A stretch of DNA of 64,000 nt from Hydrogenophilus sp. (GTDB lineage: Bacteria > Pseudomonadota > Gammaproteobacteria > Burkholderiales > Thiobacillaceae), in the NCBI GenBank assembly GCA_020725195.1, contig DYFL01000006.1:1-64000 (forward strand), read 5' to 3'. Both the position numbers and the translations under genes were made by a program. A model generated the notes under the pieces. That model was not told the DNA's origin and did no database searches. It saw nothing but the letters and a program-made list of their open reading frames with translations. The first letter of the stretch is position 1, and each line of letters opens with the position of its first letter. Positions 1 to 64,000 of this stretch are shown here, piece after piece.

Positions 1-57
1 ACCGGCTGCATCACGTTCGGCAGGCATTTCTACCGTAGGAAACCCGTGAACAGCCAA

Positions 58-75
58 GGTCGGCCGCGGCCGACC
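58..75 (-). terminator. Perfect palindrome just past coaBC
   Basis: An 18-bp perfect GC palindrome (GGTCGGCC-GC-GGCCGACC, read across both halves) lies five bases beyond the coaBC stop codon. Its position right after the minus-strand gene suggests a transcript end or 3' stabiliser. No clear T-run follows in the coaBC direction, so intrinsic termination is not certain. The first 57 bases of the window hold no recognisable gene. Confidence 0.45.
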
Positions 76-79
76 GGGT

Positions 80-1276
80 TTATTGATGGCGGGCGTTGTA
101 CAGCCGGGCGATGTGGGCGATGAGGCGGCGCGCCTGGCTGAGCTTGTCGGCGCGCGCAAGCTCGTGGCGGCCCGCGTCGTCCAGGAGCAGCAGCGCCACT
201 TCGTCGGCGCCGACGGCCTCCTGCACCGCGTTGGCCACGATGAGCGGCAGGTGCTTGCGCCGGCGCTTGAGCTCGGCGTATTCCTCGACGTTCTCGCTCT
301 CTGCGGCGAAGCCCACGCAGAAGGGCGGCCGCTCGCGGCTGCCGATGTTGGCCAGGATGTCCGGGTTGGGCGCGAGCTCCAGGGTGAGGATATGGGCGTC
401 CTTCTTGATCTTCTGCTCGCTGGGGTTGAGCACGTAGTAGTCGGCCACGGCCGCGACGCTGATGAAGATGTCGGCCCGGTCCGCCTCCGCCTCCACCGCC
501 TCCAGCATCTGCTGGGCGCTGACCACGGAGATGAGGCGCGCCTCGCGCGGCGGCGCGAGGGCCGTGGGCCCGGACACCAGGGTTACCTCGGCGCCGGCCT
601 CCAGCGCCGCGCGCGCCACGGCATAGCCCATCTTGCCGGAGGACAGGTTGGTGATGCCGCGCACCGCGTCGATGGCCTCGAAGGTGGGCCCGGCGGTGAC
701 CAGGACCCTGAGCCCCCGGAGCCGCTTGGGCTGGAAGTAGGCCTCCAGGGCCTCGACGAGCTCCTCGGGCTCGAGCATGCGCCCCGGGCCCACCTCGCCG
801 CAGGCCTGCTCGCCTGCGGCCGGCCCCAGGAGGACGACGCCGTCGGCCTTCAATTGCGCGACGTTGCGGCGGGAGGCGGGCTGCTCCCACATCTGCAGGT
901 TCATGGCGGGGGCGGCGAGCAGGGCGCAGCTGCGCGCGAGGCACAGGGTGGAGAGCAGGTCGGAGGCCGCGCCCTGGGCGAGCTTGGCGAGGAAGTCCGC
1001 CGAGGCGGGGGCGACGAGCACGGCGTCGGCATCGCGGGTGAGGTCGATGTGGGCCATGCCGTTGTCGATGCGCTCGTCCCAGAGATCGGTGAACACGGGG
1101 CGGCCGGTCAGGGCCTGGAAGGTGGCGGGGGCCACGAAACGGGTGGCCGCCTCGGTCATCACCGTCTGCACGTCGATGCCGCGCTTGACGAGCAGGCGGG
1201 CGAGCTCCGCCGCCTTGTAGGCCGCCACGCCGCCGGTCACGCCCAGCACGATGCGTTGGAGGGTCGTCGCTTCCAT
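80..1276 (-). CDS. coaBC: Bifunctional phosphopantothenoylcysteine decarboxylase / phosphopantothenate-cysteine ligase
   Basis: The 398-residue product catalyses two steps of coenzyme A synthesis: ligation of cysteine to 4'-phosphopantothenate (CoaB) and FMN-dependent decarboxylation (CoaC). The N-terminal flavoprotein half begins with [18 protein letters not shown] and carries the PAMN segment near residue 122. The C-terminal Rossmann-like ligase half starts near residue 190 with [20 protein letters not shown] and includes the [10 protein letters not shown] motif. Length and domain order match full-length bacterial Dfp/CoaBC. It is divergent from radC across only 66 bp, a pairing common in proteobacteria. 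Confidence 0.96.
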
Positions 1277-1342
1277 CCTGGTGACTTCTGTGGATTAATT
1301 ACCCGGCATTCTAACCAACCAAAAGCGACAAGGGAGGCCTGC

Positions 1343-2017
1343 ATGGCCATCACGGACTGGCCCCAGGGCGAGCGGCCCAGGGAAAAACTCCTCGCCCGCG
1401 GTGCCGAGGCGCTCTCGGACGCGGAGCTGCTGGCGATCTTCCTGCGCACCGGGGTGAAGGGCAAGAGCGCGGTGGCGCTCGCGCGCGACCTGATCGCCCA
1501 TTTCGGCAGCCTCTCCCGGCTCTTCGCGGCCCCGCAGCGGGAGTGCCGCGGCTTTCCCGGGCTGGGGCAGGCGAAGTATGCGCAGCTGCAGGCGGTGCTC
1601 GAGATGGCCCGCAGGTCGCTCGCGGAGCAGATCCGGGCGGGCGATGCCCTCGGCTCCCCCGCCGCGGTGCGCGACTACCTGCGGCTCAAGCTCTCGGCCC
1701 TGCCGCACGAGGTGTTCGTGGCCCTGTTCCTGGACGCCCAGAACCGGGTCCTGGCGGTGGAGGAGCTCTTCCGCGGCACGCTGACCCAGACCAGCGTCTA
1801 TCCGCGCGAGGTGGTCAAGCGGGCGCTCGCCCATAACGCCGCCGGCGCCATCTTCGCCCACAACCACCCTTCCGGGGTGGCCGAGCCTTCCCAGGCGGAC
1901 CGGTGGCTGACCGACCAGCTGAAGGCCGCCCTCGCCCTGGTGGAGATCCGGGTGCTGGACCATTTCATCGTGGCGGGGGCGGGCAGCGCCTCGTTCGCCG
2001 AGCGTGGATGGCTTTGA
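1343..2017 (+). CDS. radC: RadC family JAB-domain protein
   Basis: A 224-residue protein of the RadC/YicR family, historically linked to DNA repair, although its true biochemical role is unsettled. The start [17 protein letters not shown] is the typical RadC start and is preceded by a strong ribosome site (AGGGAGG, about 6 bases upstream); the reading frame is open further upstream but opposes coaBC. An N-terminal helix-hairpin-helix-like part (residues about 1-95) is followed by the JAB/MPN metalloprotease-like domain with the metal-site signature [14 protein letters not shown] near residues 173-186. Confidence 0.95.
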
Positions 2018-2043
2018 CGCGGTGAAATGTTCCGTGCTATAAA
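2014..2043 (+). promoter_or_regulatory. Sigma-70-type promoter for rpmB-rpmG
   Basis: TTGACG and TATAAA are separated by 18 bases; the -35 element overlaps the radC stop codon. The match to the sigma-70 consensus is good in an otherwise GC-rich background, and the site lies about 100 bases upstream of the ribosomal protein pair. Confidence 0.65.
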
Positions 2044-2142
2044 TCTCGTCTTTCGTTTCGGCCGTGTGCCTGACCCCGCCTCGCCCGGTTGGGCCGGATC
2101 CGAAGCTTAATTTATTGTTTACAGCATTTCAGGGGTGCCCAA

Positions 2143-2379
2143 ATGGCCCGTGTATGTCAGGTGACCGGCAAGAAGCCGATGGTCGGGAACAACGTCTCCC
2201 ATGCCAACAACAAGACCAAGCGCCGCTTCCTGCCCAATCTGCAGTATCGCCGCTTCTGGGTGGAGAGCGAGAACCGCTGGGTGCGTCTGCGCGTGAGCAA
2301 CGCCGCGCTGCGCCTCATCGACAAGAAGGGCATCGACGCGGTGCTGGCCGATCTGCGCGCCGGCGGCGAGCACGTTTAA
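2143..2379 (+). CDS. rpmB: Large ribosomal subunit protein bL28
   Basis: A 78-residue basic protein starting [20 protein letters not shown], the normal length and N-terminus of bL28. An upstream in-frame codon exists, but the family start is the ATG at 2143 with AGGGG upstream. The protein is a structural part of the 50S subunit near the tunnel exit region. It lies 11 bases before rpmG, the usual two-gene operon. Confidence 0.97.
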
Positions 2380-2390
2380 GGAGTTGAACC

Positions 2391-2558
2391 ATGGCTAAAG
2401 GCGGACGCGAGAAGATCAAGCTGGAGTCCACGGCGGGCACCGGCCACTTCTACACCACCACCAAGAACAAGCGGACCATGCCGGAGAAGATGGAGATCAA
2501 GAAGTACGATCCCGTCGCCCGCAAGCACGTCCCCTACAAAGAGACCAAGCTGAAGTAG
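2391..2558 (+). CDS. rpmG: Large ribosomal subunit protein bL33
   Basis: A 55-residue protein, [18 protein letters not shown] to the C-terminal KETKLK, standard length for bL33 but too short for many ORF callers. It has no CxxC pairs, so it is the zinc-independent (C-minus) form. The ribosome site AAGGAG lies just before the start. It is co-transcribed with rpmB. Confidence 0.97.
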
Positions 2559-2575
2559 TCTCGGCCGCCGGAGTC

Positions 2576-2608
2576 GCCGGATTGCGCCCCTCGGGCGCCG
2601 CATCCGGC
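2576..2608 (+). terminator. Hairpin after rpmG
   Basis: Nested stems GCCGGAT/ATCCGGC and GCGCCC/GGGCGC form a long GC-rich hairpin 18 bases after the rpmG stop. There is no T-run, so it may be a Rho-type end or RNA stabiliser. The following 200 bases up to the next gene contain no recognisable gene. Confidence 0.5.
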
Positions 2609-2808
2609 GAACACCGCCTGCAGCAGTGCAGGATGTCTGCATCACCCGGCACCCCCGGGGTCTTCCAGTCCATACACCCAGGCCAAGCCGTCCGCCATCC
2701 TTGCCCCAGGGCCTGGCCCTGGCGCGGGGCATGCTGTATAAGCCTTATGCAGTCCAGCGCCGGGGATGAAAGGCCGGGCACGGGCGTTCAGCAAGGCAAG
2801 GATGGGTC

Positions 2809-4491
2809 ATGGCGGCTACACCATATACCTCGGTTCAGTCAGGGAGCGGGCAGGGCTGCCCGTTCGAGCGACTGCGCTATCTGGTCATCGAGGACTCCAA
2901 CACCATGCGCCTCTGGCTGCGCAACGCGCTGGCGGAGATGGGGGGCAAGAAGATCGACCAGGCGGTCAGCTATACCGACGCCCTGTTTCGCATCCGCAAC
3001 CGCGAGCCCTTCGACGTGGTGCTGTGCGACTACCTGCTGTCCGACAGCCGCGACGGCCAGCAGCTGCTCGAAGAGGTGCGGCGCACGCGTCTGCTGCCCT
3101 CCACGTCCATCTGGCTCATGATCACCGGGGAGAACAGCTACGAGCAGGTGTTTTCCGCGGCGGAGCTCGCCCCCGACGACTACCTGCTCAAGCCGGTCTC
3201 GCCCAAGATCCTGCTCGACCGGCTGGACAAGGCCTGGGCCCGCAAGCAGGCGATGAAGGCGGCCATGGCGCACCACGACGAGGGGCGCCACCAGGCCTGC
3301 ATCGAGGCCTGCCGGGACGCCCTCGCGGGCGGCACGCCCTATGCCCTGGACTTCCAGCGCCTCATCGGCGAGGCCCAGCTGGGGCTCGGCCACTACAAGG
3401 AGGCCCATGCCCATTACGAGGCGATCCTGAGGGATCGCCCGCGGCTGCCCTGGGCGCGGCTCGGGGCCGCCCGGGCCTACTTCATGCTGGACCGCCACGA
3501 CGAGGCCCAGGAACTGCTCGAGCAGATCGCCCTGGAGAGCCCGGATTATCTGCACGCCCAGGACTGGCTGGCGAAGGTCCACGAGAAGAAGGGCGACCTC
3601 GAATCCACGAAGCAGATCCTCAACGAGCTGATCGCGAAGAACCCCAAGGCGCTGCACCGCCACCGGGAGATCGTCCGCGCCGCGGTCGCCACGGGGGACG
3701 AGGCGACGGCGATGAAGGCCTACGAGCTCATGCACACCCACGGCAGGGGCTCCTCCTTCGTCAAGCCGGCGGACTTCTGCGCCTATGCGGGCATCCTGCT
3801 GAAGGCGGGGGGGGCGGAGGCGGGCGAGAAGCTGAACGCGCTCTCCAGGCAGATGACCGACTTCCACTTCGGCAAGCCCGAGTTCGGCTTCGCCGGGGCG
3901 GCGCTCAAGTTCGCCAAGGCCAGCGCGCAGGGCGACCGCGACAATGCGCTGCGCGCCTACAAGGCCATGCAGGTGGCCATGGGCGAGCTGCACGACGCGG
4001 ACAACGAGCAGCGCATGGCCCTGCTCCAGGCGGCCATGGCCGTGCAGGACGAGGCCGCGGCCCTCGGCCTCGCCCGCGAGCTGTATGCCGATTTCCACGG
4101 CAACGACCAGATGCTGGATCGCATCGACGGCCTGCTCTCCGGCGCGGTGGGTGAGAAGGCCAGGTACCTGAAGGACGAGGCCCTGCAGCAGGTCGAAAAC
4201 CTCAACCGGAAGGCCATCAGCATCGCCAAGAGCGGCAGGTTGCGCGAGGCCGTCGACGAGTTCATCCGGCTCGCCGAGCAGCACCCCGTGCTCGCCATCG
4301 TCCTCAACGCCGCGGTGGCCATCATCAAGTGGCTGGAGGGCAACGGCGAGGACCCCTATCTCGCCAACAAGCTGGAGCAATACATCCACTTCATCCAGAA
4401 GCGCGATCCCGACAACCCCAAGCTGGCCCGGATCATCGAGGCGAGGCAGCTCCTCAGCCGGCCGGCCGCCCCGCAAACCCCGGCTGCCTGA
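2809..4491 (+). CDS. Response regulator receiver protein with TPR repeats
   Basis: The 560-residue product has a CheY-like receiver domain at residues about 20-145 (acidic pocket ED in YLVIEDSNTMR, phospho-acceptor Asp in VVLCDYLL, Thr in LMITGE, Lys in DYLLKPVSP). A long alpha-helical region of tetratricopeptide-like repeats runs from about 150 to 545. No DNA-binding or enzymatic output domain is present, so output is probably by protein-protein contact through the TPRs. Similar receiver-TPR proteins occur in Pseudomonas and betaproteobacteria; their partner kinases are usually encoded elsewhere. No kinase gene is adjacent. AAGGA precedes the chosen ATG. Confidence 0.85.
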   Translation: MAATPYTSVQSGSGQGCPFERLRYLVIEDSNTMRLWLRNALAEMGGKKIDQAVSYTDALFRIRNREPFDVVLCDYLLSDSRDGQQLLEEVRRTRLLPSTSIWLMITGENSYEQVFSAAELAPDDYLLKPVSPKILLDRLDKAWARKQAMKAAMAHHDEGRHQACIEACRDALAGGTPYALDFQRLIGEAQLGLGHYKEAHAHYEAILRDRPRLPWARLGAARAYFMLDRHDEAQELLEQIALESPDYLHAQDWLAKVHEKKGDLESTKQILNELIAKNPKALHRHREIVRAAVATGDEATAMKAYELMHTHGRGSSFVKPADFCAYAGILLKAGGAEAGEKLNALSRQMTDFHFGKPEFGFAGAALKFAKASAQGDRDNALRAYKAMQVAMGELHDADNEQRMALLQAAMAVQDEAAALGLARELYADFHGNDQMLDRIDGLLSGAVGEKARYLKDEALQQVENLNRKAISIAKSGRLREAVDEFIRLAEQHPVLAIVLNAAVAIIKWLEGNGEDPYLANKLEQYIHFIQKRDPDNPKLARIIEARQLLSRPAAPQTPAA

Positions 4492-4578
4492 GCCTCGCCA
4501 CGGGCCCTTTCCCCGGGGGCGTGGCCGCCTAATATCGGGATCGGGGGATCCGCGTTTGCCAGAAGGAAGGGACGGCAC

Positions 4579-5436
4579 ATGAAACGAACCCGGCTCGCGG
4601 TGGTGGGCTTCGGGCGCCTGGGGCGCGCCTGCGCGGAAACGATCCTGGCCGATGCCGACCTGGAGCTCGCCGGGGTGGTGCGCCGCCCCGAGGCGGCCTC
4701 GCGGCCCCTCGCCCGGCCTTTCGCGGCCGTGCCGGTGGCGGGCCACATCACCGAGCTCGGCCCCCTGGACGGGGCGCTGGTGTGCGTGCCCACCGAGGCC
4801 GTGGTGGGCGTGGCGCGCGAGCTGCTGCAGCACAAGGTGCCCATCGTCGAGTGCGCGGCCGTGGACGAGGCGGGCCTCAGGCGCAACCAGGAGGCCCTGC
4901 ACGCGATCGCCCTGGACCGGCGGGTCGCCGCCATCCTGGGGGCGGGCTGGGCGCCCGGCGCGCTGACCGTGTTCCAGAACCTGTTCCGGCTCCTGATCCC
5001 CAAGGGCGAGACGGAGATCACCTACCGCCCCGGCGTGAGCCTGCACCACAGCGCCGCCGCGCGGGAGGTCGAGGGCGTGCGCGATGCCCTGTGCGCCGAG
5101 CTGCGCGGCGAATCAGGGCGGCTGCAGCGCTATGTCTACGTGGAGATGGAGCCCGGCGCGGACCCGACCCGGGTGAGCGAGGCCATCGCGGCCGATCCGC
5201 TCTTCCTGGGCGAGGAGACCCGGGTCTTCCCGGTGGAGAGCGTGGCGAGCCTGGAGCAGGAAGGGCACGGCATCGTCCTGTCGCGGCGCGGGACGAGCGG
5301 CCGGGGCATCCACGACAGCCTGCTGCTGGAGGGGCGCTTCGACGCCCACGCCTTCAGCGCCCGGGTCATGGTCGACGCCGCCCGGGGGCTGCCGGGCCGC
5401 AGGCCGGGGGCGCACCTGTACTCGGTGCTGGTCTGA
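4579..5436 (+). CDS. Diaminopimelate dehydrogenase-like NAD(P)-dependent oxidoreductase
   Basis: A 285-residue protein with an N-terminal Rossmann fold (VVGFGRLGRACAETIL) resembling meso-diaminopimelate dehydrogenase (Ddh), which makes meso-DAP from tetrahydrodipicolinate and ammonia in one step. Family-like features are the GAGWAPGALTVFQNLF segment near residue 118 and the PGVSLHHSAAAREVEGVRDAL segment near 150, corresponding to the substrate loop of Ddh. It is slightly shorter than classical Ddh (about 320). AAGGAAGGG precedes the ATG. Function as true Ddh is inferred from these motifs only; another amino acid dehydrogenase of the same fold is possible. Confidence 0.72.
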   Translation: MKRTRLAVVGFGRLGRACAETILADADLELAGVVRRPEAASRPLARPFAAVPVAGHITELGPLDGALVCVPTEAVVGVARELLQHKVPIVECAAVDEAGLRRNQEALHAIALDRRVAAILGAGWAPGALTVFQNLFRLLIPKGETEITYRPGVSLHHSAAAREVEGVRDALCAELRGESGRLQRYVYVEMEPGADPTRVSEAIAADPLFLGEETRVFPVESVASLEQEGHGIVLSRRGTSGRGIHDSLLLEGRFDAHAFSARVMVDAARGLPGRRPGAHLYSVLV

Positions 5437-5447
5437 GGCGGGGCATG

Positions 5448-5472
5448 AAAAAGGGCGCGGTGTCCCGCGCCC
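5448..5472 (-). terminator. Intrinsic terminator downstream of the desaturase gene
   Basis: Read on the minus strand, a GC stem (GGGCGCGG paired with CCGCGCCC, with a short loop) is followed directly by TTTTT. This is a standard Rho-independent terminator for the minus-strand desaturase transcript. It sits beyond the palindromic insertion at 5492-5656, so that insertion lies inside the 3' untranslated region. Confidence 0.8.
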
Positions 5473-5491
5473 TGTCCAGGGTCGTGCCCGC

Positions 5492-5656
5492 TCAGGCGTA
5501 GCGGCGCAGCTTGAAGGACAACACGCCGCTAAGCGGCGTGTTGCGGTGCAGGCCAAGGTGAGCGGAGCGAACGTTAAGTCCGCGCAAGCGGACGGCCGTG
5601 ACCAAAACTCCCGGTCGACCGAAGTTCAGGCGTAGCAGCGCAGCTTGAAGGAAAAC
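5492..5656. repeat. Palindromic module A with flanking 31-bp direct repeats
   Basis: A 31-bp sequence at 5492-5522 is repeated at 5626-5656 (29 of 31 identical); the second copy is the native end of the desaturase gene. Between them lie a perfect 12-bp inverted repeat with a one-base centre (5519-5543, arms CAACACGCCGCT/AGCGGCGTGTTG) and a core, 5541-5604. The core begins TTGCGGTGCAGGC, contains a partly paired arm, then GTCCGC-GCAA-GCGGAC, and ends CGGCCGTGACC. The core aligns base by base with those at 58952-59015, 19730-19785 and 43875-43930 read in the matching orientation. It therefore belongs to a dispersed module family. Confidence 0.8.
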
Positions 5657-6798
5657 TCCCTCAGCGCCTCGATGCCGCTCTGCTCGGCCCGCTGGCACCA
5701 GTCCTGCAGCTGCTTCACCAGCTGCTCGCGGGAGGCGTTGGAGCGGCCCCAGAGGGCGGCGAGCTCCTGGCGCATGCGGTAGATGGTCTCGAGCTGCGGG
5801 CTCCGGGCGAGCACGGCGAGCAGCTGCTGCCGCTCCGGGTCGCCGAGCGCCTGCTGGTCGCGCTGCAGCCACTCGCGCATGCGCTTCATGCCGGCATCGG
5901 GCAGGCTGGGCGCGGCGCCGCGCAGCCTGTCGAGCTCCCGGGCGCACACCCGCTTGACCGAGCGGCTGTAGCGGGTGAGCACGTCGTAGCGGTGGGTGGT
6001 GATGGCGGCGAGCAGGTCCGCGTCGCAGAAGTGCTTGATCTCGCCCCAGCGCACCTTGGGCGCCACCTTCTTCACCTTCGCCAGGCCCAGGGTCTCCAGG
6101 GTGCGGATGTAGGCCCAGCCGAGGTCGAACTCGTACCAGCGGCTGGAGAGCTTGGCCGAGCTGCCGTAGGCGTGGTGGTTGTTGTGCAGTTCCTCGCCGC
6201 CGATGAGGATGCCCCAAGGCAGGATGTTGGTGCTGGCGTCCTCGCAGGCGTAGTTGCGGTAGCCCCAGTAGTGCCCGACGCCGTTGATGACGCCGGCGGC
6301 GAAGAAGGGGATCCAGAGCATCTGCACCGCCCAGATGGTGAGGCCGAGGGGGCCGAAGAGCACGAGGTCCGCGGCGAGCATGAGCACGACGCCCTTGTTC
6401 GCGTGGGGCGTGTAGAGGTGGCGCTCCAGCCAGTCGTCCGGGGTGCCGTGGCCGTACTTGGCCAGGGTTTCCGCGTTGGCGGCCTCCGCCTTGTAGAGCT
6501 CGGCGCCCTCCAGCAGCACCTTCCTCAGGCCCTTGACCTGGGGGCTGTGGGGATCCTCCGCGGTCTCGCACTTGGCGTGGTGCTTGCGGTGGATGGCCGT
6601 CCAGGCGCGGGTCTCCATGCCGGTGGTGAGCCACAGCCAGAAGCGGAAGAAGTGGCTCACGGCGGGGTGCAGGTCGACCGAGCGGTGCGCCTGGGAGCGG
6701 TGCAGAAAGATGGTCACGGCGGCGATGGTGACGTGGGTGAGCGCCAGGGTGACGAGGAGGTACCCCCACCAGGGCAGGGTGATCAGGCCGTCGAGCAT
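5626..6798 (-). CDS. Membrane acyl-lipid/acyl-CoA fatty acid desaturase (delta-9 type)
   Basis: A 390-residue integral membrane di-iron desaturase. All three histidine boxes are present: HRSQAH near residue 33, HRKHH near 70 and HNNHH near 207. Hydrophobic segments at about 10-30, 50-65 and 135-175 are in the expected order. It introduces a cis double bond (probably delta-9) in fatty acyl chains, adjusting membrane fluidity. The C-terminal third beyond residue 270 is soluble and helical. The gene stands alone, preceded by housekeeping genes in the opposite direction. Just past its stop codon a palindromic element is inserted with a copy of the gene tail. Confidence 0.9.
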   Translation of the reverse strand: MLDGLITLPWWGYLLVTLALTHVTIAAVTIFLHRSQAHRSVDLHPAVSHFFRFWLWLTTGMETRAWTAIHRKHHAKCETAEDPHSPQVKGLRKVLLEGAELYKAEAANAETLAKYGHGTPDDWLERHLYTPHANKGVVLMLAADLVLFGPLGLTIWAVQMLWIPFFAAGVINGVGHYWGYRNYACEDASTNILPWGILIGGEELHNNHHAYGSSAKLSSRWYEFDLGWAYIRTLETLGLAKVKKVAPKVRWGEIKHFCDADLLAAITTHRYDVLTRYSRSVKRVCARELDRLRGAAPSLPDAGMKRMREWLQRDQQALGDPERQQLLAVLARSPQLETIYRMRQELAALWGRSNASREQLVKQLQDWCQRAEQSGIEALREFSFKLRCYA

Positions 6799-6870
6799 GT
6801 AAGTTGCAAGCCTCTGATTACAGATGGAAAAGTGCTGCCATTCTAGCGGCCGTCAGGGGGGCGTCAATTC

Positions 6871-7128
6871 TTATTTATTTATGAGCTCGACCACCCGGCG
6901 CGGATGGGGGATCTCGATGCCCTCGCGCCGGAAGGCCCTCTGCAGGTCCGTCCCGTAGGCGACCTGCACCGCCACGCCCACCCGGTTGTCGCGGCTCGCC
7001 AGGGTGTGGTTGGTCACCGCGGAGGCGATGAGCGTCTCGTTGGGGATGATCGCCTCGGCGCCGTCCAGGGCCGGGCCCGGCCTGAAGCTGCGCCGCAGCC
7101 GGGTCTCGGCCTTCTGGATCCCGCTCAT
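6871..7128 (-). pseudogene. Fragment of an MscS-family mechanosensitive channel
   Basis: An 85-codon open frame keeps only a piece of the MscS cytoplasmic region. DGAEAIIPNETLIASAVTNHT is the beta-domain signature; a short stretch follows and then a tail-like REGIEIPHPRR. The membrane helices and most of the C-terminal vestibule are missing. It appears to be an internally deleted remnant. Its ATG overlaps the stop codon of the upstream phospholipase D-like gene by 4 bases (ATGA), so it could still be translated. Alternatively it is a real small soluble protein, which I consider less likely. Confidence 0.7.
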
Positions 7129-7679
7129 GGGGCGCGCCGGTAGGGCAGGGCATGGGTGCGGTGCCGGCGCCAGTTGGCGGCGTAGGCGTCGGCGAGCAGG
7201 GGGTGGCCGCGGATGACCAGGAGGTTCTCCGCGTTGCGGTACTGCGCCGCGTGGGTGAAGTTGAAGCTGCCGGTGATGACCGTGGCGGCGGGCAGCCCGG
7301 CGTCGATCACCATGACCTTGTCGTGGGCGGCGGCGTGCTGGGCGTCGAAGTAGACCGGGATGCCGCCGGCCGCGAGATCGTCGATGCGGCTCGTGGCCAC
7401 CCGCTCGGCCTGCTCCGGGTCGGCGATCACCAGCACCTCCACGCCGCGGCGGCGTGCCGCGACGAGGGCCTCGGCGATGGCCTTGTGGGTGAAGCTGTAG
7501 GCCTGCACCAGGATCTGGCGGCGCGCCTGGCCGATGGTCTCGACGATGAGCGCCCCGGCGTCGTCGCCCGGGGTGAAGGCCACCTGGATCTGGCCCTGGG
7601 CCGTAAGGGTGAGGGGCCCGGCGGCCGCGGCCGAGAGCGCCCAGGCCGCGGCGAGGCTCGCGAGGCCCAGGCGCCGCAT
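7125..7679 (-). CDS. Secreted phospholipase D-like endonuclease (Nuc family)
   Basis: A 184-residue protein with a signal peptide (MRRLGLASLAAAWALSAAAA). It has a single HKD motif (HDKVMVIDAG, then GSFNFTHAAQYRNAEN) near residues 118-150. One HKD motif per chain is characteristic of the Nuc/BfiI-type PLD subgroup, which dimerises to form one active site on phosphodiester bonds of nucleic acids. A periplasmic nuclease is therefore likely. The ATG shares one base with the rsmB stop (TGATG), implying translational coupling. Substrate is inferred from family only. Confidence 0.85.
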   Translation of the reverse strand: MRRLGLASLAAAWALSAAAAGPLTLTAQGQIQVAFTPGDDAGALIVETIGQARRQILVQAYSFTHKAIAEALVAARRRGVEVLVIADPEQAERVATSRIDDLAAGGIPVYFDAQHAAAHDKVMVIDAGLPAATVITGSFNFTHAAQYRNAENLLVIRGHPLLADAYAANWRRHRTHALPYRRAP

Positions 7680-8974
7680 CACGCCCGCCGCTCCAGGACG
7701 GCGGCGAAGAAGCCGTCGGTGCCGTGCCGGGCCGGGTCGAGCCTGAGGTAGGCGCCCGTGTCCAGGTCGATCTTCAGGCCGGCCAGCGCCTCGCGGGCGG
7801 GCACGAGTCCGAATGCCGGGTGCGCGGCCAGGAAGGCCTCGACGACGGCCTCGTTCTCCGCGCGGAGCAGGCTGCAGGTGGCGTAGACCAGGCGTCCGCC
7901 CGCCTTCACCAGGCCGGCGGCGGCCGCGAGGATGGCCGTCTGCTTGGCATTGAGCTCGGCGAGGGCTTCCGGGCCCTGGCGCCACTTCAGGTCGGGGTTG
8001 CGGCGCAGCGTGCCGGTGCCCGAGCAGGGGGCGTCCACCAGCACCCGGTCGAACTTGGCGGCGAGGCGCTTCACCCGGATGTCGTTCACGCCCGCGATCA
8101 ACTGGGGGTGCACGTTGGAGAGCCCCGAACGCTTGAGGCGCGGCTTCAGGTTATCGAGCCGCCGCTCGGCCACGTCGAAGGCATAGAGCCGGCCGGTGGA
8201 GCGCATCAGCGCCCCCAGGGCCAGGGTCTTGCCGCCCGCCCCGGCGCAGAAGTCGCACACCATCTCGCCGCGCCTCGGCGCCGTGAGCAGGGCCAGGAGC
8301 TGGCTGCCCTCGTCCTGCACCTCGATCTCGCCGTACTGGAAGGACAGGGTGCGGTTGACGGCCGGGTTGCCCTTCACCCGCAGCCCCCAGGGCGAGTAGG
8401 GCGTGGGCGCGGCCTCGATGCCGTCCTTGGCCAGGCGGGTTCGCGCGGTCTCGCGGTCGGTCTTGAGTACGTTGACCCTTAGGTCCAGCGGCGCGGGGTT
8501 GAGCAGGGCGTAGCCCAGCTGGGTGAGCTCGGCCTCGGGCCATTCGGCCGCCAGGCGCTCGTGGAGCCAGTCCGGCAGGTCCAGGGCGACGGCGGGCGGC
8601 ATGTCGGCGGCGCGGGTCTTGTGCTCGAGGAGCCACTCGCGCTCCCCGGGGCGCAGGGCCTCCGTAAGCTCCTTGAGCCCGTAGCCGGCGTGGCGCGTGA
8701 GGTGGAGCAGGAGGAGCCGGCGCGGCGCGAGGCTCGGCTCGGGCCAGGCGAGCGAGCGCAGGCGGCGGATGACGCCATAGACGGCCTCGGCGATGAAGGC
8801 GCGGTCGCGTCCCCCGAGCCGGGGCCGGCTGCGGAAGAAGACGGAGAGCGCGGCATCCGCCGGGCGGTCGAAGGGCAGCACCGCCTCCAGGGCGGCCTCG
8901 GCGTGGCCGACGAGGGCCGGCAGGGCGCGGGCGCCGGTGTCCGGCCTGGGCGTGGGTCTAAGGGGCTTCTTCAT
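7679..8974 (-). CDS. rsmB: 16S rRNA (cytosine-C5)-methyltransferase, RsmB/RsmF-like
   Basis: A 431-residue protein that methylates a cytosine of 16S rRNA (C967 in RsmB). It has an N-terminal NusB-like helical region, then the SAM fold with VCDFCAGAGGKTLALGALM near residue 235, DAPCSGTGTLRRNPDLKW near 315 and the catalytic TCS motif in LVYATCSLLRAEN near 370. I chose MKKPLRPTPRP as the start because the in-frame codons further upstream lie deep inside the preceding gene; the start overlaps tsaC by 17 bases. It forms an operon with the Sua5 gene and the phospholipase D-like gene. Confidence 0.88.
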   Translation of the reverse strand: MKKPLRPTPRPDTGARALPALVGHAEAALEAVLPFDRPADAALSVFFRSRPRLGGRDRAFIAEAVYGVIRRLRSLAWPEPSLAPRRLLLLHLTRHAGYGLKELTEALRPGEREWLLEHKTRAADMPPAVALDLPDWLHERLAAEWPEAELTQLGYALLNPAPLDLRVNVLKTDRETARTRLAKDGIEAAPTPYSPWGLRVKGNPAVNRTLSFQYGEIEVQDEGSQLLALLTAPRRGEMVCDFCAGAGGKTLALGALMRSTGRLYAFDVAERRLDNLKPRLKRSGLSNVHPQLIAGVNDIRVKRLAAKFDRVLVDAPCSGTGTLRRNPDLKWRQGPEALAELNAKQTAILAAAAGLVKAGGRLVYATCSLLRAENEAVVEAFLAAHPAFGLVPAREALAGLKIDLDTGAYLRLDPARHGTDGFFAAVLERRA

Positions 8975-9977
8975 CGCGGAGGGCTTCCGGGCAGTGGGCG
9001 GCGGCGCGCTTGAGGCGGTCGGCGACGGCGAGCCATGCTGCGGCATCGGGCACCTTCTCCACCAGGATCAGGTCCAGCCCGAGGCCGTCGAGCTCCCGCA
9101 GGCGGGCATAGAGCAGGCGGGCATAGGCCGTCGCGTCCGAAGGCATGGGCGAGAGGACGAGGTCGCCATGGCCCTCGCGCTCGGGCGCGCGGGCCAGGAC
9201 GGCTATGTGCAAACCCTTGCGGGCCAGCCGCTCGGCCCGGCTCCAGAGCGCCGCGGCCTCCGCCAGGCAAAGCGGGGTGCGGGGCGCGTAATGGGCGGCC
9301 AGGGTGCCGGGGGCGCGGACCTCGGCGGTATCGGGCTCGGCGGCCTTGCGCGCGATCCGGATGGGTCTGCCCAGCGCCGCCTCCAGTTCCGCCAGGGGCA
9401 CGCCGCCCGGCCGCAGCAGCACGGGCTCGGGCGCGAGGAGGCTGACGATGGTGGATTCCACCCCCACCGGGCAGGGGCCGCCGTCCAGGATCATGTCCAC
9501 CTCGCCGTCGAGCTCCTCGGCCACGTGCGCCGGGGTGGTGGGGCTCACGCGGCCGAACCTGTTGGCCGACGGCGCGGCCAGGCCGAAGCCGCCGCGGCGC
9601 AAGAGCTCCAGGGTCAGGGGATGGGCGGGCACCCTGAGGCCCACGCTGTCCTGGCCGCCGGTGACGCTGTCGGGCACCTCGGGCCGGCGCGGCAGGACGA
9701 GGGTGAGCGGGCCGGGCCAGAAATGCGCCGCCAGCACGCGGGCGGCTTCCGGGATGTCCCGGGCCCAGTGCTCGAGCTGATCGGCCCCGGCGATGTGCAC
9801 GATGACCGGGTGGTCGGCGGGCCGGCCCTTGATGGCGAAGACACGTCGAACCGCCTCCGCGTTCAGGGCATCGGCCGCCAGCCCATACACCGTCTCGGTG
9901 GGGATGGCCACGACGCCGCCTTGCTTCAGGATGGCGGCGGCGCGCTCGAGGTCGGTGTCGATCGGGGGGGCAGGCAC
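8958..9977 (-). CDS. Threonylcarbamoyl-AMP synthase, Sua5 type
   Basis: A 339-residue protein whose N-terminal YrdC domain (PTETVYGLAADALN near residue 26, KGRPADHPVIVHI near 50, SANRFGRVSPTT near 137) makes threonylcarbamoyl-AMP from threonine, bicarbonate and ATP for the t6A modification of tRNA. A C-terminal Sua5 domain (about 230-335) makes this the long form rather than short TsaC. It precedes rsmB, so the operon concerns translation machinery. Its use of bicarbonate is incidental to the nearby carbon genes. Confidence 0.92.
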   Translation of the reverse strand: MPAPPIDTDLERAAAILKQGGVVAIPTETVYGLAADALNAEAVRRVFAIKGRPADHPVIVHIAGADQLEHWARDIPEAARVLAAHFWPGPLTLVLPRRPEVPDSVTGGQDSVGLRVPAHPLTLELLRRGGFGLAAPSANRFGRVSPTTPAHVAEELDGEVDMILDGGPCPVGVESTIVSLLAPEPVLLRPGGVPLAELEAALGRPIRIARKAAEPDTAEVRAPGTLAAHYAPRTPLCLAEAAALWSRAERLARKGLHIAVLARAPEREGHGDLVLSPMPSDATAYARLLYARLRELDGLGLDLILVEKVPDAAAWLAVADRLKRAAAHCPEALRDEEAP

Positions 9978-9983
9978 GGCGTA

Positions 9984-10910
9984 CTAGGCTTTCGTTGCAA
10001 GGTCTGCGGAGGGCGCATCATAGGTCTTCCCGTGGCTGAGCAGGAAGTCCAGGAAGGCGCGCGCCACGATGGAGGGCTCGCGCCCGGCAGGGTAGACGGC
10101 ATACCACTGCCGGCGGATGGGGAAGCCCTCGGCGTCGAGGATGGCGAACTGCTCGGGGGGGTTGAGGGCCAGGGCGTGGTGCGACAGTGCCGAGATGCCG
10201 AAGCCGGCCAGGATGGCCTGCTTGATCGCCTCGCTGCTGCCCAGCTCCATGCGCGGCTGGATCTCCAGGCCATGCTTGGCGAACAGGCGCTCGATGGCCA
10301 TGCGGGTGCCGGAGCCGTGCTCGCGCAACAGCCAGGGCTCCTTGGCAAGGCGCGTGAGCGGGATGCGGGACTCGCCGGCCAGCGGATGGTCGGGCGCGGC
10401 GATCACATACAGGGGGTTTTCCATGAAGGGCTGGGCCACCACGTCGATCTCCTCGGGCGGCTGGCCAAGGATATAGAGGTCGGAGATGTTCTCGCCCAGG
10501 TTCTTCAGCACCCGCTCGCGGTTGGTGACCGTCAGGGCCACCTCGATGTCCGGGTAGATTTGTGCGAAGTCGCCCAGGAGGCGGGGGGCGACATAGGAGG
10601 CGGTGGTGATGGCGGTCAGCCGCAGCCGGCCCTTCTTCAGGCCCTGGCATTCGGCCACGACCATGGCGAAGCGGTCCATGATGCCGAACACCTCGCGGCT
10701 GGCCTGGGCCAGTGCGCGTCCGGCATCGGTGAGGTGGACCTTCTTGCCTATCTGCTCGATCAGGGGCACCCCCACGTATTCCGCCAGCTTCTTCATCTGC
10801 ATGGAGACCGTGGGCTGGGTCAGGTGCAGTTCGTCCGCGGCGCGGGTGAAGCTGCCCGTGCGGGCGATCGCCTCGAAGATCTCGAGCTGGCGGAAGGTGG
10901 TGTGGCGCAT
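9984..10910 (-). CDS. cbbR: LysR-type activator of the Calvin cycle/carboxysome operon
   Basis: A 308-residue LysR regulator. The winged helix-turn-helix occupies residues 1-60 (RQLEIFEAIARTGSFTRAADELHLTQPTVSMQMKKL), and the effector domain contains GRLRLTAITTASYVAPRLLG near residue 90. The wording of these motifs matches CbbR. It is transcribed divergently from cbbL with 236 bp between the starts, the classical arrangement in which CbbR binds the shared region and responds to metabolites such as RuBP, PEP or NADPH. Confidence 0.94.
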   Translation of the reverse strand: MRHTTFRQLEIFEAIARTGSFTRAADELHLTQPTVSMQMKKLAEYVGVPLIEQIGKKVHLTDAGRALAQASREVFGIMDRFAMVVAECQGLKKGRLRLTAITTASYVAPRLLGDFAQIYPDIEVALTVTNRERVLKNLGENISDLYILGQPPEEIDVVAQPFMENPLYVIAAPDHPLAGESRIPLTRLAKEPWLLREHGSGTRMAIERLFAKHGLEIQPRMELGSSEAIKQAILAGFGISALSHHALALNPPEQFAILDAEGFPIRRQWYAVYPAGREPSIVARAFLDFLLSHGKTYDAPSADLATKA

Positions 10911-11146
10911 CAGGATAACCCCTGTCGGCGGTGAGGTGAAAAGGCCGCCGGGCAGACCTCGGGACGTTGTTGTGGAGGAATCTTAGCGGCTGGCGGGGAT
11001 GTTGTATAGGTGTTCATCTATGTCTGATATAGAAAAAAACTACTGTTATTTATGATCCCATGCCTTCATGATGCGCGAGCCTCCCATTGGCCCCGCATGG
11101 CTTGAAACTTTTGAGGTTTGACGAATCCTTGCTAAGGAGAGAACAC
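10911..11146. promoter_or_regulatory. cbbR-cbbL divergent control region
   Basis: This AT-richer region separates cbbR from cbbL. Three ATAG/CTAT half sites at 11006-11009, 11018-11021 and 11029-11032 form two overlapping dyads, ATAG-N8-CTAT and CTAT-N7-ATAG. This is the kind of tandem dyad bound by LysR regulators, and it is followed by a short A-run. The cbbL leader ends with a strong ribosome site (AAGGAGAG). The exact -35/-10 elements are not obvious: TTGTAT and TGATAT 17 bases apart are only weak matches. Confidence 0.55.
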
Positions 11147-12568
11147 ATGGCTGTGAAGACTTATAGCGCTGGCGTGAAGGAATACCGCCACACCTACTGG
11201 ATGCCCGACTACACCCCGCTGGATACCGATCTGCTGGCGGTGTTCAAGATCACCCCCCAGCCGGGCGTCGACCGCGAGGAGGCTGCCGCGGCCGTGTGCG
11301 CCGAGTCCTCCACCGGCACCTGGACCACGGTGTGGACCGACCTCCTGACGGACATGGACTACTACAAGGGCCGTGCCTACCGCATCGAGGACGTGCCCGG
11401 CGACGACACCTGCTTCTATGCCTTCATCGCCTACCCCATCGACCTGTTCGAAGAGGGTTCCGTGGTGAACGTGTTCACCTCCCTGGTCGGCAACGTGTTC
11501 GGCTTCAAGGCCGTGCGCGCCCTGCGCCTGGAAGACATCCGCTTCCCGATCGCCTACGTCAAGACCTGCGGCGGCCCGCCCCTGGGCATCCAGGTCGAGC
11601 GCGACGTGATGAACAAGTACGGCCGTCCCATGCTGGGCTGCACCATCAAGCCCAAGCTGGGTCTGTCCGCCAAGAACTACGGCCGTGCCGTGTACGAGTG
11701 CCTGCGCGGCGGTCTGGACTTCACCAAGGACGACGAGAACGTCAACAGCCAGCCCTTCATGCGCTGGCGCCAGCGCTTCGACTTCGTGATGGAAGCCATC
11801 CTGAAGGCCGAGGCCGAGACCGGCGAGCGCAAGGGCCACTACCTGAACGTGACCGCCCCGACCCCGGAAGAGATGTACAAGCGTGCCGAGTACGCCAAGG
11901 AAATCGGCGCCCCCATCATCATGCACGACTACATCACCGGCGGCTTCTGCGCCAACACCGGCCTGGCCAACTGGTGCCGCGACAACGGCATGCTGCTGCA
12001 CCTGCACCGCGCCATGCACGCCGTGGTCGACCGCAACCCGCACCACGGCATCCACTTCCGCGTGCTGACCAAGATCGCCCGTCTGTCCGGCGGCGACCAC
12101 CTGCACACCGGCACCGTCGTCGGCAAGCTGGAAGGCGACCGCGCCTCCACCCTGGGCTGGATCGACCTGCTGCGCGAGTCCTACGTGCCGGAAGACCGCA
12201 GCCGCGGCATCTTCTTCGACCAGGACTGGGGCTCCATGCCCGGCGCCTTCGCCGTGGCCTCCGGCGGCATCCACGTCTGGCACATGCCCGCGCTGGTCAC
12301 CATCTTCGGCGACGACTCCGTGCTGCAGTTCGGCGGCGGCACCCTGGGCCACCCCTGGGGCAACGCGGCCGGCGCCGCGGCCAACCGCGTCGCGCTCGAG
12401 GCCTGCGTCCAGGCCCGCAACGAGGGCCGTCAGCTGGAGAAGGAAGGCAAGGAGATCCTGACCGCTGCCGCTGCGAACTCGCCCGAACTGAAGATCGCCA
12501 TGGAAACCTGGAAAGAGATCAAGTTCGAGTTCGACACCGTCGACAAGCTGGACATCGCGAACAAGTAA
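11147..12568 (+). CDS. cbbL: RuBisCO large subunit, form IA
   Basis: The 473-residue large subunit catalyses carboxylation of ribulose-1,5-bisphosphate. Active-site motifs are [35 protein letters not shown] (the carbamylated lysine precedes DDEN) and [17 protein letters not shown] with the loop 6 lysine. Start [18 protein letters not shown] and position next to cbbS and csoS2 identify the carboxysomal form IA(c). It is the first gene of the operon, with an excellent ribosome site. The product is packaged in the carboxysome through CsoS2. Confidence 0.99.
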
Positions 12569-12648
12569 CCGGGACATCGGCAAAGCTCGGAGTGCGGTGC
12601 GCCAGCGCCGCGCCGACCAGCCGGCCTACCAACTGAAAGGACTTAGAC

Positions 12649-12975
12649 ATGGCCGTTCAAGCTTACAAGTCTACGAAGAAGTTCGAGACCTTCTCCTACC
12701 TGCCCCAGATGACCCCGGACCAGGTGCGTCGCCAGATCGCCTACTGCATCAGCCAGGGCTGGAACCCCGCCGTCGAGCACACCGAGAAGGGCACCACCGC
12801 TCGCGTGAACTACTGGTACATGTGGAAGCTGCCGATGTTCGGCGAGCAGTCCATCGATACCGTGCTGGCCGAGATCGAGGCCTGCCATCGCGAGTTCCCC
12901 GACCACATGGTGCGTTTTGTCGCCTATGACAACTACGCCCAGAGCCAGGGCATGGCCTTCGTGGTGTATCGCTGA
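12649..12975 (+). CDS. cbbS: RuBisCO small subunit, form IA
   Basis: A 108-residue small subunit completing the L8S8 enzyme. The sequence [20 protein letters not shown], then [10 protein letters not shown] and [12 protein letters not shown], is typical. An AAGGA site precedes the ATG. It lies 80 bases after cbbL; a stable hairpin follows it before csoS2. Confidence 0.99.
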
Positions 12976-12985
12976 TCGGCGATTC

Positions 12986-13007
12986 GGCAGCGGGCTTGCC
13001 CGCTGCC
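12986..13007 (+). terminator. Hairpin between cbbS and csoS2
   Basis: A 10-bp perfect stem GGCAGCGGGC/GCCCGCTGCC with a two-base centre lies 10 bases after cbbS and has no T-run. In characterised alpha-carboxysome operons the RuBisCO genes are expressed far above the shell genes. A partial terminator or 3' protecting hairpin here would give that ratio; this function is inferred. Confidence 0.65.
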
Positions 13008-13095
13008 GGCCAGATGCAGTTCCGCATGTTGCTTGTTTAGGCCGCGGCCGCGCAGGTCCCCGGCCTAAACCAGCCCCAACCGTTCGAGGTAAGTG

Positions 13096-15768
13096 ATGAC
13101 ACAAGCCGCAGAAAGCTCGGCCAGCGCGACCCTGTCGGGTCGTGAGCTGGCGCTGAAGCGACGCCAGGCCATGGCGCTGCACGGCAAGGCCGGGTTGGCC
13201 AAAACGGCCGCCTCCCAGCCGGCGCGTGCGCCGCGGGCCGCCCAGGCCTATCAGGCCCCGGCGCCCGCCGCCGGCGTTGCGCCCGCTGCCAAGGTTTCCG
13301 ATGCCGCGCTGATCGAGCGCCTCAAGGCCATGACCGGCAAGAACGCCAGCCGTGCCCGCCGCGAGGCCCTGAGCCAGTCCGGCAAGGCCGCGCTGCAAAC
13401 CGCCTCCGCCCGTCCGGCCGGCCGCGTGCGCCCCGGCCGCGAGGCCGTGGCCCCCGTCGCTGCCCAGTCCTACGCCCAGGCGCAGACCGAGCCGGCCGCC
13501 TCCTGCGGCTGTGGCTGCAACGGCGAACAGATCGGCTCGGGCGCTGGTGTGCGCGAGGCCGCGAGCGTGTCGTCCGCCCCCGTGCTGCCGGCCGCCAGGT
13601 CCAACGAGGCCCCGACCGGCCGCGCCCTGGCGCGTGCCCGCCGCGCCGCCCTGTCCCGGGACGGCAAGGCCGGCCTGAAGCGCGTGGCCCAGGCCACCAA
13701 GATCGCCGTGGCCATGCCCGGCCAGGATTGGCAGGCCGCCATCGCCAAGGGCGCGACCGGCCGCCAGGTGGCGATGCAGCGCCGCATGGTGCAGTCGCTC
13801 ACCGGCCGCGCCGGCGCCGGCGGCGAGAGCCGTCCCTCCGGTCGCACCCGTGCCCGCAACACCACGGCGCCCGCGCCGGAAAAGGTCGGCGAGGGCCACA
13901 CCTTGTCCGGTCAGACCGTGACCGGCACGATGGTCGACCGCAGCAAGAAGATGACCGGCAACGAGCCGGGTTCCTGCCGCCCGGTCACCGGCACCGAGTA
14001 CTTCGGCGCCGAGCAGTTCGACGCCCTGTGCCAGTCCCGGCCCCAGCCGGCCCCGGCCAAGGTCGGCGCGAGCCACACGGCGCGCGAGCAGAAGGTGACC
14101 GGCACCGAGGTGGGCCGCTCCATCAGGGTGACCGGTGACGAGCTCGGCGCCTGCCGCGGCATCACCGGTACCGAATACCTGGCCGCCGAGCGCTACGACG
14201 AGTTCTGCGCGACTCGTCCCGCGCCGAGCCCCGCCAAGGTGCTGTCCTCCGACACCCCCAAGGGCATGCACGTGACCGGCACGCAGGTCGATCGCCCCAA
14301 CAAGGTGACCGGCGGCGAGGCGGGTGCGGACCGTGCCCTGACCGGCACCGGCTACGCCCAGCCCCGCGCCGAGGGCCACGCCCCCGAGAAGGTCGCCGTG
14401 ACCCACACCGCCCAGGGCAAGGTGGTCACCGGTACCGCCGTGGGCCACACCGGCAGGCTGACCGGCGACGAGCCGGGTGCCTGCCGCGGCATCACCGGCA
14501 CGGAATACCTGTCCGCCGAGCAGTTCCAGTCCGTCTGCAGCACCGCCCCGCTGGCCACCCCCCGCAAGGTGAGCGTGATGTCCTCGCGTGGCGAGCAGCC
14601 GGTCTCCGGCACCGGGGTGGGCCGCTCCGGCAAGGTGACCGGCGACGAGCCCGGTTCCTGCCGCCAGATCACCGGCAGCCAGTACTACAACTCCGGCGAC
14701 TTCGCCGAGCTGTGCAAGGTCGGCGGCGCGCGCAAGGTCGCGGAGATGCACACCCTGGCGGGCCGTGGCGTGACCGGCACGGAGGTGAGCAGCGGCCCAA
14801 AAATGTCCGGTGACGTGGAGGGTGGGTGCATCCCCGTCACCGGTACCGATTACGCCTGCGCGCCCGTCGAGTGCGCCGGCAGCACCCCGGTAGCCCCCGT
14901 CGCCAAGGTCGCGGTTGACCAGACCTGGGGCGGTCAGGCCATCACCGGCAGCTATGTCGGCCGTTCGAGCAAGGTCACCGGCGCCGAGTTTGGCGGCTGT
15001 GCCCCGATCAGCGGCACGCCTTACATCGGCCGCGGCCAGTACAGCGGCTTTTGCGAGGCCCCGGACGTCCAGGCCCAGGAGGCACGGATCCGCACCTCCG
15101 CGGTCATTCCCGCCGCCGCCGTCACCGGGGACCGCCCCGGCGCGGGTGGCTCGGTCATGACCGGCGACGAGCGCGGCGCCTGCGAGCCCGTCAGTGGCAC
15201 GCCCTATGTCGGCGCCGACAACGCGCCGAGCGTGTGCCTGAGCGGCGGCCGCTTCGTGTCGCGTGCCCGCAGCTGGGAAGAACCCGTGCGTCCGCCGGCG
15301 CCGCTGGATTTCAGCATCCAGTCGCCCGCCCGCCAGGCCCAGCAACGCCGCTTCGAGGCCGTGACCGGCACCGGTTACAGCAGCGAGCGCATCACCGGCC
15401 CCGTGAACAAGGCGGGTGGCCTGATCACCGGCACCCCCGAGTTCCGGCACCGCGATGCCGTGACGCTGCAGGCCGAGCAGGCCGAGGCTGTTGCCGCCGC
15501 GCGTCGCCTGACCGGCGAGGGCAGCCAGGCCGGCATCCGGATCACGGGTGATGCCTGGCATGCGCAGAGCCGTGTCACCGGCACCGAAGGCGCCTCGTCC
15601 TTGGCCCGCAACATGTCCATGCGCGGCCAGCCGCGCGGCGAGGGCGTGAACGCGCAGCGCTTCCGCGAGATCGAGCGTCCCGAAGTGCCGGAAAGCCGGA
15701 TCACCGGGTCTGCGGGCAGCACGGGCAAGGGTGCGATCGTGACCCTGTCGGGTGGCGCTCGCGGTTGA
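13096..15768 (+). CDS. csoS2: Carboxysome assembly scaffold protein CsoS2
   Basis: An 890-residue intrinsically disordered scaffold that binds RuBisCO and shell. Four N-terminal repeats of the RuBisCO-binding type are visible (GRELALKRRQAMALHGKAG near 15, SRARREALSQSGKAAL near 83, GRALARARRAALSRDGKAG near 178, GRQVAMQRRMVQSLTGRAG near 222). Next come middle repeats of the type VTGTxVxRSxKVTGxExGxC (about 260-600), and C-terminal repeats end in the conserved ITGSAGSTGKGAIVTLSGG tail. The ATG at 13096 fits the GAGG ribosome site; GTG at 13093 is an alternative. An internal -1 frameshift site would yield a shorter CsoS2A of about 572 residues. Confidence 0.97.
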   Translation: MTQAAESSASATLSGRELALKRRQAMALHGKAGLAKTAASQPARAPRAAQAYQAPAPAAGVAPAAKVSDAALIERLKAMTGKNASRARREALSQSGKAALQTASARPAGRVRPGREAVAPVAAQSYAQAQTEPAASCGCGCNGEQIGSGAGVREAASVSSAPVLPAARSNEAPTGRALARARRAALSRDGKAGLKRVAQATKIAVAMPGQDWQAAIAKGATGRQVAMQRRMVQSLTGRAGAGGESRPSGRTRARNTTAPAPEKVGEGHTLSGQTVTGTMVDRSKKMTGNEPGSCRPVTGTEYFGAEQFDALCQSRPQPAPAKVGASHTAREQKVTGTEVGRSIRVTGDELGACRGITGTEYLAAERYDEFCATRPAPSPAKVLSSDTPKGMHVTGTQVDRPNKVTGGEAGADRALTGTGYAQPRAEGHAPEKVAVTHTAQGKVVTGTAVGHTGRLTGDEPGACRGITGTEYLSAEQFQSVCSTAPLATPRKVSVMSSRGEQPVSGTGVGRSGKVTGDEPGSCRQITGSQYYNSGDFAELCKVGGARKVAEMHTLAGRGVTGTEVSSGPKMSGDVEGGCIPVTGTDYACAPVECAGSTPVAPVAKVAVDQTWGGQAITGSYVGRSSKVTGAEFGGCAPISGTPYIGRGQYSGFCEAPDVQAQEARIRTSAVIPAAAVTGDRPGAGGSVMTGDERGACEPVSGTPYVGADNAPSVCLSGGRFVSRARSWEEPVRPPAPLDFSIQSPARQAQQRRFEAVTGTGYSSERITGPVNKAGGLITGTPEFRHRDAVTLQAEQAEAVAAARRLTGEGSQAGIRITGDAWHAQSRVTGTEGASSLARNMSMRGQPRGEGVNAQRFREIERPEVPESRITGSAGSTGKGAIVTLSGGARG
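14796..14813 (+). other. Programmed -1 frameshift site in csoS2
   Basis: In the csoS2 frame the codons read GGC CCA AAA ATG, so C-CCA-AAA is a canonical X-XXY-YYZ slippery heptamer (14796-14802). A -1 slip continues AAT GTC CGG and meets TGA at 14811-14813, three codons later. CsoS2 of Halothiobacillus neapolitanus is known to be made as long and short forms by -1 frameshifting. The site here has exactly the features needed, at a similar place in the protein. Confidence 0.85.
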
Positions 15769-15779
15769 GGATGGATTAG

Positions 15780-17291
15780 GTGGATACGCGTAAGAGACTT
15801 GCAGCCATGCGCAGCGCCGGGGTGCTGCCCCGGTCTGCGGAGCCGCTCGCGAACCCGGCCTGCGTGATCGGGCCGGGCCAGCGCTGCGAGCATGCCCTGG
15901 TCGACCGGGAGCTGAACCGGCGCCTGTATGCGTATGAGCAGACGGTGCGCAGCCGCTTTGCGGCGATCACGGACACGCTCAAGGTCCTGTCCTCCCTGCA
16001 GCACGAGCGTGACTTCGTCGAGCGCGCCCAGCACCTGGCGCGCGAGTGCCTCGGCTACGAGCTGCCGGCCCAGATGCTGGAGAACGCCTGGGCAGCCGGG
16101 CTGGACGTGCGCGCCCTGCACGCCCACTGCATCTTCAGCAGCTTCAAGGCTTGCATCGACCAGGCCGAGGCCGACCAGGCCCCCTGGCGCGAGCGCATGG
16201 TCCTGGACGCCGCGTTCTTCCAGTCCTGCGGCTATCACACCGTGGACATCAGCCCCTGCGCCGACGGCCGGCTGCAGGGCCTGCTGCCCTTCGTCCTGCG
16301 CCTGGCGCCAAACCCTGCGGTGTCGGTCAAGGCCTATGCCGGCGCGATGTTCGACGTCGAGGGCGATGTGGCCGACTGGACGCAGCGCGAGCTGCTGCGC
16401 CTGAGCGGTGGCATCCCGGGTGGCGAGCAGGGCAACTACCTCAAGGTCGCGGTGTATCACTTCAGCACCTCGAGCCCCTGCGAGCAGGGCTGCGCCGCCC
16501 ATGGCAGCAACGACAAGAAGGCCGTCGAGCAGGCCCTGGGCCGGCTCGAGGAACTGCGCGCCGCCGTGGAGAACACCTACGGCCGCGGCGCCGCCCCCGA
16601 CGTGCTGCTGATCGGCATCGATACCGACGTGGACGCCATCCGCATCCACCTGCCGGATTCAAACGGCGACGTGAATGCGCACCGCTTCGTGGATAACGCC
16701 GTGATCTACCGCGAGACCCTGGGCATGACGCCCGAGGCCGTCCGCGCCCACATCGAGGCCGCGCTCACCAAGGTCGAGCAGGCCGAGGGCTGGGCCCATG
16801 GCCAGGGCGGCAGCGCGCCGGGTATGCGTCACATGATCCTGAGCCTGCTCGAGGCCAACCTGTCGCAGATCGAGTTCGTGATCCAGCACCATGCCGGCCG
16901 CTATGCCGTGATCGGCCATGACGAGGCCTTCATCTGCGCCGGCGAGGCCATGAGCGAGCTGCAGCTGCGCAACAAGTTCTACTTCGCCCACCTCGACACC
17001 GTCGAGGAAGGCGCGGCGGACATGGATGTCGGTATCAAGATCTTCACCGGGCTCAACATCCGGAATGGTCTGGCCGTGCCGGTCCTGGTCCACTTCCATT
17101 ATTCCTCGCGGGTGCCGGGGGCGCGCGAGCGGGCCATCCTGCGCTGCAAGCGCGTGAAGGCCGCCATCGCCGCGCGCTATCCCGACCTGCATGCGCAGGG
17201 CCTGCTGCGCTGCCAGATGGCGGTGAGCGACCTGCACGGAAACGAGCGGGCGACCTTCGTCGAGGACGAGGTCGCGGACATTGGGCACTGA
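15780..17291 (+). CDS. csoSCA: Carboxysomal beta-type carbonic anhydrase
   Basis: The 503-residue shell-associated carbonic anhydrase (CsoSCA, formerly CsoS3) converts bicarbonate to CO2 inside the carboxysome. The zinc ligands are recognisable: Cys in FFQSCGYHTVDISPCADGR near residue 154, then His and Cys in YHFSTSSPCEQGCAAHGSND near 225-240. A pseudo-symmetric C-terminal domain follows, as in the known structure. The start is GTG at 15780, 11 bases after csoS2, with GAGG upstream; ATG at 15807 is a second candidate. Confidence 0.96.
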   Translation: MDTRKRLAAMRSAGVLPRSAEPLANPACVIGPGQRCEHALVDRELNRRLYAYEQTVRSRFAAITDTLKVLSSLQHERDFVERAQHLARECLGYELPAQMLENAWAAGLDVRALHAHCIFSSFKACIDQAEADQAPWRERMVLDAAFFQSCGYHTVDISPCADGRLQGLLPFVLRLAPNPAVSVKAYAGAMFDVEGDVADWTQRELLRLSGGIPGGEQGNYLKVAVYHFSTSSPCEQGCAAHGSNDKKAVEQALGRLEELRAAVENTYGRGAAPDVLLIGIDTDVDAIRIHLPDSNGDVNAHRFVDNAVIYRETLGMTPEAVRAHIEAALTKVEQAEGWAHGQGGSAPGMRHMILSLLEANLSQIEFVIQHHAGRYAVIGHDEAFICAGEAMSELQLRNKFYFAHLDTVEEGAADMDVGIKIFTGLNIRNGLAVPVLVHFHYSSRVPGARERAILRCKRVKAAIAARYPDLHAQGLLRCQMAVSDLHGNERATFVEDEVADIGH

Positions 17292-17317
17292 GAGAAGGCG
17301 AGTTTGAGGTCTCGGCG

Positions 17318-17572
17318 ATGAAGATCATGAGAGTGGAAAAGACCCTGGTCTCGACCAACCGCATCGACGCCTTCGGCCACCGGCCCCTGCTGGTGGTGCA
17401 GGAGAAGGCGGGCGGAGCGCGCAGCGTGGCGGTCGATGCCGTGGGCTGCGTGCCCGGCGACTGGGTCCTGTGCGTGGGTTCCTCCGCCGCGCGCGACGCG
17501 GCGGGCAGCAAGGAATTCCCGTCCGACCTGACGATCGTAGGCATCATCGACCATTGGGAAGGTGGCGCCTGA
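17318..17572 (+). CDS. csoS4A: Carboxysome shell vertex protein CsoS4A
   Basis: An 84-residue BMV-type (EutN/CcmL) pentameric vertex protein beginning MKIMRVEKTLVSTNRI and ending with the characteristic DLTIVGIIDHW. It caps icosahedral vertices of the shell. Its stop overlaps the csoS4B start by one base (TGATG), implying coupled synthesis. Confidence 0.96.
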   Translation: MKIMRVEKTLVSTNRIDAFGHRPLLVVQEKAGGARSVAVDAVGCVPGDWVLCVGSSAARDAAGSKEFPSDLTIVGIIDHWEGGA

Positions 17573-17859
17573 TGGAGATCATGCGCGTGGTGGATGAGCT
17601 GGTCTGCACCCGGCGCGTGCCCGGGCTGCAGGCCTCGTCCCTGCGCATCCTGGAGAGCCAGGCGGGGGCCCTCTCGGTGGCCACCGACCCGGTCGGCGTG
17701 CCGCCCGGCAAGTGGGTGTTCACCACCTCGGGCAGCGCCGCCCGGCTCGCGATGCCCGATGTGAAGGTCACGACCGACCTGACCATCTGCGGGATCATCG
17801 ACGATTGGAAGGTTGATCGACCTGGCGCCGCCGAGGCGGGGCAAGGTGGGGCAGGGTAG
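17572..17859 (+). CDS. csoS4B: Carboxysome shell vertex protein CsoS4B
   Basis: A second BMV pentamer protein (MEIMRVVDELVCTRRVPGL to DLTICGIIDDWKV), 95 residues. It is about 12 residues longer than usual because of a Gly/Ala-rich tail (PGAAEAGQGGAG). The leader of csoS1 (17860-17942) is AT-rich with TATTTTTGG and AAGGAG just before the start. It could hold a secondary promoter for the abundant shell proteins, but no clear -35/-10 pair is visible. Confidence 0.95.
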   Translation: MEIMRVVDELVCTRRVPGLQASSLRILESQAGALSVATDPVGVPPGKWVFTTSGSAARLAMPDVKVTTDLTICGIIDDWKVDRPGAAEAGQGGAG

Positions 17860-17942
17860 TATTTTTGGTTTGGACGCGATCTCCCGGCACAGGCAAGTGG
17901 TCGTGATCGTTTTTTAACGCAGTTCGTAGAAGGAGTAGTGAA

Positions 17943-18239
17943 ATGGCTGAACGTATGGGTATTGCGCTGGGCATGATCGAGACCCGTGGTCTGGTTCCCG
18001 CTATCGAGGCGGCTGATGCCATGACCAAGGCCGCCGAAGTGCGTCTGATCGGTCGTCAGTTCGTGGGCGGTGGCTACGTCACCGTCATGGTCCGCGGTGA
18101 GACCGGCGCCGTCAACGCCGCCGTGCGCGCCGGTGCCGACGCCTGCGAGCGCGTGGGTGACGGCCTGGTGGCTGCCCACATCATCGCCCGCGTGCACAGC
18201 GAAGTCGAAGGCATCCTGCCGACCTCCCCCGCCGCCTGA
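17943..18239 (+). CDS. csoS1: Carboxysome major shell protein CsoS1 (copy 1)
   Basis: A 98-residue BMC-H hexamer ([26 protein letters not shown]; pore region [20 protein letters not shown]). It forms the shell facets with a central pore. From position 18018 to 18224 it is identical at nucleotide level to copy 2 (18361-18567), although the first 75 bases differ at many synonymous sites. This points to recent gene conversion. AAGGAGTAG precedes the ATG. Confidence 0.97.
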   Translation: MAERMGIALGMIETRGLVPAIEAADAMTKAAEVRLIGRQFVGGGYVTVMVRGETGAVNAAVRAGADACERVGDGLVAAHIIARVHSEVEGILPTSPAA

Positions 18240-18285
18240 TTTTTCTTCATTCATCGCAACGCGACTACTTACTTAGGAGTTCAAA

Positions 18286-18582
18286 ATGGCTAACACCACT
18301 GGTATTGCCCTGGGCATGATCGAAACCCGCGGCCTGGTTCCCGCGATCGAGGCCGCCGACGCCATGACCAAGGCCGCCGAAGTGCGTCTGATCGGTCGTC
18401 AGTTCGTGGGCGGTGGCTACGTCACCGTCATGGTCCGCGGTGAGACCGGCGCCGTCAACGCCGCCGTGCGCGCCGGTGCCGACGCCTGCGAGCGCGTGGG
18501 TGACGGCCTGGTGGCTGCCCACATCATCGCCCGCGTGCACAGCGAAGTCGAAGGCATCCTGCCGACCGCTCCCTCCGCCTAA
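18286..18582 (+). CDS. csoS1: Carboxysome major shell protein CsoS1 (copy 2)
   Basis: A 98-residue BMC-H hexamer differing from copy 1 only in the first few residues (MANTTGIALG) and at the C-terminus (PTAPSA). It has its own strong ribosome site (TTAGGAG). Tandem near-identical csoS1 genes are normal in alpha-carboxysome operons and raise the dose of facet protein. The A, B or C suffix cannot be assigned safely because the copies are so alike. Confidence 0.97.
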   Translation: MANTTGIALGMIETRGLVPAIEAADAMTKAAEVRLIGRQFVGGGYVTVMVRGETGAVNAAVRAGADACERVGDGLVAAHIIARVHSEVEGILPTAPSA

Positions 18583-18624
18583 TTGAACGGCCCGACACCT
18601 CAACAGATTATTGGAGAAATCCTC

Positions 18625-18963
18625 ATGGCTAACGTGACCGGTGTTGCCCTGGGCATGATCGAAACCCGCGGCCTGGTTCCTGCGATCGAGGCCGCCGACG
18701 CCATGACCAAGGCCGCCGAAGTGCGCCTGGTCGGCCGTCAGTTCGTCGGTGGCGGCTACGTCACCGTGCTGGTGCGCGGTGAGACCGGCGCCGTCAACGC
18801 CGCCGTGCGCGCCGGTGCCGACGCCTGCGAGCGCGTGGGTGACGGCCTGGTGGCTGCCCACATCATCGCCCGCGTGCACAGCGAAGTCGAAGGCATCCTG
18901 CCGACCAAGCCGGACGCCAGCGGCGGCGGCCGCGACGCCGAGATCACCTCGACCCGCAGCTAA
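18625..18963 (+). CDS. csoS1B: Carboxysome shell protein CsoS1, extended (CsoS1B-like)
   Basis: A 112-residue BMC-H protein with the same core but two pore-proximal substitutions ([17 protein letters not shown]) and an added tail, [18 protein letters not shown]. Longer tails distinguish CsoS1B from CsoS1A/C in Halothiobacillus. The reading frame is open upstream, but [10 protein letters not shown] at 18625 follows a clear ribosome site (TTGGAGAAAT). The second half is identical to the other copies over about 120 bases. Confidence 0.93.
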
Positions 18964-18978
18964 GCGAGGCTGCGGCCG

Positions 18979-19416
18979 ATGCGTGTCGACCCGCGTACCC
19001 TGGGCTGGTTGTCGCGCGCGCTCACCCACGAGATGAGCGCGGTGCAGCAGTACCTGGCCCAGAGCGTTCTCGCCCGACTCTGGGGCGACGAGGCCCTCGC
19101 GGCGCACCTGCGCCGTGAGGCGGTCGAAGAGATGGAGCATGCCGAGCGCCTGATGGAACGGCTGATCCTGCTCGGCATGGCGCCCTCGGCCGGGAACCTG
19201 CCTCCCGCCCGTCTGGGGCGCGGCGTCGAAGACCTGCTCGCGGCCGACCGCCAGCTGGAAGCCGATGCCGTGCGCCTCTACCAGGAGGCGCTGGCCCATG
19301 CCCAGCGCATGCGCGACGCCGACAGCGCCGCCTTGCTCGAGGGTATACTTGGCGAAGAACTCGCGCACGTGCGCGAGCTGGATGAGATGATGACGGAGCG
19401 GACGCAGCATGGCTGA
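18979..19416 (+). CDS. Bacterioferritin-like protein of the carboxysome operon
   Basis: A 145-residue four-helix ferritin-like protein. Ferroxidase-type ligands are seen in LTHEMSAVQQYL, REAVEEMEHAERLMER and GILGEELAHVREL (E, ExxH, E, ExxH pattern). A Bfr-like gene lies in this position in many proteobacterial cso operons. Its role there is unknown; iron storage or redox protection has been suggested. Its stop codon lies 8 bases inside the next gene. Confidence 0.88.
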   Translation: MRVDPRTLGWLSRALTHEMSAVQQYLAQSVLARLWGDEALAAHLRREAVEEMEHAERLMERLILLGMAPSAGNLPPARLGRGVEDLLAADRQLEADAVRLYQEALAHAQRMRDADSAALLEGILGEELAHVRELDEMMTERTQHG

Positions 19417-19678
19417 AGTGCCCGAAGGCTGGGAAGCGCGCGGCAAGCCGCCCACCCTGTTTCGCCGCTTCGGCTTCGAGCGCTACGGCGAGACCCGCGC
19501 CTTCCTCGACGGCCTCGCCGCGTTGAGCGAGGAGACGGGCCTGCACCCGCAGAACGTCAACTTCGGCACCACCTACGTCAACATCACCCTGGAGGCGGCC
19601 GAAGGCGGTCAGCTGGGCGAGGCGGAGCTCGGCTTCGCCGCCCGGATCAATGCCCTGAGCAAAGCAGCGGAGGCCTGA
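19409..19678 (+). CDS. Alpha-carboxysome RuBisCO assembly factor (acRAF, PCD-like)
   Basis: An 89-residue protein of the pterin-4a-carbinolamine dehydratase fold (PTLFRRFGFERYGETRAFLDGLAALSEE, then HPQNVNFGTTYVNITL). PCD-like proteins in cso operons act as RuBisCO assembly chaperones rather than dehydratases; the catalytic HHP motif of true PCD is reduced to LHPQNV. It overlaps the bacterioferritin-like gene by 8 bases. Its stop TGA is the first bases of the inserted repeat that follows. Confidence 0.88.
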   Translation: MAEVPEGWEARGKPPTLFRRFGFERYGETRAFLDGLAALSEETGLHPQNVNFGTTYVNITLEAAEGGQLGEAELGFAARINALSKAAEA

Positions 19679-19886
19679 GAGCTTGTGAATAAACCTACTG
19701 CGCGTCCCGATAGCTGCGTTGGGCGGTACTGGCTTCGGCCGCTTCGCTTAACTTCGGCCTTGCCGAAGTTAGCCTGCGCCGAAACTTCGTTTTCGCTCCT
19801 CGCCTATCCATTTGATATGTCTCGTCGCTGCGTTCCGTCCGCCTTGCTCTCGGGCCGCTCGCTACGGTTTCTTCACAAGCTCTGAG
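19675..19886. mobile_element. MITE-like palindromic element C between acRAF and mcdA
   Basis: A 212-bp non-coding element bounded by CTGAG and a terminal inverted repeat AGCTTGTGAA/TTCACAAGCT; an imperfect inversion of about 45 bp extends inward (TGAAxAAACC shared by both ends). Its core, 19730-19785, read on the minus strand runs TTTCGGCGCAGGCT, then a 9-bp stem AACTTCGGC/GCCGAAGTT around a 3-base loop, then AAGC...CGGCCGAAGCCA. The element at 43820-44094 is about 97 percent identical but has the hairpin loop in the opposite orientation and an additional 63-bp module. The element separates acRAF from mcdA and ends directly against the mcdA ATG. Confidence 0.85.
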
Positions 19887-20522
19887 ATGGCGACCCACGT
19901 CACGGCGGTCATCAACCAGAAGGGCGGGGCGGGCAAGACCACCCTGGCGATGAACCTGGCCGCAGGCCTGGCGCGCCGGGCCGAGACCGTGGTGATCGAC
20001 CTCGACCCCCAGGCCTCCTCGCTGCAGTGGTCCAGCCAGGGCAGCGCGCCCTTCCCGGCCCCGGTCAAGCAGATCGTGGGCCGCTGGGATGCCCGTACCC
20101 TGCATCAGAACTACCGGGCCTACCGGCACATGGTACTGGACTGCCCGCCCTCGCTCGACAGCCATGCCTCGCTCCAGGCCCTGCGCGCCTGCGACGTGGC
20201 GCTGATCCCGGTGCTGCCCTCCCCGGTGGACCTGTGGGCCAGCCTGCGCCTGCCGCAGGAGATCGAGGAGGCGCGCCGTGACAACCCGGGGCTGCGGGCC
20301 TTCCTGGTGCTGAACCAGCTGGAGCCGAAGAGCGCCCTGTCCGCCGCCATGCACGAGGCCCTCGCCGAATTCGGCATCCCCGTGCTCGACGCGGGGATCC
20401 GCCGCCGCGCGGCCTACCGCGGCGCGGCCCTGGAGGGGCTGTCGGTGTATCAAATGGGCAGCCGGGGCGCACAGGCGGCGGCTGAAATCGAAGCCATCAT
20501 TAACGAGGTGATCGGATCATGA
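19887..20522 (+). CDS. mcdA: Carboxysome-positioning ParA-type ATPase McdA
   Basis: A 211-residue ParA/MinD family ATPase with a deviant Walker A box, NQKGGAGKTTLAMN, and Walker B-like VIDLDPQASSLQW. It forms gradients on the nucleoid that space carboxysomes, working with McdB. I chose ATG 19887 because MATHVTAVINQKGG is the expected start. The bases before it belong to the inserted element and offer only a weak GAG ribosome site, so translation may have been weakened by the insertion. The end overlaps mcdB by 4 bases (ATGA). Confidence 0.92.
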   Translation: MATHVTAVINQKGGAGKTTLAMNLAAGLARRAETVVIDLDPQASSLQWSSQGSAPFPAPVKQIVGRWDARTLHQNYRAYRHMVLDCPPSLDSHASLQALRACDVALIPVLPSPVDLWASLRLPQEIEEARRDNPGLRAFLVLNQLEPKSALSAAMHEALAEFGIPVLDAGIRRRAAYRGAALEGLSVYQMGSRGAQAAAEIEAIINEVIGS

Positions 20523-20791
20523 CGAATCTCAAGGACAAGCTCTCCGCCAGCGTGCGCATGGCCAAGGCCGCGCAGCAGCCCGCCGTGGCCAAAAAGGCCG
20601 CCGCCAAACCGGCTGCCAGGCCCGCCGCCGAGAAGCCCGCCGCAAAGCCCGCCGCCGAGAAGCCCGCCGCAAAGCCTGCGGCCAAGCAGCCCGCCGTGGC
20701 CCAGGCCCCGGCCAAGCAACGCGCGCCCAAGGCGAGCGAGCCCCCGCAGAGCGGCAGCGCCCTGTTCCCTTCCCGCGTCTGGCCGGACTGA
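20519..20791 (+). CDS. mcdB: Carboxysome-positioning adaptor McdB
   Basis: A 90-residue low-complexity protein: a short basic N-terminal part (MTNLKDKLSASVRMAKAAQ), Lys/Ala/Pro repeats of the PAAEKPAAK type (about residues 30-60), and the C-terminal FPSRVWPD with an invariant-looking tryptophan. Alpha-type McdB proteins are small and disordered with a similar C-terminal W motif. Position after mcdA and a 4-base overlap support the assignment. It links McdA to the carboxysome surface. Confidence 0.85.
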   Translation: MTNLKDKLSASVRMAKAAQQPAVAKKAAAKPAARPAAEKPAAKPAAEKPAAKPAAKQPAVAQAPAKQRAPKASEPPQSGSALFPSRVWPD

Positions 20792-20815
20792 CTGCAACCA
20801 ACCAGGTAACACGCC

Positions 20816-21727
20816 ATGCGTAACGATCCCTTCATGCGAACCTATTCCCCGCGGCAGGCAGCCATGGCGCAGGCTGCGCAGCAGCAGTACGGCGCCCACA
20901 CCCGCCCCGCCTCGACGGCGCCCGTATCGGGCGACCTGTCGGCCTACATGGTGAAGAGCGAGCCCTACTACCGTCCGGTCGCGGACGAGGTGGAGCTCTA
21001 CGAGGCCGCCTATTCGGTGCGCATGCCCATCATGCTCAAGGGCCCGACCGGCTGCGGCAAGACCCGCTTCGTCGAATACATGGCCTGGAAGCTGGGCAAG
21101 CCGCTCATCACCGTGGCCTGCAACGAGGACATGACCGCCTCCGACCTGGTCGGCCGCTTCCTCCTCGACGCCAGCGGCACCCGCTGGCAGGACGGCCCGC
21201 TGGCGCTGGCCGCCCGCTACGGCGCGATCTGCTACCTGGACGAGGTGGTCGAGGCGCGCCAGGACACCACCGTGGTGATCCACCCGCTCACCGACTCGCG
21301 CCGCGTGCTGCCGCTGGAGAAGAAGGGCGAGCTGATCGAGGCGCACCCCGACTTCCAGATTGTCATCTCCTACAACCCCGGCTACCAGTCGCTGATGAAG
21401 GACCTCAAGCAGTCCACCAAGCAGCGTTTCGGCGCCCTCGACTTCAACTACCCCGAGCACGACATCGAGGCCGAGATCGTCGCCCACGAATCCGGGGTCA
21501 GCCTGGAGGTGGCGAAGAACCTGGTGCACATCGGCGAGCGCGCGCGCAACCTCAAGGGCCACGGCCTGGACGAGGGGCTGTCGACCCGCATGCTCACCTA
21601 CGCCGGCTGGCTGATCGCCAAGGGCGTGCCGCCGCTGGCGGCCTGCCGCGTCGCCCTGGTGCGTCCGATCACGGACGATCCGGACATGCGCGACGCCCTC
21701 GACTCCGCCGTCACCACCTACTTCTGA
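20816..21727 (+). CDS. cbbQ: RuBisCO activase AAA+ subunit CbbQ
   Basis: A 303-residue MoxR-type AAA+ ATPase (Walker [14 protein letters not shown] near residue 75, Walker [14 protein letters not shown] near 138, sensor ISYNPGY near 180). The unusually long N-terminus ([24 protein letters not shown], about 40 residues) precedes the usual CbbQ start. CbbQ hexamers bind one CbbO and remodel inhibited RuBisCO using ATP. It lies within the cso operon, directly before cbbO. Confidence 0.95.
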
Positions 21728-21801
21728 CGCCAGGAATCAGGGCTCGGGGGTCGGCCGCCTGCCAAAGGCCCGATCCCTGATGCCTGACCCCTGATCCCCG
21801 A
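21728..21801. repeat. TGACCCC-related spacer between cbbQ and cbbO
   Basis: The 74-bp spacer contains ATCAGGG and GGGTCGG on the left and CCTGATGCCTGACCCCTGAT on the right, which can fold back on each other. The words are degenerate forms of the TGACCCC unit that is tandemly repeated at 44140-44194. No ribosome site stands out before the cbbO ATG. Confidence 0.5.
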
Positions 21802-24159
21802 ATGGCCATCCATCTCGAAGAATACCAGGAGCTCCTCGACGACCTGCCCAGCGAGTCGCAGGAGGTGCTGCGCGCCTCGTGGAACGAGGCGGCACGCGTA
21901 TTCTCGGCGCGTGGCCTGGACAACTACCTGAAGGGCGCGGTCGCCCTGCACAACCTCGGGCGCGGCGAGGAGCTGGTCGTCACCTACCTGCAGGACATGC
22001 CCGAGGTGGCCCGCGCCATCGGCGAGGACGTGCTGCCGGACGTGGTCAACTTCCTGCTCTCCATGGCCTCGAAGACCTCGGGCCAGGTGCTGACCCTCAT
22101 CGTCAGCACGGCGCCCCTGGCCGCGCAGCGCCTGGGCGACGAGGATCTGTTCCGCAAGTACCTCAACGTCCTGTCCATCATGCTGGCGCAGGCCTCGCGC
22201 GGCCTGCGGCCCATGCTGGAGAACCTGGACCGGCTGCTGACCCAGCTCACCCTGGGCGGCCTGCGCCGCTGGGTGCAGTGGGGCGCCCAGGCCTACAAGT
22301 CCGACTTCGACGGGCAGCTGCGCTATTTCTCGCTGCAGAGCCCAGACGCCCTGTCGGTGCTGCAGATGGAGCGCAAGGGCACGCTCTTCGTCGACGTGCA
22401 GCGGCGCCTCAACATCTACCTGCGCGCCATGTGGGGCCGCGACTTCTTCCTGCGCCCGACCGCCGGCGACTACGAGTCCCGCGAGGGCCTCAAGCCCTAC
22501 ATCGAGCGCTATGTGATCCACCTCGCCGATGCCTACGACGACTACCGCCCCCTGGGCGAGCAGACGCCGCCCGAGGCCGTGATTCCGGGCGTGGAGGTCT
22601 ACCGCGCCGCCGCCAACCACTGCGCGGCGCACCTGGCCTTCAGCAAAGAGCCGCTGTCGATGCAGATGCTCAACACCACGCAGATGGGCATCATCGAGTG
22701 CATCGAGGACGCCCGCGTCGAGGAGCTGGCCTGCCGCCAGTTCCCGGGCATGCGCGCCGCCTGGCTGGCCCTGCACCCCCCCGCGGACTACGGCGAGCCC
22801 AAGACCGCGGGCGACCTGCTCAACCGCCTGGCCCGCGCCCTCCTGGAAGAAGCCAGCGCCGACCCGCACCCCTGGGTCAGGAAGGGCATCGAACTCTTCC
22901 GCGCCGAGCCCGACCTCTCGACCAACCAGGCGAGCTGGAACATCGGCGTCGAACTGGCCCATCACCTGGGCCAGATCCCCCTGCCCGAGTTCAATGCCCG
23001 CACCGACACCCTGCGCGCCCTCTACCGCGACGACAACCGCACCGTCTGGGAGTCGGAGGAATACGACGAGATGGAAGCCCTGGAGGCGACCTGGCAGCGC
23101 CAACAGCAGGTGCGCAAGAAGGTCAGCGTCATCGAGATGGTGAACGAGGTCAACAACGAGTTCGCCGGCGACGACGCCGAGGAGGTCTGGGTGCTGGAGA
23201 CCCCCTTCTGGCTCGACCAGGAAGGCAAGACCATCAACGAGCTGGAAGGCCGCGAGCCCATCGCCGACCCGGTGCACTACCACGAGTGGGACTACCAGAT
23301 CCAGCTCGAGCGCCCGAGCTGGGTGACGGTGCTGGAGCGCCGGCCCAGGCTGGGCGAGCTGGAGCTGATCGAGAAGATCGTCGAGGACAACAAGCCGGTC
23401 ATCTCGCGCCTGAAGTTCCTGATCGAGTCCATGATCCCGCAGGGCATGCAGCGCATCCGCCGGGTCGAGGACGGCGACGAGCTCGACATCAACGCCGCCG
23501 TGCGCGCCATGATCGACATCCGCATGGGGAGCCAGCCCGACACGCGGATCATGATGCGCCACAAGCGCAGCCTGCGCGACCTGGCGGTGATGGTGCTCTT
23601 GGACATGTCCGAGTCGTCCAACGACAAGGTGCGCGGCCAGGACTTCAGCATCATGGACCTGACCCGCGCGGCCACCGTGCTGCTCGCCGACGCCATGCAG
23701 CGCATCGGCGACCCCTTCGCCCTGCACGGCTTCTGCTCCGACGGCCGCCACGACGTGCACTACTACCGCTTCAAGGACTTCGACCAGCCCTACAACGACC
23801 TGGTCAAGGCCCGCCTGGCGGCGATGAAGGGCGCGTATTCCACGCGCATGGGCGCGGCCCTGCGCCATGCCGGCAGCTACCTCAAGCAGCAGCCCAAGAA
23901 CAAGAAGATCCTGTTCGTCATCACCGACGGCGAACCGGCCGACAACGACGTGCGCGACCCGCAGTACCTGCGCCATGACACCAAGCGCGCGGTCGAGGAG
24001 CTGACCCGCGACGGCATCACCACCTACGCCCTGTCGCTCGACCCGCACGCCGACCAGTACGTCGCGCGCATCTTCGGCGCCAAGAACTTCACGGTGCTCG
24101 ACCACGTCGAGCGCCTGCCCGAAAAGCTGCCCATGCTCTACATGGGATTGACGAGGTAG
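21802..24159 (+). CDS. cbbO: RuBisCO activase adaptor CbbO
   Basis: A 785-residue CbbO, the partner of CbbQ. A long helical N-terminal region is followed by a C-terminal von Willebrand factor A domain from about residue 585. Its MIDAS motif is MVLLDMSESSND (DxSxS), and TDGEPAD lies near 715. The MIDAS is known to contact RuBisCO. The protein ends KLPMLYMGLTR. A decayed copy of this tail lies immediately downstream and a piece of the vWA domain at 26762, evidence of past duplication. Confidence 0.95.
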   Translation: MAIHLEEYQELLDDLPSESQEVLRASWNEAARVFSARGLDNYLKGAVALHNLGRGEELVVTYLQDMPEVARAIGEDVLPDVVNFLLSMASKTSGQVLTLIVSTAPLAAQRLGDEDLFRKYLNVLSIMLAQASRGLRPMLENLDRLLTQLTLGGLRRWVQWGAQAYKSDFDGQLRYFSLQSPDALSVLQMERKGTLFVDVQRRLNIYLRAMWGRDFFLRPTAGDYESREGLKPYIERYVIHLADAYDDYRPLGEQTPPEAVIPGVEVYRAAANHCAAHLAFSKEPLSMQMLNTTQMGIIECIEDARVEELACRQFPGMRAAWLALHPPADYGEPKTAGDLLNRLARALLEEASADPHPWVRKGIELFRAEPDLSTNQASWNIGVELAHHLGQIPLPEFNARTDTLRALYRDDNRTVWESEEYDEMEALEATWQRQQQVRKKVSVIEMVNEVNNEFAGDDAEEVWVLETPFWLDQEGKTINELEGREPIADPVHYHEWDYQIQLERPSWVTVLERRPRLGELELIEKIVEDNKPVISRLKFLIESMIPQGMQRIRRVEDGDELDINAAVRAMIDIRMGSQPDTRIMMRHKRSLRDLAVMVLLDMSESSNDKVRGQDFSIMDLTRAATVLLADAMQRIGDPFALHGFCSDGRHDVHYYRFKDFDQPYNDLVKARLAAMKGAYSTRMGAALRHAGSYLKQQPKNKKILFVITDGEPADNDVRDPQYLRHDTKRAVEELTRDGITTYALSLDPHADQYVARIFGAKNFTVLDHVERLPEKLPMLYMGLTR

Positions 24160-24306
24160 ATGGTGAAGGCAAAACGCCGCGTTGACGCGAGCCCCGTGCC
24201 TGGGCGGCTTGCGCTGGAGGCCGACATCGGCTTGGCCGATGCCGAGCCGCGCCGCGGCGGCCGGCGCCCAAAGCTGCCGATGCCCTACACGGGCCTGAGC
24301 GGGTAA
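24160..24306 (+). pseudogene. Decayed duplicate of the cbbO 3' end (48-codon ORF)
   Basis: An ATG begins right after the cbbO stop and opens a 48-codon frame. Its last residues, KLPMPYTGLSG, repeat the CbbO C-terminus KLPMLYMGLTR. The DNA of the two tails is about three-quarters identical over 36 bases, with stop codons aligned. The rest (MVKAKRRVDASPVPG...) resembles nothing I recognise. I read this as the end of an older or second cbbO copy; an expressed micropeptide is possible but unsupported. Confidence 0.6.
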
Positions 24307-24316
24307 AATCGCGCCC

Positions 24317-25144
24317 ATGGAAATCAATTCGATCACCAAGAAGCTGCTGTTCAACACCATCCGCGTGGATACCGTGCTGGAGGACGGCAGCGAGGGCTCC
24401 GGCACCGCCTTCGTGGTTGCCCACACCCACCCGCGCGGCACGACGACCTTCATCGTCACCAACCGCCACCTCGTGGACGGCGTGCGCCGCGGCGGCCTGG
24501 TGTTCACCCAGAAGCGCAACGGCCAGCCGGCCTTCGGCGAGCGCTTCCAGCTCAACATCGAGGACTTCCCCCAGGCCTGGTTCATGCACCCGGATCCCGA
24601 GGTGGACCTCGCCATCATCCCCATGCGCCCCCTGGAGCAGGCGGCGCGCGACCAGGGCGTCGAGCTCTACTACCAGGTCATCGACAGCCGGCTCGCCCCG
24701 GACGCGGCCGCCCTGCGCGCCCTGGATGCCCTGGAGGAGGTGCTGTTCGTGGGCTATCCGAGCGGGGTCTGGGACCAGGTCAACCTCATGCCCATCCTGC
24801 GCCGCGGCACCACCGCCACCCCCATGGCGCTGGACTTCGAGGGGCGCGCGGAATTCCTCATCGACGCCGCCGTGTATCCCGGCTCCAGCGGCAGCCCGGT
24901 CTTCGTCTACCAGCCGGAGACCGGCCGGCCGGGCCAGGGCATGGGGCGCAGCAAATTCATGTTCGCCGGCGTGGTCGCCGCGGTGTTCTTCCGCGAGGAG
25001 GCCAACCACCTCGTGCCGGTGCCCGTGCCCGCCAACAACAGCGCCATGGTCATGGGCTCGGAGATGATCGACCTCGGCCTCGTCATCAAGGCCCAGGCCG
25101 TGCTCGAAGTGATCAACGCCTACCTGGGCAAGTGGGTGGAGTGA
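24317..25144 (+). CDS. Cytosolic trypsin-like serine protease
   Basis: A 275-residue protein with a chymotrypsin-fold catalytic triad: His in VTNRHLVDG (near residue 55), Asp in PEVDLAIIPM (near 97) and Ser in YPGSSGSPVFVY (near 194). There is no signal peptide, membrane helix or PDZ domain, unlike DegP-type proteases, so it should act in the cytoplasm. It follows cbbO by 157 bases on the same strand and precedes a small conserved gene and sbtA, suggesting a link with carboxysome or bicarbonate uptake. The substrate is unknown. Confidence 0.82.
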   Translation: MEINSITKKLLFNTIRVDTVLEDGSEGSGTAFVVAHTHPRGTTTFIVTNRHLVDGVRRGGLVFTQKRNGQPAFGERFQLNIEDFPQAWFMHPDPEVDLAIIPMRPLEQAARDQGVELYYQVIDSRLAPDAAALRALDALEEVLFVGYPSGVWDQVNLMPILRRGTTATPMALDFEGRAEFLIDAAVYPGSSGSPVFVYQPETGRPGQGMGRSKFMFAGVVAAVFFREEANHLVPVPVPANNSAMVMGSEMIDLGLVIKAQAVLEVINAYLGKWVE

Positions 25145-25149
25145 AGGCC

Positions 25150-25452
25150 ATGAGCGAGAGGGCGACCTACGCGGGCTTCAACCAGGACACCCACGGCATC
25201 ACCACGCTCGGCCGTCTCGTCCTCGACGCCTGGCTGTTCGGCATCCTCCCCCGCGAGGAGGATTGCGCCGGCTGGGACCTGCAGCGCATGCAGCAGCTCA
25301 TGGACCAGGTCAACAGGCACTGGGACCAGTACGGCAACCTGCCGAGCAACCTGCCGCCCGAGCTGCGCGAGCGCCACACCGAGCTGTATGCCTGGGCGAC
25401 CTCGCGCGCCCGCGACCGGGGCTGGGATCCCGAACTCGACGACGACGAGTGA
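25150..25452 (+). CDS. Small conserved protein, YAG-DAWLFGI(L/I)P family
   Basis: A 100-residue acidic protein of unknown function. Its first 35 residues (TYAGFNQDTHGITTLGRLVLDAWLFGILPREE) match the whole 50-residue protein encoded at 42824-42976 (VYAG...DAWLFGIIPE). It has an additional C-terminal helical part with KRMQ-like and RHWDQYGNLPSNLPPELRERH segments. It follows the protease by 5 bases, so they are surely co-transcribed. The paralogue sits beside cbbY and an LCIB-like gene, so both copies are near carbon-fixation genes. I chose ATG 25150; an in-frame GTG at 25132 overlaps the protease. Confidence 0.75.
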   Translation: MSERATYAGFNQDTHGITTLGRLVLDAWLFGILPREEDCAGWDLQRMQQLMDQVNRHWDQYGNLPSNLPPELRERHTELYAWATSRARDRGWDPELDDDE

Positions 25453-25505
25453 GCTCTCCTGGCCCCCCAGGGGCATGACCGGGGCCGGCCCGGGAAACCG
25501 GCGCG

Positions 25506-26462
25506 ATGGGGGGTGCGATGAGCTTCGAACCCGTGGTGCTGTTCTTCGTCCTCGGCGTCTGCGCCGGCCTGCTGCGTTCGGACCTGAAGATCCCGGGCAG
25601 CATCTACGAGGCCCTGTCCATCTTCATCCTCCTGGCCATCGGCCTGAAGGGCGGGGTCGAGATGGCCAAGCATGCGGTCGGCGCGCTCCTCCTCGACGGC
25701 CTGGTCATCGTCCTCGTGGGCGCGCTGATCCCGCTCGTCGCCTTCCCCATCCTGCGCTACCTGGGCCGGCTCTCCCGCGCCGACTCGGCCTCCATCGCCG
25801 CCCACTACGGCTCGGTCAGCGTCGTCACCTTCTCGGTGGGGATCACCCTCCTGGGCCAGGAGCTGCTGGAGTTCGAGGGCTACCTGATCGTCTTCCTGGT
25901 CCTGCTGGAGATCCCCGCCCTGGTGATCGGCGTCATCCTCGCGCGCCACGGCCAGGGCGAGGTGCGCTGGGGCAAGCTGCTGCACGAGGTCTTCTTCGGC
26001 AAGAGCATCTATCTGCTCGCCGGCGGGCTCGTCATCGGCTACGTCGCCGGGCCCGAGGGCATCCAGCCGCTCGACAGGCTCTTCTTCGACCTGTTCAAGG
26101 GCGTGCTGGCGCTCTTCCTGCTGGAGATGGGGCTGGTGGCGGCGATGCGCATCGCCGACCTGCGCACCTACGGCGCCTTCCTCGCCGGATTCGCCGTGCT
26201 GATGCCGCTCTTTTCCGCCACGCTCGGCACCGTCACGGGCTGGCTGCTGGGCCTCTCGGTGGGCGGCACCTTCCTGCTCGCCACCCTGTTCGCCAGCGCC
26301 TCCTACATCGCCGCGCCGGCGGCCATGCGCATCGCCGTGCCCGAGGCCAACCCCGCCCTGTCCATCGGCGCCTCGCTGGGCATGACCTTCCCCTTCAACA
26401 TCTTCCTGGGCCTCCCGATCTACCTGTGGATGGCCCGGCTCATGCACGCGAGCGGAGGCTGA
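25506..26462 (+). CDS. sbtA: Sodium-dependent bicarbonate transporter SbtA
   Basis: A roughly 318-residue membrane protein with about ten hydrophobic helices in two inverted halves. Family-typical segments are SDLKIPGSIYEALSIFILLAIGLKGGVEM at the start and AAHYGSVSVVTFSVG and SASYIAAPAAMRIAVPEANP in the pore halves. SbtA imports bicarbonate with sodium at high affinity. The gene is followed by the PII-like sbtB after 4 bases. Start is ATG 25506, or 25518 (MSFEP). A 53-base spacer separates it from the small gene upstream. Confidence 0.92.
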   Translation: MGGAMSFEPVVLFFVLGVCAGLLRSDLKIPGSIYEALSIFILLAIGLKGGVEMAKHAVGALLLDGLVIVLVGALIPLVAFPILRYLGRLSRADSASIAAHYGSVSVVTFSVGITLLGQELLEFEGYLIVFLVLLEIPALVIGVILARHGQGEVRWGKLLHEVFFGKSIYLLAGGLVIGYVAGPEGIQPLDRLFFDLFKGVLALFLLEMGLVAAMRIADLRTYGAFLAGFAVLMPLFSATLGTVTGWLLGLSVGGTFLLATLFASASYIAAPAAMRIAVPEANPALSIGASLGMTFPFNIFLGLPIYLWMARLMHASGG

Positions 26463-26466
26463 GAAC

Positions 26467-26754
26467 ATGCCGGCACAAGCCAAGTTGTTGACCATCTTGA
26501 CCGAGGCGGTGCTGGAGGACGACGTGGTCGAGCTCATCATGGCCCAGGGCGCCGAGGGCTACACCATCTCCGAGGCGCGCGGCCGCGGCGCGCACGGCCT
26601 GCGCAGCGGCAAGTGGAGCGCCGGCGCCAACATCCGCATCGAGGTGGTGGGCGATGCCGAACTCTGCGCCCGCATCGCCGAGCGCCTGCAGTCGGACTAC
26701 GGCCGCGACTACGGCCTGCTCATGTTCACCACCCCGGTCGAGGTGCAGGGCTGA
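26467..26754 (+). CDS. sbtB: PII-like regulator SbtB of the bicarbonate transporter
   Basis: A 95-residue ferredoxin-like trimeric PII relative (LLTILTEAVLEDDVVELIMAQGAEGYTISEARGRGAHG, then ANIRIEVV). SbtB binds adenyl nucleotides such as cAMP and AMP and plugs SbtA. This copy ends at VEVQG and lacks the C-terminal cysteine hairpin found in some cyanobacterial SbtB, so redox control through that loop is not expected. It is coupled to sbtA. Confidence 0.88.
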   Translation: MPAQAKLLTILTEAVLEDDVVELIMAQGAEGYTISEARGRGAHGLRSGKWSAGANIRIEVVGDAELCARIAERLQSDYGRDYGLLMFTTPVEVQG

Positions 26755-26761
26755 CCGGCGC

Positions 26762-26905
26762 TTGCGCCGGGTACAGGCCAGGATCGGCGGCCCCTTCGCC
26801 ATCCACGGATGCGACCCCGACGGCCGCCGCGACGTCGAGCACTTCCGCTTCAAGGACTTCTCGCAGCCCTGCGACGACAAGGCCAAGCTCGCGGGCATGA
26901 CCCGC
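26762..26905 (+). pseudogene. Fragment of a CbbO/NorD-type vWA domain
   Basis: Just after sbtB a 48-codon stretch without a start reads ARIGGPFAIHGCDPDGRRDVEHFRFKDFSQP, clearly matching CbbO residues of the type QRIGDPFALHGFCSDGRHDVHYYRFKDFDQP, and then KAKLAGM like KARLAAM. Both ends are lost. With the tail copy at 24160-24306 this shows that another cbbO- or norD-like gene once lay in this locus. Confidence 0.75.
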
Positions 26906-26941
26906 TGCCCGCGTCCCCGGGCGGCGGGCGCAGGGCCAGGC

Positions 26942-29014
26942 TCAGGCAGGCTGCGCGGCCGCGGCGCCGGGGCGGTCGTAGCGCTCGGCCAGGGTCCTGA
27001 GGGCGGTGTCCTTGCCCGGGAAGAGGTTGTCCCTGCCGATCACCCCGTCCAGGCCCGCGCGGAGCAGCGCCTCCCGCACGGGCTTCTTCAGGCCCGAGAG
27101 CATCAGGGTGATGCCGGCCGTCTTCAGGTCGGCGGCCAGGGCCCGCAGCCTTTCCTCGCCGCTGGCGTCCACCCGGTTGATGCCGTTGCCGATGACCAAG
27201 ACGGCGCGGGCCTGGGGGAACTGGCTGATCGCCTTCATCACCGCCTCTTCGAAATAGGCCGAATTGATGAACACCAGCGAGGCGTCGAAGCGCAGCACCA
27301 CGTAGTGCTCGCTGATGGGCGGCAGGTCGTGGCTGGCCGCGCCGGCCAGGGTGCCGTCCCGGGTGCGCCCCAGCACCTCGCTGCGCGGCTGCATCACGCC
27401 GTGCAGGAAGATGAGGATGGTGAGCACCACCCCGACCAGCACGCCGTTGGCGAGCTGCGGCGCCATGGCCAGGGTGGCGGCGAAGGTGATGCCGCCCACC
27501 ACGCCGTCGCTCCTGCGCACGTTCCAGGCGTGGCGCAGGCTCCTGAAGTCGATCAGACCGAACACCGCGCTCATGACGATGGCCGCCAGCACCGGCTGGG
27601 GCAGGTGGTGGAAGTATTCGGTCAGGAACAGCATGACCAGCACCACGCCCAGGGCGCTGACGACCGCGTAGAACCCGGTGCGCGCCCCCGCCTTGGCCGC
27701 CACCGCGGAGCGCGAGAAGGAGCCCGAGACGGTGTAGGACTGGAAGAAGCTGCCGACGATGTTGGCCAGGCCCTGGCCGATCAGCTCCTGGTTGGGGTCG
27801 AGCTTCTCCCGGCTCTGCGCCGCCAGGGCGCGCGAGATCGAGGTGGCCTCCATGAAGCCGATCAGGGCCATGATGAAGGCCGTGCCGAGCAGGCCGCCCA
27901 TCACCCCGAGGTCCATGGCGGGCAGGGCGAGGCTCGGCAGGCCGGCGGGGATGTCGCCCACCACCTGGCCGCCGCCCGAGAGCTTGAACCTGCCCTCCTG
28001 GATGCCGGTGAAGCGCCAGGCGGGGTCGGTCCACGAGTCTGCGCTCGCCGTGCGATACACCACCTGGCCATCGGCGGACTCGACCGGCATCAGGGCATGG
28101 CGGTAGACCGACACGCGCAGGCCATAGAGCTGCTTCTTCAGGCCCTGCTCCTCGCCCGTGAGGCGCAGGGCCTCGGCCTCCAGGCTGTAGTCGTGGCGTT
28201 CCGCCCTGGCCAGGGTGGCGAGCCGGTGGCGCAGCTCACCCTGGGTCTGCTTGTTGCGCTTCAAGGCCGACTCCAGCTCGGCGTATCTCTCGAACGCCGC
28301 GCGGGCCGCCGCGTCCTCGATCTGGGCAGGGGCGACCAGGGCGGTCTTCTCGAAGCCGACCGCGGCGCTGATCACCGTGCCCAGCACCACCACCACCAGC
28401 ACGCCGGGGGCTCGGGGCGCGAGGCGCTTGAGCAGCCACAGCATCAGCAGGGTGCCCAGGGCGAAGGCGATGGTGGGCCAGTGCGCCAGGGGCAGCTGCA
28501 GCGCGACGTGCCAGAGGTCGCGCAGGAACATGTCCGAGCGCGGCATGGGCACGTTGATGAAGCTGTTCACCAGCGACAGGCCGATGATCAGCGCCGCCGC
28601 GTTGGTGAAGCCGTTGATCACCGGGTGCGAGGCCAGGTTGATGAGCACCCCCATGCGGAAGAGGCCCAGGCCCAGGCGCATCACGCCCACCATCAGCGCC
28701 AGGGTCATGGAGAGCTGGATGAACTCGTCGCTGCCGCGGCTGGCCAGGGGCTCGATGGCCGCGGCGGACATCAGCGAGAGCAGGGCCACGGGGCCGGTGT
28801 GCAGGAAGCGCGAGGCGCCCCACATCGAGGCGACCATCACCGGCAGGAAGGCGGCATAGAGGCCGTAGACCACCGGCAGGCCGGCCAGGGTGGCATAGGC
28901 CATGGACTGCGGGATCAGGACCAGGGCGACGGTGACGCCGGCGACGAGGTCGCCGCGCAGGGCATCGGCACGCGGGGGGAACCAGCGCAGGAAGGGGAGG
29001 AGGCGGTTCAGCAT
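26942..29014 (-). CDS. SulP family anion transporter with coiled-coil insert and STAS domain
   Basis: A 690-residue SulP transporter (SLC26-like), candidate for bicarbonate or sulfate uptake. The start MLNRLLPFLRWFPP is shared with its paralogue at 53786. Membrane helices occupy residues about 20-220 and 365-520. A soluble insert of about 140 residues with heptad-like sequence (AELESALKRNKQTQGELRHRLATLARAER) lies between them. A C-terminal STAS domain (about 540-680; FDASLVFINSAYFEEAV) ends the chain. Behind a sigma-54 promoter and a USP-like gene, it likely responds to a specific signal. Substrate is not decidable from sequence. Confidence 0.88.
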   Translation of the reverse strand: MLNRLLPFLRWFPPRADALRGDLVAGVTVALVLIPQSMAYATLAGLPVVYGLYAAFLPVMVASMWGASRFLHTGPVALLSLMSAAAIEPLASRGSDEFIQLSMTLALMVGVMRLGLGLFRMGVLINLASHPVINGFTNAAALIIGLSLVNSFINVPMPRSDMFLRDLWHVALQLPLAHWPTIAFALGTLLMLWLLKRLAPRAPGVLVVVVLGTVISAAVGFEKTALVAPAQIEDAAARAAFERYAELESALKRNKQTQGELRHRLATLARAERHDYSLEAEALRLTGEEQGLKKQLYGLRVSVYRHALMPVESADGQVVYRTASADSWTDPAWRFTGIQEGRFKLSGGGQVVGDIPAGLPSLALPAMDLGVMGGLLGTAFIMALIGFMEATSISRALAAQSREKLDPNQELIGQGLANIVGSFFQSYTVSGSFSRSAVAAKAGARTGFYAVVSALGVVLVMLFLTEYFHHLPQPVLAAIVMSAVFGLIDFRSLRHAWNVRRSDGVVGGITFAATLAMAPQLANGVLVGVVLTILIFLHGVMQPRSEVLGRTRDGTLAGAASHDLPPISEHYVVLRFDASLVFINSAYFEEAVMKAISQFPQARAVLVIGNGINRVDASGEERLRALAADLKTAGITLMLSGLKKPVREALLRAGLDGVIGRDNLFPGKDTALRTLAERYDRPGAAAAQPA

Positions 29015-29101
29015 GGGGTCAGGCCAGGAATAGGCCCCCCTGCCCGAGGGCACGGGGCGGGTAGACGACGAAAGGCATGAGGCGGGATGCGGCAGGCCGG
29101 C

Positions 29102-29665
29102 TCAGGCGGCGCGCGCGGGCTGCGTCCGGGGCGCCTCGGCCGGCTGGCTCGCCGCCTCCTCGCCCGCGGCCACCAGCACCACCGGGACGGGCATGCCGGC
29201 TTGGCGCCGGGTGCCGCTCAGCAGGCCGTGGCCGAAGTAGCCCGACTCGTTGCAGACCAGAAAGGCCACCTCCGAGCGGCGGCGCAGGGCCTGCGCCAGG
29301 GCGGCGGGCGGCTCGCCCGTGAGCACCGCCAGGCGCAGCTCGATGCCGGCCGCGTCGAGCATGGGGCGATAGGGCGCCAGCAGCGCCTCGGCCTCGCCCT
29401 CGGAGAGGAAGGTCAGCACGGTCAGGCCATGCCGGAGCCGGGCGCAGGTCTGCGCCACGTACTGCATGAGCTCGGCGGACAGCTCGCTGCCCAGGTAGAG
29501 CCCGACCTGGGGGCGCGGGGCGGCCGGGGCGGGGGGCTCGGCCTGGACGGCCGGCGCGGGGCTGCCGGCCAGGGCGCGGGCCTTTTCCTGCAGGCTCAGG
29601 TAGTCCCCGGCGTTGGCATAGGCCAGGGCGTTCAGCATGCGCTTGATCTCTTCGGTGAGTTTCAT
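29102..29665 (-). CDS. USP/Rossmann-like protein of unknown function upstream of SulP
   Basis: A 187-residue soluble protein: a short helical N-terminus (MKLTEEIKRMLNALAYANAGDYLSLQEKARAL), an Ala/Pro-rich linker (about residues 37-57), and an alpha/beta domain (VGLYLGSELSAELMQYVAQTC, LTVLTFLSEGEAEALLAPY, VAFLVCNESGYFGHGLL) of universal-stress-protein appearance. It lacks an obvious nucleotide-binding glycine motif. A clear AGGAG ribosome site supports the ATG. It lies 87 bases ahead of the SulP gene on the same strand and directly behind a sigma-54 promoter, so it probably regulates or accompanies that transporter. Confidence 0.7.
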   Translation of the reverse strand: MKLTEEIKRMLNALAYANAGDYLSLQEKARALAGSPAPAVQAEPPAPAAPRPQVGLYLGSELSAELMQYVAQTCARLRHGLTVLTFLSEGEAEALLAPYRPMLDAAGIELRLAVLTGEPPAALAQALRRRSEVAFLVCNESGYFGHGLLSGTRRQAGMPVPVVLVAAGEEAASQPAEAPRTQPARAA

Positions 29666-29700
29666 CTCGGGCTCCTGTCTAGCGAGTGGACGGATGGCCT

Positions 29701-29718
29701 TAAGCATGCTTCGTGCCA
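29701..29718 (-). promoter_or_regulatory. Sigma-54 promoter of the USP-like/SulP operon
   Basis: On the minus strand TGGCACG-N4-ATGCTT gives GG and GC dinucleotides exactly 10 bases apart, a near-consensus -24/-12 sigma-54 promoter (one mismatch in TTGCW). The predicted start of transcription lies about 28 bases before the gene at 29665. A sigma-54-dependent activator gene lies in the divergent operon. Confidence 0.82.
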
Positions 29719-29767
29719 GAATGAATAGTTCAAAATATTCAAATGGATACGTGTTTTGCGTGGCGGA

Positions 29768-29827
29768 TGCAACGCCGAGTGTTGCAAATTCGGGCGACGG
29801 CCGTTGCAAGTTGTTGTAATATGCAAC
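29768..29827. promoter_or_regulatory. TGCAAC/GTTGCA dyads, probable activator sites
   Basis: Four copies of one hexamer occur in 60 bases: TGCAAC 29768-29773, GTTGCA 29781-29786, GTTGCA 29803-29808 and TGCAAC 29822-29827, forming two dyads with 7- and 13-base spacers. They lie about 50-110 bases upstream of the sigma-54 promoter, the normal place for upstream activator sites. They also lie directly before the kinase gene, so the same protein may autoregulate its operon. Confidence 0.65.
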
Positions 29828-29848
29828 AGGTTCATTCCGCTGCCTCCC

Positions 29849-31306
29849 ATGCCCAGCCTGCGCAACAAGATCCTCAGCACCTACGGCTATTCCAAGCTGG
29901 TGATGCTGGCCTTTGCCGTCGTGGTGTTCGTCGACCTGTACTACCTGGATCACCAGATCCAGGTCGGCCAGGCGGTGACGGACTTTCGCGAGGCCATCCT
30001 GGAGATGCGGCGCGACGAGAAGAACCTCTTCCTCTACGCCGACCGCTCCAACCTGGACCAGCTGATGCAGCAGGCCGATGCCGCCCGCGCGGCGCTCGCC
30101 GGCGGGCGCGACGCCTTCGTCGCGATCAGCGGCGAAGGGGCGATCCGCCTCGTCGAGACCGAGCTGCAGGCCTATCTCCAGCAGCTCGACGGCTATGCCG
30201 CCCTCGGCGAGGCGGATCAGGCCCGGGCGCGGCAGGCCATACGCAAGCTGGGCCACGCGCTGAGCGAGACCTCGGACGCGCTGTCGCGCCGCGAGCGCCA
30301 GGTGCTCGCGGATGCGACGCGCAGGGCCGGCCTCACGCTGCTGCTGGCCTTCGCCGCCGTGGTGATCCTCGGCGTGGCCGGCGGCCTGTTCCTGGTGCAC
30401 CGGGTGGTGCGCCCGCTGCGCGAGCTGCAGGCGGGGCTGGTCGCGATCGACGAGGGCCGCGCGCGCGCGCTGGTGCAGCCCTCGAGGGATCTGGAAATCG
30501 CCTCTTTCGTGGCCGCGTTCAACGCCATGCTCAGGCACATGCGCCAGCAGCAGGACCAGGCCCGGCGCAACGAAAAGGCCGCCGCCCTGGGGGTGCTGGT
30601 GTCCGGGGTGGCGCACGAGCTCAACAACCCCCTGTCCAACATCTCCACCTCGGCGCAGCTGCTGCTCGAGGAGGGCGAGGCGGCGGACGCCGGGAAGCGG
30701 CAGCTGTGGCTCGAGCAGATCGACAGCGAGACCGAGCGCGCCCGGCGCATCGTGCGCCGGCTGCTCGACAGCGTGCGCCAGCCCAGGCTGCAGCTGCAGC
30801 GGCTGCCGCTGGCCGAGCTCGTCCAGTCCTCGCTGGAGCTGGTGAACCGCCAACTGCCGCCGCAGACCCATGTGTGCGTGGGGGCGACGGCCGACCTCCT
30901 GATCGAGGTCGACCGCGAGCGCCTGAACCAGGTCTTCATCAACCTGATCAAGAACGCCGCCGACGCCGGCGCGCGCCACATCACGGTCGGCGCCGGTCTC
31001 GCCGCCTGGGACGACGCCTACGCCGAGTCGGGCCATCTGGAGGGCGACCCGGCCATGCTGCGCCAGAGCGCCCAGGCGGTGCGCATCACGGTCGAGGACG
31101 ACGGCCCCGGCATCCCGCCCGAGGTGCTCGACCACGTCTTCGACCCCTTCTTTACCACCCGCCCAGGCGGCGAAGGCACCGGCCTGGGTCTCTACCTGGT
31201 GGAGGAGATCGTCGGCGAACACAGCGGCTGCATCGTGGTGGACACCCCCGCCGAGGGGGGCACGCGCTTTGCCCTCTGGCTGCCGCTGGACGAGGAGGCA
31301 TCATGA
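29849..31306 (+). CDS. Membrane sensor histidine kinase (NtrB-like class)
   Basis: A 485-residue kinase: N-terminal membrane helix (LVMLAFAVVVFVDLYYL, about 18-34), a helical sensor region to about 160, a second helix (LTLLLAFAAVVILGVAGGLFLV), a HAMP-like stretch, the phospho-acceptor box GVAHELNNPLSNIS near residue 255, and an ATPase domain (N box INLIKNAADAG, DDGPGIPPEV, GEGTGLGLYLVEEI). It forms a cognate pair with the following gene (4-base ATGA overlap). The sensed signal is unknown. ATG 29849 gives the expected MPSLRNKILSTYGYSKL start. Confidence 0.88.
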   Translation: MPSLRNKILSTYGYSKLVMLAFAVVVFVDLYYLDHQIQVGQAVTDFREAILEMRRDEKNLFLYADRSNLDQLMQQADAARAALAGGRDAFVAISGEGAIRLVETELQAYLQQLDGYAALGEADQARARQAIRKLGHALSETSDALSRRERQVLADATRRAGLTLLLAFAAVVILGVAGGLFLVHRVVRPLRELQAGLVAIDEGRARALVQPSRDLEIASFVAAFNAMLRHMRQQQDQARRNEKAAALGVLVSGVAHELNNPLSNISTSAQLLLEEGEAADAGKRQLWLEQIDSETERARRIVRRLLDSVRQPRLQLQRLPLAELVQSSLELVNRQLPPQTHVCVGATADLLIEVDRERLNQVFINLIKNAADAGARHITVGAGLAAWDDAYAESGHLEGDPAMLRQSAQAVRITVEDDGPGIPPEVLDHVFDPFFTTRPGGEGTGLGLYLVEEIVGEHSGCIVVDTPAEGGTRFALWLPLDEEAS

Positions 31307-32655
31307 GCGAGCCCCATATCCTGCTGATCGACGACGAGGCGATCGCCCTGGCCAACCTGACCCATGTCCTCGAGCGCGAGGGCTACCGGGTCACCGCCTG
31401 CAGGGACGGCGAGTCCGGTCTGGAGGCCCTGAGGCAGACGGATTTCGACCTGGTGCTCACCGACATCAGGATGCCGGGCATCGACGGCATGGAGGTGCTG
31501 CGCGAGGTGCGCGCCCGGCATCCCGAGGTGCCGGTGATCATGATCACCGGGCATGCCACGCTGGATTCCGCGGTCGAGGCGATGAAGGCCGGCGCCTACC
31601 ACTACCTCGCCAAGCCCTTCCGCCTCGCCGAGGCGCGCGAGGTGGTGCGCGGCGCCCTGGAGCTGCGCCGGATCAAGCGGGAGAACCAGGACCTCAGGCT
31701 GCGCGTGGAGCAGCTCAAGAACCCGCACACCATCATCACCCAGGACCTGGGCATGCAGCGCCTGCTGGAGACCGCCCGGCGCGTCGCCGGCACCGACAGC
31801 AGCGTGGTCATCCACGGCGAATCGGGCACCGGCAAGGAGCTGCTTGCGCGCTACATCCATCAGCACAGCCGGCGCGCCGAGGGCCCCTTCGTCGCCTTCA
31901 ACTGCGGCGCGCTCACCGAGGACCTGGCGGCGAGCGAGCTGTTCGGCCATGAGAAGGGCGCCTTCACCGGCGCCCAGGCGAGGAAGATCGGGCTCATCGA
32001 GGCCGCCCAGGGCGGCACCCTCTTCCTCGACGAGGTGGCGGAGCTGCCGGCGTCGGTGCAGGTCAAGCTCCTGCGCGTGCTGCAGGAGCGCGAGGTGCTG
32101 CGCGTCGGCGCGGTGGAGCCGGTCAAGGTCGACGCGAGGGTCCTGGCGGCGAGCAACCGCGACCTGCAGGAGGCGGTCGACGCCGGCCAGATGCGCAGCG
32201 ACCTCTACTTCCGGCTCAACGTGGTGACGCTTGCCCTGCCGCCGCTGCGCGAGCGGCGCGACGACATCCCGCTGCTCGCCTACTTCCTGCTGCGCAAGTT
32301 CGCCGTCGTGATGGACCGGCCGGTGAAGGAGATCGCCCCCGAGGCGATGCAGCGGCTCGCGGACTACGACTACCCGGGCAACGTGCGCGAGCTCTCCAAC
32401 TTCATCGAGCGCGGCATCGCCCTGGCCCAGGGCGAGCGGCTCGAGGTGGAGCATCTGCCCCAGCACTTGGGCAGGCTCTCGGTGCGCGTCTTCAAGCCGG
32501 CCATGGCGGCGGCGCCGGCCACCCTGCAGGAGCAGGAGAAGGCGCACATCCTGCACGCCCTGGAGCTGGCCGGCGGCAACCGCAGCGAGGCGGCGCGCAT
32601 CCTCGGCATCGACCGGGTGTCGCTGTGGCGCAAGCTGAAGAAGTACGGGATGTAG
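31303..32655 (+). CDS. Sigma-54-dependent response regulator (NtrC family)
   Basis: A 450-residue activator: receiver domain (residues 1-120; ILLIDDEAIAL, phospho-Asp in LVLTDIRMPG, KPFRLAE), AAA+ domain (about 140-375; Walker A GESGTGKELLARYIH, the sigma-54 contact loop in EKGAFTGAQ, Walker B TLFLDEVAELP), and a C-terminal Fis-type helix-turn-helix (GGNRSEAARILGIDRVSLWRKLKK). The intact GAFTGA motif means it works with sigma-54 RNA polymerase. The nearest target is the divergent USP-like/SulP operon with its sigma-54 promoter. Confidence 0.93.
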   Translation: MSEPHILLIDDEAIALANLTHVLEREGYRVTACRDGESGLEALRQTDFDLVLTDIRMPGIDGMEVLREVRARHPEVPVIMITGHATLDSAVEAMKAGAYHYLAKPFRLAEAREVVRGALELRRIKRENQDLRLRVEQLKNPHTIITQDLGMQRLLETARRVAGTDSSVVIHGESGTGKELLARYIHQHSRRAEGPFVAFNCGALTEDLAASELFGHEKGAFTGAQARKIGLIEAAQGGTLFLDEVAELPASVQVKLLRVLQEREVLRVGAVEPVKVDARVLAASNRDLQEAVDAGQMRSDLYFRLNVVTLALPPLRERRDDIPLLAYFLLRKFAVVMDRPVKEIAPEAMQRLADYDYPGNVRELSNFIERGIALAQGERLEVEHLPQHLGRLSVRVFKPAMAAAPATLQEQEKAHILHALELAGGNRSEAARILGIDRVSLWRKLKKYGM

Positions 32656-32669
32656 GCCGGCCCTGCCGC

Positions 32670-33566
32670 TCAGGGCGCGAAGAGCTTCTCCCGGGCCGAC
32701 TGGCTGATGGCCAGGGTCGCCGGGTGGCTGAGGCGGCGCTCGACCGTGATGGCGTAGAACTGCTCGACCACCTCCTCGGTCGAGCCGATCGGCTGCACGC
32801 CGAACTGCTGCCGCACCTGCTCCGCGATCACGCTGGGGGCGCAGAAGACGCCCACGCCGGCCTGGCCGAAGGCCTGCATCAGGGCGCTGTCGTCGAACTC
32901 GCCGACGATCTGCGGCCGGCTGCGCCGCTGGTCGAGCCAGCGCATGAGGCGCCCGCGCACCGCGGAGTCGTCCCCCGGCACCAGCAGCGGCGCGCCCTCG
33001 AGGTTGCCGGGGAATTCCCCCCTCAGCCCCCGGGCCAGCGCGGCCGCGGCGAAGAAGGTCACGCCGCACTCGCCCAGCTTGTGGCTGTAGCCCTTCACGT
33101 CCATGCCCGGCGGCATCGGGCTGTCGGCGAGGACCATGTCGAGCCGGTGGACCGCGAGCTCGGCCAGCAGTTGCTCCAGCTTGTTCTCGCGGCAGATGAT
33201 GCGCACCCGCTCCGGCATCTCCATGGCCGGGGCGAGCAGGGAGTAGGCGATGGCCTTGGGCACCACGTCGGCGATCCCGGCGCGGAAGAGCAGGGGCCGC
33301 CCCTCCGGCCGGCTGTGCAGGGCCTCCTCCAGCTCGCGGCCGAGCTGGAAGATCTCGTCGGCGTAGGACAGCACCAGGCGGCCGGTCTCGGTCAGCTCCA
33401 GGCGCCGCCCGACGCGGCGGAAGAGCGGCACCCCCAGGGTCTCCTCCAGGAGGGCGACCTGGCCGCTGATGGTCTGGGGCGTCAGATGCAGGCGCTCGCC
33501 GGCGCGGCTGACGCCCCCGGCCCGGGCCACCGCCCAGAAGTAGTGGAGCTGCTTGTAGTTCAGCAT
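32670..33566 (-). CDS. LysR-type regulator, NhaR-like
   Basis: A 298-residue LysR protein beginning MLNYKQLHYFWAVARAGGVSRAGERLHLTPQTISGQVALLEE, nearly the NhaR signature (Na+/H+ antiporter activator family). The effector domain lies beyond residue 90. It converges with the NtrC-type gene (14-base gap). No nhaA gene is adjacent, so its target may be the P-type ATPase/htpX genes or a distant gene. The start at 33566 is preferred to the in-frame ATG 21 bases upstream because it matches the family. Confidence 0.85.
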   Translation of the reverse strand: MLNYKQLHYFWAVARAGGVSRAGERLHLTPQTISGQVALLEETLGVPLFRRVGRRLELTETGRLVLSYADEIFQLGRELEEALHSRPEGRPLLFRAGIADVVPKAIAYSLLAPAMEMPERVRIICRENKLEQLLAELAVHRLDMVLADSPMPPGMDVKGYSHKLGECGVTFFAAAALARGLRGEFPGNLEGAPLLVPGDDSAVRGRLMRWLDQRRSRPQIVGEFDDSALMQAFGQAGVGVFCAPSVIAEQVRQQFGVQPIGSTEEVVEQFYAITVERRLSHPATLAISQSAREKLFAP

Positions 33567-33581
33567 GGGCGAGATGATAGC

Positions 33582-33838
33582 GGACATGGCGACCTGGCCG
33601 CCCCCGCATCATGAAACGTCTTGTCGCCATGTCCGTTTCCCTCACCCCTAACCCTCTCCCGCTTGCGGGAGAGGGGGACGCGGCAACGCTACGCGTTGTT
33701 TCACGTCAACGGACATGGCGACTTGGCCGCCCTGCAGGATGAAACGTCTTGTCGCCATGTCCGTTTCCCTCACCCCTAACCCTCTCCCGCTTGCGGGAGA
33801 GGGGGGCGCGGCAACGCTACGCGTTGTTTCACGTTAAG
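33582..33838. repeat. Tandem duplication of a 129-bp intergenic palindromic unit
   Basis: Two head-to-tail copies (33582-33710 and 33711-33838) differ at only a few bases. Each begins with a perfect 12-bp inverted repeat (GGACATGGCGAC/GTCGCCATGTCC). A terminator-like hairpin follows (CCCTCTCCCGC-TT-GCGGGAGAGGG at 33652-33675 and 33781-33804), then a short AACGC/GCGTT stem. No gene is visible in this stretch between the NhaR-like gene and the P-type ATPase gene. The hairpins can stop transcription from both sides. Confidence 0.85.
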
Positions 33839-33929
33839 GAAAACGCGAGCGATGCATCAGCGAGCCCCGAATGTTCCCGAAGCGGCGCCGGCGCTAAGAT
33901 GCCGCGATGGATCCGAACGGGAGGCTGCC

Positions 33930-36611
<2,682 letters not shown>

Positions 36612-36613
36612 GA

Positions 36614-36627
36614 AATATTCGAATATT
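36614..36627. promoter_or_regulatory. AT-only 14-bp palindrome before htpX
   Basis: AATATTC/GAATATT is a perfect palindrome in a very GC-rich genome, lying between the P-type ATPase stop and htpX. Such AT-rich dyads are typical operators of small metal or stress sensors (for example the ArsR/SmtB family), but the binding protein is unknown. Confidence 0.4.
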
Positions 36628-36695
36628 CCTGATATGGCGCGGGCGCTAACATGCGCCCCTTCGTGTCGTCTGCCTCAGTGTCGGAGGATCCTGCC

Positions 36696-37586
36696 GTGAA
36701 ACGCATCGCGCTCTTTCTCGCCACCAACCTGGCCATCGTGCTGGTGCTCTCGGTCACCATGCGCCTGCTCGGGGTGGAGCCCTACCTCACCGAGCAGGGC
36801 CTGAACCTCAACGCCCTGCTCATCTTCGCCGCGGTCATGGGCTTCGGCGGCGCCTTCCTCTCGCTGGCCATCTCCAAGTGGACGGCGAAGATGTCGGTGG
36901 GCGCCAGGGTCCTCACCGACCCGCGCAGCCCCGAGGAGCTCTGGCTGGTGCAGACCGTGGCCCGCCAGGCCCAGGCGGCGGGCATCCGGATGCCCGAGGT
37001 GGCGATCTGGGACTCGCCCGAGGTCAACGCCTTCGCCACCGGCATGACCAAGAACAGCGCGCTCATCGCGGTGTCCACCGGCCTCCTGCGGCAGATGACC
37101 CGGGAGGAGGCCGAGGCGGTGCTGGGCCACGAGGTGGCGCACGCCGCCAACGGCGACATGGTGACCATGGCCCTGATCCAGGGCGTGGTGAACACCTTCG
37201 TCATGTTCCTCTCGCGCGTGATCGGCCACACCGTCGACCGCGTCGTGTTCAAGAACGAGAACGGCCACGGCCCGGCCTTCTTCGTGACCATGATCGTGGC
37301 CGAGCTGGTGCTGGGCATCCTCGCCTCCATCCTCGTCATGTGGTTCTCCCGCCAGCGCGAGTTCCGCGCCGACGCCGGCGGCGCGAGGCTCGCCGGCCGG
37401 GCACAGATGATCGCCGCGCTCAGGCGCCTGGCCTCGCTGCATCCCGCGCCCCTGCCCGAGAAGATGGCCGCCTTCGGCGTCGCGGGCGGCGGCGGCAGCG
37501 GCCTCAGGCGCCTGTTCATGACCCATCCGCCGCTGGAGGCGCGCATCGCCGCCCTGGAGGGCGCGACCATGAAGGGCGGCCGCTAA
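36696..37586 (+). CDS. htpX: Membrane zinc metalloprotease HtpX
   Basis: A 296-residue M48-family inner-membrane protease for damaged membrane proteins. Two N-terminal helices (residues about 3-22 and 33-53), the zinc motif [14 protein letters not shown] near residue 142, and two further helices (about 160-180 and 195-218) precede the third-ligand region [10 protein letters not shown]. The start is taken as GTG 36696 ([19 protein letters not shown]), which has GGAGGA upstream; the ATG at 36651 would add 15 atypical residues. The stop is directly followed by the TerC gene. Confidence 0.93.
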
Positions 37587-38561
37587 ATGGAACTCGCCGG
37601 CATCGTCACCCCGTTCTTCTGGGCCGGCTTCATCGCCTTCGTCCTGGCCATGCTCGCCCTGGACCTCTTCGTCCTGGGCGGCAGGAACGCCCACAAGGTC
37701 TCGGCCCGCGAGGCCCTGGGCTGGACCGCGACCTGGGTCACCCTGTCGCTGTCCTTCTGCGGCCTGCTCTGGTGGTGGCTCGACGGCACCCTGGGCCGCG
37801 AGGTGGCCAACGCCAAGGCCCTGGAGTTCCTCACGGGCTACCTCATCGAGCTGTCGCTGTCGGTGGACAACATCTTCGTCTTCATCATGATCTTCACCTT
37901 CTTCGCCGTGCCCGCGGAGTACCAGCGCCGGGTGCTGATCTACGGCGTGCTCGGGGCGATCGTGATGCGCGCGGCGATGATCCTGGGCGGCGCCTGGCTG
38001 GTCGCCCAGTTCCACTGGGTGCTCTATCTCTTCGGCGCCTTCCTGGTGATCACCGGCTTCAAGATGCTGGTCTTCGCCGAGGCGGAGGCGAATCTGGACA
38101 GGAACCCGGTGCTCAAGTGGATGCGCGGCCACCTGCGCATCACCCACGAGTACCACGGCGAGCGCTTCACGGTGATGAAGGACGGCGTGCGCTGGTTCAC
38201 GCCGCTGTTCCTGGTGCTGGTGATGATCGAGACCTCGGACGTGATCTTCGCGGTGGACTCGATCCCGGCCATCTTCGCCATCACCCGCGACCCGTTCATC
38301 GTCTTCACCTCGAACATCTTCGCCATCATGGGCCTGAGGTCCATGTATTTCCTGCTGGCCGACCTGAACGGGCGCTTCCACCTGCTCAAGTACGGTCTCG
38401 CCCTGGTGCTGGTGTTCGTCGGAACCAAGATGCTCGTCGCCGACTTCTACAAGGTGCCCATCGGGCTCGCCCTGGGGATCGTCGCGATCATCCTGGCCTC
38501 GTCGGTGGCGGCGAGCCTCTGGGCCACCCGCAACGGCAAACGTATAGGAGCAGCCGCATGA
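37587..38561 (+). CDS. TerC/Alx family integral membrane protein
   Basis: A 324-residue TerC protein with about nine helices and the two acidic family motifs: ELSLSVDNIFVF near residue 88 and METSDVIFAVDSIPAIFAITRDPF near 213. Related proteins (Alx, YceF) export manganese or protect against metal stress; tellurite resistance is the historical name. It abuts htpX (no spacer) and overlaps the zinc-ribbon gene by 4 bases, so the three form one operon, with membrane and metal stress as the common theme. Confidence 0.9.
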   Translation: MELAGIVTPFFWAGFIAFVLAMLALDLFVLGGRNAHKVSAREALGWTATWVTLSLSFCGLLWWWLDGTLGREVANAKALEFLTGYLIELSLSVDNIFVFIMIFTFFAVPAEYQRRVLIYGVLGAIVMRAAMILGGAWLVAQFHWVLYLFGAFLVITGFKMLVFAEAEANLDRNPVLKWMRGHLRITHEYHGERFTVMKDGVRWFTPLFLVLVMIETSDVIFAVDSIPAIFAITRDPFIVFTSNIFAIMGLRSMYFLLADLNGRFHLLKYGLALVLVFVGTKMLVADFYKVPIGLALGIVAIILASSVAASLWATRNGKRIGAAA

Positions 38562-38836
38562 AGTGCCCCGTATGCAAGGACGTGAACCTGGTGATGAGTG
38601 AGCGCCAGGGCATCGAGATCGACTACTGCCCGCAATGCCGCGGCATCTGGCTGGACCGCGGCGAGCTCGACAAGCTCATCGAGCGCTCCGAGGCGGCGCG
38701 GCCCGCGGAGGCCCCAGGGGCCGAGCCGCGCCGGGAGGAACGCTACCGGGACAGGCCCGAGCCGCGCGGCCACCGCGAGGACTACCGCCACAAGCGGCGG
38801 GGCTCCTTCCTCGGGGAGCTGTTCGACTTCGACTGA
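38558..38836 (+). CDS. Small zinc-ribbon (TFIIB-type) protein
   Basis: A 92-residue protein: an N-terminal zinc ribbon with CPVCKDVNLVMSERQGIEIDYCPQC (CxxC...CxxC) and the family tail GIWLDRGELDKLIER, then a charged disordered region (REERYRDRPEPRGHRED), ending GELFDFD. The function of this family is unknown. The ATGA overlap with TerC indicates translational coupling. Confidence 0.85.
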   Translation: MKCPVCKDVNLVMSERQGIEIDYCPQCRGIWLDRGELDKLIERSEAARPAEAPGAEPRREERYRDRPEPRGHREDYRHKRRGSFLGELFDFD

Positions 38837-38857
38837 ACCGGCCCGGCGGCGGGCCGC

Positions 38858-40528
38858 TCAGCGGCCCGGGTCGGGGGCGGCCGGGTTCAGCTCGGCCTGG
38901 AGGGCGCGCACGGCATCCGTGAGGTGGTCCGCGTATTCCGGCATCTGTCCGTGTTTCAGCACGCCGGCCTTGCGCAACTTCTTCAGCACGCGCGCGTTGC
39001 CTTCGCACAGCATCACCCGGATGCCGCGTTTGCGCAGCTTCGCCGTGACCTCCTCGAGCGTCTGGATGCCGGTGATGTCCATGAAGGGGACCTGCCCGAG
39101 CCGGATGACCAGCGCCTTCGGATCGGTGTGGGTCTGCAGCAGCGCGCGTTCGAAATTCTCGACCGCACCGAAGAACATCGGCCCGGCGATTTCGTAGACC
39201 ATGACGTCGTGCGGCAGGGGTTCGATGCCGTCCCGGGCGAGTTCGGCCTGCAGGGCCCTGGCATCCGTTTCCCTGGTCTCGACCGTCTCGGCCATGCGCC
39301 GCAGGAAGTGGAGGATCGCCAGGATGACGCCGACGTTGACGGCCACCACCAGGTCGGCGAACACGGTCAGGCCGAAGGTGATGACAAGGATCGCGCGGTC
39401 CGCCCGCGGCGCCTTTCTGAGGATGTAGGCGAAGTGCCTCGCCTCGCTCATGTTCCAGGCCACGACGAACAGGATTGCCGCCAGCGCGGCAAGGGGGATG
39501 TGTGCCGCCAGGGGGGCGAGAAACAGGATCACGGCGAGCAGGGTCAGGACATGGGCGATGCCGGCGAGGGGGCTGCTGGCGCCGTTGCGGATGTTGGTGG
39601 CCGTGCGCGCGATCGCGCCGGTGGCCGCGAAGCCCGCGAACAGCGGGGCGACGATGTTGGCGATGCCCTGGCCGATGAGCTCCTGGTTCGAGTCGTGGCG
39701 CGTGCCGGTCATGCCGTCGGCGACCACGGCGGAGAGCAGCGACTCGATCGCGCCCAGCATGGCGATGGTGAAGGCGGGGCCGATGAGCTGGATGATCTGG
39801 GAGAGCGACAGGTCGGGCAGGGTGAGCGGCGGCAGGCCGCTCGGGATGCCGCCGAAGGCGCTGCCGATGGTCGCCACGCCCGGCAGGTCCAGGGCCGCCT
39901 GCAGGCCCGTGGCCACCACCATCGCGACGAGCGGGCCGGGCACCTTCGAGATTCCGCGGATGCGCGGCGAATACAGCACCAGCAGGAGGCTCAGCAGGGC
40001 CAGCGCCGCGGTGGGCGCGTGCGCCTGGGGGAACACCTGCAGCAGGTGCCAGACCTTCTCGTGGAAGTGCTCGCCGCCCACCTTGGGCAGGCCGAGGAAG
40101 TCGCCCCACTGGCCGACGAAGATGATCACGCCGATGCCGGCGGTGAAGCCGACGATCACCGGCGCCGGGATGAACTTGATGACGCTGCCCATGCGCGCCA
40201 GGCCCATCAGCAGCAGGATGATCCCCGCCATGAGCGTCGCGACCTGCAGGCCGGCGATGCCGTGCTTGGCGGTGATCACCGAGAGGATGGCGATGAATGC
40301 GCCGGTGGGTCCGGCGATCTGCACCCGACTGCCGCCGAGGACCGAGACCAGGCCGCCGGCAAGGATGGCGGTGTAGATGCCCTGTTCGGGCCGCGCCCCG
40401 GAGGCGATGGCGAAGGCCATGGCCAGCGGCAAGGCCACCACGCCGACGACGGCGCCGGCCGCCAGATTCGGCAGCCAGCGCTCACGGGCATACAGGCCCG
40501 CTCGATGGGCCTCAAGCAGAGCGATCAT
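38858..40528 (-). CDS. SulP family transporter (BicA/YchM-like) with STAS domain
   Basis: A 556-residue SulP protein of the compact form: membrane domain to about residue 400 (PLAMAFAIASGARPEQGIYTAILAGGLVS, GPTGAFIAILSVI, SNQELIGQGIANIVAPLF) and a C-terminal STAS domain (MVYEIAGPMFFGAVENFERAL, VPFMDITGIQTLEEV). The phospho-site-like serine/threonine of the STAS loop is DITG. Such transporters include the bicarbonate carrier BicA, the likely role here near carbon genes; sulfate or dicarboxylate cannot be excluded. Unlike the other two SulP genes in the window it lacks the coiled-coil insert. Confidence 0.87.
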   Translation of the reverse strand: MIALLEAHRAGLYARERWLPNLAAGAVVGVVALPLAMAFAIASGARPEQGIYTAILAGGLVSVLGGSRVQIAGPTGAFIAILSVITAKHGIAGLQVATLMAGIILLLMGLARMGSVIKFIPAPVIVGFTAGIGVIIFVGQWGDFLGLPKVGGEHFHEKVWHLLQVFPQAHAPTAALALLSLLLVLYSPRIRGISKVPGPLVAMVVATGLQAALDLPGVATIGSAFGGIPSGLPPLTLPDLSLSQIIQLIGPAFTIAMLGAIESLLSAVVADGMTGTRHDSNQELIGQGIANIVAPLFAGFAATGAIARTATNIRNGASSPLAGIAHVLTLLAVILFLAPLAAHIPLAALAAILFVVAWNMSEARHFAYILRKAPRADRAILVITFGLTVFADLVVAVNVGVILAILHFLRRMAETVETRETDARALQAELARDGIEPLPHDVMVYEIAGPMFFGAVENFERALLQTHTDPKALVIRLGQVPFMDITGIQTLEEVTAKLRKRGIRVMLCEGNARVLKKLRKAGVLKHGQMPEYADHLTDAVRALQAELNPAAPDPGR

Positions 40529-40621
40529 GCGGGGTCTTGGTCGCGGTGGTCACGGAAGGTTGACATGGTATGCGAACGGCATGAGCATGTCATTATCATG
40601 TGATTATAAGGAGACTGCCCT

Positions 40622-40813
40622 GTGGAATCCAAGACCGCCCGCCTCACCGTCCTCCTCGATCCGGCCAAGAAGAAGGCCTTCGAGCAGCTCTGCGCTCGCC
40701 AGGACGTGACGCCCTCGCAAGTGGTGCGTCAGCTCATCCGCGACTACCTGAGGCGCAACGGGGTCGAATGGCAGCCGAGCGGCCAGGAGGATCTCGACGA
40801 CGGCGCCCGCTGA
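40622..40813 (+). CDS. Small ribbon-helix-helix (CopG-like) protein
   Basis: A 63-residue protein starting with GTG, AAGGAG upstream. The first 45 residues (TARLTVLLDPAKKKAFEQLCARQDVTPSQVVRQLIRDYLRR) are a ribbon-helix-helix DNA-binding fold; an acidic tail follows. It is divergent from the SulP gene with a 93-bp AT-richer spacer containing TGATTATAAGG and TCATTATCATG. It may therefore repress that promoter or itself. No toxin partner gene is adjacent. Confidence 0.75.
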   Translation: MESKTARLTVLLDPAKKKAFEQLCARQDVTPSQVVRQLIRDYLRRNGVEWQPSGQEDLDDGAR

Positions 40814-40849
40814 CCGGCCCGCCGGCCGCGGGCCGCGATGGAGGTACCC

Positions 40850-41992
40850 CTACAGGCGCACCTCGACCTCGGGCTTGCCGGCCATCGCCTCGATGGCCCT
40901 GTCCAGGTCGATCTGGCCGGGGTTGCTGCACGGGGCGGCGCGCAGCCGCTCCAGCAGCTCGTCCTGCTCGAGGATCTCCTGGCTGCCGTCGGTGCGCTGC
41001 AGATAGGCCGCCCAGGGCACGAACTTGGTCGTGGGGAAGTCCTCGCCCGGGCGGGGCGAGATGTCGATGTTCAGGCCGGCGACGAAGAGCAGGTTCTTGC
41101 CGCGCATGACGGGGGACTGCAGCAGGCTGCGGTAGGTGCGCTCGAACTCGGCCAGGGTGTTGGCGCAGGCCGCCGTCAGCAGGGGGTGGCGGGAGGTGAG
41201 GATCCAGGGCATGGGGGCGAGCAGGTTCTGCTCCAGCTGATCCTGGAAGGGGTCTTCCCAATGGTTTTCGCGCTGGAAGTAGAAATCCTCCGCGGCGAGA
41301 TGCGCGCCGATGGCGACGCTGCCCTCGCGCGGCCAGGCGTCTTCCCCCAGGCGGGCGACCAGGGTCTGGGCGGCGCGGAAGACGTGCCCGGTGCTGCGCG
41401 TGGTGACCGGCCGCGGCAGCTCCCTGCCGGCGCCCTCGACCAGGTTCTCGGCCACCAGGAACAGGCCGCGCTTGCGCGGCTGGATCAGCAGGTAGTCGAT
41501 GAGTACCGCCGGGCGGCCTTCGTGGCGGATCAGGCGCACGCTCTCCCGGGCATAGGTGTAGTCGTCGGCGTACTTCTCGACGATGCGGCCGATCTTGCCG
41601 CAGGCGCAGCTGTTGGTCTCGTCTTCCGTACGCAGGCGGCGATAGACGCCGAACTCGCCGGTATCCGGGTCGTAGCCGACGTGGCTGGCCTGGACCAGGA
41701 GCAGGTCCTTGCCGTGATCGGCATGCGGGCCGTGGCGTTCGATCGAGACGATGCCGCCGACCCGGCCGTGGTTGAAGGGAAAGGCGCCGAAGTGCTTGGC
41801 GATGAGGATGATGGGGAAGCCCTGGTTCTCGTCCGAGCAGAAGGCGCGCGAGGGCATGATCTTGCCGGGCAGGAAACCGAGGGAGAGGCACCAGTTGTAG
41901 AGCTTGGGCACGAAGCTGTTGTAGCAGAGCATGCGGCCATCGAGCCTGAAGCTTTCCAGGGCGGTGGAGATGCTCGAGCGGTTGGAGAACAT
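40850..41992 (-). CDS. LCIB-like putative beta-carbonic anhydrase
   Basis: A 380-residue protein whose N-terminal half resembles the LCIB/LCIC carbonic-anhydrase domain of algal and bacterial CO2-concentrating systems. FCSDE gives Cys52 and Asp54, QASHVGYDPDTGEFGVYRR gives His104, and SCACGKIG gives Cys131, in the Cys-x-Asp, His, Cys order of that family. The C-terminal half (about 200-380) has no assignment. The start MFSNRSSISTALESF is preferred; the upstream open frame (to 42208) encodes nothing recognisable, and 41993-42267 looks non-coding. Lying by SulP, cbbY and the YAG-family gene, it may recapture CO2 or interconvert CO2 and bicarbonate in the cytosol. Enzymatic activity is inferred. 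Confidence 0.65.
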   Translation of the reverse strand: MFSNRSSISTALESFRLDGRMLCYNSFVPKLYNWCLSLGFLPGKIMPSRAFCSDENQGFPIILIAKHFGAFPFNHGRVGGIVSIERHGPHADHGKDLLLVQASHVGYDPDTGEFGVYRRLRTEDETNSCACGKIGRIVEKYADDYTYARESVRLIRHEGRPAVLIDYLLIQPRKRGLFLVAENLVEGAGRELPRPVTTRSTGHVFRAAQTLVARLGEDAWPREGSVAIGAHLAAEDFYFQRENHWEDPFQDQLEQNLLAPMPWILTSRHPLLTAACANTLAEFERTYRSLLQSPVMRGKNLLFVAGLNIDISPRPGEDFPTTKFVPWAAYLQRTDGSQEILEQDELLERLRAAPCSNPGQIDLDRAIEAMAGKPEVEVRL

Positions 41993-42267
41993 GGGGAGCG
42001 GTCGCTGGGCAGATGAGGGAGTCCGCCATGATAACAAGACTTCTCGATGGCCAGGTGGGAGATGGGCGGACTGCCCGGCGCAAGGGTCTGCCCCTGCGCA
42101 CGGCATCGGCCGCCGGGCCGGGGCACGCAGCAGCCAGGCGAGGGCGGCCTGGTGCTTGGCCCTGCGATCAGCGGCCGGGCACTTGAAGGCGGCGCCGATG
42201 ACGGGCAATATCCGCAGCCTTCGCCTGCGCCAGGGATGCCACCGGCTCGCCGGGCAGGATCACGGGA

Positions 42268-42813
42268 ATGGGAAATCGATCGATGCAGCAAATGGAAAAG
42301 GCCCTTGAGCGTTTCATCTTCGGCAGCCGCTGGCTGCTGGCGCCGTTCTATGTCGGCCTGGTGGGGGCCATCGTGGTGCTGCTCTTCAAGTTCGCGAAGG
42401 AGTTCGTCTCCCTCATGGACCTGGCCCTGGGCGAGGGCGGCAGCGCGCTCATCGTCGGCGTGCTCTCGCTGGTGGACATCGCCCTGGTGGCCAACCTGCT
42501 CTTGATCATCATCTTCGCCGGCTACGAGAACTTCGTGTCCAAGATCGACACCGCCGCCCACGAGGACCGGCCGGAATGGATGGGCCACGTGGACTTCTCC
42601 GACCTCAAGATCAAGGTCATCGGCTCCATCGTCGCCATCTCCGGCATCGAGCTGCTCAAGGCCTTCGTCAACGTGGGCGAGATGAGCAACGAGCAGCTCG
42701 CCTGGAAGGTGGGCATACACATGACCTTCGTGGTCTCCGGCGTCATGTTCGCGCTGATGGACCGGCTCGGGCTCGCCAAGAAGGCGATGAAGCACGCCGC
42801 CCACGAAGACTGA
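42268..42813 (+). CDS. YqhA family (UPF0114) membrane protein
   Basis: A 181-residue integral membrane protein of unknown function: ALERFIFGSRWLLAPFYVGLVGAIVVLLFKF, a second hydrophobic region near residue 60-85, FAGYENFVSKID, then DLKIKVIGSIVAISGIELLKAF and a last helix near 155-170. Three to four helices are predicted. AGGA lies 8 bases before ATG 42268; MQQMEK at 42283 is an alternative start. It precedes the YAG-family small gene by 10 bases, so they form an operon leading to cbbY. Confidence 0.82.
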   Translation: MGNRSMQQMEKALERFIFGSRWLLAPFYVGLVGAIVVLLFKFAKEFVSLMDLALGEGGSALIVGVLSLVDIALVANLLLIIIFAGYENFVSKIDTAAHEDRPEWMGHVDFSDLKIKVIGSIVAISGIELLKAFVNVGEMSNEQLAWKVGIHMTFVVSGVMFALMDRLGLAKKAMKHAAHED

Positions 42814-42823
42814 GGGACGCGCC

Positions 42824-42976
42824 ATGCAGAAGACCGTCTATGCGGGGATACACGCCGACAACTGCGGCGGCACGGCCCACCCGGGCCAGATCATCGAGGA
42901 CGCCTGGCTGTTCGGCATCATCCCCGAGACCGGGACCGGCGCCGGCCGGGACCCGGTGCTGGGCGAGGACGACTGA
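42824..42976 (+). CDS. 50-residue YAG-DAWLFGIIPE small protein
   Basis: A short gene, MQKTVYAGIHADNCGGTAH... to LGEDD, with an intact frame 10 bases behind the YqhA-like gene (ribosome site GAGGGACG). Its motif YAG-x(15)-DAWLFGIIPE is shared with the N-terminus of the protein at 25150 next to the protease and sbtA. Two copies in one window, each within a carbon-fixation neighbourhood, argue for a real protein family. The function is unknown. Confidence 0.7.
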   Translation: MQKTVYAGIHADNCGGTAHPGQIIEDAWLFGIIPETGTGAGRDPVLGEDD

Positions 42977-43055
42977 GGCCGGGCACCTGCGGCTGCCGGT
43001 GCAACGCCGCCAGCCGTCTCGAGCCTCTATGCCTACCCGCTTTGAAGGAACCCCC

Positions 43056-43823
43056 ATGAGCCATACCCTGCAGGCCGTCATCTTCGACGTCGACGGCACC
43101 CTGGCCGAGACCGAGCGCGACGGCCACCGCCCCGCCTTCAACGCCGCCTTCCGCGAACATGGCCTCGCCTGGGAGTGGGGCGTGGAGCTCTACGGCGAGC
43201 TGCTCGCCGTCACCGGCGGCAAGGAGCGCATCCGCCGCTACATGGAGCGCTACGCCCCGGAGATGCTCGGGCGCGACGATCTCGACGCCTTCATCGCCGG
43301 CCTGCACAAGGCCAAGACCCGGCACTACGTCGCCCTGATGGAGACGGGCGCCATCCCGCCGCGGCCGGGCGTGCTGCGCCTGCTCCGGGAGCTCAAGGCG
43401 GCCGGCCTGCGCATGGCCATCGCCACCACCACCTCGCCCGAGAACGTGGACGCCCTCTTGCGCCACACCCTGCACGAGCTGCCCGAGGGGTTCTTCGAGG
43501 TTATCGGCGCCGGCGACATCGTGCCGGCCAAGAAGCCCGCACCCGACATCTACGCCTGGGTGCTGGAGCGGCTGGACCTGCCGGCCCGCGCCTGCCTCGC
43601 CCTGGAGGATTCCCGCAACGGCGTGCTGGCCGCGCGCGGGGCGGGGCTGCCGGTGCTGGTCGCCGAGAGCAGCTACACGGCGGGGGAGGACTTCACCGGC
43701 GCGCTGGCCGTGCTGTCCGACCTGGGCGAGCCGGGGGCGCCCTTCCGGACGCTGGCGGGCGAGACCCACGGCAAGGCCTGGGTGGACGCCGAGCTGCTGC
43801 GGCGCTGGGCCGAGGCGCCCTGA
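43056..43823 (+). CDS. cbbY: HAD phosphatase CbbY (xylulose-1,5-bisphosphate phosphatase)
   Basis: A 255-residue HAD-superfamily hydrolase. The nucleophile motif is VIFDVDGTLAETERDGHR at the N-terminus, a helical cap follows, then motif II IATTTS, motif III lysine in AKKPAPDIY, and ALEDSRNG near residue 186. CbbY degrades xylulose-1,5-bisphosphate, an inhibitory by-product of RuBisCO. AAGGA precedes the ATG. The gene ends against the large palindromic element, whose first bases include its stop codon. Confidence 0.9.
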   Translation: MSHTLQAVIFDVDGTLAETERDGHRPAFNAAFREHGLAWEWGVELYGELLAVTGGKERIRRYMERYAPEMLGRDDLDAFIAGLHKAKTRHYVALMETGAIPPRPGVLRLLRELKAAGLRMAIATTTSPENVDALLRHTLHELPEGFFEVIGAGDIVPAKKPAPDIYAWVLERLDLPARACLALEDSRNGVLAARGAGLPVLVAESSYTAGEDFTGALAVLSDLGEPGAPFRTLAGETHGKAWVDAELLRRWAEAP

Positions 43824-44094
43824 GAGCTTGTGAATAAACCTACTGCGCGTCCCGATAGCTGCGTTGGGCGGTACTGGCTTCGGCCGCTTCGCTTAACTTC
43901 GGCAAGGCCGAAGTTAGCCTGCACCGAAACTTCGTTTTCGCTCCTCGCCTATCCATTTGATATGTGGCTCCGGCATCACATTCGCTTCGCTCATGTGAGC
44001 CTGCACCGAAACTCGCAGAGCTCGTTTTCTCGTCGCTGCGTTCCGTCCGCCTTGCTCTCGGGCCGCTCGTTACGGTTTCTTCACAAGCCCTGAG
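43820..44094. mobile_element. MITE-like palindromic element D with nested module
   Basis: A 275-bp copy of the element at 19675-19886, again bounded by CTGAG and AGCTTGTGAA/TTCACAAGCC and again starting at a gene's TGA stop. Core D1 is 43875-43930. A further 63-bp module (43965-44027; TGGCTCCGGC...GCCTGCACCGAAAC) sits between GATATG and TCTCGTCG, which are directly joined in the other copy at 19814-19827. Its hairpin arms CACAT/ATGTG differ from D1 but pair. No gene is visible from 43824 to 44206; the open frame across the element is not credible as a gene. Confidence 0.85.
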
Positions 44095-44139
44095 CGGGCC
44101 GCCGACAAAACCGCCGGGATCGGCGAAAATCGCCATTAC

Positions 44140-44194
44140 TGACCCCTGACCCCTGACCCCTGACCCCTGACCCCTGACCCCTGACCCCTGACCC
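44140..44194. repeat. Tandem 7-bp repeat TGACCCC
   Basis: Seven perfect head-to-tail copies of TGACCCC and one imperfect copy (TGACCCA), ending 12 bases before the following start codon. The number of copies is likely to vary by slippage. Related degenerate words occur before cbbO (21728-21801). Confidence 0.95.
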
Positions 44195-44206
44195 AGAGAG
44201 CCCACC

Positions 44207-45055
44207 GTGAAGTTCACCGTCGACACCTTCCGCGCCTGGAGGCACCGCAGCGTCACCCTGCTCGGCATGTCCGGGGTGGGCAAGACCCACCTCTCCACGA
44301 TGCTGCGGGGCCATGACTGGTTCCACTTTTCCGGCGACTACCGCATCGGCACCCGCTATCTCGACGAGCCCATCCTGGACATGATCAAGAGCCAGGCCAT
44401 GCAGGTGCCCTTCCTGCGCGACCTCCTGCGCCGCGACTGGATCGACATCCGCAACAACATCAAGATCCACGACCTGGGCCCGGTGCTGTCCTTCGTCGGC
44501 AAGCTGGGCAACCCGGAGCTGGGCGGCGTCGAGCTCGCCGACTTCATCCGCCGCCAGGCCCGCTACCGCGAGGCGGAGATCGCCGCCATGAAGGACGTCC
44601 CGGAGTTCATCCGCAAGGCGCACGAGATCTACGGCTACGACCACTTCGTCAACGACGTCGGCGGCAGCCTCTGCGAGCTGGAGGACGACGCGGTCATCGA
44701 GCTGCTGGCGCGGCACACCCTCATCCTCTACATCCAGGTCACCGATGCCGAGGAGGAGCAGAAGCTCATCGACCGCGCCGTCTCCGACCCCAAGCCCCTG
44801 TATTACCGGCCGGCCTTCCTGCAGGAGCAGCTCGCCGTCTACCTCGAGGAGACGGGCCTCGCGTTCGCCGCCGAGATCGACCCGGACGCCTTCGCCCGCT
44901 GGGTCTTCCCGCGCCTCTTCCGCTCGCGCATCCCGCGCTACGAGGCCATCGCCGCCCCGCACGGCTACACGGTCACCTCGCGCGAGGTGGCCGGGGTGCG
45001 CGACGAGCGGGACTTCCTGGCTATGCTGGAGACGGCCATCGCGAGGACGGCCTAG
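44207..45055 (+). CDS. P-loop ATPase/kinase-like protein
   Basis: A 282-residue soluble protein with a Walker A motif near the N-terminus, LLGMSGVGKTHLSTML (residues 18-33), followed by HDWFHFSGDYRIGTRYLDEP. The sequence resembles nucleoside/shikimate kinase-like P-loop proteins in its first 40 residues, but I do not recognise the family. Conserved-looking segments are GYDHFVNDVGGSLCELEDD (possible Walker B region) and LYIQVTDAEEEQKLIDRA. The ribosome site is poor because the repeat tract ends directly before it. Function unknown. Confidence 0.75.
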   Translation: MKFTVDTFRAWRHRSVTLLGMSGVGKTHLSTMLRGHDWFHFSGDYRIGTRYLDEPILDMIKSQAMQVPFLRDLLRRDWIDIRNNIKIHDLGPVLSFVGKLGNPELGGVELADFIRRQARYREAEIAAMKDVPEFIRKAHEIYGYDHFVNDVGGSLCELEDDAVIELLARHTLILYIQVTDAEEEQKLIDRAVSDPKPLYYRPAFLQEQLAVYLEETGLAFAAEIDPDAFARWVFPRLFRSRIPRYEAIAAPHGYTVTSREVAGVRDERDFLAMLETAIARTA

Positions 45056-45059
45056 AGTG

Positions 45060-45128
45060 GTAGGAGCGCCTTCAGGCGCGAGGACGGCGGCGCAGCCTGG
45101 ATGCATTCGCGGCTGAAGCCGCTCTTAC
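45060..45128. repeat. REP doublet (REPIN-like)
   Basis: Two inverted 22-base units, 45060-45081 and 45107-45128, of the form GTAGGAGCGCCTTCAGGCG and, on the other strand, GTAAGAGCGGCTTCAGCCG. Each forms a small stem around CTTCAG with compensating base changes. The arrangement, an inverted pair of REP units in an intergenic space, is that of REPIN elements known from Pseudomonas and other proteobacteria. Confidence 0.75.
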
Positions 45129-45149
45129 AGATTGCGTGGAGATAGAGAC

Positions 45150-46223
45150 ATGCCCCTGGTCGCCCACAACGACCTGCCCACCTTCGAGCGCCTGCGCCGC
45201 GAGGGGGTGACGGTGCTCAGCGCGGACCGCGCCCTGCACCAGGAGATCCGCGAGCTGCACATCGGGCTCCTGAACATGATGCCCGATGCGGCGCTGGCCG
45301 CCACGGAGCGGCAGTTCTACCGCCTGGTGGGCGAGGCCAACCCCATCGCCCAGTTCTACATGCATCCCTTCACGCTGCCGGAGCTCCAGCGCGGGCCGGA
45401 GGCGCAGGCCCACATCGAGCGCTACTACGAGCCGCTGGAGAAGGTCATGGCCGAGGGGCTGGACGCCCTGATCATCACCGGCGCCAACGTCACCGGGCCG
45501 GACCTCTCGCTGGAGCCCTTCTGGCAGCCGCTCATCCGGGTCCTGGACTGGGCCATGGCGAACGTCACCACGACGCTCTGCTCCTGCCTCACCACCCACG
45601 CGGTGCTGCAGTTCCGCTACGGCCAGACGCGCATCCGCCAGCCGCAGAAGGTCTGGGGGGTGTTCCCGCACCGGGTGGTGGACCAGCATCATCCCCTGGT
45701 GGCCGACGTGAACACCCGCTTCGACGTGCCCCATTCCCGCTGGAACGCCATCACCCGCGAGCAATTCGAGGCCGCGGGCCTGCGGGTGCTGGCCGAGAGC
45801 GAGGAGGGCGGCGTGCACCTCGCCACCAGCGCCGACGGCTTCCGCATGGTGTTCTTCCAGGGCCATCCCGAGTACGACACCATCTCGCTGCTGAAGGAGT
45901 ACAAGCGCGATGCCCTGCTCCATGCCAAGGGGGGGCTTGCGGCGCATCCGCCCTTCCCGAGGCACTATTTCGGCGTGCAGGAGAAGGCCCTGCTCAACGA
46001 ATACCGCAGCCGCATGCAGGAGGCCCGCGCGCGGGGCGGGCCCATCCCGGAGTTTCCCGAGGCGCGGGTGGCGGGGCGGCTCGACAACACCTGGCACGAC
46101 ACCGGGGAGGCCATCGTGGGCAACTGGATCGGCCTGATGTACCAGGTCACCCACCGCGACCGCAGGCTGCCCTTCATGGAGGGCATAGACCCGGACGACC
46201 CGCTGGGCCTGCGCCGGGGCTAG
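45150..46223 (+). CDS. metA: Homoserine O-acyltransferase MetA family
   Basis: A 357-residue enzyme activating homoserine for methionine synthesis (succinyl or acetyl transfer; the specificity cannot be read with confidence). Family motifs are IGLLNMMPDAALAATERQFYRLV, ITGANVTGP, the nucleophile region CSCLTTHAVLQ near residue 153, and FFQGHPEYDTISLLKEYKRD near 247 with the His/Glu partners. Typical length. The ATG at 45150 gives the usual MPLVAHNDLPTFERLRREG. The REP pair lies upstream, so it is probably a single-gene transcript. Confidence 0.9.
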   Translation: MPLVAHNDLPTFERLRREGVTVLSADRALHQEIRELHIGLLNMMPDAALAATERQFYRLVGEANPIAQFYMHPFTLPELQRGPEAQAHIERYYEPLEKVMAEGLDALIITGANVTGPDLSLEPFWQPLIRVLDWAMANVTTTLCSCLTTHAVLQFRYGQTRIRQPQKVWGVFPHRVVDQHHPLVADVNTRFDVPHSRWNAITREQFEAAGLRVLAESEEGGVHLATSADGFRMVFFQGHPEYDTISLLKEYKRDALLHAKGGLAAHPPFPRHYFGVQEKALLNEYRSRMQEARARGGPIPEFPEARVAGRLDNTWHDTGEAIVGNWIGLMYQVTHRDRRLPFMEGIDPDDPLGLRRG

Positions 46224-46228
46224 CGCCC

Positions 46229-46444
46229 TCAGGCCGGGATGTCCGGCATCAGGGCCATCTTCAGGCGCATGATCTCGTCCTTGAGGGCGAGCTTGCGCTT
46301 CTTCATGCGTTTGAGCCCCAGCTCGTCCTCATAACCCGTGGCGACCAGGTGCCGGATGACCCGGTCCAGGTCGCGGTGCTCCGTCTCCAGGACCAGGATC
46401 CGGGCGTTGATGTGGATGATGTCGGTCGGGTCGATTTCGGACAC
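46229..46444 (-). CDS. YdcH family (DUF465) small protein
   Basis: A 71-residue helical protein (LETEHRDLDRVIRHLVA, then GLKRMKKRKLALKDEIMRLKM) typical of the short coiled-coil YdcH/DUF465 family found near growth-control or stress genes. Function unknown. It converges with metA and diverges from the chromate operon across 128 bp that hold the chr operator. Confidence 0.85.
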   Translation of the reverse strand: MSEIDPTDIIHINARILVLETEHRDLDRVIRHLVATGYEDELGLKRMKKRKLALKDEIMRLKMALMPDIPA

Positions 46445-46534
46445 GTCGGCTCCTTTGCGCTCTGCCGGGTAGTTAAGCCTCCCGCGCCGGCTTCGTCAAT
46501 GCAGCCGGGCGCCCGCTTCGCGCCCCAAAAATTC

Positions 46535-46575
46535 CATGTAGGAATATTAACCATAAATGTTATATTCACTACATG
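46535..46575. promoter_or_regulatory. chr operon operator overlapping the chrB start
   Basis: CATGTAG-GAATAT at 46535-46547 and ATATTC-A-CTACATG at 46562-46575 form a long inverted repeat around an AT-rich centre. The chrB ATG is inside the right arm. ChrB proteins are chromate-responsive regulators of their own operon, so this is the obvious binding site. The geometry implies that the transcript starts at or just before the ATG (leaderless or nearly so). Confidence 0.7.
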
Positions 46576-47508
46576 AATCTACCCTGCTGGCGTCTCCTCG
46601 TGGCGAGCCTTCCCTCGGCCAACACCACCCTGCGCATGCGCCTCTGGCGTGCCGTGCGCGGGGCGGGCGCCGCGGCGCTGCGGGACGGTGCCTGGCTGCT
46701 GCCGTGTGCGGCCGCCGGGGTGTTCGAGCGCATCGCCGCGCAGGTGCAGGCCGCGGGCGGGGCGGCCGAGGTGCTGGGCCTGGCCGCCATCGACGCGGCC
46801 CAGGAGGCCCGTTTCCGGGCCCTGTTCGAGCGCGGGGCGGACTTCGCCCGGCTGATCGAGGCGGCCGCGGCGCTGCGCAAGGGCCCGGCCCGGGAGGCGG
46901 CCGGGGCGAGGCAGCTGGGCCGCCTGCGCCGCGAGCTGGAGCAGCTGGCCGCCATCGACTTCTTCCCCGGCGCGGGCCAGGCGGCGGCCCGCGCCGCCGT
47001 GCTCGACCTGGAGCGCGCCCTCTCGCCCCATGAGCCGAGCGCCGCGGCGGGCGCCATCCCCAGGCTGGATGCCGCGGCCTACCAGCGCCGCACCTGGGCC
47101 ACCCGCGCGCGTCCCTGGGTGGACCGGCTCGCCTCCGCCTGGCTGATCTCGAGGTTCATAGACCGCGAGGCCCGCATCCTCTGGCTGGCGAGCCCCGCCG
47201 CCTGCCCTGCGGATGCCCTGGGCTTCGACTTCGACGGCGCCGCCTTCAGCCATGTGGGCGAGCGGGTGACCTTCGAGACCCTCCTGGCGAGCTTCGGCCT
47301 GGAGGCGGATGCCGCCCTGCTGCAGCTCGGGCGCATCGTCCACGCCCTGGACGTGGGCGGGGTGGCGGCCGAGGCGGCCGGCCTGGAGCGGCTGCTCCGC
47401 GGCATGCGCGCCCGCCTCGGGGATGACGACGACGCCCTGCTCGGGGAGGCCGGGCGGCTGTTCGACGATCTGTATCAGGCCTTTCGAGAGGAGCCGGCAA
47501 CACCATGA
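46573..47508 (+). CDS. chrB: Chromate resistance regulator ChrB
   Basis: A 311-residue ChrB protein. The N-terminal part (WRLLVASLPSANTTLRMRLWRAVRGAGAAALRDGAWLLP) is the winged-helix-like domain, and the C-terminal part from about 175 (RPWVDRLASAWLISRFIDREARILW, FDGAAFSHVGERVTFETLL) is the chromate resistance exported/ChrB domain. It senses chromate and controls chrA. No ribosome site precedes the start; the operator overlaps it. Its end overlaps chrA by 4 bases. Confidence 0.88.
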   Translation: MNLPCWRLLVASLPSANTTLRMRLWRAVRGAGAAALRDGAWLLPCAAAGVFERIAAQVQAAGGAAEVLGLAAIDAAQEARFRALFERGADFARLIEAAAALRKGPAREAAGARQLGRLRRELEQLAAIDFFPGAGQAAARAAVLDLERALSPHEPSAAAGAIPRLDAAAYQRRTWATRARPWVDRLASAWLISRFIDREARILWLASPAACPADALGFDFDGAAFSHVGERVTFETLLASFGLEADAALLQLGRIVHALDVGGVAAEAAGLERLLRGMRARLGDDDDALLGEAGRLFDDLYQAFREEPATP

Positions 47509-48845
47509 ACGCAGCCCCTGAGCGTCCCGCCCCCCCCACGTTCTGGGAGGCCTTCCGCTACTGGCTCAAGCTCGGCTTCATCAGCTTCGGCGGCCCGGCC
47601 GGGCAGATCTCCATGATGCACCAGGAGCTGGTGGAGCGCCGGCGCTGGATCTCCGAGCAGCGTTTCCTGCACGCGCTCAACTACTGCATGCTGCTGCCCG
47701 GGCCCGAGGCGCAGCAGCTGGCCATCTACATCGGCTGGCTGCTGCACCGCAGCTGGGGCGGCATCGTCGCGGGCACGCTGTTCGTGCTGCCCTCGCTCTT
47801 CATCCTCATCGCCCTGACCTGGATCTATCTCGCCTTCGGCGACGTCGCCTTCGTGCAGGGGGTGTTCGCCGGCATCAAGCCGGCGGTGGTGGCCATCGTG
47901 CTCTTCGCCGCCTGGCGCATCGGCACGCGGGCCTTGAAGAACAGCGTGCTCTGGGCCTTCGCCGCGGCCTCCTTCGTGGCCATCTTCGCCTTCAACGTGC
48001 CCTTCCCCTACATCGTGCTGGGCGCGGGCATCCTGGGCTACCTCGGCGGCCGCATCGATCCGGCCCGCTTCAGGGTGGGCGGCGGCCACGGCGCCTCCGG
48101 CAAGGACTACGGCCCGGCGCTCATCGACGACGACACGCCGCCGCCGGCCCACGTCAAGTTCCGGGCCGGGCGCCTGGCCGCCCTGCTCGTCCTCTTCCTC
48201 GCCCTCTGGGCGGCGGCCATGGCCCTGCTGCCGGCCGGGACGCTCACCGACATGGGCGGGTTCTTCACCCGGGCCGCCCTGGTCACCTTCGGCGGCGCCT
48301 ATGCCGTGCTGCCCTACGTCTACCAGGGCGGGGTGGAGCAATACGGCTGGCTCACCGGCCCCCAGATGATCGACGGCCTCGCCCTGGGCGAGACCACGCC
48401 CGGGCCGCTGATCATGGTGGTGGCCTTCGTCGGCTTCGTCGGCGGCTGGACCCAGGCGGTGTTCGGCCCCGAGGCCCTGTTCTGGGGCGGTGTGGCCGGC
48501 GCCACGGTGGCCACCTTCTTCACCTTCCTGCCCGGCTACCTCTTCATCCTGGCGGGCGCGCCCCTGGTCGAGGCCACCCACGGCGACATCAAGTTCGTCG
48601 CCCCCCTGACCGGCATCACCGCCGCCGTGGTCGGGGTGATCCTCAACCTCGCGGTGTTCTTCGCCTGGCACGTGTTCTGGCCGCAGGCCACGGCGGCGGC
48701 ACCCTTCGCCGGCGAGTTCCAGGGGTTCGCGGTGATCGTGGCCGTCGCCGCCTTCGTCGCCCTGTGGCGATACAAGCAGGACATCCTGCGCGTGCTCGGC
48801 GCCTGCGCCGTCGCCGGCCTGGCCTACACCTTCATTCTCGGCTAA
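47505..48845 (+). CDS. chrA: Chromate efflux transporter ChrA
   Basis: A 446-residue CHR-superfamily transporter with two homologous halves: FRYWLKLGFISFGGPAGQISMMHQELVERRRWISEQRFL at the N-terminus and FTRAALVTFGGAYAVLPYVYQGGVEQYGWLTGPQMIDGLALGETTPGPL in the second half. About ten helices are predicted. It expels chromate by proton antiport. Relatives have been discussed as inorganic-carbon transporters in some autotrophs, but the neighbours chrB, SOD and rhodanese support chromate resistance here. Confidence 0.92.
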   Translation: MNAAPERPAPPTFWEAFRYWLKLGFISFGGPAGQISMMHQELVERRRWISEQRFLHALNYCMLLPGPEAQQLAIYIGWLLHRSWGGIVAGTLFVLPSLFILIALTWIYLAFGDVAFVQGVFAGIKPAVVAIVLFAAWRIGTRALKNSVLWAFAAASFVAIFAFNVPFPYIVLGAGILGYLGGRIDPARFRVGGGHGASGKDYGPALIDDDTPPPAHVKFRAGRLAALLVLFLALWAAAMALLPAGTLTDMGGFFTRAALVTFGGAYAVLPYVYQGGVEQYGWLTGPQMIDGLALGETTPGPLIMVVAFVGFVGGWTQAVFGPEALFWGGVAGATVATFFTFLPGYLFILAGAPLVEATHGDIKFVAPLTGITAAVVGVILNLAVFFAWHVFWPQATAAAPFAGEFQGFAVIVAVAAFVALWRYKQDILRVLGACAVAGLAYTFILG

Positions 48846-48856
48846 GGAGACGGATC

Positions 48857-49453
48857 ATGGCGTATGCAATGAAGCCCCTGTCCTGCGACCCGGCCAAGCT
48901 CGCCGGCCTGTCGGAGAGGCTCATCGTGAGCCACTGGGAGAACAACTACGGCGGCGCCGTGAAGCGGCTCGGCGCCATCGAGGCCAAGCTGGCCGAACTG
49001 GACTGGGCCAGCGCCCCGGTGTTCGTCATCAACGGGCTCAAGCGCGAGGAGCTCGTCGCCGCCGGCTCCATGATCCTGCACGAGGTCTATTTCGACAGCC
49101 TGGGTGGGGTGGGCGGCGACCCGGCCGCCGCGCTCAAGTCCCGGATCGAAAAGGACTTCGGCTCGCTGGACGCCTGGCGCGCACAATTCGCCGCCATGGG
49201 CCGCGCCCAGGGCGGCGGCTCCGGCTGGACCCTGCTCGCCTGGAGCCCGCGCCACGGCCGGCTGCTCAACACCTGGGCCGCCGACCACGCGCACAACCTG
49301 GCCGGCGCCGTGCCGCTCGTCGCCCTGGACATGTACGAGCACAGCTACCACATGGACTTCGGCACCAGGGCGGCGGCCTATGTCGACGCCTTCATGCAGA
49401 ACCTTTCCTGGACGGCCGCCGAGGCCGCCTTCAACCGCATCCAAGGAGCCTGA
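48857..49453 (+). CDS. Fe/Mn superoxide dismutase of the chr operon (ChrC-like)
   Basis: A 198-residue iron/manganese superoxide dismutase. Metal ligands are visible in RLIVSHWENNYGG, ILHEVYFDSLGG and VALDMYEHSYHMDF (Asp and His). ChrC of Cupriavidus metallidurans is an SOD of this class in a chr operon, where it counters superoxide from chromate reduction. AAGGAG precedes the ATG, 11 bases after chrA. Metal preference cannot be judged safely. Confidence 0.88.
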   Translation: MAYAMKPLSCDPAKLAGLSERLIVSHWENNYGGAVKRLGAIEAKLAELDWASAPVFVINGLKREELVAAGSMILHEVYFDSLGGVGGDPAAALKSRIEKDFGSLDAWRAQFAAMGRAQGGGSGWTLLAWSPRHGRLLNTWAADHAHNLAGAVPLVALDMYEHSYHMDFGTRAAAYVDAFMQNLSWTAAEAAFNRIQGA

Positions 49454-49455
49454 AC

Positions 49456-49770
49456 ATGGACCGCAGCATCAAGCCCGAGGCCCTGCAAGCCCAGCTCGCC
49501 GGGAAGTACATCCTGGACGTGCGCCGCGTCGCCGACCGGCACGCCTCCGCCGAACAGCTGGCCGGCGCCCACTGGAAGGATCCCGAGCGGCTGGCCGAAT
49601 GGGCCGATGCCCTGCCGCAGGACCGGGACATCGTCCTTTACTGCGTGCGCGGCGGCTCGGTGTCCAACACCGTGGTCGACGCGCTGCAGGCCAGGGGGCT
49701 CAAGGCCCGCTTCATCGAGGGCGGCATCGAGGGCTGGAAGGCGGCCGGCGGCCGGGTCGTGGGCAAATAG
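49456..49770 (+). CDS. Rhodanese-like protein of the chr operon (ChrE-like)
   Basis: A 104-residue single rhodanese domain with the active-site cysteine in IVLYCVRGGSVSNTVV near residue 62 and the usual IEGGIEGWKAAGG end. It starts 2 bases after the SOD stop. ChrE of Cupriavidus is likewise a rhodanese-type protein in the chromate operon. It may handle chromium-thiol adducts; sulfur transfer activity is plausible but its role is inferred. Confidence 0.85.
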   Translation: MDRSIKPEALQAQLAGKYILDVRRVADRHASAEQLAGAHWKDPERLAEWADALPQDRDIVLYCVRGGSVSNTVVDALQARGLKARFIEGGIEGWKAAGGRVVGK

Positions 49771-49776
49771 GAGGGC

Positions 49777-51111
49777 TCAGCGCGCCGGCGCCGCCGCCGC
49801 CGGCGGCGCGGCCCGCGCCGCCTTGTGCGGCGTCTGCGGGTGCCAGCCGACCAGCGCGAGCATGACGAAGAAGCCGATCACGTAGCCCAGGGCCACGTGC
49901 CAGCCGCTCCTGATCCAGGCCCCGACCGAGCGGGCCTCGGGGAAGAGGTTGGACAGGGCGACGCCTGCCGAGGAGCCGAACCAGATCATGGAGCCGCCGA
50001 AGCCCACCGCGTAGGCGAGCACGCCCCAGTCGTAGCCGCCTTGGGCGAGCGCCAGGGCGGTGAGCGGGATGTTGTCGAACACCGCCGAGACGAAGCCGAG
50101 GCCGAAGGCCGTCTCCCACGAGGCGGCGGGCAGCTCCTCCACCGGCATCATCGAGGCGCACATCACCAGCGAGAGCAGGAAGACGCTGCCCCGGGCGGCG
50201 TCGGGCAGCAGGCTCCACTCGGGCCTGCGCAGGGGCAGCGCCAGGAGGATGGCCACCCACACCGCCGCCCCCAGGAAGGGGAAGGCGTCGGCGGCCTCGG
50301 GGAAGCGGGTGTTCACGGTGACGTTGGTGGCGATGGCGGCGAGGAGGATCCAGGCGACGATGCCGAGCCGCGCCCAGTCGACCCGGGCGCCGGCGCCGGC
50401 TTCCCGCTGGATGGGCTGGTAGGCCTGCTGCTGGCGCGCGGCGATCAGGCCGAACACGGCCAGGGCGGCCACGGCCGCCACGTAGGCGGGGGTGACGTCC
50501 AGGGGGCTGACCCCGTCGATCCACATCATGGTCGTGGTGGTGTCGCCGACCACGCTGCCCGAGCCCCCGGCGTTGGAGGCGGCGACGATGGCGGCGAGGT
50601 AGCCGATGTGCACCCGGCGCCGGAAGACGTGGGCGGCCATGGTGCCGCCGATGAGCGCCGCGGCGATGTTGTCGAGGAAGGCGGACATCAGGAAGACCAT
50701 CGCCAGGAGCACGAAGGCCCCCTTCCAGTCGCCCGGCAGGTAGCGCGGCAGGGCGTGGGGCACGCCGCTGTCCTCGAAGTGGCGTGCGAGCAGGGCGAAG
50801 CCCAGCAGCAGCCCCAGGAGGTTGCTGAGCACCACCCACTCGTGCTCCAGGTGGGCGAGCCAGCCCTGGACGCCGGCGCCCTCGTCGAAGCCGGTGTAGC
50901 CGATCTTGTAGAGCGAGATTGCGGCGAGGCCGGTGAGGGCCACCCGCAGGGTGTGATGGTGGAAGAGGGCGACCCCGAGCAGGGTGGCGGCGAACAGGAT
51001 GAAGTCGACGGGGATGCCGAAGACCGCCGGCCCCTCGGCGGCCCAGGCCGGCAAGGGAAGGAGCAGGGCGGCGAGCAGGCCGAGGGCGGCGCCGATCCGG
51101 CGGCTGGGCAT
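49777..51111 (-). CDS. Sodium/anion transporter of the NhaD/ArsB (IT) superfamily
   Basis: A 444-residue membrane protein with a signal-like first helix (LGLLAALLLPLPAWAAEGP) and about eleven more helices. Motifs of the ion-transporter superfamily occur in FLMSAFLDNIAAALIGGTMA, AASNAGGSGSVVGDTTTTMMWIDG and AVFDNIPLTALALAQGGYDWG. NhaD-type Na+/H+ antiport is most likely; a citrate- or arsenite-type substrate cannot be excluded. It ends an operon with USP, SLC13 and CBS genes, and converges with the chr operon. Confidence 0.8.
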   Translation of the reverse strand: MPSRRIGAALGLLAALLLPLPAWAAEGPAVFGIPVDFILFAATLLGVALFHHHTLRVALTGLAAISLYKIGYTGFDEGAGVQGWLAHLEHEWVVLSNLLGLLLGFALLARHFEDSGVPHALPRYLPGDWKGAFVLLAMVFLMSAFLDNIAAALIGGTMAAHVFRRRVHIGYLAAIVAASNAGGSGSVVGDTTTTMMWIDGVSPLDVTPAYVAAVAALAVFGLIAARQQQAYQPIQREAGAGARVDWARLGIVAWILLAAIATNVTVNTRFPEAADAFPFLGAAVWVAILLALPLRRPEWSLLPDAARGSVFLLSLVMCASMMPVEELPAASWETAFGLGFVSAVFDNIPLTALALAQGGYDWGVLAYAVGFGGSMIWFGSSAGVALSNLFPEARSVGAWIRSGWHVALGYVIGFFVMLALVGWHPQTPHKAARAAPPAAAAPAR

Positions 51112-51141
51112 GGCGGCTCTCCGGCCTCTTTTGGGCCTGGC

Positions 51142-51570
51142 CTATTTGACCAGGGTCACGGGAACCGTCGCGAGGTGCAGCACCCTGGTGGCGACCGAGC
51201 CCATGAGCAGGCCGCCCAGGGCGGACTGGCCGCGGGTGCCCATCACGATCTGGTCGCAGCCGAGTTCCTGGGCGAGCCGGGCGATGGTCCGGGCCACGTC
51301 GCCCTGGACGACGCGCTCGCTGGGCCGGACCCCGGCCGCCTGGAGGATCTCGCGTGCCGGCGCGAGGGCCGCCTCGCCCCACTCCTGCTCCATGCGGGCG
51401 AGCTCCTCGGCCTTGAACGAGCGCCGGGTCATCCAGTCGTCGCCCGGGGGCTGGACGTTGACGACCCAGACCTCCAGCCCGGGGACCATGCCGGCGATGC
51501 CGGCCACATGCCGGGCGGCGCGCGACGAGCCCTCGGAGCCGTCGACGGGAAGCAGGATCCTGCAGGGCAT
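51142..51570 (-). CDS. Universal stress protein
   Basis: A 142-residue UspA-type protein (RILLPVDGSEGSSRAARHVAG at the start; IVMGTRGQSALGGLLMGSVATRVLHLATVPVTLV at the end). The glycine motif G-x2-G-x9-G-S/T of ATP-binding Usp proteins is present. It lies between two transporter genes in a tight operon and may regulate one of them. Confidence 0.92.
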   Translation of the reverse strand: MPCRILLPVDGSEGSSRAARHVAGIAGMVPGLEVWVVNVQPPGDDWMTRRSFKAEELARMEQEWGEAALAPAREILQAAGVRPSERVVQGDVARTIARLAQELGCDQIVMGTRGQSALGGLLMGSVATRVLHLATVPVTLVK

Positions 51571-51582
51571 GGCGGATTCCCC

Positions 51583-53079
51583 TTATTTCACCAGGATGGG
51601 CATGCCCAGCATGGGCCAGAGGGTGACCATGGCCAGGCCCAGCACCACCAGCAGGATCAGGCTCATGGGGATGCCGTGCTTGAAGAACTCGGCCGTGGTG
51701 AACTGCCTGGAGTCGTAGGCGATGGCGTTGGGCGCGGCGCCGATCAGCAGCAGGAAGGGCATGCCGGCGGTGACCAGCGCGGAGTAGACGATCACCTCCG
51801 GCGCCACCCCGAGATACTTGGCGATGACCAGGGCCACGGGCAGCACGATGGCGATGGCCGCCACGTTCATGATGAAGTTGGTCATGATCAGCACGAAGGC
51901 GGCGATGCCCATGACGAACACCCACCAGTGCGCCTCGATCAGCAGGCCCAGCCAGTTGACCGCCATCCATTCCGCGGCCCCCGTCTGCCAGAGGCAGAAG
52001 CCGATGGACATGGCGCCGGAGAAGAGCAGCACGATGTTCCAGGGGATCTCCTCCAGGTCCTTCACCGTCAGCACGCCGAGGATGAAGAAGAGCAGCGTCG
52101 TGGTGAGGATCACCGCGGCGCGGTCGATGGGCGCGAGCAGCGGGATGAAGGACTTGGTCGACATCACCACCACCAGGGCGGCGACGATGGCGATGACCAG
52201 CTTCTCCTTGAGGGTCATCGGCCCGATGGCGGCGGCGAGCCGCTTCACCTTGTCGCGCAGGCCGGGGATGCTGGCCTTCTCCGGCTTGAGGAAGGTCTTC
52301 AGGTAGAGCCAGATGAGGAAGACCATGCCCCAGCCGATGACGAACATGTACTCGGTGAGCTGGAAGAAGGTGATGTGGTGGCCGGTGAAGCCCTCGTACA
52401 TGGCGGCGGCGGCCGGTCCCCGCGCGGCGCCCAGGAAGGTGACGATGCTGCCGGCGCCGGCGGCGTAGGCCATGCCGATGAACAGGGCCTTGCCGAAGTT
52501 GGAGGGCCTTTCCCCCTCGCCGTAGAGGGCGTAGATGGCGAGCAGGATGGGGAACATGGTGGCGGCCACGGCGGTGTGCGCCATGAGATGGGCCAGCGCG
52601 GCGGTGACCACCATGGCCCCGAGCAGGATCCTGTCGGTGCGCTCGCCGACCACGGCCAGCATCTTGTAGGCGATGCGCTTGGTCAGCCCCGAGCGGGTGA
52701 AGGCGAGGCCGATGACGATGGAGCCGAAGATGAACATCACCGCCGGGTCCATGAAGTCGTGGAAGGCGTCCTTGGCCGGGCGGATGAAGAACATGGCCTG
52801 GAAGACGCCGATGGCGATGGCGGTCACGCCGATGGGGATGACCTCGAACACCCACCAGATGCCGGCCATGAGGAACAGCCCGATGGCCGCCTTGCCCTGC
52901 TGCGAGAGCACGAACTCCTTGCCGGCGGGGTCGACGGCCACGGCCCAGGGCGGCGAGAAATAGATGGCGAGGAAGACGGCCAGCCCCAGGAGCAGGATCG
53001 CCGTCTTCCTGAGGTCGATGGGCAGCCGCTCGGCGGCCAGGGTGACAGTCTGGTCGTGGTGGGAGGGGGCGTCAGCCAT
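51583..53079 (-). CDS. SLC13/DASS family sodium-anion symporter
   Basis: A 498-residue transporter with about twelve helices. Family motifs include GIWWVFEVIPIGVTAIAIG near residue 73, HTAVAATMFPILLAIYALYG, and TNFIMNVAAIAIVLPVALVIA near 405 (the SNT-like carboxylate/sodium site). DASS proteins carry dicarboxylates, sulfate or phosphate with sodium; in an autotroph, sulfate or a C4 acid is plausible. The first 8 bases overlap the CBS gene, so the two are translationally coupled. Confidence 0.88.
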   Translation of the reverse strand: MADAPSHHDQTVTLAAERLPIDLRKTAILLLGLAVFLAIYFSPPWAVAVDPAGKEFVLSQQGKAAIGLFLMAGIWWVFEVIPIGVTAIAIGVFQAMFFIRPAKDAFHDFMDPAVMFIFGSIVIGLAFTRSGLTKRIAYKMLAVVGERTDRILLGAMVVTAALAHLMAHTAVAATMFPILLAIYALYGEGERPSNFGKALFIGMAYAAGAGSIVTFLGAARGPAAAAMYEGFTGHHITFFQLTEYMFVIGWGMVFLIWLYLKTFLKPEKASIPGLRDKVKRLAAAIGPMTLKEKLVIAIVAALVVVMSTKSFIPLLAPIDRAAVILTTTLLFFILGVLTVKDLEEIPWNIVLLFSGAMSIGFCLWQTGAAEWMAVNWLGLLIEAHWWVFVMGIAAFVLIMTNFIMNVAAIAIVLPVALVIAKYLGVAPEVIVYSALVTAGMPFLLLIGAAPNAIAYDSRQFTTAEFFKHGIPMSLILLVVLGLAMVTLWPMLGMPILVK

Positions 53080-53587
53080 GGAGCACCACCTTGGAGGCCT
53101 CGTTGAACACGTCGATCATGCGCACCACGCCGACCAGGCGTTCGCCCTCGACCACGGGCAGCATGCTGGTGTCGTGGATCACCATGAGATAGGCCGCCTT
53201 GGTGATGGGGTCGTCGGGGCCGATCCTGTCCGGCACCGCGCCCATGAAATCGCGGACCGGCCTCTTCGCGGCCTCCAGGGATTGGCTCTGAAAGGTCTCC
53301 GCCCAGATCAGGGTGAGGGCGGGGAAATCCGGGAGGGGGGCCTCGTAGCGGCTGAGTTCCCCGGTGCGCAGATAGTCCGGGAACAGGCCGCGCAGGATGT
53401 CGCGCATGCCCAGGATCCCGACCAGCTGGTCCTGCGCGTTGAGGACCAGGACGTGGCGGAAGCGCCGGCCGGCCTCGAAGCCCGCCTTCAGGGCGGCGAA
53501 GGCGTCGTGCAGCGTGGCGGTGTCGCTCAGGTTGGGATATTCCGAGAGGGGGACGCAGATGTCTCTGAGGGTCTTGCTGAGCGGCAT
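53072..53587 (-). CDS. CBS-domain pair protein
   Basis: A 171-residue soluble protein of two CBS motifs: residues about 10-70 (SDTATLHDAFAALKAG, RHVLVLNAQDQLVGILGMRDILRGLF) and about 105-165 (IGPDDPITKAAYLMVIHDTSMLPVVEGERLVGVVRMIDVFNE). Such Bateman modules bind adenine nucleotides and regulate partners, here presumably the overlapping SLC13 transporter. Upstream, a TTGACG element lies about 70 bases before the start within AT-rich sequence containing CTTAATATTCAG. Confidence 0.87.
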   Translation of the reverse strand: MPLSKTLRDICVPLSEYPNLSDTATLHDAFAALKAGFEAGRRFRHVLVLNAQDQLVGILGMRDILRGLFPDYLRTGELSRYEAPLPDFPALTLIWAETFQSQSLEAAKRPVRDFMGAVPDRIGPDDPITKAAYLMVIHDTSMLPVVEGERLVGVVRMIDVFNEASKVVLHG

Positions 53588-53700
53588 GCCAAGGCCTCCT
53601 CGGGTCGGGTTTATTAGGAAAACTTAATATTCAGACGTCAATGTAGTAAATGTTTCGGCCCGACGCAACGCCGCCCGCCGGGCCTCCCCCAGGCCGGCCG

Positions 53701-53730
53701 TTCGCGCAAACCGGCGCGCGCCGATATAAT
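53701..53730 (+). promoter_or_regulatory. Candidate promoter of the third SulP gene
   Basis: A perfect TATAAT at 53725-53730 with TTCGCG 18 bases upstream, about 55 bases before the ATG. The -10 is excellent and the -35 poor, suggesting that an activator may be needed. Confidence 0.45.
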
Positions 53731-53785
53731 CGCCGGTTGTTTGCATCCTCCGCTCAACCCGCCCCCCTCCCCGGAATCAAAGAAG

Positions 53786-55906
53786 ATGAACCCACTGCTG
53801 CTGCGCCTGCTGCCCTTCCTGCGCTGGTTCCCCCTGAGCCAGGCCACCCTCAAGGCCGATTTCGTCGCCGGCATCACCGTGGCCCTGGTCTTGATCCCGC
53901 AGTCCATGGCCTATGCGCAGCTGGCCGGCCTGCCGGCCTATTACGGCCTGTATGCGGCCTTCCTGCCGGTGGCCGTCGCCTCGCTGTGGGGCTCTTCCAA
54001 CCAGCTGGGCACCGGACCCGTGGCGGTGGTCTCGCTGCTGACCGCGTCCACCCTGGCGGTGTATGCCGCCCCGGGGTCCGACAGCTTCATCGCCCTGGCC
54101 ATCATGCTCGCCTTCCTCGTCGGGGTGATCCAGTTCGCCCTGGGCGTGTTCAAGCTGGGCGTGATCGTGAACTTCCTCTCCCACCCGGTGATCGTGGGCT
54201 TCACCAATGCGGCGGCCATCATCATCGGCCTGTCGCAGGTGAGCAAGCTCTTCGGCGTGCCCATGCCCCGCAGCGAGTCCTTCCTGGTCGACATCTGGGG
54301 CGTGTTCCAGCAGATCGGCGACACCCACTTCCCCACCCTGCTCATGGGGCTGGGCGCCATCGCCTTGATGTGGGCGATCAAGAAGTACAGGCCTGCGCTG
54401 CCGGGCGTGCTCATCGCGGTGGTGGTCGCCACCCTCGTGAGCTGGGCCATCGGCTTCGAGCGCAACGCCGTCGGCCGGCTGGACCAGGTGGCCGACACCC
54501 AGGTCCAGGCCCTGGTCAAGCGGGTGTCCGACATGTCCCACCAGGTGGAAGAGCTGAACAAGGAGATCGCCGACAAGGCCGAGGCCCTGCAGCAGGCCAT
54601 CAAGCTGGAGGGCAAGGCCAGCGAGAACGTCATCGCCCAGGAGGCCGACCTCGGCCTCACCCGGCTGTCGCTGCAGACCCTGGAGCACGAGCTCAACCAG
54701 CAGAAGGCGCAGCTGCGCCACATCAAGGTGGTGCGCCAGGTGGACGACCAGAACCGGACCGTGGCCGTCTACGTCGAAGGCCGCGCGCCCGGGAGCGTCA
54801 AGCTCGACAGCGCGACCTACCGCATCCGCAAGGTCAAGGACGAGGAGTTCAGGCTGCAGGGCGGCGGCGAGGTGGTGGGCAGCATCCCCGAGGGCCTGCC
54901 CAGCTTCGCCCTGCCCACGATGGACTTCGGCAAGTTCGGCAGCCTCCTGATCTCCGCCCTGGTGATCTCCCTGGTCGGCTTCATGGAGGCCATCTCCATC
55001 GCCAAGGCCATGGCGGCCCGGACCAAGCAGCGCATCGACCCGAACCAGGAGCTGATCGGCCAGGGGCTGGCCAACATCGTGGGCAGCATCTCCCAGTCCT
55101 ACCCGGTGTCCGGTTCCTTCTCGCGCTCCGCGGTGAACCTCAACGCGGGGGCCAAGACCGGCATGTCGGCGGTGATCACCGCCCTGGCCGTCCTGGTCAC
55201 CCTGCTGTTCCTGACCCCGCTGCTGTACCACCTACCCCAGGCCGTGCTGGCCGCCATCATCATCATGGCGGTGATCGGGCTGGTGAACTTCAAGGCGATC
55301 AAGCACGCCTGGCACACCCACAAGCACGACGGGGCGGCCGCCGTCGTGGCCTTCGTCGCCACGCTCGCCTTCGCGCCGCACCTGGACAACGGCATCATGG
55401 TCGGGGCGGGGCTCGCCATCGTGCTCTACCTGCTGCGCACCATGTCGCCGCGGGTGGCGCTGCTCGGCCGCTACAAGGACGGCACCCTGCGCGACCTCAA
55501 GGTCAACCCCGACCTGCCCAAGAGCGAGCACGTGGTGGCCATGCGCTACGACGGCTCGCTCTACTTCGCCAACGTGTCCTACTTCGAGGACGCGGTGCTG
55601 GAGGCGCTGGTGGGGCACCCGAAGGCCAAGTTCATCCTCATCGTGGGCGACGCCATCAACCAGCTCGACGCCTCGGGCGAGGAGGTGGTGCACCACCTGG
55701 TCGAGCGGCTGCGCGAGAACGGGGTCACCCTGGTCTTCTCCGGCCTCAAGAAGCAGGTGCTGGACGTCATGCGCGCCACCGGCCTGTTCGAGCTGATCGG
55801 GCACGAGAACATCTTCGCCACCGAGAACCAGGCCCTCGCCGCCATCTACGAGCGCCTGGGCGATGAGGCGGCGGACGACCTGCTCTGCCCGGTGCTCCCG
55901 CGCTGA
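53786..55906 (+). CDS. SulP family anion transporter with coiled-coil insert and STAS domain
   Basis: A 706-residue paralogue of the SulP at 26942 (shared LLPFLRWFPLSQATLKADFVAGITVALVLIPQSMAYAQLAGLP start). The membrane domain is interrupted at about residues 225-368 by a soluble insert with strong heptads (QVEELNKEIADKAEALQQAIKLEGKA, SLQTLEHELNQQKAQL). STAS lies at about 555-690 (MRYDGSLYFANVSYFEDAV, LIVGDAINQLDASGEEVVHHL). It could carry bicarbonate or sulfate. It is a single gene, 15 bases before the methyltransferase gene. Confidence 0.88.
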   Translation: MNPLLLRLLPFLRWFPLSQATLKADFVAGITVALVLIPQSMAYAQLAGLPAYYGLYAAFLPVAVASLWGSSNQLGTGPVAVVSLLTASTLAVYAAPGSDSFIALAIMLAFLVGVIQFALGVFKLGVIVNFLSHPVIVGFTNAAAIIIGLSQVSKLFGVPMPRSESFLVDIWGVFQQIGDTHFPTLLMGLGAIALMWAIKKYRPALPGVLIAVVVATLVSWAIGFERNAVGRLDQVADTQVQALVKRVSDMSHQVEELNKEIADKAEALQQAIKLEGKASENVIAQEADLGLTRLSLQTLEHELNQQKAQLRHIKVVRQVDDQNRTVAVYVEGRAPGSVKLDSATYRIRKVKDEEFRLQGGGEVVGSIPEGLPSFALPTMDFGKFGSLLISALVISLVGFMEAISIAKAMAARTKQRIDPNQELIGQGLANIVGSISQSYPVSGSFSRSAVNLNAGAKTGMSAVITALAVLVTLLFLTPLLYHLPQAVLAAIIIMAVIGLVNFKAIKHAWHTHKHDGAAAVVAFVATLAFAPHLDNGIMVGAGLAIVLYLLRTMSPRVALLGRYKDGTLRDLKVNPDLPKSEHVVAMRYDGSLYFANVSYFEDAVLEALVGHPKAKFILIVGDAINQLDASGEEVVHHLVERLRENGVTLVFSGLKKQVLDVMRATGLFELIGHENIFATENQALAAIYERLGDEAADDLLCPVLPR

Positions 55907-55921
55907 GCCCCCAGGCCCCCG

Positions 55922-57115
55922 ATGCACGCGCCGCCCGGCATGTCGCCGCAGGCGGCGCGTTTTTTTGAGCTGCAGGAGATCCTCCTCGCCTGCGAAGGGC
56001 TCTGGCGGCCGGCGCCGTTCCATGTGCGCCGTCCGGGCTGGTGCGAGACCCGGCCGGAGCTGGCCGGGCACGCGCTGGGCCTGCCGGATGCCGAGGTGCA
56101 TCGCCTCGCGGCGGACAACGCCGCGCTCATCGACTGGATCGCCGCCTTCATCCCCGAGCTCGCGGCCCTGCGCCGGCTGATCGGGCTGCCTCGGCTCGAT
56201 GCATCCCGAACCGAGGTGTCGAATCGCCTGGGCTGGCAGATCCCCGGCCGCAAGCTCGCCCAGGTCGAGGCCTTCGCCGAGGCCATGGGCGCGCCCGCGC
56301 GGGCCGTGCTCGAATGGTGTTCCGGCAAGGGGCACCTGGGGCGCTGGCTGGCGTCGAGGTGGGGCGTGCCGGTGGCGAGCCTGGAGCTCGATGCGGCCCT
56401 GTGCGCCGAGGGCGACGCGCTCGCCCGGCGGGCCCGTCTCGCCCAGCGCTTCGTCTGCGCCGATGCGCTCGATCCGGCCTCGGCGCGCCACCTCGCCGGC
56501 CGCCATGCCGTCGCCCTGCACGCCTGCGGCGACCTGCACGTGGCCCTGATCCGCGGTGCGGTGGCTTCAGGCGCGGCGGCCCTGGATCTCTCCCCCTGCT
56601 GCTACTACCGCACGGCGAGCGCGGAGTACCGTCCCCTCAATCCGGATGCGCGCCTCAAGCTCGGCCGCGACGAGCTGCACCTGGCGGTCACGGACACGGC
56701 GACCGCAGGGGCCCGCGACCTCCGCCAGCGCGACCGCGGCATGGCCTGGAAGCTGGCCTTCCTCAACCTGCGGGAGGCGCTCGCCGGCATCGAGCCGGCC
56801 CGGCCCTTCAAGCCGGTCCCCGCGGCCTGGACTTCGCTGGGCTTCGAGGCCTGGTGTCGCCGGCTCGCCCTGCGCGAAGGCATCGCAGTGCCGGCGCACT
56901 ACGACTGGTCCGCGCTCGAGGCCGCGGGCTGGGCGCGCCGGCGCGAGGTGGTGCGCCTGGAACTGGTGCGCCACGTCTTCCGCCGGCCCCTGGAGATCTG
57001 GCTCGCGCTCGACCGGGTGCTCTACCTGGAGCGGGCGGGCTACCGCGTGCGCCTCGCCGAGTTCTGCGACCGCAGCCTCACCCCGCGCAACCTCCTCATC
57101 TCGGCCCGGCGCTAG
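55922..57115 (+). CDS. Class I SAM-dependent methyltransferase
   Basis: A 397-residue protein with an N-terminal helical part and a SAM-binding motif VLEWCSGKGHLGRWLASRWG near residue 135. VALHACGDLHVALI and the motif LDLSPCCYYR near 220 recall the METTL25/RRNAD1-type methyltransferase group. The target is unknown (RNA or protein). Its last 4 bases overlap the end of the RND gene on the other strand. The GC-rich GGCGCGTTTTTTTGAG at 55950 is a T-run inside the gene. Confidence 0.8.
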   Translation: MHAPPGMSPQAARFFELQEILLACEGLWRPAPFHVRRPGWCETRPELAGHALGLPDAEVHRLAADNAALIDWIAAFIPELAALRRLIGLPRLDASRTEVSNRLGWQIPGRKLAQVEAFAEAMGAPARAVLEWCSGKGHLGRWLASRWGVPVASLELDAALCAEGDALARRARLAQRFVCADALDPASARHLAGRHAVALHACGDLHVALIRGAVASGAAALDLSPCCYYRTASAEYRPLNPDARLKLGRDELHLAVTDTATAGARDLRQRDRGMAWKLAFLNLREALAGIEPARPFKPVPAAWTSLGFEAWCRRLALREGIAVPAHYDWSALEAAGWARRREVVRLELVRHVFRRPLEIWLALDRVLYLERAGYRVRLAEFCDRSLTPRNLLISARR

Positions 57116-60100
57116 CCGCCGCGGCGCGCGCGCCTGCGGGCCAGGGCGCCTTCCACCAGGGAATACACCGCCGGCACCACCACCAGGGTGAGCAGGGTGG
57201 AGGAGAGCATGCCGCCGATCACCGCCACCGCCAGCGGGCCGTTGGTCTCGGCGCCGGCGCCCAGGCCCAGGGCGGCAGGCAGCAGGGCGAGGATGACGGT
57301 GAAGGAGGTCATGAGCACCGGCCGCATCCGCGTCGGGCAGGCGTCCCGGAGCGCCGCGTCGATCGCCATGCCTTCCCTGCGCCGCTGGTTGGTCAGGTCC
57401 ACGAGCAGGATGGAGTTCTTCGCCACCAGGCCGATCAGGAGCACCAGCCCGATCATGGAGTAGATGTTCAGGGTGTGGCCGGTCGCCCACAGCGCCACGA
57501 CGCCGCCGATGATGGCGAGCGGCTGCGCCACCATGATGATGAGCGGCTGCAGGAAGGAGTTGAACTGGCTCGCGAGCACCATGTAGAGCAGGACCAGCGC
57601 GAGCACGAAGGCGAAGGCCATGTTGCGGGCGGTCTTCTCGAATTCCTCCGCCTGGCCGACCATCTTCACCCCGTAGCCGGGCGGCAGCAGCTCGGCGGCG
57701 CTCGCCTCGATCCTCGCCACGGCCTCGCCCAGCGGCACGGTCGGGCTGCCGAAGAACTGGGCGGCGTACTGCAGGTCCATGCGGCCGATCACCGCGGGGC
57801 CGAGCCTCTCCTCGAACCGCGCGACGGTGTCCAGGCGCACCAGCTCGCCGCCCGCGGCGCGCAGATAGACCTTGGAGAGGTCGGCGGGGCGCGCGAACTC
57901 GCCGTCCTTCGCCTTGAGCCGCACGTAGTAGCGCTCGCCGTCGCCCGGCTCGTCGTTGTAGCGGGCGACGTCGACGCCGCCGGTGAGCACGTTGACCGCC
58001 AGGGCGACGTCGTTGGAGCCGAGCCCCAGGCTGTTGGCGCGGGTGCGGTCGAGCTCCATCCTGAGCTGCGGCAGGTCGAGCTGCAGGTTCATGTCCAGGC
58101 GGCCGATGCCGGGGTCGGCCGAGAGCCGCTCCTGCATCTGCTTGGCCAGGCGCCCGACCTCCTGCAGATTGGGGCCGGAGACCACGAACTGCAGCGGATC
58201 GCCGCGCTGGCCGCTGACGATGGGCACCGGCGCCGGGAAGGCGCGGGCGCCGGGGATCTGCGCCAGTTCCCGCCTGAGGATGGGGATCAGCTCGTACTGC
58301 CTGAGCGCCCTATCGCCGCGGTCGGCCATGCGCACGAAGGCGAAGGCCTCGTTGACCTGGCCGGCCTGGCCCAGGCCGACGGCGGTGAAATAGGTGGCGA
58401 CCTCCTTGTGCCGGGCGAGGACCTGTTCCACCTCGCGCAGGCGTTCGCTGGTGTAGTCGATGCTGGAGCCCAGCGGGGCCTTCACGTAGACCAGGAAGCG
58501 GCCCTCATCCTCCTCCGGCACGAAGGTCTTGCCGATGTTGGCGAAGAACCAGCCCGAGGTGAGCACGACCAGGGCGGTGGCGAGGACGACCTTCCAGCGG
58601 TGGCCCATGGCGTAGGCGAGCAGGCGCCGGTAGGCGTCGTCCAGGGCGCGGAAGGCGGCATCGAGGGCGCGGTAGACCCGGCCGTGCCGCTGCTTCACGA
58701 CGAGATAGCGCGAGCAGAGCATGGGCGTGAGGGTGAGCGAGACGAACAGCGAGACCAGCACGCCGAAGGTCACCACCACGGCGAAGGACTTGAAGAACAT
58801 GCCGACGATGCCGCCCAGGAACATGACCGGGGCGAAGATGGAGACCAGAGACAGGGTGGCGGCGAGCACGGCGAAGACCACCTCGCGGCTGCCGGAGATC
58901 GCGGCGGTGACGGGGTCGGGGTCGATCGACTCGCGGTGCCGGTGGATGTTCTGGCTCCGGCCGCCCGCATCCGCGGGCTTGACCCCGGCTTCGCCGGCGT
59001 CAGCCTGCGCCGAAACATTTATCGCCATCTCGCGGTGGCGATAAATGTTTTCCAGGACCACGATGGCGTCGTCCACCACCACGCCGATCAGCAGCAGCAG
59101 GGCGAGCAGGGTCAGCGCGTTGAAGGTGTAGCCGAAGAAATACATCACGGCGATGGCGCCCAGCAGCGACACCGGGATGGCGAGCGAGATGATGAGCGTC
59201 GAGCGCCAGCTCTTGAGGAAGAGCAGCACGATGAGCGCGGCGAGCACGGTGCCCTCGACCAGGTGGTCGAGCAGGGCGTCGACCATCTCCTGGATGAACA
59301 GGGCGTCGTTGGAGGCGACCGTGATGGTCATGCCCGGCGGCAGCTGCGGGACGATCTCCTTTTCGAGCTTCTCCTTGACGGCGTCGACGATCGCCACGGT
59401 GTTGGTGTTGGGCACCTTGACGATCCCCAGGCCGATGGTGGGCTGGCCGTTGAAGCGGGCGAGCTGCCGGTAGTCCGACAGGCCGTCCTCCACCTCGGCC
59501 ACGTCCTTGAGCCGGATGGGCGCGCCGGCGCGGTAGGCCACCACCATCTCCTCCAGGGCCTCGACGGAATGGAACTCGAGGTCGAGCTTGAGCAGGTGCT
59601 CGGTGGCCGCGCCGGTGACGAAGCCGCCGGGCAGCTGCACGTGCTCGCGCTCGAAGGCGCCGAGCAGGTCCTGGGCGGTGACCCCCAGCGCCGCCATGCG
59701 CTCAGGCAGCAGGTTGGCGCGGATGGTGCGGTCGCGCCGGCCGCCCAGGCGCACCTCGCCGACGCCGGCGATGGTCTCCAGGCGCTTCTTCACCACGTTG
59801 CGGGCGTGCTGGTTCAGCTGCTGCTGGGTGCGGTCGCCCTGCAGCGCGAGCCACATGATGGGGCTGGAGTTGGTCTCCACCTTGGCCACCACCGGGGGGT
59901 CGGCGTCCCTGGGCAGGCTGCGGAGGACCTGGTTGATCTTGGCCTGCACCTCGTTGAAGGCGACGTCGACGTTCTTGTCCAGATCGAAGGTGATGGCGAC
60001 CACGGACACGCCGGGCGAGGAGGTGGAGTTGACGTGCTGGATGCCCGGCGTGCTGTTGACCGCCGTCTCGATGAGGCCGGTGATGCTGGCGTCGACGATG

Positions 60101-60270
60101 TCGGGGTTGGCGCCCTTGAGCGTGGTGGTGATGGAGATGACGGGGAATTCGATGTAGGGGAAGCGGTCGATGCCGATGCGCAGGAAGCTGATGATGCCGA
60201 AGAGCACCAGCACCCCGGAGAGCATCCAGGCGAGGACGTGGCGCCTGATCGAGAGCTCGGGCAGGGTCAT
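57112..60270 (-). CDS. RND efflux pump inner-membrane transporter with in-frame palindromic insertion
   Basis: A 1052-residue RND (HAE1/AcrB-like) proton-driven exporter. TM1 (LAWMLSGVLVLFGIISFLRIG), the porter domains, TM4 with the proton-relay aspartates in LLIGVVVDDAIVVLENIYRHRE, and the C-terminal half (GLVAKNSILLVDLTNQRR) are all present. Residues about 415-447 (MAINVSAQADAGEAGVKPAD... to NIHRHRE) are an insertion that duplicates NIYRHRE and is encoded by palindromic module B. Relatives go straight from RHRE to DPV. The frame is kept. The gene overlaps the adaptor by 4 bases and belongs to a TetR-controlled operon. Confidence 0.9.
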   Translation of the reverse strand: MTLPELSIRRHVLAWMLSGVLVLFGIISFLRIGIDRFPYIEFPVISITTTLKGANPDIVDASITGLIETAVNSTPGIQHVNSTSSPGVSVVAITFDLDKNVDVAFNEVQAKINQVLRSLPRDADPPVVAKVETNSSPIMWLALQGDRTQQQLNQHARNVVKKRLETIAGVGEVRLGGRRDRTIRANLLPERMAALGVTAQDLLGAFEREHVQLPGGFVTGAATEHLLKLDLEFHSVEALEEMVVAYRAGAPIRLKDVAEVEDGLSDYRQLARFNGQPTIGLGIVKVPNTNTVAIVDAVKEKLEKEIVPQLPPGMTITVASNDALFIQEMVDALLDHLVEGTVLAALIVLLFLKSWRSTLIISLAIPVSLLGAIAVMYFFGYTFNALTLLALLLLIGVVVDDAIVVLENIYRHREMAINVSAQADAGEAGVKPADAGGRSQNIHRHRESIDPDPVTAAISGSREVVFAVLAATLSLVSIFAPVMFLGGIVGMFFKSFAVVVTFGVLVSLFVSLTLTPMLCSRYLVVKQRHGRVYRALDAAFRALDDAYRRLLAYAMGHRWKVVLATALVVLTSGWFFANIGKTFVPEEDEGRFLVYVKAPLGSSIDYTSERLREVEQVLARHKEVATYFTAVGLGQAGQVNEAFAFVRMADRGDRALRQYELIPILRRELAQIPGARAFPAPVPIVSGQRGDPLQFVVSGPNLQEVGRLAKQMQERLSADPGIGRLDMNLQLDLPQLRMELDRTRANSLGLGSNDVALAVNVLTGGVDVARYNDEPGDGERYYVRLKAKDGEFARPADLSKVYLRAAGGELVRLDTVARFEERLGPAVIGRMDLQYAAQFFGSPTVPLGEAVARIEASAAELLPPGYGVKMVGQAEEFEKTARNMAFAFVLALVLLYMVLASQFNSFLQPLIIMVAQPLAIIGGVVALWATGHTLNIYSMIGLVLLIGLVAKNSILLVDLTNQRRREGMAIDAALRDACPTRMRPVLMTSFTVILALLPAALGLGAGAETNGPLAVAVIGGMLSSTLLTLVVVPAVYSLVEGALARRRARRGG
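58930..59050. repeat. Palindromic module B inserted in frame in the RND gene
   Basis: A 99-bp insertion (33 codons). A perfect 15-bp inverted repeat, AAACATTTATCGCCA at 59013-59027 and its complement at 59036-59050 with an 8-base loop, is formed partly by native gene sequence. The core, 58952-59015, on the minus strand runs TTTCGGCGCAGGCT, a GC hairpin around GGCGAAGCC, GTCAAG, a GCCCGC-GGAT-GCGGGC hairpin and CGGCCGGAGCCA. It aligns along its length with module A (5541-5604). The RHRE codons are repeated on both sides (24 bp, about two-thirds identical). Confidence 0.85.
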
Positions 60271-61334
60271 GGAGTGTGAACCTCGCGAAGCGCCGCCCCG
60301 GCGGGCGCCTGCACGGCGACCTTCGCCCCGTCGGTGAGGAAGCCGGCGCCGTCGACCGCCACGGTCTCGCCCGCCTGGAGCCCCTCCAGGATCTCGATCT
60401 CGCCCCGGTCCTTGGTGCCGGCCCTGACCACGCGCTGGGCGGCCCGGCCGTCGGCGACGACGTAGACCACGGTGCCGGCCGGGCGCAGCACCACGCTTTG
60501 CTCGGGCACCATCACCGCGCCGGGGTGGGTCTCGACCACGACGCGGCCGGTGACCGAGGCGCCGGGGCGCCACTGCCCCGGGTTCCCCACCTCGACGATG
60601 GCGTCGAAGGAGCGGCTGCCCGTCCCGACCAGGGAGCGCACCTCGGTCACCCGCCCCGTGAAGGGGGCGTCCGGGGCGCTGGGGGTCGTGAGGTAGACGG
60701 TCTGCCCGGCGCGGATGCGGGCCGCCGCGGTCTCCGGGAAGGGCAGGCGGATGCGCAGCCGTTCGCTGGTGGCGAGCTGGAAGGCGGGCTGGCCCAGTTC
60801 GAGCCAGTCGCCCTGGGAGACGAGGCGCGCCTCCACCCGGCCGGCCACGGGGGCGACGATGCGGGTGCGCGCGAGGTTCTTGGCGGCGCGGACGTGCTGC
60901 TCCTGGGCGGCCACGTTCAGGGCCTCCACCTCCTCGAGCTTGATCGGCGAGATGAAGCCCTGCCGGGCGAGCTCGCGGTAGCGCTCGGTCAGCCGCCGCT
61001 GGGTGAGGGCCTGGGCCTCCAGGCGCCTGGCGTCGGCGGCGAAGTCGGCGGCGTCGAGCTCGGCGAGCAGCTGGCCCCGCCGCACCGCGTCGCCCACCTC
61101 GGCATGCACCCGGATCACGCGGCCCGCCACCTCGGCGGCGACCATGGGGGCGGTGGCGCTGTCGGCCTCGCCGACGGCCGTCTCGACGAGCTCCAGGTCG
61201 CGCGCCTGGGCCTGGGCCGCGGTGATCAGGGCGGGCGGCGGGCCCTGTTTCGCCGCCTCCTCCTTCCTGCCGCAGCCGCCCAGGGTGGCGCCGGCCAACA
61301 GGGCGGCCAGCAGGGCCCATCGCATCGCTTGCAT
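60267..61334 (-). CDS. RND periplasmic adaptor (membrane fusion protein)
   Basis: A 355-residue lipoprotein (signal with lipobox LGGC at residue about 21) of the AcrA/MexA family. It has the biotinyl-lipoyl half motifs AEVAGRVIRVHAEVGDAVRRGQLLAELD and ARTRIVAPVAGRVEARLVSQGDWLELGQ, a helical hairpin between them, and beta-barrel and membrane-proximal domains after residue 200. It couples the RND pump to an outer-membrane channel; no TolC-type gene is in the window. The stop overlaps the pump start (ATGA). Confidence 0.92.
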   Translation of the reverse strand: MQAMRWALLAALLAGATLGGCGRKEEAAKQGPPPALITAAQAQARDLELVETAVGEADSATAPMVAAEVAGRVIRVHAEVGDAVRRGQLLAELDAADFAADARRLEAQALTQRRLTERYRELARQGFISPIKLEEVEALNVAAQEQHVRAAKNLARTRIVAPVAGRVEARLVSQGDWLELGQPAFQLATSERLRIRLPFPETAAARIRAGQTVYLTTPSAPDAPFTGRVTEVRSLVGTGSRSFDAIVEVGNPGQWRPGASVTGRVVVETHPGAVMVPEQSVVLRPAGTVVYVVADGRAAQRVVRAGTKDRGEIEILEGLQAGETVAVDGAGFLTDGAKVAVQAPAGAALREVHTP

Positions 61335-61337
61335 GGT

Positions 61338-61976
61338 TCAGTCCTCTCGATTCTCGTCGCCGCGCGGCAGGATGCCGTAGAGCAGGATGTCCATGGCCGA
61401 GCGGCTGTATTCGGCCGGCGCGTCGGCGCAGGCCATGTCGGGGAAGTGGCGGAACACCTCGCGGGCCTGGAAGTAGGTGAGGTCGGCGCCGATCATCAGC
61501 ACGGCCGCCATGGCGGGGTCCGCGTCGGCGCGCAGCTCGCCGCGCTGCTGGCCGGCCCTGAGGATCTCCACCAGGCGGGCGAAGTTCTGGCCGAACACTT
61601 GCTCGGCGAACTCCTGCCCCCGCGTCGTGCCCTTCTCCAGCAGGTCGCGCAGGATCAGGCGCGAGACCGGGCCGTTCGCCAGGACATGGGCGAGGTGCTC
61701 GCCGGCATAGCGGCGCAGCCGGGCCTCGAAGCGGCCCTCGGGCACCCCGAGCCGCTCGGTCTCCTCGCAGAAGGCGTCGCAGGCCGCCTTCACCACCGCC
61801 AGGTAGAGCGCGTCCTTGCTCCTGAAGTGGTGGAAGATGTTGGCCTTGCTCACTCCCGCCGCTGCCGCGACGGCGTTCATGGACACGGCGTCGAAGCCGC
61901 GCTCCGAGAACAGCTCGCGGGCCGCGGCGAGGATGCGGGAGACGGAATCGGGGGACTGCGGGGTCGGCGGCGGCAT
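61338..61976 (-). CDS. TetR family repressor of the RND operon
   Basis: A 212-residue TetR regulator: helix-turn-helix [45 protein letters not shown], then a ligand-binding helical domain. It is the first gene of the operon with the adaptor (3 bases apart) and pump. I chose [12 protein letters not shown] at 61976 because a palindromic operator-like sequence lies immediately upstream; the in-frame ATG 57 bases earlier would place the operator inside the gene. Confidence 0.9.
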
Positions 61977-61994
61977 TGACTGACCGGTCGGTAA
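61977..61994. promoter_or_regulatory. TetR operator candidate
   Basis: AC-x-GACCGGTC-x-GT is a palindrome centred on ACCGGT, directly upstream of the TetR start codon. Its TGACCGGTCGGT wording is very common for TetR-type repressors of efflux pumps. Autorepression of the regulator and pump operon is the obvious inference. Confidence 0.7.
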
Positions 61995-62131
61995 GCGGAC
62001 GGCCATTATGGACACGGCCCGGGGATCGGGCAATCCCGCCCGGACGCCGGCTGCGCCGGGGCCGTGCCCCGAGTAAGGCCGGCCGCCGCCGTGATAGAAT
62101 TCTTTTTTCTTTGTTTTCCGGGGTTTCCGAC

Positions 62132-63382
62132 ATGTTTTCCGCCGATCAGACCATCCAGAAGATCGATCCAGAGATTTGGGCCGCCATCGAGGGCGAGGCG
62201 AGGCGCCAGGAAGACCACATCGAGCTCATCGCCTCGGAGAACTACACCAGCCCGGCGGTCATGCAGGCCCAGGGCTCGGTGCTGACCAACAAGTACGCCG
62301 AGGGCTATCCCGGCAAGCGCTACTACGGCGGCTGCGAGCACGTCGACGTGGTGGAGCAGCTCGCCATCGACCGGCTGAAGAGGCTCTTCGGCGCCGAGGC
62401 GGCCAACGTCCAGCCCAACTCCGGCTCGCAGGCCAACCAGGCGGTGTTCATGGCCTTCCTCAAGCCGGGCGACACCATCATGGGCATGAGCCTCGCCGAG
62501 GGCGGCCACCTCACCCACGGCATGGCGCTCAACATGAGCGGCAAGTGGTTCAACGTCGTGGCCTACGGCCTCGACGAGCGCGAGGAGATCGACTACGAGC
62601 GCATGGAGCAGCTCGCCCACGAGCACCGGCCCAAGCTCATCATCGCCGGCGCCTCGGCCTACAGCCTGAGGATCGACTTCGAGCGCTTCGCCCGCGTGGC
62701 GAAGGCGATCGGCGCCGTCTTCATGGTCGACATGGCCCACTACGCGGGGCTCATCGCCGCGGGGGTCTACCCCAACCCGGTGCCGCACGCCGACGTGGTC
62801 ACCTCCACCACCCACAAGACCCTGAGGGGGCCTCGCGGCGGCGTCATCCTGATGAAGTCGGAGCACGAGAAGGCGATCAACTCCGCCATCTTCCCCGGCC
62901 TGCAGGGCGGCCCGCTGATGCACGTCATCGCCGGCAAGGCGGTGGCCTTCAAGGAGGCGGCCTCGCCCGAGTTCCGCCGCTACCAGGAGCAGGTCCTGGC
63001 CAACGCCCGGGTCATGGCCCGGGTGCTCTCGGAGGAACGCGGCCTGCGCGTGGTCTCGGGCGGCACCGAGAGCCACGTCTTCCTGCTCGACCTGCGCGCC
63101 AAGAAGATCACCGGCAAGGAGGCCGAGGCCGCCCTGGGCCGCGCCCACATCACGGTGAACAAGAACAGCATCCCCAACGACCCGGAGAAGCCCTTCGTCA
63201 CCTCCGGCATCCGCATCGGCTCGCCGGCCATGACCACCCGCGGCTTCACCGAGATCGAGGCGGAGCGCCTCGCCCACCTCATCGCCGACGTGCTCGACGC
63301 CCCCGCCGACGAGGCCGTGACCCGGCGCGCGGCGGGCGAGGTGCAGGCGATGTGCGCCGAGTTCCCGGTGTACGGGAAATGA
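62132..63382 (+). CDS. glyA: Serine hydroxymethyltransferase
   Basis: A 416-residue PLP enzyme interconverting serine and glycine with tetrahydrofolate. Key segments are [30 protein letters not shown], the lysine motif [16 protein letters not shown] near residue 226 (Schiff-base Lys), and the C-terminal [15 protein letters not shown]. Normal length. ATG 62132 is the family start; the upstream frame is open but is leader. An AT-rich TAGAATTCTTTTTTC leader precedes it. In autotrophs it supplies C1 units. Confidence 0.97.
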
Positions 63383-63400
63383 TTTCGTGAAAAGAGAAAA

Positions 63401-63486
63401 GGGAAATGGGATGCCCTCCCGGCGCTACGCGCCACCCTCCCTGCCGGGAGGGTGCGGCGTTTCCCGTTTCCCATTGCCCATTTCCC
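63401..63486. repeat. Nested inverted repeats between glyA and nrdR
   Basis: GGGAAATGGG at 63401-63410 pairs perfectly with CCCATTTCCC at 63477-63486. Inside it, CCCTCCCGGC at 63414-63423 pairs with GCCGGGAGGG at 63443-63452. The nested stems would form a large hairpin or cruciform covering the whole spacer. It may separate glyA from nrdR transcription. Confidence 0.8.
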
Positions 63487-63496
63487 GCCGTTCCTC

Positions 63497-63949
63497 ATGA
63501 AATGCCCCTTCTGCGGCGCGACTGACACCCAGGTGGTGGAGACCCGGCTCTCCGAGGACGGCGCCAGCATCCGCCGCCGGCGCCGCTGCACCACCTGCGA
63601 CAAGCGCTTCACCACCTTCGAGACGGCCGAGGTGCGCATGCCCCAGGTGGTCAAGGGCAACGGCACGCGCGAGGAGTTCTCCGAGAAGAAGCTGCGCGAA
63701 TCCTTCCGCCGCGCCCTGCACAAGCGCCCGGTGCCCGCCGCGCTGGTGGACGAGGCGGTGGAGAAAATCCGCCAGAAGCTCCTCAGCCTGGGCGAACGCG
63801 AGGTGGCCTCCCGCTTCATCGGCGAGATGGTCATGAACGAGCTCTACAGGCTCGACAAGGTGGCCTACATCCGCTTCGCCTCCGTCTACCGCAGCTTCCA
63901 GGACGTGGCGGACTTCCGCGACGCCATCCGCGATATCGAGAAGAAATAG
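63497..63949 (+). CDS. nrdR: Transcriptional repressor NrdR
   Basis: A 150-residue NrdR: zinc ribbon [17 protein letters not shown]...[13 protein letters not shown] and an ATP-cone ([32 protein letters not shown]), with the standard end of helices. It represses ribonucleotide reductase genes when dATP is bound. The usual neighbours glyA and ribD are present here. Confidence 0.97.
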
Positions 63950-63962
63950 CGGCGAGCGCGAC

Positions 63963-64000
63963 GTGTTCAGCGCCGAAGACCACGCCCACATGGCCCACGC
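63963..64000 (+). CDS. ribD: Start of riboflavin biosynthesis gene ribD (cut by the window end)
   Basis: A GTG at 63963 opens the peptide VFSAEDHAHMAHA, the typical beginning of the RibD deaminase domain (FSAxDHxxMAxA). It is 13 bases after nrdR, the common nrdR-ribD order. Only 12 codons are visible. Confidence 0.7.
   Translation, partial: MFSAEDHAHMAH

Follow-up and report, generated by a model that had tools for sequence, protein, structure and literature searches.

The window analysed here, a 64-kb stretch of a 108-contig draft genome (G000; other genomes are numbered with G and individual loci with L), carries a gene for an RND efflux permease of the HAE1/MdtB-like type on its minus strand (57112-60270), and in the pump alignment the Asp-Asp pair of TM4 and the Lys of TM10 are invariant. 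The open reading frame (ORF) runs straight through an inserted unit of 99 bp, which is exactly 33 codons (58952-59050, minus strand). This unit is bordered by GA (59051-59052) on one side and GAAC (58948-58951) on the other; the occupied ORF translates as DDAIVVLE-NIYRHREMAINVSAQADAGEAGVKPADAGGRSQ-NIHRHRESIDPDPV, and EMAINVSAQADAGEAGVKPADAGGR is the predicted peptide stretch spanning the insert. The first-pass annotation had described a palindromic repeat inserted in frame that adds 33 residues, which agrees with the length of the unit and the open frame.

On the minus strand, the insert region reads ...GTCCTGGA / AAACATTTATCGCCACCGCGAGATGGCGATAAATGTTT / CGGCGCAGGCT...GGCCGGAGCCA / GAACATCCACCGGCACCGCGAG..., where slashes, here and in motifs such as GA/AAAC, mark unit boundaries. 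A mobile core of 61 bp (58952-59012, minus strand), arranged as CGGCGCAGGCT-P2-AA-P3-GGCCGGAGCCA, is identified by a covariance-model match and by covariation, and it encodes the peptide (V)SAQADAGEAGVKPADAGGRSQ. The remaining 38 bp are pump-derived and consist of a direct plus an inverted copy of the bases after GA/AAAC. The direct copy (O; 59028-59050, minus strand) is AAACATTTATCGCCACCGCGAGA, whose NIYRHRE is now joined to TM4, and the original target copy (D; 58931-58951, minus strand) is GAACATCCACCGGCACCGCGA, which holds the second NIHRHRE and keeps the native GAAC. The inverted copy (I arm; 59013-59027) adjoins the core, reads TGGCGATAAATGTTT on the minus strand and derives from the pump bases after GA/; the two palindrome arms AAACATTTATCGCCA and TGGCGATAAATGTTT (59013-59027 and 59036-59050) are complementary at 15 of 15 positions. 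The long palindrome and the extra NIYRHRE are the pump's own sequence, which is our main finding. The palindrome was spotted in the first reading because the pump stem consists of AAACATTTATCGCCA and TGGCGATAAATGTTT; the assignment of the insert to a palindromic family made there is right for 61 bp, but not for the other 38 bp. Among the matches listed for plasmid records, pump homology alone was found and nothing matched the insert.

Relatives without the insert, as anticipated by the first-pass annotation, were found by aligning related pumps. Empty orthologues of the sister genus (L129, groundwater MAG; L130, Hydrogenophilaceae MAG; L131, Thiobacillus sp. UBA2597; L147) read DDAIVVLENIYRHRE[SA]IDPDPV and are 33 residues shorter at this site, with GAG directly joined to the AAC codon of NIYRHRE. 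Judging by the named pump orthologues, G000 belongs to a Thiobacillaceae-like betaproteobacterium. The 99-bp unit is present at the identical pump position in G002, an independent one-contig genome of the sister genus, whose pump gene outside the insert is 92.6% identical to the empty L131 and 86.4% to G000. This distribution fits either one gain followed by several clean losses or transfer between lineages. The G000 and G002 inserts differ by 9 substitutions, 6 of which form 3 compensatory stem pairs (simulated chance about 6e-5), and third-position changes (6 of 33) are comparable to the gene (22.6%). In unrelated RND pumps from other genera, different copies of the element occupy the same motif. 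Empty sites were found for two targets, the pump and mpl.

The core is a small structured mobile element of 43–64 bp which folds as a branched hairpin, ends in CGGYGC and GAGCCA and belongs to one betaproteobacterial order. A covariance model built from 21 copies detects 74 copies in G000, 48 in G002, 36 in G013, 33 in G010 and 23 in G021, with six clear copies in the window, and a 15-mer of the core has 33 exact copies in G000. In the alignment of 21 distinct 58-mers, standard pairs fill 96% of the paired cells and 9 of 18 pairs change on both sides, a score matched by none of 500 shuffles and lost in slid controls. This covariation supports helices P2 (9 bp) and P3 (5 bp). The closing helix P1 is invariant, so covariation cannot decide on it, and RNAfold pairs the core ends otherwise than in the proposed P1. 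Many cores retain central tandem GA/AG mismatches in P2 (GTGAGC...GCGAAC), like sheared GA pairs. Across the order, 25 of 399 genomes contain the core pattern, spread over 18 genera and many families, and the 368 other genomes sampled from the class have none; the Rfam search gave no match at the gathering score, and a literature search for the core sequence found no text with relevant context.

The anatomy of the pump unit is general. About 50 distinct units, all from this order, follow the pattern GA/NAAN-N10...n10-NTTN-core-CCA/NAAN-N10, in which the sequence to the left of the core is reverse-complementary to that following a GA/ slightly upstream. On its gene side, each target-specific unit repeats the bases after GA/ directly and also carries the first 8–19 of them in inverted form; this inverted copy is taken from the target, so the outer stem of each such unit is built from the host gene. 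Among 145 core copies with distinct left flanks, 42 show a perfect inverted arm that is anchored after an A and 8 nt or longer, compared with 0.86 expected when arms are swapped among copies. The anchor reads GA/ in 39 of these 42, the arm ends exactly at the GA/ boundary, and the following bases are AAAC (24), AAAT (6), then CAAY, GAAC, TAAT and similar. The four end bases track the target (AAAC with GTTT, AAAT with ATTT, CAAC with GTTG, GAAC with GTTC, ATAC with GTAT). For example, GAATAC gives GTAT...ATAC (L126) and GAACTAC gives GTTC (L199). The other roughly 100 flanks have no stem, and many of them are nested in composite repeats or decayed. The duplicated stretch is 22–152 bp long.

The commonest target is the Glu-Asn codon pair GAAAAC. 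Conserved Glu-Asn pairs make up most of the targets, which comprise ftsW (YENR), ccmE (DENYMPP), accB (VENGQPV), serS, rnhA, argF, clpB, pheS, recR (GAATAC), a VWA/CbbO-like gene (GAAAAG) and, in RND pumps, the ENI motif; these names were assigned by recognising sequence motifs. At gene 3' ends, such as those of ftsW (targeted in at least three families of the order), ccmE and accB, a complete second gene end, stop codon included, comes with the unit, and the old end lies downstream. Generally, a gene survives either through duplication of its end past the stop codon or through a unit whose length is divisible by three and which is free of stops. The in-frame carriers are four RND lineages and mpl, namely the HAE1-like pump of G000 (99 bp), an MdtB-like pump (L070; 102 bp), a CusA-like pump with two units (L075; the first is 93 bp), a CzcA-like pump with three units (L291; 99 bp) and mpl of G002 (L071; 84 bp), the last being unoccupied in G013 at WLYENVLRDKWVLAVAGTHGKT. 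The mpl gene of G002 also contains another, unrelated in-frame repeat (GSSSPQPSPACERGGQGQLPSPTCGGGQGG). Assembly gaps with repeats on both sides lie just downstream of the target motif in L148 (SKS3.bin86 pump) and L198 (G000 ccmE), possibly reflecting strain mixtures or collapsed arrays.

The window holds other core copies as well. The copy at the 3' end of a desaturase gene (5544-5604, plus strand) lies between the duplicated gene ends 5492-5522 and 5626-5656, and this unit (5492-5656) has its own 11-bp stem, GA/CAACACGCCGC TAA GCGGCGTGTTG. A decayed copy (24212-24269, plus strand; region 24139-24310) follows the VWA/CbbO-like gene (21802-24159), whose 3' end is duplicated as EKLPMLYMGLTR-stop and KLPMPYTGLSG-stop and is also targeted in other families (L274, L281). 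Composite repeats enclose two more copies on the minus strand (19730-19781; 43875-43926, plus a shorter one, 43965-44008). These composite repeats (19675-19886 and 43814-44100) have CTGAGAGCTTGTGAATAAACC ends and nested cores, and the second has an extra module of about 65 bp. The window also contains three long direct repeats of 300 nt, 88–94% alike (17941-18922), and a heptamer-like tandem repeat TGACCCC (44145-44192).

The structure model of the pump has a mean pLDDT of 63.5, which is low confidence, and its longest internal stretch under pLDDT 50, residues 414-451, falls between the TM4 and TM5 helices. In RND pumps the loop after TM4 is cytoplasmic. On a plain reading of the model, the insert after the TM4 Asp-Asp pair would sit in a flexible cytoplasmic TM4-TM5 loop, and the position after TM4 named by the first-pass annotation is in line with this topology. 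The 33 added residues are apparently tolerated by the predicted loop and show no sign of use for the pump; the best explanation for the retention of the insert is that the loop after TM4 tolerates it.

From the anatomy of this repeat family we infer structure-dependent insertion at a nicked GA/NAAN with fold-back copying of the target, a mechanism that we regard as moderately probable. In this process, the target would be nicked at GA/NAAN, and the free strand of the nicked site would be extended through the core. The complementary core ends may then fold back and copy the flank, giving the n10-NTTN arm, and the new end would re-anneal at a short complementary downstream seed, which would set how long the duplication becomes; the sequence of events is likewise presumed. 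At L265, L283, L288 and, imperfectly, L274, a small set of loci in which the alignment loses quality with distance from the junction, the loop-side portion of the arm is already present, with matching offset, in the displaced native copy, and the outer part is new. This seed pattern and the arm ending at GA/ are what fold-back copying from a nicked GA/NAAN predicts. Tentatively, the family may represent an undescribed class of mobile DNA, defined by the GA/NAAN rule, an outer stem written from the host gene by fold-back and a regenerated gene end; as the host gene end is regenerated, such an element could live in essential genes like ftsW without killing them.

Insertion alone does not explain the divergence between O and D copies, which needs later recombination or import. 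They differ at 48, 38 and 129 sites of codon positions 1, 2 and 3 over 527 codons, totals that are a mixture including some non-coding comparisons. Since O and D of one genome often differ chiefly at third positions, O was not in every case freshly copied from D, and the displaced end was apparently still under selection after they diverged, which points to later movement of units or alleles, probably between lineages. In ccmE of G010 (L200), a tandem duplication begins at GAAAAC; its copies are separated by a GTAG-type REP, and a core is missing.

Three types of candidate mobilising enzyme were searched in the genomes, and none tracks the element. Integron integrase is found in some carriers and in element-free genomes but is absent from G000. 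The reverse transcriptase domain RVT_1 is absent from G013, G021, G010, G018, G050 and G056; an enzyme might conceivably act in trans or have since been lost. The Y1 transposase domain (Y1_Tnp) is unmatched in the carriers G013, G018, G056, G501 and G576, and the one RAYT near a core has its own REPs.

As a less probable but serious alternative, the whole unit [NAAN-N10...gene end...n10-NTTN-core] might move as a circle by cassette-type site-specific recombination, with the host-derived stem acting like a folded single-stranded attC and insertion before the old gene end at GA/NAAN, comparable to phages which rebuild the 3' end of the gene they target. Consistent with this, every stem agrees with the unit that carries it rather than with the displaced copy, units occur two or three in tandem, and attC sites likewise conserve only AAC and GTT (PMC2727003). 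In addition, the O/D differences are mostly synonymous, and D resembles the native ends of relatives (ftsW of G002/G013, ccmE of G021/G045). For ccmE of G018/G042 and G002/G013, two suggestive pairs, divergence jumps exactly after GA/; however, the rise does not clearly exceed the baseline set by unoccupied pairs (ratio 1.39 vs 1.21). The distribution of integron integrase also argues against such recombination, the ends ATAC/GTAT and AAAT/ATTT break the AAC/GTT triplets, and the arms flank the gene end instead of lying downstream of it.

Still less likely is a conventional MITE or REP-like element that a DDE or RAYT transposase mobilises with target-site duplication, the outer palindrome arising by chance or as a terminal inverted repeat. 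In its favour, the element is small, non-coding and multicopy, with imperfect complementary ends and nesting in larger repeats, and YPAL shows variable duplications of 3–26 bp (PMC2229807). However, the outer stem here differs per target and is copied from it, duplications are up to 150 bp long and finish beyond stop codons, and the transposase findings above do not fit a RAYT.

We consider it very improbable that the insert is adaptive, with the peptide selected in the pump and similar peptides functional in other RND pumps. Four RND lineages are occupied at the same motif, and the insert has been retained from the time G000 and G002 separated, or was common to both, without frameshift. But GAAAAC simply encodes the Glu-Asn of the conserved ENI motif, Mpl has this peptide too and it occurs untranslated behind stop codons, and most relatives have no insert; moreover, the third-position divergence of 6 of 33 resembles that elsewhere in the gene, and the substitutions track the pairing of the stems. 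Finally, an assembly or sequencing artefact, which the fragmented home draft and arrays broken at gaps (L019/L198) might suggest and which the first-pass annotation had named as refuting, is practically ruled out by the same in-frame insert in independent genomes, one of them the single-contig G002.

In-frame palindromes are already known from RPEs and from some ERIC and Correia copies (PMC2229807, PMC10969869). The initial claim that such inserts are unusual outside Rickettsiales stands only in part, since reviews report ERIC, Correia and other in-frame fusions (PMC2229807, PMC10969869), and the present family does the same in five gene lineages or more. What appears, provisionally, to be new is the host-derived stem together with gene-end duplication, as no description was found in the openly searchable literature. 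The family offers a natural route to inserted peptides and new C-termini in conserved, essential proteins outside Rickettsia, and the Glu-Asn codon pair of the RND proton-relay helix is a repeated insertion hot spot across pump lineages. Moreover, each host-derived stem is a readable record of its insertion, which makes the mechanism of orphan palindromic repeats testable.

Compared with known systems, the family shares with RPEs that short palindromic repeats lie in frame in conserved ORFs, with the frame open through the hairpin (PMC2229807, PMC10969869). By description, RPEs differ in length (105–146 bp), in their Rickettsiales hosts, in their targets and presumably in sequence, whereas this core is confined to one betaproteobacterial order; the reviews mention neither a host-derived stem nor gene-end duplication. 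Like REP/BIME elements with RAYT, the units are small hairpin repeats, often at gene 3' ends and often arrayed (PMC3733652), but the core has no GTAG or CGTC tag, the stem is copied from the target, and Y1 transposase does not track them. ERIC, Correia and YPAL MITEs are likewise non-autonomous and structured with known intragenic fusions, and YPAL has variable target duplications near dyad symmetry (PMC2229807); the duplication described here is long, is joined to an inverted target copy and follows the GA/NAAN site rule, and neither a short fixed duplication (22–152 bp observed) nor constant terminal inverted repeats, as in DDE-type MITEs, were seen. With integron attC sites, the element shares structure-defined ends, an arbitrary stem sequence, an AAC/GTT-like boundary and tandem arrays, in which the newest unit apparently comes first, as in integrons. 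It differs in having no RYYYAAC/GTTRRRY boxes (the ends are CCA-NAAN and NTTN-CGG), no consistent IntI and a gene end as payload. IS1272 also chooses inverted-repeat targets by structure (PMC5678879), but it replaces an existing stem-loop without duplication, whereas the element described here makes the stem.
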